A model generated the notes under the pieces. That model had not been told where the DNA came from and ran no database searches. It saw nothing but the letters and a program-made list of their open reading frames with translations. Source: Gammaproteobacteria bacterium (GTDB taxonomy: Bacteria; Pseudomonadota; Gammaproteobacteria; JAJPIJ01). From it: a stretch of DNA of 38,918 bases. A program made the position numbers and the translations under genes. Positions 1-38,918 of this stretch are shown here, one piece after another. The DNA lies in the NCBI GenBank assembly GCA_022072255.1, contig JAJVHZ010000088.1, positions 1-38,918 on the forward strand. The letters are read 5' to 3'. Positions within the stretch are counted from its first letter, which is position 1. Every line of letters starts with the position of its first letter.

Positions 1-127
1 CCCCACCGAACTTCTTCGACATCACCGTCGTGATCGCCGCCGTCAGCGTCGTCTTGCCGTGATCCACGTGTCCAATCGTGCCTACGTTTACGTGCGGCTT
101 CGTGCGTTCAAACTTGCCCTTGGACAT
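1..127 (-). CDS. tuf: Elongation factor Tu (N-terminal part, runs off the window)
   Basis: EF-Tu carries aminoacyl-tRNA to the ribosome as a GTP complex. Only the first 42 codons are present. They start with [20 protein letters not shown] and include the P-loop GHVDHGKT (about residues 19-26), which is diagnostic for EF-Tu. The ATG lies at 127-125, and a purine-rich GGGGA about eight bases upstream can serve as ribosome binding site. The gene follows tRNA-Tyr, tRNA-Gly and tRNA-Thr on the same strand, the usual layout of the tRNA-tufB transcription unit in Gammaproteobacteria. It is therefore probably co-transcribed from the promoter ahead of tRNA-Tyr. The rest of the gene lies outside the window, so which tuf copy this is cannot be confirmed. 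Confidence 0.96.
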
Positions 128-222
128 GCGCGCGTCCCCTTTCCTCTACTTTCGGTACTATGCCCTTGTCGGGTTGAATTATTCGGATCGTCAGCCAGTT
201 GTACGTGCAAGACATCAGAATC

Positions 223-298
223 TGGTGCCCACGACTGGAATCGAACCAGTGACCTCACCCTTACCAAGGGTGTGCTCTACCGACTGAGCTACATGGGC
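223..298 (-). tRNA. tRNA-Thr (anticodon GGT)
   Basis: The minus strand folds as a full cloverleaf of 76 nt. The acceptor stem GCCCATG pairs with CGTGGGC, with one T-G wobble. The anticodon stem CACCC/GGGTG encloses the loop TTGGTAA, giving anticodon GGT. The T loop is TTCGATT and the 3' CCA is encoded. It is the third tRNA of a Tyr-Gly-Thr cluster ahead of tuf and reads ACC/ACU codons. Confidence 0.97.
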
Positions 299-307
299 AA
301 AAATACA

Positions 308-381
<74 letters not shown>

Positions 382-443
382 CCAGCCAAAACCCGGTGAT
401 TGCCATGGTCCCCGCGAACGGCCTCCCATCCACGCATACAATC

Positions 444-529
444 TGGTGGAGGGGGTAGGATTCGAACCTACGTAGGCATAAGCCAGCAGATTTACAGTCT
501 GCCCTCGTTGGCCGCTTGAGTACCCCTCC
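444..529 (-). tRNA. tRNA-Tyr (anticodon GTA)
   Basis: An 86-nt class II tRNA with a long variable arm. The acceptor stem GGAGGGG pairs with CCCCTCC. The anticodon stem GCAGA/TCTGC encloses CTGTAAA, giving anticodon GTA. The CCA is encoded. It is the first tRNA of the cluster, and the predicted transcription start lies only about ten bases upstream of its 5' end. Confidence 0.97.
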
Positions 530-545
530 AAAACGGTAGCCGGCT

Positions 546-574
546 ATTCTCTTGAAAGGTCGAAAGGGTGTCAA
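546..574 (-). promoter_or_regulatory. Sigma-70 promoter of the tRNA-Tyr-Gly-Thr-tuf unit
   Basis: On the minus strand a perfect -35 box TTGACA (574-569) is followed by a 17-base spacer and a -10 box GAGAAT (551-546, four of six matches). A GC-rich discriminator AGCCGGC follows, a feature known from stringently controlled stable RNA promoters. The TGA inside the -35 box is the stop codon of tsaC. No other strong promoter is visible before the tRNAs. Assignment is by pattern only. Confidence 0.7.
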
Positions 575-1137
575 CGGGCCGCGGCGGCGCGGATCAGGTG
601 CCCGGTCAGCGCATCCCGGATCTCCGTCGGCCCCGCCAGACGGCCGGTTTCCCCCGCCACGACCATGTCAATCCGGCAGCCGAGAACGGCCCGCAGGCGC
701 AGAGAGTCGCGTATCGGCGGGCGGCCGCTGCGGTTGGCGCTCGTCGACACCAGGGCCCCGGTCAGGCGGCACAGGTCGGTCGCCACCGGGTGGTCGATGA
801 CGCGCACGGCGAGAGTGTCACGGCCCCCCGTGAGGCGCCGGTCCACGCCCGGCCTGGCGGGCACCAGCCATGTATGCGGTCCCGGCCAGGACCTGAGCAT
901 GCGCCGCAGCGCCTCCCCCGCGGGGAAGATAACCCATGGATCCAGTTGGGCTATCTCGGCGGCGATCAATATGAACCCCTTGCGCGCGTCGCGCTCTTTC
1001 AGGGCGATGAGACGGTTCAGGGAGGTCCGGCTGGCGGGGCTGCAGCCCAGCCCGAAGACCGCCTCGGTCGGATAGCCGATGATCCCCCCCGCCGCCACGA
1101 CGCGCGCGGCGCGGCGAAGTTGCAGAGCGAACGCCAC
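571..1137 (-). CDS. tsaC: Threonylcarbamoyl-AMP synthase TsaC (YrdC family)
   Basis: TsaC makes threonylcarbamoyl-adenylate from threonine, bicarbonate and ATP. This is the first step of t6A modification at position 37 of ANN-decoding tRNAs. The 188-residue protein has the short TsaC length, without the extra domain of Sua5. Visible motifs are YPTEAVFGLGC (22-32), the basic KERDARKG stretch (47-54), WPGPHTW (84-90), STSANRSG (131-138) and TEIRDALTG near the end, all typical of the YrdC nucleotide-binding pocket. The start is GTG at 1137, nine bases after the topA stop, with no clear Shine-Dalgarno sequence, which suggests coupling to topA. The stop codon lies inside the -35 box of the downstream tRNA promoter. 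The setting next to tRNA genes fits its tRNA-modifying role. Confidence 0.95.
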   Translation of the reverse strand: MAFALQLRRAARVVAAGGIIGYPTEAVFGLGCSPASRTSLNRLIALKERDARKGFILIAAEIAQLDPWVIFPAGEALRRMLRSWPGPHTWLVPARPGVDRRLTGGRDTLAVRVIDHPVATDLCRLTGALVSTSANRSGRPPIRDSLRLRAVLGCRIDMVVAGETGRLAGPTEIRDALTGHLIRAAAAR

Positions 1138-1146
1138 GGCCGATTG

Positions 1147-3474
1147 CTAGCCGGCGGCCTTGGCCTTCGCCGCGCCCGCCCGCCCGCGACGCCTCGCCGC
1201 CGGCGCCGCCTCCAGCAGCGCCTGCGCCTCGGCGAGACCCAGCTCGCCGGGTTCACGGTCCTTGGGCACCCGGGCGTTGCGCTTGCCGTCGGTCACGTAA
1301 GGACCGTAGCGCCCGTTCAACACCCGAATCCCGGTGTCGGGGAACTCCTTGATGAATTTCGCGGCATCGGCCGCGGCCTTCTCCTTGATCACCTCGACCG
1401 CGCGCGCGAGCGTGATGGTGTAGGGATCGTCAGGCGGCTTGATCGAGACGTACTTGCTGCCGTACTTGATATAGGGTCCGAACCGGCCGACGTTCGCCAC
1501 CACGCCGTGTCCGTCCGGCAGGTCGCCGAGTTCCCGCGGCAGTCGGGCGAGCGAAAGTGCGTCCTCCAACGTGATGCTGTCCATGCGTTGCCCGGGGCGA
1601 AGACTGACGAAACGGGGCTTGGCCTCGCCCTCCGCGGCTCCAATCTGCACATAGGGTCCATAACGGCCGATGCGCACCGACACGGGCTGGCCGCTCGCCG
1701 GATCGACACCCAGGTCCCTCGCCTGTGCGACCTCCTTGCGGCTGACGTTCGCATCCTTGTCGATGACCTGTTCCTTGAACGGGCCCCAGAACTCGTCCAG
1801 CAAGGGGGTCCACTGCTTCTCCCCGCGCGATACCGCGTCGAGCTCGTCCTCGAGCTTGGCCGTGAACTCGTAATCCACGTAATGAAAGAAGTGATCGGTG
1901 AGGAATCTCGCCACGATCTTGCCGACGTCCGTCGGCCGGAAACGCTTGTTTTCGATCTCCACGTACTCCCGCTGCTGCAGGGTGGAAATGATTGCCGCGT
2001 AGGTCGAGGGCCGGCCGATACCATATTCCTCCAGCGTCTTGACCAGGCTGGCCTCGGTATAGCGCGGCGGAGGCTCCGTGAAATGCTGCTCCGGTCGAAT
2101 GGCGCTCAACTCCACGACGTCCCCCTGGGCCAGCGGCGGCAATGCGCGCTCCTCGCCGTCGGCGGCCTGTTCGTCCATGCCTTCCATGTAAACGGCCATG
2201 AAGCCGGGCTCGGCGATCGTGGACCCGGTTGCGCGGAAAATGCCACGGCCGCCGCAATCGAGATCGACCGCGACCGTGTCGATCGTCGCGTGCTTCATCT
2301 GGCAGGCGACAGTGCGTTTCCAGATGAGTTCGTAAAGCTTGTATTGATCGCTCGACAGATGCCGCTTTATCGACTCCGGGGTGCGCAGCACGGAGGTCGG
2401 TCGTATCGCCTCGTGCGCCTCCTGCGCATTCTTGGAATTGGTCTTGTAGACCCGCGGCGACTCCGGGACGTGGTCGGCGCCGAATTTTTTCGCGACGTAA
2501 CCGCGGATCTCCTCGATGGCCTCCCGCGCCAGGTTGACCGAATCGGTACGCATGTAGGTGATGAGTCCGACGGACTCCGTGCCTATGTCCACGCCCTCGT
2601 ACAACTGCTGCGCGGCACGCATCACCCGGCTGGCAGTGAACCCCAGCTTGCGAACACCTTCCTGCTGCATCGTCGATGTGATGAATGGCGCAGCCGGTTG
2701 GCGACGGCGCTGCTTCTTCTCGACGCTCACCACGGCAAGCCTCCCTTTCGCCGCACGCAACAGCTCTTCCTGCGCCTTCCTCGCCTGCTCCTCGTTGGTG
2801 ATGGTGAACTGCTCGACCTTCTCGGCGCCGAGGCGGGTCAGTCTGGCGGCGAATGCGGTGCCGCCGTGCTTCGCGTCGGCCTCTATCGTCCAGTACTCGC
2901 GCGCCTGGAACTTCTCGATCTCCTCCTCCCGCTCGGCGATGAGGCGCAGCGCCGGGCTTTGCACGCGCCCGGCCGACAGTCCCCGCTTGATCTTCTTCCA
3001 CAGCAACGGCGAGAGATTGAAGCCCACGAGATAGTCGAGTGCGCGGCGTGCCTGCTGCGCATTGACCAGCTCCATGGAAATATCGCGCGTGTGCTGCATC
3101 GCGTCCTCGATCGCGCGCCGCGTTATCTCGTGAAACACGACGCGATGCACCGGCTTCCCGTCGAGCAGGTCCTTTGCCCTGAGCAGCTCGATAAGGTGCC
3201 AGGAGATGGCCTCGCCTTCGCGGTCCAGGTCGGTGGCGAGATACAGCGCCTCGGCCTTGCGCATCGCTGCCGCGATCGCGTCGACGTGCTTCTTGTTGCG
3301 CGCGATGGGCTCATAGTGCATGCGGAAACCGTGCTCGGGCTCCACCGCCCCTTTCTTCGGCTTGAGGTCGCGGACGTGTCCGTAGGAGGCAAGCACCTCG
3401 AAATCGCCGCCAAGGTATTTCTTGATCGTGCTCGCCTTGGCCGGCGACTCGACAACAACAAGATTCTTGCTCAT
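1147..3474 (-). CDS. topA: DNA topoisomerase I (type IA)
   Basis: TopA relaxes negative supercoils through a transient 5'-phosphotyrosine bond. The 775-residue protein starts with the Toprim domain: VVVESPAKA with Glu9, and the metal-binding DLDREGE at 82-88. The active-site motif TYMRTDS places the catalytic tyrosine at about residue 307. The RPSTYA region of the type IA core follows. The C-terminal third carries three GRYGPY-type topoisomerase C-terminal repeats (roughly residues 605, 670 and 730) and a basic Ala/Arg/Lys tail. No Cys4 zinc fingers are seen, unlike E. coli TopA. The ATG at 3474 is preceded only by a weak GGTAAG. The gene follows dprA-smg and precedes tsaC, a conserved order. 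Confidence 0.98.
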   Translation of the reverse strand: MSKNLVVVESPAKASTIKKYLGGDFEVLASYGHVRDLKPKKGAVEPEHGFRMHYEPIARNKKHVDAIAAAMRKAEALYLATDLDREGEAISWHLIELLRAKDLLDGKPVHRVVFHEITRRAIEDAMQHTRDISMELVNAQQARRALDYLVGFNLSPLLWKKIKRGLSAGRVQSPALRLIAEREEEIEKFQAREYWTIEADAKHGGTAFAARLTRLGAEKVEQFTITNEEQARKAQEELLRAAKGRLAVVSVEKKQRRRQPAAPFITSTMQQEGVRKLGFTASRVMRAAQQLYEGVDIGTESVGLITYMRTDSVNLAREAIEEIRGYVAKKFGADHVPESPRVYKTNSKNAQEAHEAIRPTSVLRTPESIKRHLSSDQYKLYELIWKRTVACQMKHATIDTVAVDLDCGGRGIFRATGSTIAEPGFMAVYMEGMDEQAADGEERALPPLAQGDVVELSAIRPEQHFTEPPPRYTEASLVKTLEEYGIGRPSTYAAIISTLQQREYVEIENKRFRPTDVGKIVARFLTDHFFHYVDYEFTAKLEDELDAVSRGEKQWTPLLDEFWGPFKEQVIDKDANVSRKEVAQARDLGVDPASGQPVSVRIGRYGPYVQIGAAEGEAKPRFVSLRPGQRMDSITLEDALSLARLPRELGDLPDGHGVVANVGRFGPYIKYGSKYVSIKPPDDPYTITLARAVEVIKEKAAADAAKFIKEFPDTGIRVLNGRYGPYVTDGKRNARVPKDREPGELGLAEAQALLEAAPAARRRGRAGAAKAKAAG

Positions 3475-3589
3475 CGAAACTTACCGAAGATAGTTGGGAT
3501 CAGTAATCTGACCAGAGGCGCGAAGGCCGGACGGTTCCGTGCCGATACACTGTCGAACGCGCGACTGCGAAGGACTGCTGAGGCGAAAA

Positions 3590-4066
3590 CTAGTTCAGGG
3601 TACCGCGCAACTCGTCCATCACCAGGTCCTCCATCCAGACAAAGGCCTCCTCGTTGCCAGGCTGGTTGAACAGGACCATCAGCACTATCCATTTCAATTC
3701 GTCGGCGGCGATTTCCTCGGCGTCGAGCGCCATCGCCCTCTCGATGACCAGCTCGCGCGCACCGGAATCGAGCACCCCGACCTGCTCGAGGTAAAGCAGA
3801 AGTCCCCGGCCGTCGCGGCTGAGCTTCTCCGTTTCGGCCGCGGTGAAAATGCGCAGAGAACTGTTGCGCGCGGTCGACCCGGATGCTGCGCTCTCGCGTT
3901 GCCTGGCCAGCGCTTCCAGCCAATCGAATGCCTTGGTGATCTGGCCATCCGGGAATCCGGCCTCGATAAGCTGCCCGCGCAGCGCATCATGGTCAAGGTT
4001 CCGATTGTCCTCCTCCATGCAGTGTTCGAACAGAAACACGAGAACATCGAGAACCGTCTGCTTCAT
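3590..4066 (-). CDS. smg: Smg family protein (DUF494)
   Basis: A 158-residue acidic protein that matches the Smg/DUF494 family in length, in its N-terminal pattern (MKQTVLDVLVFLFEHCM) and in its position between dprA and topA. The family is conserved in Gamma- and Betaproteobacteria, and its biochemical role is not firmly established. The middle part is helical, with ITKAFDWLEAL typical of the family, and the C-terminus contains the WIVLMVLFNQPG stretch. The ATG at 4066 directly abuts the TAA of dprA with no spacer, so it is almost certainly translated from the same message. About 115 bases of non-coding sequence separate it from topA. Confidence 0.93.
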   Translation of the reverse strand: MKQTVLDVLVFLFEHCMEEDNRNLDHDALRGQLIEAGFPDGQITKAFDWLEALARQRESAASGSTARNSSLRIFTAAETEKLSRDGRGLLLYLEQVGVLDSGARELVIERAMALDAEEIAADELKWIVLMVLFNQPGNEEAFVWMEDLVMDELRGTLN

Positions 4067-5206
4067 TTACGCTCTCTCCCGGCCCAGCCGTACGTACAAA
4101 CCTCCCGGATGCGGAGCCACCGAGCCGCGGAGCTCCAATTCCAACAGGATGGATGAAACGACATTGGCCGTCAATCCAGTGCGATCCACGAGCGCGTCGA
4201 CGGAGACCGGATCGAATGCCATTGCATCCAGCATAAGACTTTGTTCTCCGTCGAATTCGGCTCCCGGTGGCGCCACGGTGTCTGCGCCGCCGTTGCCGGA
4301 CGCCCGGCGTGCCGCGCCGCGCGCGGCGGCAGGCAGCTCCTCGAGGATGTCGTCGATGGATTCCACGAGCTTCGCGCCCTGCTTGATGAGCGCGTGACAG
4401 CCGCGGGCAAGGGGGTTGTATATCGATCCGGGCACCGCGAAAACCTCGCGTCCCTGCTCGATCGCGTGGCGGGCGGTGATGAGCGAGCCACTGATTGCCG
4501 CGGCCTCGATCACCAGCACACCGAGACTCAAGCCGCTGATGATGCGGTTGCGCCGTGGGAAGTTCTCCGGCCTGACGAAAGCCCCGGGGGCGAACTCGGT
4601 GACCACGGCGCCGTGAGCGCGGATCGCCGCGGCCAGATCCGCATGTCCACGCGGATAGACCACATCCGGGCCGGTGCCCATGACGGCGACGCCAGGAGAT
4701 CCTCCGGCGAGGCAGCCGCGATGCGCCTCGGCGTCGACGCCGTGCGCAAGGCCGCTGGTCACCACGATGCCGCGTTCGGCAACTGCAGCAGCGAAGTGGG
4801 CGGCCAGCTCCCGTCCCGACCGGCTCGGCCGACGGCTGCCGACGATCGCGAGCTGCGGGCGCGACAGCACACCCGGGTCGCCTTCGACGAACAGCAGCGG
4901 CGGCGGCACCGCGATCTCCCGCAAGCGCGGCGGGAAAACGCTGTCCTGGCAGGTGATGATCCGCCGGCACGGTCCTGCGAGCCAGCGCAGATCAGCGTCG
5001 ATGGTTGCGATGTCGGCGGATCGAACTTCTGCGGCAAGCTCGTGACCGAGTCCCGCCTCACGGAGTTGCGCCACGGAGGCCTGCAGCACCGCGCGCGGCG
5101 ACCCGAAGAACTCGAGGAGCTTCAGAAAGGTGGCCGGCCCGATGCCGGGCACGCGCCAGAGCAGCAGCCACGATTCCCTGTCGCGAGATGCATCGTCCAT
5201 GTGCAT
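4067..5206 (-). CDS. dprA: DNA-processing protein DprA
   Basis: DprA binds incoming single-stranded DNA in the cytoplasm and loads RecA during natural transformation. The 379-residue protein has an N-terminal helix-hairpin-like region (VPGIGPATFLKLLEFFG, about 19-35). A Rossmann-like DprA fold follows, with AIVGSRRPS, SGLAHGVDAEAH, FPRRNRIISGLS and SGSLITARHAIEQGR. The C-terminal domain (about 315-375) looks like the winged-helix DprA extension. The first ATG is at 5206 and a second in-frame ATG lies two codons later. Neither has a Shine-Dalgarno sequence. A good promoter just upstream would start transcription within a base or two of 5206, so the message may be leaderless. Smg follows without a gap. 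Confidence 0.97.
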   Translation of the reverse strand: MHMDDASRDRESWLLLWRVPGIGPATFLKLLEFFGSPRAVLQASVAQLREAGLGHELAAEVRSADIATIDADLRWLAGPCRRIITCQDSVFPPRLREIAVPPPLLFVEGDPGVLSRPQLAIVGSRRPSRSGRELAAHFAAAVAERGIVVTSGLAHGVDAEAHRGCLAGGSPGVAVMGTGPDVVYPRGHADLAAAIRAHGAVVTEFAPGAFVRPENFPRRNRIISGLSLGVLVIEAAAISGSLITARHAIEQGREVFAVPGSIYNPLARGCHALIKQGAKLVESIDDILEELPAAARGAARRASGNGGADTVAPPGAEFDGEQSLMLDAMAFDPVSVDALVDRTGLTANVVSSILLELELRGSVAPHPGGLYVRLGRERA

Positions 5207-5213
5207 GCTGCGG

Positions 5214-5241
5214 ATGATAACACGGGGCAGCGGCGTGCCAA
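5214..5241 (-). promoter_or_regulatory. Extended -10 promoter ahead of dprA
   Basis: On the minus strand TTGGCA (5241-5236, five of six) is followed by 16 bases and then TATCAT (5219-5214, five of six), with the extended TG one base upstream of the -10 box. The expected start point is about 5207, next to the first ATG of dprA. The -35 box lies in the loop region of a strong inverted repeat. Confidence 0.6.
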
Positions 5242-5285
5242 CGCCTGCTGCCCCGAATCGACGCGCGCTGGTGCGCGCCGCGTCG
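5224..5285 (-). repeat. Two tandem GC-rich hairpins between the LysM gene and dprA
   Basis: Hairpin A (5224-5254) pairs GGGGCAGC plus GGCGT with ACGCC plus GCTGCCCC around a four-base loop, with one bulged T: 13 base pairs. Hairpin B (5259-5285) pairs CGACGCG plus CGC with GCG plus CGCGTCG, with one bulge: 10 base pairs. They follow the LysM gene stop at 5303 in transcription direction. Neither is followed by a T run on the minus strand, so they are not classical terminators. They could slow or shield the end of the LysM transcript. Hairpin A also overlaps the dprA promoter. Confidence 0.6.
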
Positions 5286-5302
5286 CCCCCTTTAACGCCC
5301 CA

Positions 5303-6559
5303 TCAGTACTCGTAGTCCGGGTTGCTGACCCGATCCCACATGTGCACCGGCCGGTAGGTTTCCATCACCAGTCCATAACTGACGTTGTCGAATACCCGGA
5401 AGACCATCAGTTCGCCCGCGCGTTCGGAAGGCAGCACGACCTTCTCGGGCACCGTGTGGAATTTCACGCCGAACTTCTTGTCGATCGCGCGCTTGCTGTC
5501 ACGAATGTCGTTGAACACGTGCTCGAGCAGGTTGTCGAGCGGCAATGTATCCGAACGCTCGAACTTCAGCGGCTCGTCGTCCTTTTTCTCGCGCTGCTCG
5601 GTGGCTGTCGCATCGTCGACGATCAGTCCGCTCTGATTGATGGCCAGCACGTGGCCCGGCTCGATGCCGTCCGTCGCGCCGATGTTCATCACCACGACCT
5701 GGTGGCGGCCGATCTCCTGCACGCCGTCGACCACGGAGATGATGTTGCCGTAGATCTGATTCTTCGGCGCGTGCGGAACGAACAGCGGGAAATCGTCGCG
5801 GGCGTACTGAGGGAGCAGACGATCGCCGTTGAGTACCTCCCTGCTCGAGCTCACCAGGTTGAATTTCGCGGGATCGCTGGAATACTTGTCGGCGCGGACC
5901 GCCTCGCCCACATCCAGCGCCACGTATCCGAGGATGTCGCTGTCCCTGTTATGCTTTCGCTCCCAGAACTTGTCCCAGTCGTTCTTCATCGACCACTTGC
6001 TGCGCCGAAGAGCATCGCCCTTGCGGAAGATCGCGTAGCGCTTGACGTTAGGATCGAGGTCTCCACGAACGTAGATCCGCGCGCCGCCGCCATTGACCAG
6101 ATGCTGATCGGCGCTCGACACGACGTAGGGCAGCCGCTCATAGGTGTCCTCGTCGATGACGATCGGCCGGCTGAGGAACGGTGCAATGGCGTCGACCGGT
6201 ATCGGGGCAATCGCCTGCACGTTCTGCTCCGCGCGGACGGTCGGCGAGAGTTTGTAGTCGCGCCCGCCCATATGCGCCAGACCGCTGCTTATCTCGAGCG
6301 TCGGCTGCCCGTTCCGGTAGACCAGCGTCAATACGTCGCCGGGGTAGATAAGGTGGGGGTTGCGCACCTGGGGATTGGCGCGCCAGAGGTCTGGCCAACG
6401 CCAGGGACTGGTCAGGAATCGCCCCGAGATATCCCAGAGCGTGTCCCCACGTTTGACGACGTAGGTCTGTGGATGGTCGGGCCGCAATTCCAGCGGCATC
6501 GCCACCACTGCAGCCGAGATCAGCCCCGCCCCTATAAGAAATAGTATTTTCTTAATCAT
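5303..6559 (-). CDS. Secreted LysM peptidoglycan-binding protein
   Basis: A 418-residue exported protein of the LysM-domain family found next to dprA in many Gammaproteobacteria. Residues 1-20 form a signal peptide (MIKKILFLIGAGLISAAVVA). A LysM domain follows at about 31-83, with YVVKRGDTLWDISGRF and the WRWPDLWRANPQV insert typical of this family. The remaining 330 residues are mostly beta-rich and have no recognised catalytic motif. LysM binds the glycan strands of murein, so a periplasmic or cell-wall-associated role is likely, but the function is unknown. The ATG at 6559 is preceded by AAGGG about eight bases upstream. The gene is divergent from def and is followed by two strong hairpins before dprA. 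Confidence 0.9.
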   Translation of the reverse strand: MIKKILFLIGAGLISAAVVAMPLELRPDHPQTYVVKRGDTLWDISGRFLTSPWRWPDLWRANPQVRNPHLIYPGDVLTLVYRNGQPTLEISSGLAHMGGRDYKLSPTVRAEQNVQAIAPIPVDAIAPFLSRPIVIDEDTYERLPYVVSSADQHLVNGGGARIYVRGDLDPNVKRYAIFRKGDALRRSKWSMKNDWDKFWERKHNRDSDILGYVALDVGEAVRADKYSSDPAKFNLVSSSREVLNGDRLLPQYARDDFPLFVPHAPKNQIYGNIISVVDGVQEIGRHQVVVMNIGATDGIEPGHVLAINQSGLIVDDATATEQREKKDDEPLKFERSDTLPLDNLLEHVFNDIRDSKRAIDKKFGVKFHTVPEKVVLPSERAGELMVFRVFDNVSYGLVMETYRPVHMWDRVSNPDYEY

Positions 6560-6589
6560 GTCAGTACCCTTACATCGATTCCTTCATGC

Positions 6590-6619
6590 AGTTTAGCAAA
6601 ACAGTATGCTAAAGTTGAA
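6590..6619 (-). promoter_or_regulatory. Candidate promoter of the LysM gene with an embedded inverted repeat
   Basis: On the minus strand TTCAAC (6619-6614), an 18-base spacer and TAAACT (6595-6590) form a plausible weak sigma-70 promoter. A perfect inverted repeat, TTTAGCA at 6592-6598 and TGCTAAA at 6607-6613, with an eight-base centre, sits between and across the two boxes. This is where a repressor would bind. No known operator consensus was recognised. Confidence 0.4.
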
Positions 6620-6729
6620 GTCCCTGCAATCGAATTTTTCCCGGTTCGTGGTATCAAAAAGCGTACCGACGGGCCAAACGTGCTGGAAGATCTTGCTGAC
6701 TCAAGCTCTTAGCCCTATTCTAGACTTAG

Positions 6730-6735
6730 TACAAT
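6730..6735 (+). promoter_or_regulatory. -10 box of the def-fmt operon promoter
   Basis: TACAAT (five of six matches) lies 12 bases before the def ATG. Only weak -35 matches are found 15-18 bases upstream. The predicted start leaves a very short leader of about six bases, consistent with the lack of a good ribosome binding site before def. Confidence 0.45.
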
Positions 6736-6747
6736 AGAGTCGGTTTT

Positions 6748-7251
6748 ATGGCACTGCTACCCATTCTTCATTTCCCCGATCCGCGCCTGCGCACACCGGC
6801 GAGACCCGTCGCCGAGGTCACCGAGGAGATCCGGAGGCTGGCGGCCGACATGTTCGAGACCATGTACCACGCCCCGGGGATCGGGTTGGCCGCCACACAG
6901 GTCAACGTCCAGCAGCGTGTCATCGTCGTGGACGTCTCGCACGACAAGGATCAGCCCATTTGCCTGGTCAACCCGGAGATCCTGGGCACGGAGGGCGAAG
7001 AGGAGATGGAGGAGGGCTGTCTGTCCGTGCCGGGGGTGTTCGAAACCGTACGGCGCGCGGAGAAGATTCGTGTCCGCTACCTGTCCCTGGACGGCGAGGA
7101 GACGATGATCGATGCCGACGGCCTGCTCGCCGTATGCATACAACACGAGATCGACCACCTCGACGGCCGGCTGTTCGTCGACTACCTCTCGACCCTGAAG
7201 CGCGACCGCATCCGCAGAAAACTGGAAAAGGCGCACGCGGAGGTGCTGTAA
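6748..7251 (+). CDS. def: Peptide deformylase
   Basis: Def removes the formyl group from the N-terminal methionine of new proteins, using Fe2+ or Zn2+. The 167-residue protein shows all three signature motifs: GIGLAATQ (44-51), EGCLSVPG with metal ligand Cys91, and QHEIDHLDG with ligands His133 and His137 and catalytic Glu134. Length and motifs are those of the E. coli type enzyme. The ATG at 6748 follows an AT-rich promoter region. The gene is the first of a plus-strand unit with fmt and rsmB, so formylation, deformylation and rRNA methylation are co-transcribed, as in E. coli. Confidence 0.98.
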
Positions 7252-7297
7252 TCGCGCCGCCGCAATCCCGCGGCCAGCAGCATACGCCGCGCGCGCC

Positions 7298-8239
7298 GTG
7301 ACCAGTCCACGCCTACGCATCGTTTTCGCCGGCACGCCGGAGTTCGCGGCCGTTTCGTTGCGGGCCTTGCTCGACGACGGCAGCAACGGCGTCGTCGCCG
7401 TCTACTGTCAGCCGGATCGGCCGGCCGGACGCGGCCGGCAGTTGACCGCCTGCGCGGTCAAGCGGCTGGCCGTCGAAAGAGGGCTGCCGGTGTATCAGCC
7501 GACCAGCTTCAAGGAGGCGCCGGAGCTGGAGGCCTTCCGCGCCCTGCAGCCGGACCTTCTGGTCGTCGTGGCATACGGCCTGATATTGCCGCGCACCCTG
7601 CTCGAAATTCCGCGCCTTGGCTGCATTAACGTCCACGCGTCCCTGCTGCCGCGCTGGCGCGGCGCGGCCCCGATCGAGCGCGCCATCATGGCGGGCGACA
7701 CGGAGACCGGCGTCACGCTGATGCGCGTTGAGCCCAGGCTCGACAGCGGCCCTGTGCTTGCCGCGGCCCGTTGCCCGATCGCGGAGGACGATACGGCGGG
7801 CGCTCTCCACGACAGACTCGCGCGCCTGGGAGCGGCATTGCTGGTCTCGACGCTGCCATTCCTGGAGAGCGAAACGGTCACTGCAATCCGGCAGGACGAC
7901 AGTCTGGCGACATACGCGGCCAAGATTGACAGGCGGGAGGCCGAACTCGAATGGTCGCTGAGCGCCGCGGAACTCGCCCGCCGCGTGCGCGCGCTGAATC
8001 CCCGACTCGGCGCCATCGCCACCATCGCAGGCGAGACGGTGAAGATCTGGCGGGCTGAGAGCACCGGGGAGATCTGCGCCAGACCACCGGGGGAGATTGT
8101 GCGGGCGGGACCGGCCGGAATCGACATCGCGACCGGAGACGGGGTGCTGCGGCTGCTTTCGATTCAACCACCCGGCCGGCGTCCGGTATCCGTCGCGGAC
8201 TTTCTCAACGCCAGGCCCAGGCTGAAGGAACACGCTTGA
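7298..8239 (+). CDS. fmt: Methionyl-tRNA formyltransferase
   Basis: Fmt transfers the formyl group of 10-formyl-THF to initiator Met-tRNA. The 313-residue protein opens with the Rossmann strand IVFAGTPEFAA (8-18). It carries the formyltransferase motif NVHASLLPRWRGAAPI (111-126), with catalytic Asn111 and His113, followed by GDTETGVTLM. The C-terminal tRNA-binding OB-fold domain covers about residues 205-310. The start is GTG at 7298, 46 bases after def. The stop TGA overlaps the TTG start of rsmB by one base frame (TTGA), which points to translational coupling. Confidence 0.98.
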   Translation: MTSPRLRIVFAGTPEFAAVSLRALLDDGSNGVVAVYCQPDRPAGRGRQLTACAVKRLAVERGLPVYQPTSFKEAPELEAFRALQPDLLVVVAYGLILPRTLLEIPRLGCINVHASLLPRWRGAAPIERAIMAGDTETGVTLMRVEPRLDSGPVLAAARCPIAEDDTAGALHDRLARLGAALLVSTLPFLESETVTAIRQDDSLATYAAKIDRREAELEWSLSAAELARRVRALNPRLGAIATIAGETVKIWRAESTGEICARPPGEIVRAGPAGIDIATGDGVLRLLSIQPPGRRPVSVADFLNARPRLKEHA

Positions 8240-9579
8240 GGCGCATCGCTCCCGGCCGGGCGAGGGGCGCGCCGATCATGGGTGCAGCCGCGCGCGCCGC
8301 CGCCGCGCGCGTCGTCCGGGCGGTTATCGACCGAGGTCGGTCGCTGGAAGCTGCACTGACGCCGGAACTCGGCGCGATCGCAGCCGAGGATGCGCCCCTG
8401 TGCCGGGAGCTGAGCTTCGGCACGCTGCGCTTCGAACCGAGGCTCGCGTGGCTTGCGGAGCGACTGCTGCGCCAGCCTTTGCCGGCAAGCGCCCGCGATG
8501 TGCACGCGCTGCTGCTCGTCGGACTGTATCAACTCGACCAGCTCGGCACTCCACCGCATGTGGCCGTCTCCACGACCGTGGAGGCCTGCCGGCACCTCCG
8601 GCAGAACTGGGCGTGCGCGTTGGTGAACGGCACGCTCAGAAATTTCGAACGCTATCAGCCATCGCTGCGCGCCGAGGCCGAGGCGTCGCCGGTGGCGCGA
8701 TTCGCGCATCCGCCGTGGATGATCCAGGCGGCGCGGAGAGACTATCCCCACGAGTGGCAGGCGCTGCTGGAGGCGAACAACGCCCGCGCGCCCATGACGC
8801 TGCGCGTCAATCTGCGTGCGACCTCGCGCGAGCTGTACTTGCGACGGCTGGCCGCGGCGGGCATCTCCGCGGCCGCCACGGTGCACAGCCGCTGCGGGGT
8901 CACTCTCGCCGCGCCACTCGCCGTTTCGATCCTGCCCGGTTTCGATGACGGCCAGGTCTCCGTGCAGGACGAAGCGGCGCAGCTCGCAGCGCCGCTGCTG
9001 GCTCCGCTTCCCGGCCAGCGCGTGCTGGACGCCTGCGCCGCGCCCGGCGGCAAGGCGGCCCATCTGCTGGAGGCATCCCCGCAGGTCGGCGAACTACTGG
9101 CCGTCGACGCGGACGACCGCCGCCTGGAGCGCCTGAGATCGACGCTTGCCCGACTGAGCTTGAACGCGCGCGTGCAGACCGGCAGTGCGCTGCAGCCGCA
9201 GTCATGGTGGGACGGGCGCAGCTTCGAGCGCATTCTGCTCGATGCGCCCTGCAGCGCGACCGGGGTCATCCGCCGGCACCCCGATATCAAGGCGCTGCGA
9301 CGGCCATCGGACATCCAGGCCCTGGCGAGCATGCAGGGACGCATGCTGGGGGCGCTCTGGCCCCTGCTGGCCCGTGGCGGTAAGCTGCTTTACTCGACGT
9401 GCTCGGTATTCCCCGAGGAGAATCATTTGACGGTACAGGAGTTTCTGGCCGCGACCCCGGATGCCACCGAGGCCGGTTTCACCGCAGCATGGGGCCGCGC
9501 GAGCCCCGTCGGACGCCAGATCCTGCCGGGCGAGGGCAATATGGACGGCTTTTTCTATGCCTTGCTGGTCAAGCATTGA
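8236..9579 (+). CDS. rsmB: 16S rRNA m5C967 methyltransferase RsmB
   Basis: RsmB (Fmu/Sun) methylates C967 of 16S rRNA with S-adenosylmethionine. The 447-residue protein has an N-terminal NusB-like RNA-binding domain (about 15-145) and a C-terminal Rossmann methyltransferase. The latter shows the SAM motif LDACAAPGGKAAHLLE, the motif LLDAPCSATGVIRRHPD and the catalytic-cysteine motif STCSVFPEENH. The chosen start is TTG at 8236. It overlaps the fmt stop, and AAGGA six bases upstream is a good ribosome binding site. ATG at 8278 is the alternative. The 3' end overlaps the next gene by about 23 bases. Confidence 0.96.
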   Translation: MRRIAPGRARGAPIMGAAARAAAARVVRAVIDRGRSLEAALTPELGAIAAEDAPLCRELSFGTLRFEPRLAWLAERLLRQPLPASARDVHALLLVGLYQLDQLGTPPHVAVSTTVEACRHLRQNWACALVNGTLRNFERYQPSLRAEAEASPVARFAHPPWMIQAARRDYPHEWQALLEANNARAPMTLRVNLRATSRELYLRRLAAAGISAAATVHSRCGVTLAAPLAVSILPGFDDGQVSVQDEAAQLAAPLLAPLPGQRVLDACAAPGGKAAHLLEASPQVGELLAVDADDRRLERLRSTLARLSLNARVQTGSALQPQSWWDGRSFERILLDAPCSATGVIRRHPDIKALRRPSDIQALASMQGRMLGALWPLLARGGKLLYSTCSVFPEENHLTVQEFLAATPDATEAGFTAAWGRASPVGRQILPGEGNMDGFFYALLVKH

Positions 9580-10135
9580 GCGGTGGCGCCTGGTCTGGAT
9601 CACCGCCCTGCTCGGGGGCCTTTGCGTATTGCAGGATGTCCGCGCGGAGGGCTACGAGGTCCGCAGCGTCGCGGGTCGCGTCGTCAACGGGATATACGTC
9701 GTGGACAGCTCGATTGATATCGGACTTTCCGAGGACATGCGCAACGCGCTGAACAGCGGCGTTGCATTGACCTTCCTCGTCGAGGTGGAGATTCACGCGC
9801 CGCGGCGCTATATCTGGGATGCGCTCATCGTGCGCAGCACGCAAAGACTGACGCTTGAATACCATGCGCTGACGGGCGGATACGTGGTCAACAACGAGAG
9901 CACCCATACCCGTCGCAGCTTCCCTTCCCTGAACGAAGCCCTGAATGGGCTCGGCGAATTGCGGGGAATGGCTGTCTCCGAAGAGCGCTTTCTTCCTGCC
10001 GACACTTCGTGCTCGGGTCGCTTGCGGGTGAGCCTCGACGTGGAATCGCTGCCACCGCCGCTGCGTCCGATAGCCTACCTGTCGCCGCAGTGGCACCTGC
10101 GCTCGGACTGGCGGCGATGGACAGTTGAGCGATGA
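9557..10135 (+). CDS. DUF4390 family periplasmic protein
   Basis: A 192-residue protein of the DUF4390 family, which typically lies between rsmB and ntrY in Gamma- and Betaproteobacteria. The N-terminus is a signal peptide or anchor (RWRLVWITALLGGLCVLQ, then VRA before EG). The rest is beta-rich, without catalytic motifs, and ends in a WHLRSDWRRW stretch. The start is taken as ATG at 9557, inside the end of rsmB, because upstream codons of the open frame read as a shadow of rsmB. The stop overlaps the ntrY ATG (ATGA), so it is translationally coupled to the sensor kinase. A role near NtrY in the envelope is suggested by position only. Confidence 0.85.
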   Translation: MPCWSSIERWRLVWITALLGGLCVLQDVRAEGYEVRSVAGRVVNGIYVVDSSIDIGLSEDMRNALNSGVALTFLVEVEIHAPRRYIWDALIVRSTQRLTLEYHALTGGYVVNNESTHTRRSFPSLNEALNGLGELRGMAVSEERFLPADTSCSGRLRVSLDVESLPPPLRPIAYLSPQWHLRSDWRRWTVER

Positions 10136-12408
10136 GCCGGCACACCCGTATCGGCGCCTTTGTCCTCGCATTGAGCGTCACTCTGCTCGTATCGCTCGTG
10201 ATGATGAGCGAAGCGATGCAGAACCGCACCCGCTTCAGTCACATCTATTCGTTGCTGCTGGTCGTGAACGCGCTCGGCCTGCTCGGCTTCCTCGGCCTCA
10301 TCGTGGCCAACCTGAGGCGGCTGATCGGCGAGCTGCGGCAGGAGCGCGCCGGCGCCCGGCTGAAACGCCGATTGACACTGCTGTTCGTACTGCTTTCCAC
10401 CATCCCGGTGCTGACGGTCTACGGATTCTCGCTGGAGTTCCTGCGGCGGGGCATCGACAACTGGTTCGACGTGCGCGTTTCCTCCGCGCTGGAGGATGCC
10501 CTGAATCTCAGCCGCGCGTCGCTGGACATGCGCATGCGCGACCTGCTGCGACAGACATCGCAGCTGGCGGAGTCGATCACCGATTCCGAGGACGGCGCCG
10601 ATCCGCTGCGATTCGAACAGCTGCAGCTGCCCGAGAGCCTCGTCGTCGAGAATCCCTTCAGCCCCGGTGCCGTGAATCTTCAGGAACTGCTGCATCGCAG
10701 CGGCGCCGAGGAACTCACCCTCATGACCACGAAAGGCGCCGTACTCGAACACAGCAGCTTCGCCACTGACATCGTCCCGTCGATGCCGGCGGAGACCGTG
10801 CTGTTGCAGCTTCGGCAGAACCAGAACTACATCGCGCTGGAACCTGTACGGGACAGCGGCCTGGCGATTCGCGTGGTCGTGAACGTGCCAAGCAGTACGG
10901 GCGGCGAGGGGCGAGTGCTGCAGGCCCTGTATCCGGTCGCCGAACGCATGCGCACACTGGCCGACAACGTGCAATCCGCGTTCATTCAATACAAGGAGCT
11001 GGCCTACCTGCGCGACCGGCTGAAAGTCAGCTTCATGATGACACTGACGCTGGTGCTGCTGTTCAGCATATTCACCGCGGTGTGGGCCGCGTTTTACACG
11101 GCACAGAGGCTTTCCGATCCCATCCATGCCCTCGCCGAGGGGACCAAGGCGGTGGCCGCCGGCGATTACGACACGCGGCTTCCGGTACCCGGGGCCGACG
11201 ATATCGGCGTGCTGGTGCATTCCTTCAACGAGATGACGCGCCGGCTGGCCGAGGCACGCGACGAAGCGCAGCAGAGCCGCGATGAGGTGGAGAGGCAGCG
11301 CGCCTACCTGGAGACGGTCCTCGGGCGGCTCTCCTCCGGAGTCCTGACCGTCAGCGACAATGGCGAATTGCGCACTGCCAATGCCACCGCGGCACAGCTA
11401 CTCGGGATCGCGCCGGGACCCCTGCCGGCCACAACGCTACCCTCCCTGATTGAAAGCCACGCCCACCTCGAGCCATTTGTCGACTGCGTCCGCAGCCACC
11501 TGCAGCAGGGCCGCGGCGATTGGCAGGAACAGGTGACTGTCTTCGGACCAAGCGGACGCAAGGTCATCATGTGCCGTGGCGCCCGCCTGGACGCGAGCGC
11601 CGAGGACGAGGCGGACCACGTGATCGTGTTCGACGACGTCACCGCCCTGATCCAGGGACAGCGCGATGCGGCATGGAGCGAGGTCGCCCGCCGTCTGGCC
11701 CATGAGATCAAGAACCCATTGACGCCCATCCAATTGTCAGCCGAGCGCCTGCGGCACAAATATCTCCGTACCCCGGGTTCCGAGGAGGGCGAGGTCCTCG
11801 ACCGGCTGACGAACACGATCATCCAGCAGGTCGAGACCATGAAGGGGATGGTCAACACGTTCTCCGAGTACGCCCGTTCGCCGCGCATACAGCAGGAGCC
11901 GATACAGCTCAATCACCTCATCGAGACCGTGGTCGATCTCTACCGCAGCGACGAGCAGCGCGTTCGCATCGAGACCGACCTCGCTGCCGACATCCCTACG
12001 CTGCATGCCGACCCCAACCGATTGCGTCAACTGCTCAACAACCTGATCTGCAACGCGATGGAGGCCCAGTCCGAGAAGGCCGAGTGCTACGTGCGGATCG
12101 GCACGCGCATGCACGAGGAGGCGCACGGTACCAGCGTGGAGATACGCGTCGAGGATCGCGGGAACGGGATAGCGCCGGAACTGCTGAACCAGGTGTTCGA
12201 GCCGTACGTCACCACCAAGCCCAAGGGGACCGGCCTGGGGTTGGCAATCGTGAAGAAGATCGTCGAGGAGCACGGTGGTATCGTGTGGATGGAGAACACC
12301 AGTGGCGGAGGCGCGTGCGCCTCTGTCAGACTTCCGGTAACCGCTCCCGAGCACGCCCCGGCCCCCTACCCGCGCAATGAGGCCAACGTTCATGGCAGAG
12401 TCGCATAA
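10132..12408 (+). CDS. ntrY: NtrY-type membrane sensor histidine kinase
   Basis: A 758-residue sensor kinase of the NtrY family, which in other bacteria responds to nitrogen, redox or envelope state. Hydrophobic segments are at about 7-25, 38-60, 81-101 and 300-323. The region 102-299 is probably the periplasmic sensor. A HAMP linker (about 322-375) and a PAS domain (about 385-505) follow. The phosphoacceptor motif is RRLAHEIKNPLTP with His524. The ATPase domain holds the N box LLNNLICNAMEA, DRGNGIAPELL and GTGLGLAIVKKI. All kinase motifs look intact. The ATG overlaps the DUF4390 stop. The partner regulator NtrX lies downstream after a 156-base gap that holds a doubtful small frame. Confidence 0.93.
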   Translation: MSRHTRIGAFVLALSVTLLVSLVMMSEAMQNRTRFSHIYSLLLVVNALGLLGFLGLIVANLRRLIGELRQERAGARLKRRLTLLFVLLSTIPVLTVYGFSLEFLRRGIDNWFDVRVSSALEDALNLSRASLDMRMRDLLRQTSQLAESITDSEDGADPLRFEQLQLPESLVVENPFSPGAVNLQELLHRSGAEELTLMTTKGAVLEHSSFATDIVPSMPAETVLLQLRQNQNYIALEPVRDSGLAIRVVVNVPSSTGGEGRVLQALYPVAERMRTLADNVQSAFIQYKELAYLRDRLKVSFMMTLTLVLLFSIFTAVWAAFYTAQRLSDPIHALAEGTKAVAAGDYDTRLPVPGADDIGVLVHSFNEMTRRLAEARDEAQQSRDEVERQRAYLETVLGRLSSGVLTVSDNGELRTANATAAQLLGIAPGPLPATTLPSLIESHAHLEPFVDCVRSHLQQGRGDWQEQVTVFGPSGRKVIMCRGARLDASAEDEADHVIVFDDVTALIQGQRDAAWSEVARRLAHEIKNPLTPIQLSAERLRHKYLRTPGSEEGEVLDRLTNTIIQQVETMKGMVNTFSEYARSPRIQQEPIQLNHLIETVVDLYRSDEQRVRIETDLAADIPTLHADPNRLRQLLNNLICNAMEAQSEKAECYVRIGTRMHEEAHGTSVEIRVEDRGNGIAPELLNQVFEPYVTTKPKGTGLGLAIVKKIVEEHGGIVWMENTSGGGACASVRLPVTAPEHAPAPYPRNEANVHGRVA

Positions 12409-12568
12409 TCAGCACCACGATGGCGGGCGTCGTGCACGCCCGCGCCCCGCAGCGCACGACTTCGCCGCCGCCAGCTTCCTGCAGGTTCCGGATCAGGCCA
12501 TTGATCCCGGAATCGAATCGGGCACGGTGCTGCGCGTGGCAACTCCTGGCTGGGGAATCGACCGATGA
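12392..12568 (+). CDS. Doubtful small ORF between ntrY and ntrX
   Basis: A 58-codon frame beginning MAESHNQHHDGG overlaps the end of ntrY and ends in a TGA that overlaps the ntrX ATG (ATGA). That overlap is the pattern of translational coupling seen elsewhere in this window. Against it, no ribosome binding site is visible before 12392. The composition is low-complexity (Arg/Ala/Pro-rich start) and no family was recognised. Third-position GC is about two thirds, not clearly coding. It may be a leader that couples ntrX to ntrY translation, or simply spacer. Confidence 0.2.
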   Translation: MAESHNQHHDGGRRARPRPAAHDFAAASFLQVPDQAIDPGIESGTVLRVATPGWGIDR

Positions 12569-13953
12569 GCGCCGGACAGCATATTCTCGTCGTAGACGAC
12601 GAAGAGGCGATACGCAGCCTGCTGCGCGAGATACTCGAGGACGAAGGGTTTTCCGTCGCCACCGCGGGCAACGTCGCCGAGGCGAAGGAGGCGCGGCGGG
12701 TACGCAGACCGGATCTCGTTCTGCTGGATATCTGGATGCCGGACGGTGACGGTATCACGCTGCTGAAGGAGTGGGCGCAGGGCTACGGAATGGACGTTCC
12801 CGTGATCATGATCTCCGGCCACGGCACGGTCGAGACCGCGGTCGAGGCCACGCGCATCGGGGCGTTCGATTTTCTCGAGAAGCCGCTGTCCCACGGCAAG
12901 CTGCTGGTCACCATCGAGCGTGCGCTGGAAATGGCGGCGCTGCGCCGCGAGAACATCGGGCTGAGGCGCCAGGCGGCAAGCACGGAGCTGCTCGGTTCCA
13001 GTCGCGCCATCACGCAACTGAAGGAGCAGATACAACGGATCGCACACCACAACACCACCGTGTTCCTCACCGGCGAATCCGGCACCGGCAAGGAGGTATT
13101 CGCCCGCTTCCTGCACACGCACAGTCCGCGTGCGCGCAACGTGTTTCTCTCCGTGAATATCGGGGGTCTCGCCCGCGATTCCCTGGAGCAGGAGATATTC
13201 GGATCGGAGAGCAAGGGCCGCGTGCATTTTGGGGCTCTGGAGCAGGCCAGCGGCGGGACCCTGTTGCTCAAGGACATCACCGACCTGAGCCTCGAGATGC
13301 AGGCACGCCTGCTCAACGCCCTGGAGACCCAGTCATTGGTGCGGGTGGACGGTCTGGATCCGGTGCGGATAGACGTGCGCATCGTGGCGGCCACCCGCCA
13401 TGACCTGAAGGCGGCGGTGGACGCGGGCCAGTTTCGAGACGATCTCTACTACCACCTCAACGTCGTTCCCCTGCGGATCCCGGCACTGCGACAGCACGCC
13501 GAGGACGTGCCGGAGCTCCTCGCCTATTACCTGGACCTGTTCGTCGCACAGGAAGGCCTTCCGCGCCGGCAGTTCTCGAACGCCGCGCTGCAGCGGCTGC
13601 GTGCCTATGCCTGGCCCGGGAACGTGCGTGAACTGAAGAATCTCGTGCAGCGCCTGCTCATCCTCGGATCCGGTCCGGTGATCGAGGCCCCCGAGATCGA
13701 ACAGGCACTCGGAATCCGGCCGGTATCCGCTGTCGAGAGCAGGCCGGGCTTCGATCTGCCGATGCGCGAGGCGCGCGAACAGTTCGAAAAGGCGTATCTC
13801 GAGTACCAGCTGCAGCACGAACAGGGCAATGTCTCCAAGGTGGCCGAGCGGATCGGACTGGAGCGCACTCATCTTCACAGGAAACTTCGCGCGCTCGGGA
13901 TCGACCCCAAGTACATCAAACACGCGAGCGGCCGCGCCCGGGAAGATGCCTAG
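12565..13953 (+). CDS. ntrX: NtrX-type response regulator lacking the GAFTGA loop
   Basis: A 462-residue NtrC-family regulator paired with NtrY. The receiver domain (about 5-125) has the acidic pair Asp11-Asp12, phosphoacceptor Asp55 and Lys106. The AAA+ domain (about 140-385) has an intact Walker A GESGTGKE (170-177) and an arginine-finger region FRDDLYYHL (290-298). The sigma-54 contact loop that normally reads GAFTGA is missing: after FG at 212-213 the sequence is shorter and reads SESKGRVHFGALEQA. The Walker B segment reads GGTLLLKDI instead of GGTLFLDEI. The C-terminal Fis-type helix-turn-helix (about 418-447) is intact. It is therefore likely a DNA-binding regulator that does not activate sigma-54 polymerase. 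The ATG at 12565 overlaps the stop of the small upstream frame. Confidence 0.92.
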   Translation: MSAGQHILVVDDEEAIRSLLREILEDEGFSVATAGNVAEAKEARRVRRPDLVLLDIWMPDGDGITLLKEWAQGYGMDVPVIMISGHGTVETAVEATRIGAFDFLEKPLSHGKLLVTIERALEMAALRRENIGLRRQAASTELLGSSRAITQLKEQIQRIAHHNTTVFLTGESGTGKEVFARFLHTHSPRARNVFLSVNIGGLARDSLEQEIFGSESKGRVHFGALEQASGGTLLLKDITDLSLEMQARLLNALETQSLVRVDGLDPVRIDVRIVAATRHDLKAAVDAGQFRDDLYYHLNVVPLRIPALRQHAEDVPELLAYYLDLFVAQEGLPRRQFSNAALQRLRAYAWPGNVRELKNLVQRLLILGSGPVIEAPEIEQALGIRPVSAVESRPGFDLPMREAREQFEKAYLEYQLQHEQGNVSKVAERIGLERTHLHRKLRALGIDPKYIKHASGRAREDA

Positions 13954-14039
13954 CGCTGACCGGCACCGTTCATGGGGTGCGCTTACCGACAGGAGACCCG
14001 GTCCGCGCCGCCGGGGGCGATGCGGCACCGCTTGCAAGA

Positions 14040-15017
14040 TCAGCCCGATGTGCAGGCAGCTGCCAGCGGTCCGTTCAACTGCAGGCTGCCGACCAGTTCC
14101 GTAACGTTACCAAACCGGTGTCGCCGCAGGTAATCCACTATCCCGCCGTTTAGCTTGGGGAGGAGCAGGGGGTCGTAGAAAAGGCCCGTGCCCACGCCGA
14201 TACCACTCGCACCGGCGACGAGAAATTCGATTGCATCCTCGACCGTGACGACGCCACCCTGACCGATAATCGGAATGCCGTGCGGCCCGCAGACCTGGTA
14301 GACCTGGTGCACCTTCAGCAGGGCCACCGGCTTGATGGCCGGACCCGAGAGCCCCCCCTGGTTGTTGCCGATTACCGGGCGGCGGGTCTCTATGTCGATC
14401 GCCATGCCCATCAGCGTGTTGATGACGGCGAAACCGTCCGTGCCCGCCTCGATACACCGGCGGGCGTTGTGGGCGATATCGGTCTGGTTCGGCGACAACT
14501 TCGTGATGATGGGCTTGCGTGTGGCGCGCCTGCACACCTCCACAACCCTTGCCGACATCTCCGGATCGTTGCCGAACGCCACGCCACCCTGTTTCACGTT
14601 CGGGCAGGAGATGTTGATCTCGATGGCATCGATCGGCGAATCGTCGAAGATGCGCGTGACCTCCTCGTACTCCTCGACGGTCGAGCCGGAGACATTGGCG
14701 ATGAAGCGGGTCTCGCTGAAGTCGAGCACCGGAAGGATCTCGTCGACCACGTAGCGCGCGCCCGGGTTCTGCAGGCCGATTGCGTTCAACATGCCGCCTG
14801 GCGTCTCGCAGACGCGATGGGGAGGGTTTCCGAGACGAGGGCTCAAGGTCGTGCCCTTCAGGCAGACGGCTCCGGCGTCCCGATTGGAGAAGCCGACGAC
14901 GCGCGTATACTCCTCACCAAAGCCGACACAGCCGGAGAGCAGCACCAGCGGCGTTGCGAACTTCATGCCGCAGAAGTCGAGCTCGAGCATCGCCCTGTCG
15001 GAATCGTTGAGGATCAT
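14040..15017 (-). CDS. pyrD: Dihydroorotate dehydrogenase, class 1B type
   Basis: The enzyme oxidises dihydroorotate to orotate in pyrimidine synthesis, using FMN. The 325-residue sequence has the class 1 active site with cysteine (ISCPN, Cys138), not the serine of the membrane class 2 enzyme. It also has the FMN-binding GGVVTVEDAIEFLVAGASGI segment and the INTLMGMAIDI insert of class 1B. Class 1B enzymes normally work with the electron-transfer subunit PyrK, which is not in the window. The ATG is placed at 15017. A second ATG at 14990 (MLELDFCG) fits the family start well and would leave 29 bases to trmL. The gene converges on ntrX and is divergent from trmL, with start codons almost touching. 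Confidence 0.9.
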   Translation of the reverse strand: MILNDSDRAMLELDFCGMKFATPLVLLSGCVGFGEEYTRVVGFSNRDAGAVCLKGTTLSPRLGNPPHRVCETPGGMLNAIGLQNPGARYVVDEILPVLDFSETRFIANVSGSTVEEYEEVTRIFDDSPIDAIEINISCPNVKQGGVAFGNDPEMSARVVEVCRRATRKPIITKLSPNQTDIAHNARRCIEAGTDGFAVINTLMGMAIDIETRRPVIGNNQGGLSGPAIKPVALLKVHQVYQVCGPHGIPIIGQGGVVTVEDAIEFLVAGASGIGVGTGLFYDPLLLPKLNGGIVDYLRRHRFGNVTELVGSLQLNGPLAAACTSG

Positions 15018-15019
15018 GC

Positions 15020-15493
15020 TTGTTCCACGTCGTCCTGTTTGAGCCGGAAATCCCGCCGAACACCGGCAACATTATACGGTTGTGCGCCAACTCCGGGGTC
15101 AGCCTGCACCTGGTGCAGCCATTGGGATTCCGGCTCGACGACAGGCAACTGCGACGCGCCGGGCTGGACTATCGTGAGCGCGCGGTGGTCACGGCTCACC
15201 GTACGCTGACTGCATTCCGCGACGCGGTGGCGCCGCCGCGGTTGTTTGCCTTTTCCACCCGTGGCGGGCATCGCTACGACGCGGTCGATTACCAGCCGGG
15301 CGACGCGCTGCTGTTCGGCCCGGAGACCCGGGGACTGCCGCAGCACGTGCTGGAGTCGATGCATCCGCAGGACCTGCTGCGCATTCCCATGCTCGGCGAC
15401 TCGCGGAGCCTGAACCTGGCCAATGCGGTGGCTATCGTGGTCTACGAGGCGTGGCGGCAGAACGACTTCCGGACTCGGCCGCCGCAGGACTGA
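15020..15493 (+). CDS. trmL: tRNA (cytidine/uridine-34 2'-O)-methyltransferase TrmL
   Basis: TrmL is a SPOUT methyltransferase that methylates the wobble ribose of tRNA-Leu isoacceptors. The 157-residue protein shows the SPOUT trefoil knot motifs: FEPEIPPNTGNIIRLCA (7-23), LLFGPETRGLP and IPMLGDSRSLNLANAVAI near the C-terminus. The start is TTG at 15020. GAGG at 15009-15012 lies eight bases upstream and is a good ribosome binding site, situated inside the opposite-strand pyrD coding region. No in-frame ATG fits the family start. In other Gammaproteobacteria trmL also sits near secB and gpsA. Confidence 0.96.
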   Translation: MFHVVLFEPEIPPNTGNIIRLCANSGVSLHLVQPLGFRLDDRQLRRAGLDYRERAVVTAHRTLTAFRDAVAPPRLFAFSTRGGHRYDAVDYQPGDALLFGPETRGLPQHVLESMHPQDLLRIPMLGDSRSLNLANAVAIVVYEAWRQNDFRTRPPQD

Positions 15494-15514
15494 CGCGCCG
15501 CTCGGCAGCGCGCT

Positions 15515-16528
15515 TCAGTCGCCCTCGCTCTTCGGCTCGCGCGCCAGCAGCGCATGCACGGCTTCCCGCGCCGAGCACTGGCCGTTCAGCACCATCGCCA
15601 CCTGCGTGCAGATCGGCATCTCCACGCTCTTGGCGCTGGACAGCCGCTGCACCGCCTGCGCAGTACGAATGCCCTCGACTACCTGACCGATCTCCGCGGC
15701 CGCCTCCGCCACTGTCCGTCCGCGGGCGATTGCCAGCCCCAGGCGGCGGTTGCGCGATTGGTCCTGGGTACAGGTGAGCACCAGGTCGCCCAGGCCCGCA
15801 AGCCCCATGAACGTCTCGCGCCTGGCTCCCATCGCCACCCCGAGGCGGGTCAGCTCGGCCAGTCCGCGCGTGATCAGCGCCGCGCGGCTGTTGGCGCCGA
15901 AACCAAGTCCGTCGCTGATGCCGGCCGCAATCGCCAGCACGTTCTTGACCGCTCCGCCCACCTCCACGCCGATGACGTCACTGCCGACGTAGGCGCGGAA
16001 TGCGCCGCCGTGCAGATGGCCGGCCAGCGCGCGCGCGAATTCCGTGTCATCCGAGGCGACGACCACGGCGGTGGGCAGGCCAGCGGCGACCTCGTTGGCG
16101 AATGTGGGTCCGGAGATCACGGCGGCCGGACAGTCCGCGCCGAATTGCCCGGCAATGACGGCGTGCGGAAGCTGCAGCGTATCGGTGTCGATCCCCTTGC
16201 AGGCCCAGCTGATGCGCACATCGGGGCGCGCGTGAACGGCCACCTGATGCGCGACTTCCCGCAGGGCCTTGCACGGCACGGCGAGGACGACGTCGCGGGT
16301 TCGGCGCAGAGTTCCCTCCAGCTCGTCTTCCACGGACAACAGCGGGGGGAAATCCACTCCGGGAAGGTACCGCTCATTGCGCCGGGCGCGGGCGAGGTGG
16401 GCGATGTGGCCGGCATCGTGCCCCCACAGGACCGTGGCATGCCCGTTTCTCGCCAGGTGGATGGCGAGCGCCGTACCCCAGGAACCAGCGCCGGCGACCA
16501 GTAGGGAATCGGCGGTCATGGCTGTCAT
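15515..16528 (-). CDS. gpsA: Glycerol-3-phosphate dehydrogenase [NAD(P)+]
   Basis: GpsA reduces dihydroxyacetone phosphate to sn-glycerol 3-phosphate, the backbone precursor of phospholipids. The 337-residue protein begins with the Rossmann motif VAGAGSWGTALA (about 11-22). It contains SGPTFANEVAAGLPTA and the catalytic-lysine segment GGAVKNVLAIAAGISDG. Next come the substrate-binding NSRAALITRGLAE and the LAGLGDLVLTCT motif. The ATG at 16528 has GGAGG only three bases upstream. The alternative ATG three codons later at 16519 has it twelve bases upstream, so the exact start is open. It follows secB on the same strand, the classical secB-gpsA order. Confidence 0.98.
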   Translation of the reverse strand: MTAMTADSLLVAGAGSWGTALAIHLARNGHATVLWGHDAGHIAHLARARRNERYLPGVDFPPLLSVEDELEGTLRRTRDVVLAVPCKALREVAHQVAVHARPDVRISWACKGIDTDTLQLPHAVIAGQFGADCPAAVISGPTFANEVAAGLPTAVVVASDDTEFARALAGHLHGGAFRAYVGSDVIGVEVGGAVKNVLAIAAGISDGLGFGANSRAALITRGLAELTRLGVAMGARRETFMGLAGLGDLVLTCTQDQSRNRRLGLAIARGRTVAEAAAEIGQVVEGIRTAQAVQRLSSAKSVEMPICTQVAMVLNGQCSAREAVHALLAREPKSEGD

Positions 16529-16575
16529 GCGCCTCCCGCCAGCCGGGTTGCCGACCCAGGCCGGGTGCCGTGGCG

Positions 16576-17064
16576 TCAGTGAGTCCTGGCCGCCTCCTCG
16601 GCCGCCTCGGCCTGTTTACGCTGCAACTCCTGCGTGTAGAGCGATTCGAAATTCACGGGCGCCAGCAGCAGTTGCGGAAAACCGGCCTTGGCGACCACGT
16701 CCGCGACGACCTCGCGGGCAAACGGGAACAGTACGTTCGGACAGGCCGTCGCCAGTATTGCCGGCATGGCCTGCTCCGGGAATCCCGAGACATGGAAGAT
16801 CCCGGCCTGCTGCACCTCACACAGGAACGCGACCTTGTCCGCCGACTTCACCGTCACGGTGACGGCCAGTACCGTCTCGTACATGTCGTTGCCCAGGCTG
16901 CTCGCCTTGTTGCCGAGCTCGATCTCCACGGCCGGCTTCCAGTCCTCGCGAAAGATGCCCGGCGTGCCCGGCGCCTCGTAGGAGAGGTCCTTGAGATATA
17001 CCTTTTGAATTGCGAGCTGGCCAGTACGCTGCTTGCTCTCGGTGCTGCCGGTTGCTTCCGTCAT
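16576..17064 (-). CDS. secB: Protein-export chaperone SecB
   Basis: SecB is a tetrameric cytosolic chaperone that keeps preproteins unfolded and hands them to SecA. The 162-residue protein has the family length and the conserved patterns VYLKDLSYEAP, FREDWKPAVEIELG, ETVLAVTVTVK, CEVQQAGIF and the strongly conserved CPNVLFPFAREVV. The C-terminal tail is acidic with alanine repeats. The ATG at 17064 has AAGAGA about six bases upstream. The gene lies between a rhodanese protein and gpsA. The glutaredoxin gene (grxC) that often stands between rhodanese and secB is absent here. Confidence 0.98.
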   Translation of the reverse strand: MTEATGSTESKQRTGQLAIQKVYLKDLSYEAPGTPGIFREDWKPAVEIELGNKASSLGNDMYETVLAVTVTVKSADKVAFLCEVQQAGIFHVSGFPEQAMPAILATACPNVLFPFAREVVADVVAKAGFPQLLLAPVNFESLYTQELQRKQAEAAEEAARTH

Positions 17065-17103
17065 CTTTGGTCTCTTTCACTAGGGATTCGTCGCCCGACG
17101 TGA

Positions 17104-17529
17104 TTAATCGCGGGCGACAGGGAAATTTTCCTGCTGCCACGCCGAGAGGCCGCCGCGCAGCGAATAAAGACGGCCGAAGCCGTTCTTCTTCAGTAGCGAC
17201 CCCGCGCGGCCGGACACCATACCGGTGGCGCAGTACAGAAGCAACGGCTTGTCGCGCGCCGCCTCCAGCTCACGCAGGCGCTCCGACATCCCGGCCTCGG
17301 GAATGTTGATCGCCCCGACGATATGACCCGCCTGAAAGTCCTTGGTCTCACGTACGTCGAGGACCGCAGCCCCCTCCCTGTTGATCAGCTGAACTGCATG
17401 CCGCGGGGAAACCTCCTTCACGGCCCGGCCTATCCCGCCGGCGAGATCGTTGGCCAGCAGCACCAGGACAAGCGCGAGCGCGCTGAACAGCATCCAGTGA
17501 TTTGTGACAAATTCTCCGAATTGTTCCAT
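17104..17529 (-). CDS. Membrane-anchored rhodanese-like protein (YibN family)
   Basis: A 141-residue sulfurtransferase-like protein. Residues 12-30 form one membrane helix (MLFSALALVLVLLANDLAG). A single rhodanese domain (about 40-138) follows, with VLDVRETKDFQAGHIVGAINIP and the active loop CATGMVSGR, where Cys100 is the expected persulfide carrier. The substrate is unknown, and the family is called YibN in E. coli. It precedes secB in the same direction and is divergent from gpmI across a 91-base intergenic region. The ATG at 17529 is the only sensible start. The topology (short N-terminus, then helix, then domain) would put the catalytic domain in the cytoplasm. Confidence 0.92.
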   Translation of the reverse strand: MEQFGEFVTNHWMLFSALALVLVLLANDLAGGIGRAVKEVSPRHAVQLINREGAAVLDVRETKDFQAGHIVGAINIPEAGMSERLRELEAARDKPLLLYCATGMVSGRAGSLLKKNGFGRLYSLRGGLSAWQQENFPVARD

Positions 17530-17566
17530 GGGTTAGCTCATGCGCCGCGCGGTGCGAAACGGGATT

Positions 17567-17577
17567 CATGATACACT
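17567..17577 (+). promoter_or_regulatory. Extended -10 promoter element of gpmI in the divergent region
   Basis: TGATACACT (17569-17577) is an extended -10 element: TG, one base, then TACACT. No clear -35 box is found 16-18 bases upstream, as is usual for extended -10 promoters. Read on the minus strand the same bases give TATCAT (17573-17568), a possible -10 for the rhodanese-secB-gpsA unit. An AT-rich stretch follows at 17577-17588. Confidence 0.45.
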
Positions 17578-17620
17578 TTTATTTTTTGCGGGCGTATTGG
17601 ACGGAGCTTACTCTACACCG

Positions 17621-19237
17621 ATGGTACCCCCCCTCCAGCCGCTGCTGCTCATCATCCTGGACGGATGGGGTTACAGCGACAGCACCCAGTACAACGCCAT
17701 CCACAATGCCAACAAGCCCGTGTGGGATCGGCTCTGGGAGAACTGCCCCCACACCCTCATCAGCGCCTCCGGCGTAAACGTGGGATTGCCGAACGAGCAG
17801 ATGGGCAACTCCGAGGTCGGCCACATGCACCTCGGGGCCGGGCGCGTCATCGATCAGGAGCTCACGCGCATCGGCAAGGCCATCGAGGACGGCCAGTTCT
17901 TCGAGAACCAGACCCTGCTCGCGGCCTTCGGCAAGGCGGCCGCCGAGGACAAGGCCGTGCACATACTCGGGCTGCTCTCCCCGGGCGGCGTGCACAGCCA
18001 CGAGGACCACGTCCTCGCCCTCATGGAGATGGCGGCGCGAACCGGTGGCAGGCGCGTGTACGTGCATGCCTTCCTCGACGGTCGCGATACCCCCCCGAAG
18101 AGCGCCGCCAATTCCATCCAGCGGGTGATGATGAGGTTCACCGAACTCGGGCGCTGCGGGCGCATCGCCAGCATCATCGGGCGGTACTTCGCGATGGATC
18201 GCAACAAGAACTGGGGACGCACGGAGGCCGCGTACAATCTCATCGTCGACGGCCTGGCGATGCACGAAGCCGCCGATCCGCTCATCGCGCTCGACCAGGC
18301 CTATCACCGCAACGAGACCGACGAGTTCATACGGTCCACCGCCATCATTCCGCGCGATCAGCAGCGCGTGCGTGTCGGGGACGGCGACGTGATAGTCTTC
18401 GCGAATTTCCGCGCCGATCGGGCACGGCAGCTGACCCAGGCCTTCATCGAGCCGTTTTTCAGCGGTTTCAAGCGGACTCGCGTGCCGGCGCTGCAGAGCT
18501 TCATCACGATGACCAGCTACAGCGACGACTTCCAGGTTCCCGTCGTCTATCCGCCGTCGCGCGTCAAGAATTCCCTCGGCGAGTACATTGCCAATCTCGG
18601 CATCCATCAACTGCGCATAGCCGAAACGGAGAAGTACGCACACGTCACGTTCTTCTTCAACGGCGGCGACGAGCAGGTTTTCCAGGGCGAGGATCGGATA
18701 CTGGTTCCCTCGCCGCACGTCGCGACCTACGATCAGGCGCCGGAGATGAGCGCCGTGGAGGTCACCGACGAGCTGATCAAGGCCATTGAGAGCCGCAGCT
18801 ACGGCGCCATCATCTGCAATTTCGCGAACGCCGACATGGTGGGCCACACCGGCGTCTTCGAGGCGGCGGTGAAGGCGGTCGAGACCCTGGACCGGTGCCT
18901 CGGCCGCATCGAGACGGCCGCGCGGGCGGCGGGCATGGAGATCCTGATCACCGCCGATCACGGCAACGCCGAGAAGATGCGCGAGGTGTCCACCAAGAAG
19001 GTCGTCGGACAGACCCATACCGCGCACACCAGCAATCCGGTGCCACTGGTGTATATTGGCCGCGAGGCGACGATGGCCAACGACGGGACCCTGAGCGATA
19101 TCGCCCCAACCATGCTCAGCATCATGGGACTTGCCCTTCCTGCGGAGATGACCGGGCGCCCCCTGGTCGTTCTGAAATCAGCGACGGCGACGGAATCAGC
19201 CGATGCCGGCCAGGAGCCCAAACGGGCCTCCGCCTAG
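17621..19237 (+). CDS. gpmI: 2,3-bisphosphoglycerate-independent phosphoglycerate mutase
   Basis: GpmI interconverts 3- and 2-phosphoglycerate in glycolysis and gluconeogenesis with two Mn2+ ions and a phosphoserine. With the start at ATG 17621 the protein has 538 residues, slightly longer than usual because of a Ser/Ala-rich tail of about 20 residues. Visible motifs are LLIILDGWGYS with metal ligand Asp14, MGNSEVGHMHLGAG with catalytic Ser64, HAFLDGRDTPP, the RADRARQL segment, and ADHGNAEKM plus HTAHTSNPVP for the second metal site. A longer open frame begins upstream, but its residues do not match the family. TTG at 17597 is a less likely start. The gene heads the conserved gpmI-envC-ctpA-yibQ series. 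Confidence 0.98.
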   Translation: MVPPLQPLLLIILDGWGYSDSTQYNAIHNANKPVWDRLWENCPHTLISASGVNVGLPNEQMGNSEVGHMHLGAGRVIDQELTRIGKAIEDGQFFENQTLLAAFGKAAAEDKAVHILGLLSPGGVHSHEDHVLALMEMAARTGGRRVYVHAFLDGRDTPPKSAANSIQRVMMRFTELGRCGRIASIIGRYFAMDRNKNWGRTEAAYNLIVDGLAMHEAADPLIALDQAYHRNETDEFIRSTAIIPRDQQRVRVGDGDVIVFANFRADRARQLTQAFIEPFFSGFKRTRVPALQSFITMTSYSDDFQVPVVYPPSRVKNSLGEYIANLGIHQLRIAETEKYAHVTFFFNGGDEQVFQGEDRILVPSPHVATYDQAPEMSAVEVTDELIKAIESRSYGAIICNFANADMVGHTGVFEAAVKAVETLDRCLGRIETAARAAGMEILITADHGNAEKMREVSTKKVVGQTHTAHTSNPVPLVYIGREATMANDGTLSDIAPTMLSIMGLALPAEMTGRPLVVLKSATATESADAGQEPKRASA

Positions 19238-19240
19238 GCC

Positions 19241-20386
19241 GTGCCCCTGCGCGCCCGCCACGCCGGCCCCCTCTTGGTGCTGCTGTGCTTCGCCCCGCCC
19301 GCCCTGCCGCAGGAGAAGTCCGACCGCGCCGAGCTCGAGGACCTGCGGTCGCGCATCAAGGAGACGGTCACCGAGAAGAAGCGGCTCAAGGCCGACGCCG
19401 CCCAGGCTCTGAACGACCTCAGGAAGCAGGAACTCGAGCTTGCGGCGGCCAGCAAAGAGCTCGCAACCCTGCGTGCGAGGATGAAGGATCGCCAGGCGAG
19501 ACTGCAACAGCTGATCGTCGAGGGTGAGCGCGACAGCGCCACCCTGGACAGCGAGCGCGCGCTTCTGGCCCGCATCGTCCGCTCCCATCACGCCGCCGGA
19601 CGCGAGCAGGGCGTGCGGCTGATCCTCGGCCAGGATGACCCCGCGCGGATTACCCGCGTTCTCGCCTACCACGAATACTTCGTCCGCGCCCGGCTCCAGC
19701 GCGTCGCCGCCTCCGCGAGCAGGCTCAGGAATACGGCGCTCATCGCCGAGAATACCCGCCTGGAGACGGAGCGGCTGCTCTCCCTGGAATCCGAGCAGTC
19801 CGCAATGATCGCCGAGATCGGACGGCTGCGTGCCGAACGCCGGCAGACGGTCGCGGCCCTGAACGAGCAGATCTCCGACAGAGACGAGGCGCTGAACTCC
19901 CTCAGGGCGTCGAAACGCGCACTCGAAAAGCTGCTCTATTCCCTGCCCGAGGAGCCGGGTCCCGCCGCTCGCGAGGCCGGGGCGCAGCCTGCGCTGAACG
20001 GCCTTCGGGGGCAACTGCCCTGGCCAACCACCGGCAAGGTCGTCAACAATTTCACGGCGGCCGATGCGGAGGCCTCGGGACTGCGCCATCACGGTGTGTA
20101 CATCGAGGCTGCCGCAGGGTCGCCGGTGCGCGCGATCAGCGCCGGGCGGGTGCGGTTTGCCGACTGGTTCCAGGGCTTCGGACTGCTGGTAATCATCGAC
20201 CACGGCCAGGGCTACCTGAGTCTGTACGGCCACAATCAGTCCCTCAGCACCAAGACGGGGGCCACCGTCATTGCCGGGGAACAGATCGCCAGCGTCGGCG
20301 ACAGCGGCGGGCAACGGGCCAGTGGGCTGTATTTCGGCATACGCCACAACGGTGAACCCGTAGACCCCGCCAAGTGGTGCCGCTAG
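19241..20386 (+). CDS. envC: EnvC-type murein hydrolase activator
   Basis: EnvC-type proteins sit in the periplasm and switch on amidases (AmiA/AmiB) that split septal murein. The 381-residue protein begins with a signal peptide (to about residue 24, LLVLLCFAPPALPQ). A long charged coiled coil follows (about 25-230), rich in Arg/Glu/Leu. The C-terminal LytM/M23-fold domain (about 255-378) has HHGVYIEAAAGSPVRA, GLLVIIDHGQGYLSLYGHN and LYFGIRHNGEPVDP. The histidines that bind zinc in active M23 enzymes are degenerate (LYFGIRH in place of the HxH pair), as in EnvC, so it activates rather than cuts. The start is GTG at 19241, three bases after the gpmI stop and in the same frame, with a weak ribosome binding site. 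Confidence 0.93.
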   Translation: MPLRARHAGPLLVLLCFAPPALPQEKSDRAELEDLRSRIKETVTEKKRLKADAAQALNDLRKQELELAAASKELATLRARMKDRQARLQQLIVEGERDSATLDSERALLARIVRSHHAAGREQGVRLILGQDDPARITRVLAYHEYFVRARLQRVAASASRLRNTALIAENTRLETERLLSLESEQSAMIAEIGRLRAERRQTVAALNEQISDRDEALNSLRASKRALEKLLYSLPEEPGPAAREAGAQPALNGLRGQLPWPTTGKVVNNFTAADAEASGLRHHGVYIEAAAGSPVRAISAGRVRFADWFQGFGLLVIIDHGQGYLSLYGHNQSLSTKTGATVIAGEQIASVGDSGGQRASGLYFGIRHNGEPVDPAKWCR

Positions 20387-20608
20387 CCGGTCGCGTTGTT
20401 GCCTGCCATACCTGCCACGCTTATGCTTCGTAACCACGCCTTGCCGAGGCCTGCGCGCGGCGGGGCCGAACGACGATGAGTCCTGACGATCCGCCTGTCG
20501 CCGCAGGGAGCATCCGACCGATGGATCCAGCGTGCCGCGCCGCCGGGCCGAAACAAGACTTGTAGCATCCTCAATCAACATCGCGCCAACGCGACGGAGT
20601 TGCGATTC

Positions 20609-21979
20609 ATGAAACTCATCCTGCGTAATGTTCTCCTCGTCACCACCGGCATGCTCGCTGGCATGCCGCCGTTGGCGTGTGCCCAGGACAATGCCGGGGC
20701 CCCGACTGCGGCGACGTCCACGGCGCCGGAGCCGGCGCCCTCCGGGGCCTCGGACCTGCCCCTGGAGGATTTGCGGGTGTTCACCGAGGTATTCGCCAAG
20801 GTGAAGAGCGATTACGTCGAGGATGTCAAGGACAAGACCCTGCTGGAGAATTCGATCAAGGGAATGATCAACGGGCTGGATCCGCATTCGGCGTATCTTG
20901 ACCCGGAGGAATACAAGACCCTGCAGGAAGGCACGACCGGGGAGTTCGGCGGCCTTGGGATCGAGGTCGGCATCGAGGACGGATTCGTCAAGGTGATCGC
21001 ACCGATCGACGATACGCCGGCCCAGAAGGCGGGTGTCGAAGCCGGTGACATCATCGTCAAGATCGACGACACGCCGACCAAGGGCATGTCGCTCAACGAT
21101 GCCGTCGAGAAGATGCGCGGGCGTCCCGGTTCTCCGATCAAGTTGACGATAATGCGACAAGGCAAGGACCAGCCGCTGGAGTTCAACATCGTACGCGACA
21201 CCATCAAGGTCGACAGTGTCAAGGAGCGCACCCTCGATGCTGGCTTCGGCTACGTGCGGATCTCGCACTTCCAGCAGCACACCGGCGAGGACCTCGTCCG
21301 GTCGATCGGCAAGCTGCAGAAGGACAACGCCAACAAGCTCAAGGCGCTCGTGCTGGACCTGCGCAACAACCCCGGCGGCGTGCTCAACGCCGCGGTCGAG
21401 GTGTGCGACGCCTTCATGGAGAAGGGCAAGATCGTCTACACGGAGGGCCGCGTGAAGGATTCGCAACTGGAGTTCTCCGCCAAGTCGGGCGATCTCCTCA
21501 ATGGCGCCCCGATCGTCGTGCTCGTGAACGGGGGGTCTGCCTCGGCCTCGGAGATCGTCGCCGGCGCGCTGCAAGACAGCCAGCGCGCGGTGATCATGGG
21601 AAGCCAGACGTTCGGCAAGGGTTCGGTGCAGACCATACTGCCGATGAACAACGGCGCGGCACTGAAGATCACCACGGCCCGCTACTACACTCCCGGCGGT
21701 CGATCGATTCAGGCCCAGGGCATCACCCCGGACATCACGCTGCGCAACGTCAGGATTGCCGCCGTCGATGATGAGGATATTGCCGCCGGCGTCCGCGAAA
21801 GCGACCTCAGCCGCCACCTCAGCAACGACAAACGGCCCGATGGCGAGAAATCGCCCGGACCTGCGATGGACGGCGGCAGACCCGATGAGTCCTCGCCGCA
21901 GGACGTCGACTACGAACTGCACGAGGCCCTCAATATGCTGAAGGGCATGGTCCTTCTGCGAGAACGCAGCGCGAAGTAG
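20609..21979 (+). CDS. ctpA: C-terminal processing protease CtpA (S41 family)
   Basis: A periplasmic serine protease that trims or degrades envelope proteins through a Ser/Lys dyad. The 456-residue precursor has a signal peptide (1-25, ending PLACA before Q). A PDZ domain spans about 105-185 (GEFGGLGIEVGIEDG to the QGKDQPLEF region). The S41 domain spans about 200-370, with LDLRNNPGGVLNAAV, the nucleophile motif NGGSASASEI (307-316) and FGKGSVQT with Lys337. The tail from about 380 is acidic and likely disordered. The ATG at 20609 has GGAG nine bases upstream, better than the TTG at 20600. A 222-base non-coding gap separates it from envC. Neighbours EnvC and YibQ fit a role in murein hydrolase control. 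Confidence 0.96.
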   Translation: MKLILRNVLLVTTGMLAGMPPLACAQDNAGAPTAATSTAPEPAPSGASDLPLEDLRVFTEVFAKVKSDYVEDVKDKTLLENSIKGMINGLDPHSAYLDPEEYKTLQEGTTGEFGGLGIEVGIEDGFVKVIAPIDDTPAQKAGVEAGDIIVKIDDTPTKGMSLNDAVEKMRGRPGSPIKLTIMRQGKDQPLEFNIVRDTIKVDSVKERTLDAGFGYVRISHFQQHTGEDLVRSIGKLQKDNANKLKALVLDLRNNPGGVLNAAVEVCDAFMEKGKIVYTEGRVKDSQLEFSAKSGDLLNGAPIVVLVNGGSASASEIVAGALQDSQRAVIMGSQTFGKGSVQTILPMNNGAALKITTARYYTPGGRSIQAQGITPDITLRNVRIAAVDDEDIAAGVRESDLSRHLSNDKRPDGEKSPGPAMDGGRPDESSPQDVDYELHEALNMLKGMVLLRERSAK

Positions 21980-21985
21980 ACCTCG

Positions 21986-22798
21986 ATGACGCGCTCATCC
22001 ACGCCGCTGTCCCAACTCGCCCGGGCGGTGGCATGGACGGGCCTGCTCCTCGGATCGGGCGCGGCAGTGGCGGAGGATCGCGCGGATGCGTTGCCGGCAA
22101 TCGGCATCATCATCGACGACCTCGGATACAGCCGGCATGTCGGGCTTCGCGCGCTCGCGCTGCCCGGCCCGATTGCCTATTCGGTGCTTCCGCATACTCC
22201 CGCCGCCCGCATGCTTGCCGAGAAGGCTCACGAACTCGGCAAGGACGTGCTGCTGCACCTGCCGATGGAGGCGATGGATGGCAATCGCGCTCTGGGCGTG
22301 GGCGCGATCGTGAACCGGATGTCCCGCGAGGAGGTGTTGCGGACGGTCGTCGACAACCTCGCCAGCGTGCCGCACGCAATCGGCGTGAACAATCACATGG
22401 GCAGTCTGCTCACCGCGCAGCGGCAACCCATGCAGTGGGTGATGGAGGCTCTGCGCGAGCGGGGCAATCTGATCTACGTCGACAGCCGGACCACCAGCCG
22501 CACCGTCGCTGGAATTGCGGCGCGCGCGGAACGACTGCCATTCCTCAGCCGGGATGTCTTTCTCGACAACGAGCACGGGAAGGATTACGCGCGACGGCAG
22601 TTCTACGAGCTCGTCAGGCGCGCCCGTCGGGACGGCCACGCGCTCGCCATCGGCCATCCTCGCGAGGACACGCTGCGCGTGCTGGAGGGGGCCCTGCCCC
22701 ACCTCGAACTACAGGGCGTCAGGCTGGTGCGCCTGCCCGATCTGCTCGCCCTGCAACAACGGAGTCACGCATCATGGCAACTGTCCTCGTCCCATTAG
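21986..22798 (+). CDS. Divergent polysaccharide deacetylase family protein (YibQ-like)
   Basis: A 270-residue exported protein of the divergent polysaccharide deacetylase family (DUF610/YibQ). A signal peptide covers about 1-29 (WTGLLLGSGAAVAED). The domain opens with AIGIIIDDLGYSRHVGLRAL, where the Asp pair corresponds to the metal-binding end of the NodB fold. VLLHLPMEA, GVNNHMGSLLT, YVDSRTTSRT and AIGHPREDTLRVL follow. Family members have been linked to envelope processes, but the substrate is unknown. It starts six bases after the ctpA stop and completes the gpmI-envC-ctpA-yibQ series. Its 3' end overlaps the DJ-1 family gene by about 25 bases. Confidence 0.93.
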   Translation: MTRSSTPLSQLARAVAWTGLLLGSGAAVAEDRADALPAIGIIIDDLGYSRHVGLRALALPGPIAYSVLPHTPAARMLAEKAHELGKDVLLHLPMEAMDGNRALGVGAIVNRMSREEVLRTVVDNLASVPHAIGVNNHMGSLLTAQRQPMQWVMEALRERGNLIYVDSRTTSRTVAGIAARAERLPFLSRDVFLDNEHGKDYARRQFYELVRRARRDGHALAIGHPREDTLRVLEGALPHLELQGVRLVRLPDLLALQQRSHASWQLSSSH

Positions 22799-23379
22799 CC
22801 CAGGGCTGCGAAGAACTGGAAGCGGTCACCATCGTCGACCTGCTGCGGCGCGCCGGCGTCACCGTGGTGACCGCCGGCCTCGATGAGAAGCCGGTCAAGG
22901 CCAGCCGCGGCGTCGTGTTGATCCCTGACACCACCCTCGGAGATGCCATCGATCACCAATACGACATGGTCGTGCTCCCCGGCGGCCTGCCGGGGGCCGA
23001 TCACCTCAACGGCGACATGCGTATCCGCGAGATCGTCAAGAAGACGAACGACGCCAGGCGCCCCGTCGCCGCCATCTGCGCCGCACCCAAGGTGTTCGCG
23101 AGCATGGGACTGCTCATCGGCCGGCGCGTAACCGCCTACCCGGGGGTGCTGGACAACATGAACGTTCCGGGCATGCACATAACGGGCGAGCCCGTGGCCG
23201 TGGACGGCGGTATCATCACATCCCGCGGTCCGGGCACGGCGATGGACTTCGCGCTGACGTTGATAGAACAGCTCTTGGGAGCAGAGAAGCGCGCGGAGGT
23301 CGAGCGCGGCCTGGAGCGGCCGAGCTACGAGGAGATGCAGGCTGCGGCGCCATCCGTCGCGGCGGAGGGGCGAGGATGA
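22774..23379 (+). CDS. DJ-1/PfpI family protein (YajL-like)
   Basis: A 201-residue protein of the DJ-1/ThiJ family (YajL branch), whose members are described as protein or metabolite deglycases, glyoxalases and redox-sensitive chaperones. The pattern [20 protein letters not shown] carries the conserved glutamate (residue 14 or 15). The nucleophile elbow is [14 protein letters not shown] with Cys102, and [14 protein letters not shown] is the conserved C-terminal motif. The ATG at 22774 lies inside the end of the deacetylase-like gene, with GGAG nine bases upstream. A longer open frame upstream is only a shadow of that gene. The stop overlaps the next ATG by four bases (ATGA). The exact physiological role cannot be read from sequence. 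Confidence 0.93.
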
Positions 23380-23564
23380 GCACGAATCGCAGACCGCACG
23401 GGGCCGGCGAAGAGCACGTCCATGGACCGGGTTGCCGGCACGAACACCACGACCATCATCATGCGGCCGAGCCGGCCCGCAACACGCTGCGAGACGTCGG
23501 TCGCAACGATCCCTGTCCGTGCGGAAGCGGCAGGAAATTCAAGAAGTGCCACGGCGCGGCCTGA
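23376..23564 (+). CDS. Small histidine-rich SEC-C motif protein
   Basis: A 62-residue protein with two metal-binding parts. The N-terminal half is rich in histidine: [16 protein letters not shown] at 14-29 contains eight histidines and one cysteine. The C-terminal half is a SEC-C zinc motif, [18 protein letters not shown], with ligands Cys47, Cys49, Cys58 and His59, as in the tail of SecA, where it binds zinc and contacts SecB. Its ATG overlaps the DJ-1 gene stop (ATGA), so translation is coupled. The first residues have no signal peptide, which indicates a cytoplasmic protein. It may be a metal carrier or sensor, or an adaptor that docks on SEC-C partners. This is inference. Confidence 0.85.
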
Positions 23565-23594
23565 GGCGCGGGCGCGATCGCGCCCCGTCGGCCG

Positions 23595-25268
23595 TCAATC
23601 GTCGCTGACCAGCGCCGCGACCAGTCCCGCCGACAGTGCGCCGAGGATCCATACCGGCCACGGAACTCCCCAGAACGTCTGCAGCGACTTTCCTGCCATG
23701 GCGATCAGGACGGCGCCGCTGACGATGAGCGCGGCCGCGAGCACCGCAAGCGACGTTCGCCGTCCGGATCGCCGCACCTCGGCCTTCAGATCGTCGAGCT
23801 GGTCTCCGTGGGCGATCATCTTCAATTGGCCGGTCTTCGCGCGCTCGAGGACGTCGAAGGCGATCTTCGGCAGCTCCGGCAGTCTCTCGGCGATGGCCGG
23901 AAGACGCTCACGGGCGGACCTTGCCAACGCCCGGACGCTCACGCGCTGACGCATCCATTGCTCCAGCGGCGGCCGCGCCGCCGCCCAGAGATCGAGGTCC
24001 GGGTAAAGCTGCCGGCCCACGCCCTCGACATTGACGAGCGTTTTCTGCAGCAGGAGCAGCTGCGGGAGGATCTTCATGTGGAAGCGCTGGGCCGTCTGAA
24101 ACAGACGCAGCAGCAGGCGCCCCACGGACACCTCCTTCACGGGGCGGTCGAAGATGGGCTCGCACACCGAGCGGATTGAGAATTCGAACTCATCCACGCG
24201 CGTGTCCACCGGCACCCATCCGGACTCGACGTGCAGCTCGGCCACCCGCCGATAGTCGCGATTCATGAAGGCAAGAAAGTTCTCGGCCAGATATCGCTGG
24301 TCGAAATCGCTCAGTGATCCCATGATGCCGAAATCGACCGGTATGAAGCGGGCGTTCCGGCCGCCGTCGCGCGGGTCGACGAAGAGGTTGCCGGGGTGCA
24401 TGTCCGCATGGAAGAAGTGATCGCGGAACACCTGGGTGAAGAACAACTCCACGCCCTTCTCGGCAAGGCGCCGCATGTCTACTCCGGCCCGCTTCAGAGC
24501 GGCGACGTCGTCCACGCGTATTCCGGAGACCCGCTCCATCACCATCACCTTGCGACGGCACAGCTCCCAGATGACTTCCGGGACGTGAATGGCAGGGTCG
24601 TCCCTGAAGTTGCGGCGCAGCTGCGAGGCATTCGCCGCCTCGCGCATGAGGTCGAGTTCATCGAGCAGCGTCTTCTCGAACTCCGCGACCACGCCCGTGG
24701 GCTGCAGGCGCCTGCCTTCGGACCAATACCGTTCCAGCCCCTCCGCAACGATATACATGAGGCCGATATCGCGCCTTATGGTGGTGCGTATTCCGGGTCG
24801 CACCACCTTCACGATGACCTCGCGGCCGTCCTTCAGGCGCGCGGCATGCACCTGGGCAATCGATGCCGAGGCCAGCGGCTCCGCGTCGAACTCGCTGAAC
24901 ACCTCCTGCACCGACTTGCCGTACTCCTCCTCGACTATCGCACGCGCCTCGATGCCCGGGAACGGCGGGACCCGGTCCTGAAGCCGCGCCAGTTCCTCGG
25001 CGATATCGTCAGGAAGCAGATCGCGCCGCGTGGAAAGGATCTGTCCGAACTTGACATAAATCGGTCCGAGCTCTTCCAGAACGTGACGGATGCGGACCGC
25101 GGTGGGCGCGAAATCCCGCCGCCGCCAGTTCCACGGCAGCAGATAAAGCAGAAAGCGGAACGGGCGCAGCAGCGGGATCCCCAGAACGATCTCATCGACG
25201 CCGTGGCGTATGAAAGTGCGCTGTATCGACAGCAACCGGACGAACTGCGCTGGAGTGATGATGCGCAT
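23595..25268 (-). CDS. ubiB: Ubiquinone biosynthesis regulatory ATPase/kinase UbiB
   Basis: UbiB is a membrane-bound atypical kinase-like (ABC1/ADCK) ATPase needed for aerobic ubiquinone synthesis. The 557-residue protein has the family signature KFGQ at 73-76 followed by ILSTRRDLLP. An Ala-rich nucleotide loop (PLASASIAQVHAA) comes next, then a VKVVRPGI lysine strand, the catalytic region HADMHPGNLFVD and the metal motif PVDFGIMG. Two predicted membrane helices close the protein (about 505-525 and 530-552). The ATG at 25268 lies five bases after the ubiJ stop. Together with ubiE and ubiJ it forms the conserved ubiE-ubiJ-ubiB operon. The tatABC genes that often follow are not here. A convergent small gene occupies the next bases. 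Confidence 0.97.
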   Translation of the reverse strand: MRIITPAQFVRLLSIQRTFIRHGVDEIVLGIPLLRPFRFLLYLLPWNWRRRDFAPTAVRIRHVLEELGPIYVKFGQILSTRRDLLPDDIAEELARLQDRVPPFPGIEARAIVEEEYGKSVQEVFSEFDAEPLASASIAQVHAARLKDGREVIVKVVRPGIRTTIRRDIGLMYIVAEGLERYWSEGRRLQPTGVVAEFEKTLLDELDLMREAANASQLRRNFRDDPAIHVPEVIWELCRRKVMVMERVSGIRVDDVAALKRAGVDMRRLAEKGVELFFTQVFRDHFFHADMHPGNLFVDPRDGGRNARFIPVDFGIMGSLSDFDQRYLAENFLAFMNRDYRRVAELHVESGWVPVDTRVDEFEFSIRSVCEPIFDRPVKEVSVGRLLLRLFQTAQRFHMKILPQLLLLQKTLVNVEGVGRQLYPDLDLWAAARPPLEQWMRQRVSVRALARSARERLPAIAERLPELPKIAFDVLERAKTGQLKMIAHGDQLDDLKAEVRRSGRRTSLAVLAAALIVSGAVLIAMAGKSLQTFWGVPWPVWILGALSAGLVAALVSDD

Positions 25269-25273
25269 CGTCC

Positions 25274-25912
25274 TCAGCGTCCCTCGGCCAGCCGATGCCG
25301 CAGGAGTCGAACGCGCTCGGCAAGCCGGTCCGCGTCCGCGCGCAGGGCGTCGACACCCTGCAGGAATTCCTCTACCGCCGCCCTTTCCGGCACGGTCTCG
25401 ATCTCGTAACGCACATACTCGGAGAAATTCATGGCCAGGGACTCGGCGCCGCCACCCGCCCAGCGCCGCACACCGTGGAGGAACACGCCCAGCTTGCGCG
25501 CGGCGGCGTCGCCGATCAGCCTCGAGGCCATCTCCTCCCAGTCCACGTCGATTCGCCCGATCAACGACTGCACCTGCTGCGCAGTGCTCAGATCACCCAG
25601 GATCTCGACGGTGCCGGCGGGCACGGGCTCGTTGCGCGCGCGACTGCGGGCGAGCCTGACGAACCCGGAGATCGACCCTCGAACGCGAACGTGAACCTCG
25701 CCGTCATGGCTCAGGCGGATGACCAGTCCATTGGCCTGGGGCAGCAGGTATACGCTGCGCTCGAAGCCCGCCAGGTCGACCGCAATGACCCGGCCGCTCA
25801 TGCGGCCGAGGGCGTCACGGGTATCGGTGTCGAACTCCAGCAGCCGTGCGATGGCGCGAGCGACCCCGGGGAGCACCCGCGTCTCGATGGTCGCGGAGTC
25901 GACGGCAATCAC
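25274..25912 (-). CDS. ubiJ: Ubiquinone biosynthesis accessory factor UbiJ
   Basis: UbiJ is a lipid-binding scaffold of the ubiquinone synthesis complex. The 212-residue protein has an N-terminal SCP2-type domain (about 15-125), seen in the [18 protein letters not shown] and [19 protein letters not shown] strands. [18 protein letters not shown] and a C-terminal helical coiled-coil region (about 150-210) follow, ending in leucine- and arginine-rich heptads. The start is GTG at 25912, which overlaps the ubiE stop by four bases (GTGA). The open frame runs much further upstream, but those residues are a shadow of ubiE. The gene sits between ubiE and ubiB, the standard order. Confidence 0.92.
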
Positions 25913-26655
25913 AGGCGATAACCCCGGTGTACGGCAACGACGCCAGCGGACAGGTTGCACCAGTCCACGCGCTCCAGGCCCGCCGTCTCCATCATGCGCG
26001 CAAGCTCCGCCTGCGAGGGGTGTCGCCGGATCGATTCGACCAGATACTGATAACTCTCGCGGTCGCCGGCAACGATCTTCCCGAGCCTCGGCAGCACGCC
26101 GAAGGAATAGGCGTCGTAAAGGCGCCGCAACCGCGGCAGTATCACCTGCGAAAACTCCAGCACGACCAGCCTGCCACCGGGCCTCAGCACCCGCTGCATC
26201 GCGGCGAGCGCCCGTTGCTTGTCGGTGACGTTGCGCAGGCCGAATGCGATCGTCACCGCGTCGAAGCTGCCATCGGCGAACGGCAGCATCTCGGCATTGG
26301 CCTGCACGAATTGCACGTTCTGCGCGACCCCGCGATCGAGCAGGCGATCGCGGCCGACGGCCAGCATGGCGCCGTTGATGTCCGCGCAGATGACGCTGCC
26401 CGACGGCCCGACGGCGCACGCCAGCCGCGCGCTGAGATCCCCGGTGCCACCCGCGACGTCCAGCACGCTCTGCCCCTGCCTGAGCGCCGCGTGCGCGACG
26501 GCAAAACGCTTCCACAGGCGGTGCATCCCCATCGACATCAGGTCGTTCATCAGGTCGTAGCGCGTCGCGACCGACGAGAAGACCTCGCCGACCAGCCTCT
26601 GCTTCTCGGCGGCCGGGACCTCCCTGAAACCGAAATGCGTCGTCGACTCGCTCAT
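25909..26655 (-). CDS. ubiE: Ubiquinone/menaquinone C-methyltransferase UbiE
   Basis: UbiE adds the C-methyl group to the quinone ring with S-adenosylmethionine, in both ubiquinone and menaquinone synthesis. The 248-residue protein contains [21 protein letters not shown] (UbiE signature, about 29-49), the SAM motif [15 protein letters not shown] (64-78), the second signature [19 protein letters not shown], and [13 protein letters not shown]. The ATG at 26655 overlaps the stop of the DUF971 gene (ATGA). A longer frame to 26718 exists, but its residues do not match the family. It is the first of the ubiE-ubiJ-ubiB trio. Confidence 0.97.
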
Positions 26656-27017
26656 GACCCCTCGGCGCCCCGCCGCTCGTGACCAGCGCGCCTCAGCGCG
26701 TCCAGGTATTCCTGCCACATCTCGGACTGGTGGTTGCCGAGCTCGTACAAGTAATCCCAGGAGTAGATACCGGTCCGGTGTCCGTCGTCGAAGACGAGCT
26801 TGACGGCGTAATTGCCGACGGGCTCGATCGCGGTGATCCCGACATTCTCCTTGCCGAGTTGCAGGACCGACTGCCCCGGGCCGTGGCCGCGCACGTCCGC
26901 GGAGGGCGAATAAACGCGCAACAGCTCACAGGGCAACCTGAAGGTCCTGCCGTCATCGAAGGCGACTTCCAGCATCCTCGACTGCCGGTGCAGGGTAATG
27001 CCTGTCGGGGTCGGCAT
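26652..27017 (-). CDS. DUF971 (gamma-BBH-like N-terminal) family protein
   Basis: A 121-residue protein of the DUF971 family, a small beta-sandwich domain also found at the N-terminus of gamma-butyrobetaine hydroxylases and in Fe-S assembly related proteins. Visible family patterns are [28 protein letters not shown] in the first third, then [17 protein letters not shown] and the strongly conserved [12 protein letters not shown]. The function is unknown. The ATG at 27017 lies 11 bases after the hslU stop. The open frame extends upstream only as a shadow of hslU. The hslV-hslU-DUF971-ubiE order is widely conserved in Gammaproteobacteria. Confidence 0.9.
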
Positions 27018-27028
27018 ATGCGGTCCGC

Positions 27029-28360
27029 TCAAAGTATGTACTTGGCGAGGTCCTCGTCGCCTGCCAGTTCGCCGAGCTGCCTGTCGACATAGTCGCGGTC
27101 GATCTGCACCGTGAGTCCCGGTTCGTCGCCGGCGCGGAACGACACCGTCTCCAGGAGCCGCTCCATGACGGTATGCAGCCGCCGTGCCCCGATATTCTCC
27201 GTGCGCTCGTTGACCTGGCAGGCGATCTCGGCGATACGCGCTATGCCATCCGGCGTGAAGTCGACCGTCACGCCCTCTGTCGCCAGCAGGGCGGCGTACT
27301 GCCGCGTCAGCGATGCATCGGGTTCCGTGAGTATGCGCACGAAATCCCTCACGGTCAGTGCGTGCAACTCGACGCGATTGGGCAGACGCCCCTGCAGCTC
27401 GGGGATTAGGTCCGCGGGTCTGGCGAGATGGAAGGCGCCGGAGGCGATGAACAGCACGTGATCGGTCTTGACCATCCCGTGCTTCGTGGACACCGTGCAC
27501 CCCTCCACGAGCGGCAGGAGGTCGCGTTGCACTCCTTCCCGCGACACGTCTGCGCCGACGGTCTCGCCGCGTCGCGTGATCTTGTCGATCTCGTCGAGGA
27601 AGACGATCCCGTTCTGCTCGGCGGCGGTCAGGGCCCGTGCCTTGATCTCGTCCTCGTTCACCAGTTTGGCGGCCTCCTCCTCGGTGAGCAGCTTGCGCGC
27701 CTCTTTCACGGTCACCTTGCGGCTGCGGGTGCGTCCGGCGCCCAGATGCTGGAACATGCCCTGCAGCTGGCTGGTGAGCTCCTCCATCCCGGGCGGCGCC
27801 ATGATCTCCACGCCCACCGGCGGCATGCTCAGATCGATGGTGATCTCCTTGTCGTCGAGCTTGCCTTCCCGCAGCATCTTGCGAAAGCGCTGACGAGTCG
27901 TGCTTTCCTCATCCGTCATCAACTCGCTTCCGAAGGCCGGGCGCGCCTTCGGCAGCAGCACGTCGAGGATGCGTTCCTCCGCCGTGTCCTCGGCGCGGCT
28001 CCGCACCCTGCTCATGGCCTCCTCGCGCGTCAACTTGATCGCGACGTCGACCAGGTCGCGAACGATGGACTCCACATCGCGCCCCACGTAGCCGACCTCT
28101 GTGAACTTGGTCGCCTCGACCTTGATGAACGGCGCGTTGGCGAGCTTCGCGAGTCGCCGCGCAATCTCGGTCTTGCCCACGCCGGTGGGCCCGATCATCA
28201 GGATGTTCTTGGGCGTGATCTCGTTGCGAAGCTCGGGGTCGACCTGCGAACGGCGCCAGCGATTGCGCAGGGCAATGGCTACGGCACGCTTGGCGTCGTT
28301 CTGTCCGACGATGTGCTTGTCCAGTTCGGCGACGATCTGCCGCGGCGTCAGTTGCGTCAT
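27029..28360 (-). CDS. hslU: ATP-dependent protease ATPase subunit HslU
   Basis: HslU (ClpY) is the AAA+ unfoldase that feeds proteins into the HslV peptidase. From ATG at 28360 the protein is 443 residues, the same as the E. coli protein. It starts [20 protein letters not shown]. Walker A is GPTGVGKT at 57-64, Walker B is [12 protein letters not shown], and the family I domain lies between them. The pore motif appears as VGYVGRD. The C-terminus ends DLAKYIL, the tail that docks into HslV. An in-frame TTG at 28402 overlaps the hslV stop and would add 14 residues. The ATG has no clear ribosome binding site, so coupling to hslV is likely. Confidence 0.98.
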
Positions 28361-28398
28361 GAGAGGGCGTTCGGTGGCGCTGGCGGCAGACTGCCCGC

Positions 28399-28935
28399 TC
28401 AACCCAGTTCTTCGATGGTGAGGTTCGTGTTCGTGTAGACACAGATTTCGGCGGCGATGTTCAGGCCCGCCTCGACGATCGCGCGCGCGCTCAGATCCGA
28501 GTGCCTCATCAGCGCGCGCGCCGCCGCGACCGCGAACGACCCCCCGGAGCCGATCCCCATGACGTCGTCCTCCGGCTCCACGACATCGCCGTTGCCGGAG
28601 ATGATCAGCGAGGCCGTGGCGTCGGCCACCGTGAGCATCGCCTCCAGCCGGCGCAGCATCCGGTCGGAACGCCAGTCCTTGGCGAGTTCGACCGCGGAAC
28701 GCGCCAGTATCCCCTGGTGCTTCTGCAGCTTCGCCTCGAAGCGCTCGAACAGGGTGAAGGCGTCCGCGGTGCCGCCGGCAAACCCGGCGATGACCTTGCC
28801 GTCATGAAGGCGACGCACCTTGCGCGCGTTGCCCTTCAGCACGGTCTGCCCGAGCGAGACCTGGCCGTCCCCGCCCATGACCACGATGCCGTCGCGGCGG
28901 ACGCAAAGTATGGTGGTGCCGTGAAATTGCTCCAA
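28399..28935 (-). CDS. hslV: ATP-dependent protease peptidase subunit HslV
   Basis: HslV (ClpQ) is the threonine peptidase of the HslUV complex. The 178-residue protein begins [14 protein letters not shown]. Cleavage after Gly6 would expose Thr7 as the catalytic N-terminal threonine. Further motifs are [49 protein letters not shown] and [11 protein letters not shown]. The start codon is TTG at 28935, inferred because the residues from it match the family start exactly. The upstream ATG at 28948 is out of frame. GGGG lies about seven bases upstream. A 232-base gap separates it from xerC. Confidence 0.97.
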
Positions 28936-28974
28936 GATTCGACCCCATTCCGATGCCTGCCGGTGCGAGGGAGG

Positions 28975-28980
28975 ATCTTA
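28975..28980 (-). promoter_or_regulatory. Possible -10 box of the hslVU unit
   Basis: On the minus strand TAAGAT (28980-28975, four of six) lies about 40 bases before the hslV TTG, within GTGTAAGATCC. No good -35 box and no heat-shock (sigma-32) consensus were found near it, although hslVU is heat-regulated in E. coli. The call rests on one weak box. Confidence 0.25.
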
Positions 28981-29167
28981 CACGAATCCCGCCCCTGCCC
29001 GGCCGCAATACGCGGGCTGTTTCGTGGGTCGATCCGGCGCCGGACGCGAACGAGGCGACTGCACCGGGGTCTCGGCGTGTCGCGCCCGACGCCGCCGACG
29101 GTCCGCATCCGGAGAAAGGCCGCAATTGCGCGGCGGCAGGAACAATGCCTGCCCCTGGCAGCGTTGC

Positions 29168-30124
29168 TCAGCGCTTCTTCGCCCGCGGATGGGCCGAGTC
29201 GTACACCCTGGCGAGATGCTGGAAGTCCAGGTGGGTATAGATCTGCGTCGTACTGATGTCGGCATGGCCGAGCAGTTCCTGCACGGCGCGCAGATCGCCG
29301 CAGGACTCCAGCACATGGCTGGCAAAGGAGTGACGGAGCATGTGCGGATGGACGTGCGTGTCCAGGCCCTGCCGGATCGCCCAGCGCCGCACGCGCTGCT
29401 GGACGGCACGCGCGGTCAGCCGCGCGCCGCGGCGCGCGAGAAACAGCGCCTGCGTCTCCGCTGCGGTCCAGGAGGGCCGCACGCGCATCCAGTGCTGTAG
29501 CGCGCGAACCGCGTGGCGGCCGACCGGCACCTTGCGTTGTTTGCGGCCCTTGCCCAGGACCGTGACCTGGGCCTCGCGCAGGTCGACATCGCGCATGTCC
29601 AGCCCCACCAGTTCGGAGACGCGCAATCCGCAGGAATACATGAGCTCCAGAATCGCGCGGTCGCGTGCGGCGATCCCCGCTTCCTCGGTTCCATCGGCGA
29701 TCTCCACCAACCTGGCCGCCTGGTCCACGTCCAGTGCCTTGGGCAGCCGGCGCGGCGCCCTGGGGGCGCGCACCAGTTCGGCCGGATTGTGCGTGGCCTT
29801 GCCGCCACGCACGAGATACCGGAAGAACGCCCGCAACACCGACAGCAGCCGCTGCAGGCTTCGTCCGTTCAGTCCGCCGCGATGCTCCTCGGCGATCAGG
29901 ACACGCACATGCTGCGCGCCCACCTCGCACCACGCTTCCATGCCGTGCCTGGCCCGGAACGCGACGAGCTTCGCGAGGTCGCGGCGATAGGCCGCCTGTG
30001 TGTGCGGGGAATGCGCGGACAGCGTCGCGAGATACGATTGGACGTCCGGATCCCGCGCCGCGGTCGGCGTCCGGTCCCCCGGCGCCCGCGGACGCCCGCC
30101 TATGTCGCGGGCGCGGCGACCCAC
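29168..30124 (-). CDS. xerC: Tyrosine recombinase XerC
   Basis: XerC works with XerD at the dif site to resolve chromosome dimers. The 318-residue protein has an N-terminal SAM-like core-binding domain (about 25-112, with SPHTQAAYRRDLAKLVAF). The catalytic domain (about 125-305) carries all active-site residues: Arg168 (CGLRVSEL), Lys192 (GKGRK), His261 and Arg264 (HMLRHSFASH), His287 (GHADISTTQ) and Tyr296 (IYTHLD). The start is GTG at 30124, which overlaps the DUF484 gene by about 25 bases. The first 24 residues are Arg/Pro-rich and a later start is possible. The position after dapF-DUF484 is the hallmark of xerC rather than xerD. Confidence 0.96.
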   Translation of the reverse strand: MGRRARDIGGRPRAPGDRTPTAARDPDVQSYLATLSAHSPHTQAAYRRDLAKLVAFRARHGMEAWCEVGAQHVRVLIAEEHRGGLNGRSLQRLLSVLRAFFRYLVRGGKATHNPAELVRAPRAPRRLPKALDVDQAARLVEIADGTEEAGIAARDRAILELMYSCGLRVSELVGLDMRDVDLREAQVTVLGKGRKQRKVPVGRHAVRALQHWMRVRPSWTAAETQALFLARRGARLTARAVQQRVRRWAIRQGLDTHVHPHMLRHSFASHVLESCGDLRAVQELLGHADISTTQIYTHLDFQHLARVYDSAHPRAKKR

Positions 30125-30834
30125 GGGTTGAGGATCAGACTGACGATGTCGCCGAGGTGAGCGAGCAGATCGATGCCCATCTCAGGGTGGTAGCGGCGCG
30201 GATCGCGGCTCGCGATCACCAGGATCCCTTCCCAGTGTTTGCCGAACAAGGGCAGGACGGCCGCCGATCCGAACTCCTCCGCGCCCTCCTCGTGGTGGAT
30301 GCCGAACAGCGCCTCCTGCTGATTGTGCTTGAGGCGGCCGCAGTACGGCTTTCGCTGCGCGAGCTGCTCCGCGAACATCGTCCGCAGCGGCGATTTCACG
30401 CCGGCGAACTCCGGCCGACCGACGTCATCGGCCGCCACCGGTTCGGCGAACATGCGCAGCGTGATGCCGTCGGCGGCGAAATCCGTCTGCAGGCTGTTGA
30501 CGAGGCTGCCGAGGATCTGCGCGCAGCTTGCCGCCTCCACCAGCCGCAGCGTGAGCCTGTGCATGCGTCGCGACAACTCCTCGTTCTCGCGCGCGATGTT
30601 GACCAGCTCCCGGAAGCGGGACTTCAACTGGCGGTTCTCGTCGCGCAGGAGTATCACCTGCTTCTCGACCAGGGAAACCGCCTTCCCGGTCTCGTGCGGT
30701 ATGACCAGGTCGGTCAGCAACTCCGGGTGCTCGACGAAGAATTCGCGATGCTTCCGCAGATACTCGGCCACCGAACTGGTGACGTCGGGGGAATCGCTCG
30801 TCATTGCCCCGTCGGGTGTCGTGCCGGTGTTCAT
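30100..30834 (-). CDS. DUF484 family protein
   Basis: A 244-residue protein of the DUF484 family, conserved between dapF and xerC in Gammaproteobacteria. The N-terminal part is helical (SVAEYLRKHREFFVEHPELL, then VSLVEKQVILLRDENRQLKSR as a coiled coil, about 18-90). The C-terminal part (about 95-240) looks like a GAF-type domain, with GSAAVLPLFGKHWEGILVIAS and ending DIVSLILNPWV. The function is not established. The ATG at 30834 overlaps the dapF stop by four bases (ATGA). The much longer upstream frame is a shadow of dapF. It is translationally coupled to dapF on one side and overlaps xerC on the other. Confidence 0.93.
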   Translation of the reverse strand: MNTGTTPDGAMTSDSPDVTSSVAEYLRKHREFFVEHPELLTDLVIPHETGKAVSLVEKQVILLRDENRQLKSRFRELVNIARENEELSRRMHRLTLRLVEAASCAQILGSLVNSLQTDFAADGITLRMFAEPVAADDVGRPEFAGVKSPLRTMFAEQLAQRKPYCGRLKHNQQEALFGIHHEEGAEEFGSAAVLPLFGKHWEGILVIASRDPRRYHPEMGIDLLAHLGDIVSLILNPWVAAPAT

Positions 30835-31661
30835 AGCCTTATCTGACCCTCGAATACGCGCGCGGCCGGCCCGGTCATCCATACGGCCTGTCCGGGTTCC
30901 GCCCAACTTATGGATAGATGTCCGCCGGGGAGCTGCACGTCCACCATCGGCTTGAGCAGCCCGTGCATGCGTCCGACGACCACCGCCGCGCACGCGCCGG
31001 TGCCGCACGCCAGGGTCTCGCCGGTTCCACGCTCGAAGACGCGCAGCTTCACGTGGGCAGCATCCACGACCTGCATGAACCCGACGTTCACCCCCTGCGG
31101 AAACAACGGGTGGTGCTCGATCATCGGTCCCAGCGTGCTGACCGGTGCGGTGTCGACATTCTCGACCCTGATCACCGCGTGCGGATTGCCCATCGAGACC
31201 GCGCCGACGCTGACGTGCCCGCCACCGACCTCCACCTGATAGCTGCTGGCGCGGCTGCGGGCCTGCATCGGAATTTCGCCCGGCTCGAATCGCGGTGCGC
31301 CCATGTTGACGCGAACCAGGCCGCCGGCCTCGATGAATACCTTCGACAACCCGCCTTCCATCGTCTCCACCGTGATCTCGTCCTTGACCACGATGCCCTC
31401 GTCGCGCAGATAGCGCGCCACGCACCGGACGCCGTTGCCGCAGTGCTCGACCTCGCCGCCGTCGGCATTGAAGATGCGGTAGTGCACGTCGGCCTGGCCG
31501 CGTGGCGGTTCCAGCACCAGGACCTGATCGCAGCCGACGCCGAAGTGGCGGTCGGCAAGGCGTCTGACGTGTTCGGGGGTAAGACTGAGGGGCTTCCGGA
31601 ACCCGTTTAGCAGGACGAAATCATTACCGAGTCCATGCATCTTGGTGAATGACAGTTCCAT
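30831..31661 (-). CDS. dapF: Diaminopimelate epimerase
   Basis: DapF converts L,L- to meso-diaminopimelate, the cross-linking residue of murein and the precursor of lysine. The 276-residue protein starts MELSFTKMHGLGNDFVLLNG. It has both catalytic cysteines: Cys74 in HCGNGVRC and Cys219 in ETLACGTGACA. The GNPHAVI motif and the VNVGFMQVV strand are also typical. The ATG at 31661 is the family start, and the frame upstream of it is not conserved. DUF484 follows with an ATGA overlap. The lysA gene that often precedes dapF is absent and a TraB/GumN gene stands there instead. Confidence 0.98.
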   Translation of the reverse strand: MELSFTKMHGLGNDFVLLNGFRKPLSLTPEHVRRLADRHFGVGCDQVLVLEPPRGQADVHYRIFNADGGEVEHCGNGVRCVARYLRDEGIVVKDEITVETMEGGLSKVFIEAGGLVRVNMGAPRFEPGEIPMQARSRASSYQVEVGGGHVSVGAVSMGNPHAVIRVENVDTAPVSTLGPMIEHHPLFPQGVNVGFMQVVDAAHVKLRVFERGTGETLACGTGACAAVVVGRMHGLLKPMVDVQLPGGHLSISWAEPGQAVWMTGPAARVFEGQIRL

Positions 31662-31805
31662 GCCGCTAGCGTAACTGAAGCGGCGGACATTGAAAACAAA
31701 CTGGCGCGGTGACTGGCCGGGCGCGAACCCGCGGGCGGCGCCGTGCATGGCCACCCGAGCCTGCGCTGTGCGCGGCCCGGCCGCCGGCGGCACGCCGGGG
31801 CACGA

Positions 31806-32729
31806 TCAATGCACCCGGGTCAGGGCGTAACCCCGCTGCTCGAGCCGGGCCGCAATCCCCCCGCTGCCAGGCAGGTGCAGCGCACCGACCGCGACAAATG
31901 CCCCACCGCGCAGCAGCGCTCCCTGCACCCGCTCGACCATCCGCGCGTTGCGCTCGTCGATCAGCAGTTTCTCCATGCGCGCGGCCAGTTCCCGGTCGCT
32001 GCCCGCGTATTCCCCGGTCAGGCGAATGATCGCCGCGACGTCACCGCGCAGGTAGAGCTCCACCAGCCTGCCGAGCTGCGCCTGAACGAGATCGAAATGG
32101 CAGACGGTATCGCGCAGCATCGCCACCTGCTCGGCATCGCTGAATGCGGCGAACACCTCCGCCTGCTCCTCCAGCGTCTCCAGGCCCTCCACCTGCAGGC
32201 CATGCTCCTGCGCGCGCCGCATGAGCAGCAGGTCGAGCGGAAGACCATTGTCGGCTTGCGGCTGATTGAGGGTCAGGAATGCGGCCCAGGGCTTGAGGCT
32301 TCGCGCCGCCTCCGCCGGGACGTTGAAGCGCAGCAGCAACAACTGCGCGCGTTCGGCGAGCGGCCGCCCCGCGAGATCCTCCAGCCGGGTCCCATCGTCA
32401 AAGTACATGGCGCCCGCGAACCGTGCGACCGCGCCGGGCTCGAAGAGCGCCTCCATCACGAACAGGCGGCTTGCCCGCAGCGCGGACTCCACCGGCGCCG
32501 GAATATCGAGCACGCGCGGATCGCTCACGTGTATGGTCCCGAAGAGGTAGCTCGGTGCCACGCCCTTGCGTTCGATCTTCCACAGCAGGCCGTCGCCGAA
32601 GGCTATCGGTTCGCTCGCGGTCTGCGTGCGCGCGATTGGCGGGCAGACCAGCTCCCCGGCGCGGGAGCTCTCCGGAGTGCCGGCCCAGAGCAGCGCGAAG
32701 ACGACGATCGTTCGTGCGATGACTCTCAT
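31806..32729 (-). CDS. TraB/GumN family protein, exported
   Basis: A 307-residue protein of the TraB/GumN (TIKI-like) family. Residues 1-24 are a signal peptide (RTIVVFALLWAG, cleavage near SRA before GE). The family core has the two short motifs that carry putative metal ligands: FGTIHVSDPR (about 63-72) and GALHLPGSGG near the C-terminus, separated by a helical stretch with ETLEEQAEVF. Eukaryotic TIKI members are metalloproteases; the bacterial activity is not established. The ATG at 32729 is the first sensible start. The gene lies between nagZ and dapF in the same direction, with a gap of about 94 bases to nagZ and 144 bases to dapF. Confidence 0.9.
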   Translation of the reverse strand: MRVIARTIVVFALLWAGTPESSRAGELVCPPIARTQTASEPIAFGDGLLWKIERKGVAPSYLFGTIHVSDPRVLDIPAPVESALRASRLFVMEALFEPGAVARFAGAMYFDDGTRLEDLAGRPLAERAQLLLLRFNVPAEAARSLKPWAAFLTLNQPQADNGLPLDLLLMRRAQEHGLQVEGLETLEEQAEVFAAFSDAEQVAMLRDTVCHFDLVQAQLGRLVELYLRGDVAAIIRLTGEYAGSDRELAARMEKLLIDERNARMVERVQGALLRGGAFVAVGALHLPGSGGIAARLEQRGYALTRVH

Positions 32730-32823
32730 CGGTCCGGTACTTCATCCTGGCCTGCGTATGACCCGCCGCGTATGCATGTCGCCGCGACGGCGGCGGGCAC
32801 CGGCGGCGGCGTGTCTCGCCCGC

Positions 32824-33867
32824 TCAGACCATCCGATCGTCATTCAGGTCGAGCTCGGGGACGTCGTGCAGTCCGGCGAGCAGCCGCAACGCCTGCTCAC
32901 GCCGCCCGACGTCGTCCGCCAGCGGGCGGCCATGCATGCGCATCAATCGCGCCCGCGAAAGCGGGTCCTGGGGCGAGTTCAATTCGGCGATGACCTTGTC
33001 GGCGGCCTCGGGATCATTGCAGATGAGCACCATGTCGCAGCCGGCATCGAGCGCGGCGCGCGCGCGCCGTGTCGCGTCGCCTGCCACAGCGGCACCCGCC
33101 ATGGTGATGTCGTCGCTGAAGATCACCCCGTCGAAGCCGAGCCTGCGGCGCAGAATCTCCTGCAGCCAGTGGCGGGAGAACCCGGCGGGATGGGGATCGA
33201 CCCTGGAATAGACCACATGCGCCGGCATGATGCCTTCGACGCCGTTGCGTATGAGGTGCGCGAAGGGCGGAAGATCCGCCGATTCGATGGCGCTGTATGG
33301 CCGTTCATCCACCGGCAGGGCGTGATGGGAGTCCGCAGCCACCGACCCATGGCCGGGGAAATGCTTGCCGACCGCGGCCATGCCCGCGGCATGCATACCC
33401 TTCATGTATGCGTAGGCCAGCGCGCCAACGATGCGATGATCGCGGTGGAACGCCCGGTCGCCGATCACCGTGCTCACTCCGATGTCGATGTCGAGAACGG
33501 GCGCAAAGCTGAAGTCGACGCCGAGCGAGCGCAGCTCGCTGGCCATGATCCATCCGCCCGCCTCGGCACTGGCCGTACCGGAGTCGGCGTCACGCCGGTA
33601 GGCTGCGCCATAGACACCGCAGGCGGGCAGCGCAGTGAACCCGGCGCGAAAGCGCTGTACGCGCCCGCCTTCGTGATCGACGGCGATGAGCAGAGTCGGC
33701 GACCGCAGCGCGTGCAGCTCGGCGGTCAGCGACGCCAGCTGATCGCGATCCACGTAGTTGCGGGTGAACAGGATCACGCCGCCTACCAGCGGATGCCGCA
33801 GTCGCGCGCGCTCCGCGCCCGTGAGCGCGGTGCCCTGGACATCGATCATCAGCGGGCCCAAGGCCAT
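32824..33867 (-). CDS. nagZ: Beta-N-acetylhexosaminidase NagZ
   Basis: NagZ is a cytoplasmic GH3 enzyme that removes N-acetylglucosamine from anhydro-muropeptides during murein recycling. With ATG at 33867 the protein has 347 residues, the usual length, and starts MALGPLMIDVQG. Key motifs are GVILFTRNY, LIAVDHEGGRVQRF, the catalytic-loop motif KHFPGHG followed by DSHHALP, and FDGVIFSDDITMAGA, whose aspartate is the nucleophile. An in-frame ATG at 34068, with a GGAGG just ahead, would add 67 Arg/Pro-rich residues that do not match the family. Neighbours upstream are two peptide permeases. Products of NagZ can induce AmpC beta-lactamase where AmpR is present, but neither is in the window. Confidence 0.96.
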   Translation of the reverse strand: MALGPLMIDVQGTALTGAERARLRHPLVGGVILFTRNYVDRDQLASLTAELHALRSPTLLIAVDHEGGRVQRFRAGFTALPACGVYGAAYRRDADSGTASAEAGGWIMASELRSLGVDFSFAPVLDIDIGVSTVIGDRAFHRDHRIVGALAYAYMKGMHAAGMAAVGKHFPGHGSVAADSHHALPVDERPYSAIESADLPPFAHLIRNGVEGIMPAHVVYSRVDPHPAGFSRHWLQEILRRRLGFDGVIFSDDITMAGAAVAGDATRRARAALDAGCDMVLICNDPEAADKVIAELNSPQDPLSRARLMRMHGRPLADDVGRREQALRLLAGLHDVPELDLNDDRMV

Positions 33868-33909
33868 GCCTGCGGATCCCTGGTCGTGAAGGTGGGACGG
33901 CCGAGCGCG

Positions 33910-33938
33910 AACATACGAGAGAACCCCCCGCCGCGCAA
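33910..33938 (-). promoter_or_regulatory. Possible promoter of nagZ
   Basis: On the minus strand TTGCGC (33938-33933), a 17-base spacer and TATGTT (33915-33910) resemble a weak sigma-70 promoter, about 43 bases before the nagZ ATG. It lies inside a 244-base non-coding gap after the permease genes. If real, nagZ can be expressed independently of the transporter. Confidence 0.35.
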
Positions 33939-34111
33939 TCCGGTCCCGCGCACCGGCCGGACGCGGGTGCCTGCGGGTGCAGCGCGGATGAAGCCCGCGC
34001 CGGCGCCCCGCCCGCGGGCCGCGACCGCGTCCCCGCCGGGCCCGTTCCTGCGGCACCGGCGTGCTCATCCTCCTCCGATCCGGCCTTCCCCCGGCGCGCC
34101 TTGCCGACTCG

Positions 34112-34930
34112 TCACGCGGTCGGTATCGATGACAACGATCGGCGTGGGTCGAGCCGGCGCTGCAGGGTGTCGCTGAGCGTGTTGCAGGCGAGCATGAGCG
34201 CGAGCAGCGCCAGCCCGGGGACGATCACCATGTGTGGCGCAACCAGCATGTACGCGGTACCGTCGCGCAGCATGGCGCCGAGCGACGCTGACGGCGGTTG
34301 CACCCCCAGGCCCAGGAACGACAGCCCGGCCTCCGCCAGGATCACGCCTGCCACTCCCAGGGTGACCTCCATCAGCAATGGCGCCGCGATCAGCGGCAGG
34401 ACATGGCGCAGGAGTATCGCCGGGGTTCGCGTCCCCAGGACCCGGGCGGCATGCACGTGCTCGCGGGCCTTCACGGCGTGGGCCTGCGCCCGCGCCAGGC
34501 GCGCGTAGCCGACCCAGCTCACGGCCGTAAGCGCGACGAGGACGTTGCCGATGCCGGGGCCGAGCAGACCCGCCATCGCGATTGCCAACAGCGTGCCGGG
34601 GAACGCGAGAAAGACGTCCATCAGCCGCGCGACGCAGGCGTCGAACAGACCGCCGTGCCATGCGGCCGCGATGCCGATGGCGGCGCCGATTGCCGCCGAC
34701 AACGGCACCACGACGACCACCACGAGCAGCGAGGTACGCAGCGCACAGATCAGCCGGTCGGCCAGCGCGCGGCCGAGATCATCGTGTCCCAGCCACGATG
34801 CCCACGAAGGCGGCTGCATGATCTCCGGCAGCGAAATGGCGTCCGGCGCGAGCCGCAACAGTGGGGCGAGGGCGGCCAGTGTCGCCCACCCGATCAGCAC
34901 GATCAGCGACAGGCGCGCAGCGGCGCTCAT
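34112..34930 (-). CDS. Oligopeptide-type ABC transporter permease (DppC/OppC-like)
   Basis: A 272-residue inner-membrane permease of the DppC/OppC family. The first helix is RLSLIVLIGWATLAALAPLL. A short N-terminal segment with HDDLGRALADRLICALRTSL, typical of DppC, follows, then five further hydrophobic segments. The ATPase-docking EAA-type loop is seen in HVHAARVLGTRTPAILLRHVLP, and the family ending LSFLGLGVQPPSASLGAML is present. The ATG at 34930 overlaps the stop of the DppB-like gene (ATGA), so the two are made together and form one heterodimeric channel. No ATPase gene (DppD/DppF type) follows. Nearest genes are nagZ and, across a plus-strand gene, a peptide-binding protein. Confidence 0.93.
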   Translation of the reverse strand: MSAAARLSLIVLIGWATLAALAPLLRLAPDAISLPEIMQPPSWASWLGHDDLGRALADRLICALRTSLLVVVVVVPLSAAIGAAIGIAAAWHGGLFDACVARLMDVFLAFPGTLLAIAMAGLLGPGIGNVLVALTAVSWVGYARLARAQAHAVKAREHVHAARVLGTRTPAILLRHVLPLIAAPLLMEVTLGVAGVILAEAGLSFLGLGVQPPSASLGAMLRDGTAYMLVAPHMVIVPGLALLALMLACNTLSDTLQRRLDPRRSLSSIPTA

Positions 34931-35847
34931 GCCATGCGCACACGCGGGTCCAGCAAGCCGCACAGGATATCCGTCGCCGCGTTGACCACGACGTAGGTGA
35001 GGCTGATGACCAGCACGCAGGCCTGCACCACCGGATAGTCGCGCCGCTGTATGGACTCGATCGTCAATTGTCCGAGTCCTGGCCATTGGAAGATGGTCTC
35101 GGTGATGATCGCGCCCGCCAGCACGCCGCCCAGTTGCAGGCCCAGCACGGTCACGACCGGCAGCGCGGCGTTACGCAACGCGTGCCGGACGGTGACCTGC
35201 GCTGGAGGAAGTCCCTTGGCGCGGGCGGTGCGCAGATAATCCTCGCTCAACACCTGCAGCATCGAGGTTCGCACCATGCGGGTGAGCGCCGCCGCCAGCG
35301 GGATACCGAGCGTCAGCGCGGGCAGGATTATCGCCCCTGCCTCGGCGCGACCGCTGACAGGCAGCCATCCCAGCGTGATCGAGAACAGCAGGATCAACAT
35401 CGGCCCGAGCCAGAAGGATGGCACGGACATGGCGAGCGCGGTGAGCGCCAGCGCGGCGCGATCGAGACGGCGCCCGTCGCGCAGCGCGGCACCGATGCCA
35501 AACGGCACTCCAATCGCGATCGAGACCAGCAGTGCCGCCGCGCCGAGCTGGGCAGTGGCGTGCACCCGTCCAGCCACCAGCTCCGCGACCGGCTCGCGAC
35601 TGTGCAACGACTCGCCGAGCTCACCGTGGGACAGTTTGCCGAGATATCGGGCCCACTGGACGGCGATCGGCCGATCGAGTCCCAGCGAGTGCCGCAACTC
35701 ACCTCGATCGGCCGGCGTCGCCGACTCCCCGAGCATCACCTCCACGGGGTCGCCGGGCACGAGGTGCAGGAGCAGGAAGACCAGACTCACCACGCCCAGT
35801 ACGACGGCTGCAAGGCTGACGAGACGCGTCAACAGGAATCCGACCAC
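34927..35847 (-). CDS. Oligopeptide-type ABC transporter permease (DppB/OppB-like)
   Basis: A 306-residue inner-membrane permease of the DppB/OppB family. The N-terminus is the typical first helix plus motif (LTRLVSLAAVVLGVVSLVFLL then HLVPGDPVEVML), followed by LGLDRPIAVQWARYLG. Five more helices follow. The EAA-type cytoplasmic loop reads DYLRTARAKGLPPAQVTVRHALRN and the C-terminus has ITETIFQWPGLGQLTIESI, a DppB signature. The start is GTG at 35847, with GGAGGGG a few bases upstream. The stop overlaps the DppC-like gene. It faces a divergent small membrane protein gene across 100 bases that hold a symmetric -10 element. Confidence 0.94.
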   Translation of the reverse strand: MVGFLLTRLVSLAAVVLGVVSLVFLLLHLVPGDPVEVMLGESATPADRGELRHSLGLDRPIAVQWARYLGKLSHGELGESLHSREPVAELVAGRVHATAQLGAAALLVSIAIGVPFGIGAALRDGRRLDRAALALTALAMSVPSFWLGPMLILLFSITLGWLPVSGRAEAGAIILPALTLGIPLAAALTRMVRTSMLQVLSEDYLRTARAKGLPPAQVTVRHALRNAALPVVTVLGLQLGGVLAGAIITETIFQWPGLGQLTIESIQRRDYPVVQACVLVISLTYVVVNAATDILCGLLDPRVRMA

Positions 35848-35908
35848 TGCCCCTCCGCGGTATCGCCTGCAAGGCGGCGCTCCCCGTGGCGAGGAATGCC
35901 CGCGGACT

Positions 35909-35919
35909 TATGATACATT
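35909..35919 (+). promoter_or_regulatory. Extended -10 promoter with symmetric TATGATA core
   Basis: TGATACATT (35911-35919) is an extended -10 element for the plus-strand gene at 35948, with no clear -35 box. The overlapping TATGATA (35909-35915) reads TATCATA on the other strand. The same site could therefore also drive the DppB-like gene on the minus strand. Confidence 0.45.
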
Positions 35920-35947
35920 CTGCCGCAGAGCGGGAGGGTGCCGGGCC

Positions 35948-36427
35948 ATGGCCTACTACCAATTCGATAACGACGACTCCGAGGCCAACATGACAGTCGC
36001 GTCCGTCGCGCAGTCCACGATGTCCTGGCTGGTCCGGCTCGCCGGGCTGGTCCTGCTGGGTGTCGGCCTGTGGGCCGCGCTGGGCGTCATCAACGAGGCG
36101 TGGTCCATTTACCAGAACCCCAAGAGCTCGCGCGTGGAGTCGCTGGCCCGCGCCATCGACGAGGCGACGCGCATCGACATGGTTCTCGCGCCATCGCAGC
36201 GCGCCGACGCCGGCACCGACGCGGCCCGGCCGGAGCGCGCCTCCACGCTGCGGCTCTCCTATTTCATCGCCTGGCCGATCGTCATGCTGTTGCTGCTGCT
36301 CGTCGGTCGTCTGGCGATGGCGGCCATGAAGACCGGCGGCGAGCTCGCGCTTTATGACGTGCAGATACGACGCTTCGCCCGCGAACTGATCCGCGAAGCC
36401 GTTCGTGGCGGCAAATCCGGCAGCTGA
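35948..36427 (+). CDS. Uncharacterised two-helix membrane protein
   Basis: A 159-residue protein that was not assigned to a family. It begins MAYYQFDNDDSEANMTVAS, an acidic cytosolic-type start. A membrane helix follows (about 29-48, LVRLAGLVLLGVGLWAALGV), then a soluble segment of about 55 residues (NEAWSIYQNPKSSRVESLAR to the Asp/Ala-rich part). A second helix (about 107-125, FIAWPIVMLLLLLVGRLAMA) precedes a basic C-terminal tail (RRFARELIREAVRGG). The ATG at 35948 has a strong GGAGGG nine bases upstream. It is the only plus-strand gene in this part and splits the peptide-binding protein and L,D-transpeptidase-like genes from the permeases. Both ends likely face the cytoplasm, with the loop outside. 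Confidence 0.8.
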   Translation: MAYYQFDNDDSEANMTVASVAQSTMSWLVRLAGLVLLGVGLWAALGVINEAWSIYQNPKSSRVESLARAIDEATRIDMVLAPSQRADAGTDAARPERASTLRLSYFIAWPIVMLLLLLVGRLAMAAMKTGGELALYDVQIRRFARELIREAVRGGKSGS

Positions 36428-36469
36428 TCCCGGCCGCGCCGGTCGCGCCGCCGGGGTTGCAGGCCCGTG

Positions 36470-36970
36470 CTAGGCCTCGTCGATCCGTACGCGGGTGCCG
36501 ACGTCCACCAGATCGAAGATCGTCATCACGTCGCCATTGCGCATGCGCACGCAGCCGCGCGATCCGGGTACGCCGATCGGCGTGCGCTCCGGCGTCCCAT
36601 GTATGTAGATGTATCGCGCCCTGGTGTCGACGCTGCCGCCGCGGTTGCGGCCCGGCTCGAGGCCGCCGAGCCACAGTATGCGGGTCACGATCCAGTCGCG
36701 GCCCGGCCGTGTGGCGCACAGTGCCGGCGTACTCACCTCGCCGGTCGGGCGGCGCCCGACAAATACGGTGTTCGCCGCGCAACCCGCGCCAATCTTCTCC
36801 TCGATGACGTGCAGGCCGCGCGGCGTGCATTCGCTGTCCATCGTCTCGCCGGGGCCGTTGGCCGCCGTCGATACGGAACACGCGAACACCACCTCGCCGT
36901 GCGCGTGAAGCTCCAGGCGCTGGCGCGCGAGGTTGATGACGACCAGCCGATCGCCGTCGCCGGGGCTCAT
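36470..36970 (-). CDS. L,D-transpeptidase-fold (YkuD) protein without signal peptide
   Basis: A 166-residue YkuD-domain protein. The catalytic motif is complete: IHGTPERTP with His124 and GSRGCVRMRN with Cys140. The family body shows CSVSTAANGPGE, TPRGLHVIEEKIG, VFVGRRPTGEV and RDWIVTRILWLGGLE. No signal peptide or membrane anchor precedes the domain: the start reads MSPGDGDRLVVINL. Similar short signal-less YkuD proteins include the cytoplasmic L,D-carboxypeptidase of Acinetobacter (ElsL/LdtK), which acts in murein recycling, so a cytoplasmic peptide-trimming role is likely here. The ATG at 36970 is one base past the stop of the peptide-binding protein gene and has AGGTGG just upstream. An ATG at 37024 would lengthen it, still without a signal. 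Confidence 0.92.
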   Translation of the reverse strand: MSPGDGDRLVVINLARQRLELHAHGEVVFACSVSTAANGPGETMDSECTPRGLHVIEEKIGAGCAANTVFVGRRPTGEVSTPALCATRPGRDWIVTRILWLGGLEPGRNRGGSVDTRARYIYIHGTPERTPIGVPGSRGCVRMRNGDVMTIFDLVDVGTRVRIDEA

Positions 36971-36971
36971 T

Positions 36972-38495
36972 TCACCACCTTGCATGGGCAAGACTGTCGT
37001 AGTTTCCATCTGTCGCTGGCTCATAATCGCTCACGCCGGCACGCATCACGACGGTGACGTCCTCGCTCCACAGCGGAACGATCGGCAACGCGTCCAGCAG
37101 ACGCTGCTGCACCTGGCCGTACAGCTCCGCCTGCCTCTGCGGCCGCGGCTCGGCCTCGGCGCTCTCGATGAGGCGATCCGTTATCGGGTCGCGGTAGCGG
37201 CCGCGATTGGCCCCGGCCGGGGGAAGAGAGCTGCTGTGAAACGCGTAGCGGAAGATATCCGGCAGCTTCAGGCCCACCCACGACAGAGAATACATCTGAA
37301 ATCGCCCGGCCTTGATGTCGCCGTAGAAAGTTCCCCAGTCATAGCTGCGCAGATCGACCTCGATGCCGACCTGCCGCAACTGGCCCTGCAGGATGGTCGC
37401 GATGCGGACCCGGTAGGGATCGCTGGAGGTCTTGTAGGTGATCCGCAGCGGCCGGCTCTCCCCGTAGCCGGCGGCACTCAGCAGCTCGCGCGAGCGCTGC
37501 GGATCGTATGCGAGCGCGGGCAGGCCCGCAGCCCCGGCCCAGTGCCCGGGACGCAGCACGCTGGAGGCCAGCCGCCCGCTGCCGCCGAATACGTACGCGA
37601 GGATTGCGGCGCGATCGATCGCGTGTGCGATGGCCCGGCGTACCCGCAGGTCGCGCGTGGCTCCCTCCGCAAGACTGAAACCCAGATACGACACGCTATC
37701 GCCGGGCACGCGACGCACCGTCATGCCCGGCCGATCGCGCAGCCAGGACAGAAGCTCGGGGGGCATGTCGCCCTGGAGCAGATCGATCTCGCCGCTCACC
37801 AGCTTGAGCGCACGCACGGTGGGGTTCTGTACGGCGACGAACTGAAGCGGCGCGCCATCGGCGACCCGCCGCAGACTCAGGGTTCCCGCCTCCGGCCAGT
37901 CCGCAAGCCGGTACGGGCCGCTGCCGACGGGTCTGCGCGCCAGGGAGACCCCGGCCGCGGCCCACGCCGGCACGATGCCCATCGTGAGGCGGCCGGGAAA
38001 GAGCGCGTCCGGTCGCGAGAGGTGGAAATCGACATGCTCGGGGTCGGGGGCATCGACCCGCGCGATCGACTCCAGGGCGGCGCGGTGCGGCGAGGCATTT
38101 GCCGCATCGAGCACGTAGTCGTAGGTACGCTTCACGTCGGCGGCCGTCAGGCGCGTGCCGTCATGAAACTCGCGGCCCTCGCTGCCGAGGGTAAACCGGT
38201 AATGCGTCGGCGACAGCCTCTCCCAGTGCGCCAGTTGCGGCACCGGCCGGTAACGATCGTCGAAGCCGACCAGGGCGCGGTAGATCAGGCGGCAGATGCG
38301 CTCCGAGGCGGCATCGGTGGCGTGCCGCGGATCCAGGGTGATGGGCGGCTGGGCCACGCCGAAGCGCAGCGGCGTCTGCGCCGGTGCGGCGATCGCGGAC
38401 AGCGCCAGGAGCAGGCTCCCGAGGTACGACCACGCACGGCGCCGGCGGGGCGGGGCTTCAGCCGGCCGGATGCGCCGCGAGGAAGGCGTCGACAT
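36972..38495 (-). CDS. Family 5 peptide-binding protein of an ABC transporter
   Basis: A 507-residue extracytoplasmic solute-binding protein (SBP_bac_5, DppA/OppA/MppA type). The N-terminus has an Arg-rich stretch (RRRRAW) and a hydrophobic signal segment (SYLGSLLLALSAIAAPAQ, about 23-40). Mature sequence follows with LRFGVAQPPITLDPRHA, the family pattern YRFTLGSEGREFHDGTRLTAADVKRTYDYVLD, RRPVGSGPYRLADW and RVRRAIAHAIDRAAIL. The ATG at 38495 is the only start in the signal region and overlaps the upstream gene by 38 bases. The L,D-transpeptidase-fold gene follows after one base. The ligand cannot be read from sequence. Permease genes lie 1.1 kb downstream on the same strand. Confidence 0.93.
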   Translation of the reverse strand: MSTPSSRRIRPAEAPPRRRRAWSYLGSLLLALSAIAAPAQTPLRFGVAQPPITLDPRHATDAASERICRLIYRALVGFDDRYRPVPQLAHWERLSPTHYRFTLGSEGREFHDGTRLTAADVKRTYDYVLDAANASPHRAALESIARVDAPDPEHVDFHLSRPDALFPGRLTMGIVPAWAAAGVSLARRPVGSGPYRLADWPEAGTLSLRRVADGAPLQFVAVQNPTVRALKLVSGEIDLLQGDMPPELLSWLRDRPGMTVRRVPGDSVSYLGFSLAEGATRDLRVRRAIAHAIDRAAILAYVFGGSGRLASSVLRPGHWAGAAGLPALAYDPQRSRELLSAAGYGESRPLRITYKTSSDPYRVRIATILQGQLRQVGIEVDLRSYDWGTFYGDIKAGRFQMYSLSWVGLKLPDIFRYAFHSSSLPPAGANRGRYRDPITDRLIESAEAEPRPQRQAELYGQVQQRLLDALPIVPLWSEDVTVVMRAGVSDYEPATDGNYDSLAHARW

Positions 38496-38918
38496 GCTTC
38501 AGGAAGATATCCTTCAACTTGCGGAGATCGCGGTCCTGGGCAGTGCCGGTCTCCCCGCCGGACCAGTTCACGGCGGCACCGCCCTTGCCGCTGCCGCGTG
38601 CGCTGATGGTGGTGGAATACGAATAGATGCCGGTGGTGCCGCTGTAACTGTATTTCAGCACCAGCGCGAGTGTCAGGCCGCCGCTGGCGGCGGCCTGGTA
38701 GCCCGCTGCCTGCAATCGCTGCGAGACGGCCGCGCGTATGTCCTCCTCGCTCAGGCCCAGGCGTTTGAAGTCCTTCTCCAACCCGACGACCTGCACGGCC
38801 ACGGTCGGCGGCGCGGCTGGCGTCACCTCCTTCGGTGGCGCCGCGACGGCCGCAACCGGGGGTGGTGCCGCAGCCGCAACGGGCGCGGACGCGGCCGGCG
38901 CCGGCGGCGCAGCGGGAG
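38458..38918 (-). CDS. Unknown Ala/Pro-linker protein, C-terminal part
   Basis: The frame is open to the window edge, so this is a partial gene. At least the first 40 residues seen are an Ala/Pro-rich linker. A compact domain of about 110 residues follows, starting VQVVGLEKDFKRLGLSEEDI. It has an amphipathic helix (EEDIRAAVSQRLQAAGYQAA), a Tyr/Ser-rich strand region (LVLKYSYSGTTGIYSYS), a Gly-rich loop and a final helix (LRKLKDIFLKHVDAFLAAH). A GTG at 38826 could be an internal start, but the preceding residues continue the linker, so it is more likely internal. The family was not recognised. The linker and the neighbouring exported binding protein suggest a periplasmic or lipoprotein location. 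Confidence 0.6.
   Translation of the reverse strand, partial: PAAPPAPAASAPVAAAAPPPVAAVAAPPKEVTPAAPPTVAVQVVGLEKDFKRLGLSEEDIRAAVSQRLQAAGYQAAASGGLTLALVLKYSYSGTTGIYSYSTTISARGSGKGGAAVNWSGGETGTAQDRDLRKLKDIFLKHVDAFLAAHPAG

Follow-up and report, generated by a model that had tools for sequence, protein, structure and literature searches.

Among described systems, the one closest in gene order to the locus analysed here is that of Neisseria meningitidis, where dprA, smg and topA are co-transcribed and where, according to the accessible part of the report, the authors think that topA is also transcribed independently (PMC5817196). Leaderless genes, for which a TANNNT box about 12 bp before the start has been taken as the mark, were reported in 15 of 239 gammaproteobacterial genomes (accessible text of Zheng et al., 2011; PMC3160421). 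In the E. coli genome, promoter regions and the stretches after stop codons are both enriched in inverted repeats that could form cruciforms (PMC6060812), and A+T-rich sequences extrude cruciforms more easily in vitro (PMC3890552), as far as the accessible text of these two papers goes.

The window, by which we mean the whole stretch of 38,918 nt that was analysed, makes up contig 34 of a draft genome of 4.27 Mb, which named DprA relatives place among the gammaproteobacteria. It carries a dprA-smg-topA cluster preceded by a gene for a LysM-domain protein, all on the minus strand (Table 1), and the gap between the lysM stop codon and the first ATG of dprA (5207-5302) is 96 nt long. The explanation that we prefer for this gap, with a probability of about 0.6, is a sigma-70 promoter that would give rise to a leaderless dprA-smg-topA message and that overlaps a hairpin ending the lysM unit.

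Table 1. Genes and predicted elements around the lysM-dprA gap, in window coordinates and in the order in which the minus strand is read.
Feature	Position	Strand	Basis and remarks
LysM-domain gene (lysM)	5303..6559	-	PF01476; SD tetramer at start
Hairpin 1 (weaker)	5259..5285	-	Folding; unchanged in congener
Hairpin 2	5223..5255	-	14 pairs, bulged A5246, 4-nt loop
-35 box TTGGCA (5/6)	5236..5241	-	Promoter scan; identical in congener G001
Extended -10 TG	5221..5222	-	Sequence, promoter scan
-10 box TATCAT (5/6)	5214..5219	-	Promoter scan; identical in congener
Predicted transcription start (A of dprA ATG)	5206	-	Predicted from window and congener sequences
dprA (DprA/Smf, DNA processing)	4067..5206	-	PF02481, PF17782, PF21102
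smg (DUF494)	3590..4066	-	PF04361; SD tetramer at start
topA	1147..3474	-	115 nt after smg; SD tetramer not found
Sua5/YrdC/TsaC-family gene	571..1137	-	PF01300

The two promoter hexamers are separated by a spacer of 16 bp, within the 16-18 bp of sigma-70 promoters, and with the extended TG they give 10 of 12 matches on the minus strand (5241-5214); sequence and promoter scan agree on these elements, from which the initial annotation had expected transcription to start about one base before the first dprA ATG. TATCAT begins 13 bp upstream of ATG 5206, with 7 nt between the end of the box and the ATG. Taken alone, the hexamers are near chance and not significant, since 3 kb held one promoter-like match where 0.6 was expected.

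To judge placement, we used a gene sample of 330,918 bases drawn from the window and 15 further contigs, 14 of them represented by their first 20 kb and one by 12 kb (16 sources in all). Genes were called by codon usage in place of longest-ORF calling, in which long ORFs on the wrong strand had displaced real genes; the caller put the starts of lysM, fmt and rsmB later than those otherwise adopted, and it had been trained on nine window genes with dprA among them, so its recovery of dprA is not independent. For each of the 268 genes we looked for a promoter-like pair in which 5-8 nt separate the -10 box from a plausible start; dprA ranked first with a score of 12, and the next three genes scored 9. 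The pattern TGNTATNAT-N7-ATG occurs genome-wide in two places, at dprA and at G000:C67:4957-4975, against 0 and 0 in the controls, and the second of these places is absent among the 25 of 26 leaderless-spacing candidates that were listed. The case for the promoter rests on this placement and on conservation in the congener, the hexamers by themselves being insufficient.

Two start codons, ATG 5206 and ATG 5200, lie ahead of the conserved Trp of DprA, and no Shine-Dalgarno (SD) tetramer was found at any plausible dprA start, in keeping with the earlier statement that the first ATG has none. The congener has ACG in place of the second ATG, so ATG 5206 is the start there; in that genome the A of the ATG is the only purine at which 5-8 nt would separate +1 from the -10 box, and the window offers G5208 as another candidate for the +1 purine. 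SD tetramers are present at lysM and smg and missing at dprA in all five of the closest loci (L001-L005). Over the wider set of dprA loci they precede dprA in 26/106, lysM in 48/91, smg in 40/93 and topA in 13/95; a missing SD is not peculiar to dprA, and topA is without one here and in 82 of the 95 loci with a usable start. TAnnnT boxes precede the starts of the 268 genes eight times at 6 nt and six times at 7 nt, compared with eight times at 32 nt and 11 times at 33 nt, and we claim no leaderless class for this genome because the counts at 6 and 7 nt fall within the scatter of other distances. At L119, two divergent genes, 12192 (-) and 12248 (+), form a possible leaderless pair, with 7-8 nt between each start codon and a -10-like box.

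The family sample consisted of four genomes: that of the window, one congener (G001) and two from a sister genus, whose DprA proteins are 57 and 59% identical. In the sister genus, TAAGAT or TAACAT stands 6 nt before an SD-less GTG that is the sole start codon ahead of the conserved Trp, and such a TAnnnT box next to an SD-less start fits a leaderless dprA message, as a prediction, in both genera. Spacing, the missing SD, conservation in the congener and this sister-genus box together support the promoter and the predicted leaderless start that the initial annotation had proposed, and the dprA message is probably leaderless. Over a broader range, 104 of 110 dprA loci had a usable start, and among these TAnnnT occurred at 5, 6, 7 and 8 nt in 6, 3, 2 and 3 cases (13 loci), while each distance from 9 to 40 nt had about 1.5; independent events at leaderless spacing are few, because the 13 loci include four from this family, three from Nitrosomonas and two from Methylophilus. 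In the Nitrosomonas loci (L047, L059 and L095), the dprA ATG is SD-less and preceded at 5 nt by TATTCT or TATCCT. Those of Methylophilus (L071 and L087) have TGATACAAT 6 nt before the GTG and TGATATGAT 5 nt before the ATG of dprA, with an extended -10 TGA that looks like the lysM stop codon; dprA may be independently leaderless in these.

An alignment of the congener with the window covers positions 1 to 38909 and has 89.5% identity. Identity in the gap 5207-5302 amounts to 92.7%, just ahead of all others among the 15 window gaps longer than 50 nt (next 92.5% and 92.0%), and the genes of the locus reach 87.9% (dprA), 91.2% (topA), 91.5% (lysM) and 94.3% (smg); as 14.6% of the window's 80-nt stretches are at least as conserved as 5207-5286, conservation of the region is not extreme. 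Promoter boxes and spacing are unchanged. Of the seven differences in the gap, three are next to the stop codon of lysM, two are in the discriminator (5208 and 5209) and two are in the stem of hairpin 2. The last two, 5249 A>G and 5229 T>C, compensate each other, and all stem pairs stay intact. With seven random substitutions over the whole gap and an assumed transition share of 0.67, at least one pair would be restored with a probability of 0.031, and a pair restored with none broken with a probability of 0.006. Pairing explains these stem changes better than the promoter does, since neither position falls in a promoter box (one is in the spacer, the other upstream of the -35 box). The two-sided change is support and not proof, because quasi-palindrome correction gives the same pattern.

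Hairpin 2 is built of 9 + 5 Watson-Crick pairs interrupted by one bulged A, with a TGGC loop and a folding energy of -27.7 kcal/mol. The loop is the TGGC of the -35 box (5240-5237) and the closing pair is T5241-A5236, so the earlier description of a -35 box in the loop of an inverted repeat is true, save that the repeat has 14 pairs, one above the 13 stated. The accompanying notion of a promoter inside a hairpin applies in this genus only, in its two genomes; the sister-genus gaps have other hairpins, which lie upstream, with different loops and a T-run nearby, and the -35 is not in a loop. As single-stranded DNA, the stretch 5200-5302 is matched in folding by one of 200 shuffles; as RNA the result is less clear, with seven of 200 folding as well. 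The 331 kb contain three hairpins of at least 14 pairs, where three Markov-shuffled controls contain 1, 2 and 0, and eight of at least 12 pairs, where the controls contain 8, 2 and 3, so the rarity of the hairpin is by itself weak evidence. No Rfam match was found in 4900-5600 up to E = 1. A genome-wide search with the 27-base repeat core, allowing up to three mismatches, found one copy, as did the control with the pattern read backwards, and membership of a dispersed repeat family was rejected on this single-copy count.

Hairpin 2 lies 48 nt past the lysM stop. In the 331 kb, six hairpins of at least 12 pairs are mostly noncoding, and five of these lie within 150 nt after the stop of a gene on the same strand; of the five besides hairpin 2, three follow a stop at 35-46 nt and one at 125 nt, and for the fifth no stop occurs within 150 nt. 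Two of these five (L126 and L130) have the A-stem-U form of a terminator, the former looking as if it follows the end of a groEL gene, and the other three are without a U-tract. Hairpin 2 has the G+C-rich stem-loop after a gene that is expected of an intrinsic terminator; no canonical U-tract was found directly after it, TGTTATCATC standing there instead, with 5 T in 10 compared with 2-3 after the four other stop-proximal hairpins. A terminator scan found no terminator-like site at hairpin 2, and we do not call it an intrinsic terminator because it has no U-tract. In three loci of the same class with long gaps (L007, L009 and L026), hairpins read by eye as U-tailed precede dprA. Hairpin 2 is most simply explained as the 3' end of the lysM unit, given its stop-proximal site, shared with other hairpins of the genome, and these U-tailed hairpins in relatives.

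As for the extent of the unit, the promoter scan found no match of at least 9/12 between dprA and topA, the smg-topA gap (3474-3589) included. This, together with the co-transcription in N. meningitidis, makes it plausible from the sequence that topA belongs to one transcription unit with dprA, as had been claimed. A link to competence, also drawn in the initial annotation, is weaker than that to topA: the genome has a ComEC-family gene besides dprA, and the presence of DprA and ComEC does not prove competence. At the other end of the locus, the lysM start region (6540-6640) differs from the congener at 3 of 101 positions and contains TAAACT, a possible lysM promoter.

From the anatomy, conservation and placement observed here, we infer promoter activity, a start site, a role for the hairpin and the extent of the unit. 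A housekeeping sigma-70 promoter would start RNA at, or at most two bases from, the A of ATG 5206; the message for dprA, smg and topA, perhaps extending to tsaC, would be leaderless at its 5' end, and dprA would be initiated without an SD. Hairpin 2 would act on the lysM RNA and keep the two units apart, either by forming the 3' end of that RNA or in the manner of a terminator. Our confidence in this explanation rests mainly on placement and on the sister genus.

Several other explanations have to be weighed against it. It is possible, though we think it doubtful, that lysM and dprA form one operon in which read-through RNA is the main template for translation, the hairpin shapes, stabilises or attenuates that RNA and the promoter is secondary. 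Of the 110 loci (L001-L110), 100 have a lysM-like gene upstream of dprA, a widely kept neighbourhood; among the 97 with a valid gap, fewer than 80 nt separate the lysM stop from the conserved Trp codon in 65 (L060, L071 and L087 were left out for impossible gap values). Many of the 65 are betaproteobacterial by name, and read-through from lysM into dprA is likely in such short-gap loci. This adjacency and short distance make read-through plausible in the window too, and the missing U-tract and empty terminator scan agree with it. However, dprA is without an SD although lysM and smg have one, its promoter is the best at leaderless spacing among the 268 genes, and the 96-nt gap leaves no translational coupling by overlap; the U-tailed hairpins of the long-gap relatives also speak against a single operon. 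Quite unlikely, in our view, is a role for the repeat as an operator at which a bound regulator would occlude the -35 box: an inverted repeat over that box, kept in the congener, is what such a site would look like, but the bulge makes its half-sites asymmetric, no second genome copy of the core was found at up to three mismatches, and the congener change keeps pairing while altering half-site sequence.

The initial annotation had proposed that competence and topA expression could be sensitive to supercoiling through the hairpin. Negative supercoiling would extrude the repeat and carry the -35 box into the loop, lowering dprA-topA expression, or the reverse would hold, in a homeostatic loop with topoisomerase I; superhelical tension on a selected hairpin would then switch the unit between accessible and extruded and give topoisomerase I and DprA, a recombination mediator, a shared, supercoiling-dependent control. 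In 1988 Horwitz and Loeb reportedly found that cruciform extrusion induced by superhelicity regulates a promoter of E. coli, and it is for this precedent and the enrichment of repeats in E. coli promoter regions that we retain the idea at all, at long odds for the mechanism and for the shared control alike. The -35 box coincides exactly with the loop, a two-sided change has kept the structure in the congener, the single-stranded DNA fold beats 199 of 200 shuffles, and topA lies downstream without an evident promoter of its own. Against this, the sister genus does not have its -35 in the hairpin loop, the centre of the repeat (GGCGTTGGCACGCC) is G+C-rich and the site after lysM accounts for the hairpin more simply, which leaves the proposed sensitivity unsupported. 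Least credible is a sigma-54 promoter. TGGCACG (5240-5234) matches what we take to be the -24 consensus, and the genome has a Sigma54_DBD gene; yet TGGCAC-N5-TTGC gave no match here with one mismatch allowed, and a nearby TGC is one base off and changed in the congener. As GG and GC elements at -24 and -12 with their fixed spacing are not found together, this candidate was rejected.

If the preferred explanation of a sigma-70 promoter and a leaderless message is right, dprA would depend on recognition of a 5'-terminal AUG and not on SD pairing, at the head of a unit that probably includes topA. A hairpin in which one unit ends and the next has its -35 box would make for a compact layout, in which coupling by interference or occlusion is possible. 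Otherwise the intergenic region is a normal one. The arrangement overall is tidy and not exotic, with promoter, leaderless start and terminator-like hairpin all of known kinds.

A literature search limited to open-licence papers found no description of a leaderless dprA, and none is given in the accessible text of PMC8254717. With the E. coli cruciform promoter of Horwitz and Loeb the locus shares an inverted repeat at the promoter, but its centre is G+C-rich. In comparison with the leaderless 'TA-led' genes of PMC3160421, among which dprA is not named in the accessible part, the dprA start here is a prediction from sequence. Like the intrinsic terminators and stop-proximal repeats of E. coli, as given in the available text of PMC6060812, hairpin 2 has a G+C-rich stem and a 4-nt loop just after a stop codon; unlike those terminators, it is without a U-tract and overlaps the -35 box of the next gene. 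For N. meningitidis, the accessible part of PMC5817196 describes neither a leaderless start nor a hairpin-embedded promoter, and co-transcription there was shown by RT-PCR; the two loci have the same gene order, and in N. meningitidis, too, a promoter is predicted 5' of dprA.

Follow-up and report, generated by a model that had tools for sequence, protein, structure and literature searches.

What does an NtrX protein do once the part of its AAA+ domain that would contact sigma-54 has gone? The question is posed by ntrX in a 38,918-nucleotide stretch of gammaproteobacterial DNA (the window), whose product combines a receiver and its phospho-accepting Asp with an AAA+ domain and a Fis-type helix, the architecture of the NtrX/PlrR subfamily (Table 1).

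The window NtrX and its gene neighbourhood

The genes run in the order fmt-rsmB-plrP(DUF4390)-ntrY-ntrX, which is the PlrPSR arrangement, a cluster of beta/gamma type, and the gene neighbourhood of the subfamily; the order rsmB-DUF4390-ntrY-ntrX recurs in L316. A dihydroorotate dehydrogenase-like gene (14040-15017, minus strand) converges on ntrX, and in some relatives (e.g. L315) trkA is found there. The 156 nts between ntrY and ntrX (12409-12564) could hold a promoter of ntrX's own. An ntrX promoter inside plrS has been reported for Bordetella, and in L022 and L023, which belong to the sister genus, ntrY can still be read directly upstream of ntrX. GCAn9TGC, the site proposed for alphaproteobacterial NtrX, was found upstream of 2 of 35 gammaproteobacterial ntrX genes, which is no enrichment over the shuffle mean of 2.4 and yields no binding site for NtrX; matches to it and to CAAn3-5TTG occur in the window.

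Table 1. Features of the plrP-ntrY-ntrX locus, with positions in the window
Feature	Position	Strand	Evidence or comment
fmt, methionyl-tRNA formyltransferase	7298..8239	+	Formyl_trans_N and _C
rsmB, 16S rRNA methyltransferase	8236..9579	+	Methyltr_RsmB-F, NusB
plrP homologue coding for a DUF4390 protein; periplasmic location from analogy with Bordetella PlrP	9551..10135	+	PF14334, 148.8 bits; only copy found in genome
ntrY (plrS-type) sensor kinase, 758 aa	10132..12408	+	NtrY_N, HAMP, HisKA, HATPase_c; H-box HEIKNPLTP
ntrX (plrR-type) response regulator, 462 aa	12565..13953	+	Pfam Response_reg, Sigma54_activat, AAA_lid_14, HTH_8
Asp55, receiver phospho-acceptor	12727..12729	+	Asp in 138/138 aligned and 32/32 added divergent proteins
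Walker A GESGTGKE, Lys176	13072..13095	+	Lys in 115/135 gammaproteobacterial orthologues
L1 loop remnant, 5 residues shorter and without GAFTGA; residues 214-221 predicted as a short beta-hairpin	13198..13239	+	Alignments; model
Walker B position LLLKDI, K236-D237 in place of D-E	13261..13278	+	Alignments; KD in 20 genomes
Arg278 at sensor I Asn position	13396..13398	+	Asn gone from nearly all gammaproteobacterial orthologues
Arginine fingers, R291 kept, second = H297	13435..13455	+	R291 in 130/135, second Arg in 28/135
Fis-type helix-turn-helix, residues 404-443	13774..13893	+	PF02954, 38.4 bits

Residues 212-238 of NtrX (window 13198-13278) read EIFGSESKGRVHFGALEQASGGTLLLKDI. The conserved F-G and the G-G that precedes Walker B are spaced by 18 residues in window NtrX and in 124 of the 138 proteins aligned (below). 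The loop segment has 19 residues as against 24 in canonical relatives, so that five are missing, GAFTGA among them. This shortening, which the initial annotation had placed at residues 212-225, is borne out by translation and alignments, as is its reading of the Walker B end as LLLKDI. It had also described Walker A, the arginine-finger region and the Fis-type helix as intact. For Walker A and the helix that is correct, and for the finger region it is half so: the first finger and the lid Arg (R355) are retained in the alignment, but the second finger has changed from YYRL to YYHL. This change, and the Arg at the sensor I position, had been overlooked. Four features of sigma-54-dependent enhancer-binding proteins, namely GAFTGA, the Walker B D-E, sensor I and the second arginine finger, are consequently absent from window NtrX.

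Two artefacts were considered and excluded. Sequencing error does not account for the deletion and the K-D pair, since both are shared with a genome of the same genus (L021, 96% identical over 462 aa) and with two of the same family (L022 and L023, 65% identical). An intact loop that has merely been displaced would leave a GAFTGA-like string in that region, and none was found there in the 138 aligned proteins and 32 divergent ones.

By sequence and by Foldseek the best solved relative is Brucella NtrX (5m7n/5m7o). An AlphaFold2 model based on 30 sequences has a mean pLDDT of 90.5 and a pTM of 0.61, the latter leaving domain placement uncertain. In it the AAA+ fold is retained with a short hairpin where the loop formerly was, and the AAA+ part alone superimposes on FleQ, FlrC and NtrC1 at about 1.6-2.0 Å.

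The curated equivalog model for NtrX, NCBIfam NF051870, gives window NtrX 473.5 bits, below its cut-off of 600 bits. Of the matches listed in a search of the phylum, all that exceed 600 bits belong to the group termed alpha-like below and none to the window's class. The model leaves out the gammaproteobacterial branch of NtrX.

Motor residues across NtrX groups

The alignment comprises 135 gammaproteobacterial and 3 betaproteobacterial orthologues, taken from 369 genomes of the class and a database scan, and 32 more divergent class members were added (30 from a further search, together with L306 and L312). The loss of GAFTGA had been singled out initially as noteworthy for a gammaproteobacterial locus. 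It is instead the rule there: the motif is kept in none of 167 proteins (the 135 aligned and the 32 more divergent), in a sample drawn from proteins scoring well with window NtrX as query, from which very divergent NtrX could be missing. Loop length is exactly that of window NtrX in 124 of the 135. Alignment with relatives also disposes of the idea that the deletion defines a small clade, though KD at Walker B roughly does.

The phospho-accepting Asp of the receiver is present in every one of the 135 aligned gammaproteobacterial proteins, and in 167 of 167 when the divergent ones are included. The Walker A Lys (115/135), first arginine finger (130/135) and lid Arg (125/135) are mostly kept. 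At Walker B, D-E is found in 44 of the 135, K-D in 20, D-D in 11 and N-D in 9, with others besides; the second arginine finger is present in 28, and an Asn at sensor I is very rare. Eighteen of the 135 retain D-E and both fingers along with Walker A, so ATP may still be hydrolysed in part of the class.

For other groups, a search of 299 phylum genomes supplied 50 NtrX proteins, and 25 non-proteobacterial relatives served as outgroup. The labels alpha-, Magnetococcia- and Zetaproteobacteria-like (Zeta-like) are inferred from score bands and from the distribution of DUF4390, which was found in the Magnetococcia-like and Zeta-like groups and not in alpha-like genomes, in agreement with the distribution given in PMC13001219. 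All 25 outgroup proteins have D-E and both fingers, and their loop segment is 24 residues long. The Zeta-like group has the same length, mostly with GAFPGA and sometimes with GAFTGA, and D-E in 7/8; the Magnetococcia-like segment is mostly 24 residues with the motif eroded (D-E in 8/12), and the alpha-like segment is 20-22 residues with no GAFTGA (D-E in 28/30, both fingers in 30/30). The gammaproteobacterial length is 19, and the betaproteobacterial one, from 3 proteins only (L073, L096, L111), is 8, with remnants of the AAA+ fold visible. As the motor is kept in the non-proteobacterial relatives and partly in two other proteobacterial groups, what emerges is a graded series of decay.

A FastTree of 213 proteins, made with the trait columns removed, groups window NtrX with other proteobacterial NtrX, as expected for the NtrX/PlrR subfamily. 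Gamma- and betaproteobacterial proteins come together with support 99, and these with the alpha-like group with support 100; the alpha-, Magnetococcia- and Zeta-like groups are each one side of a branch. The betaproteobacterial proteins are placed inside the gammaproteobacterial ones, at a point where the program warns of long branches meeting. Among the gammaproteobacterial proteins, this tree requires Walker B to have switched between D-E and some other state 18 times or more. K-D is confined to a clade of 24 rows (support 76; 20 K-D, 3 Q-D and 1 K-E), so that one gain suffices, and the 20 K-D genomes represent ten family codes (f1, f9, f12, f29, f33, f71, f92, f120, f121, f140).

Mean pair identity per domain, computed without the loop and Walker B columns, served as the gauge of constraint. 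In the outgroup it is highest for the AAA+ core (0.58 vs 0.47 for the receiver and 0.42 for the helix), and in Gammaproteobacteria it is lowest there (0.52 vs 0.71 and 0.62). Where receiver identity is 0.65-0.75, that of the core is 0.51 in the gammaproteobacterial, 0.62 in the alpha-like and 0.71 in the Magnetococcia-like group. Judged by mean top-residue frequency, conservation in Gammaproteobacteria peaks in the receiver (0.80), and the helix is at 0.70. Constraint has eased on the motor and been maintained on signal input and DNA binding. Tentatively, the motor may have been dismantled in steps, the loop going before the catalytic residues and these before the fold, under continued constraint on the receiver and DNA-binding parts, and one clade of about ten families may have fixed Lys for the Walker B Asp, possibly with a newly gained function, for instance to lock nucleotide in place without magnesium.

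Sigma-54 and the likely mode of action

Absence of sigma-54 does not explain the loss in the window genome, and is rejected there. The check for rpoN that had been advised found the gene present, with at least 7 canonical enhancer-binding proteins, which confines the loss to NtrX. Among the class genomes with an NtrX match there is also one that keeps ntrX with no detectable rpoN: in G182, a single draft genome that is 98% complete, neither of the two sigma-54 domains searched for was detected, and the sole Sigma54_activat protein is an NtrX homologue without Walker A and without Walker B (in the PDB it matches Brucella NtrX best, at 230.8 bits vs 164.2 for the next). Its gene is in a def-fmt-DUF4390-ntrY-ntrX-trkA cluster (L306, L315), with no rsmB among the ORFs scanned in L315. 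Three other genomes in which rpoN went undetected, G043 (L304), G090 (L305) and G311 (L303), were set aside as evidence, since each has at least one protein with GAFTGA and D-E and rpoN may be missing from the assemblies. [Another low-scoring Sigma54_activat protein, at 169 bits, is encoded in the same genome as window NtrX, at G000:C80:12871-13353 (L014).]

The initial suggestion that NtrX acts without sigma-54 contact and under NtrY control is well supported by sequence, the loop being absent class-wide and the receiver, DNA-binding helix and ntrY linkage being retained. Window NtrX is, with good probability, a sigma-54-independent and hydrolysis-defective DNA-binding dimer controlled by phosphorylation, its AAA+ module no longer serving as a sigma-54 motor. 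Phosphorylation of Asp55 would be set by NtrY, itself probably modulated by periplasmic PlrP (in Bordetella, which has the same gene arrangement, PlrP has been assigned on genetic evidence the role of a third component, one that holds the phosphatase activity of PlrS in check, PMC13001219). It would alter, via the linker and an inert AAA+ body, the way in which the dimer is held, and this in turn would control binding of the Fis-type helix to palindromic sites, where NtrX may activate or repress ordinary sigma-70-type promoters. ATP may still bind as a structural ligand because Walker A, the first arginine finger and the lid Arg are kept, and hydrolysis would be absent or very weak. A counterpoint is that Caulobacter NtrC, though without GAFTGA, nonetheless requires ATP-site residues (PMC10274813).

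A narrower form of the dimer explanation makes ATP binding essential. Phosphorylated NtrX, unable to hydrolyse ATP, would assemble into a stable oligomer with ATP bound, and this would contact sigma-70 polymerase after the manner of Rhodobacter capsulatus NtrC, for which ATP binding is required and not hydrolysis (PMC10274813). The selective retention of the Walker A Lys, first arginine finger and lid Arg, with Walker B, sensor I and the second finger lost, speaks for this, as does the crystallisation of an NtrC1 Walker B mutant with ATP (PDB entry 3m0e). However, divergent relatives, that of G182 included, are without Walker A too and still keep the operon. ATP binding by Brucella NtrX is also said not to bring about oligomerisation, which again counts against an ATP-held oligomer, and we regard this version as possible but somewhat doubtful.

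Continued sigma-54 activation, through a displaced loop or through mixed rings formed together with some other enhancer-binding protein in the cell, is highly improbable: the genome does have rpoN and several canonical partners, but the aligned relatives have no displaced GAFTGA, and there is the persistence of ntrX in G182. Simple decay of ntrX to a functionless pseudogene would fit the faster evolution of the AAA+ core than in relatives, but is extremely improbable in view of the intact reading frame, the 96% identity of the same-genus orthologue, the conservation of receiver and helix with Asp55 in all 167 proteins, and retention of the operon in distant class members.

Relation to known systems

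Brucella abortus NtrX (5m7n, 5m7o, 5m7p) is 41-42% identical to window NtrX and resembles it in having the same domains, in being without GAFTGA and in keeping Walker A; it differs, in the alignment, in retaining the Walker B D-E and the second arginine finger and in having a longer loop remnant. In work by Fernandez et al. in 2017 (J Mol Biol 429:1192), Brucella NtrX without GAFTGA reportedly bound ATP and did not hydrolyse it. Crystal structures of the Brucella protein with ATP and with ADP are in the PDB. Alphaproteobacterial ntrYX adjoins ntrBC, not rsmB-plrP (PMC13001219). Bordetella PlrR (rsmB-plrP-plrS-plrR-trkAH, PMC13001219) shares the gene order, DUF4390 protein included, and has a similar kind of receiver and helix, but trkA, which follows plrR, does not follow ntrX in the window. 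Betaproteobacterial NtrX has lost far more of the AAA+ region than window NtrX, and is described as without AAA+ by Bonato 2016 as relayed in PMC13001219.

GAFTGA-less NtrX is already known from Brucella, from Caulobacter (PMC10274813) and from one Thioalkalivibrio, the NtrX of T. thiocyanoxidans (G372_RS0109755) appearing as a table entry in PMC5744179, where this gammaproteobacterial protein is given as an enhancer-binding protein without the motif. Rhodobacter capsulatus and Caulobacter NtrC and Vibrio VspR are likewise GAFTGA-less and act at sigma-70 promoters, but their losses are in other subfamilies or lineages and their need for ATP binding or hydrolysis varies (PMC10274813). What is added here is the rule for the whole class, together with the graded series and the K-D clade; no account of these was found in the open literature, which does not prove novelty. 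The Pfam-based label of sigma-54 activator is very probably wrong for NtrX of this class, and regulons predicted by sigma-54 or NtrC logic would be misdirected (NtrC-like targets have been inferred for NtrX in a recent comparative study, PMC12194929). The members of the graded series offer natural intermediates for studying the passage from a mechanochemical activator to a plain phosphorylation-controlled switch.
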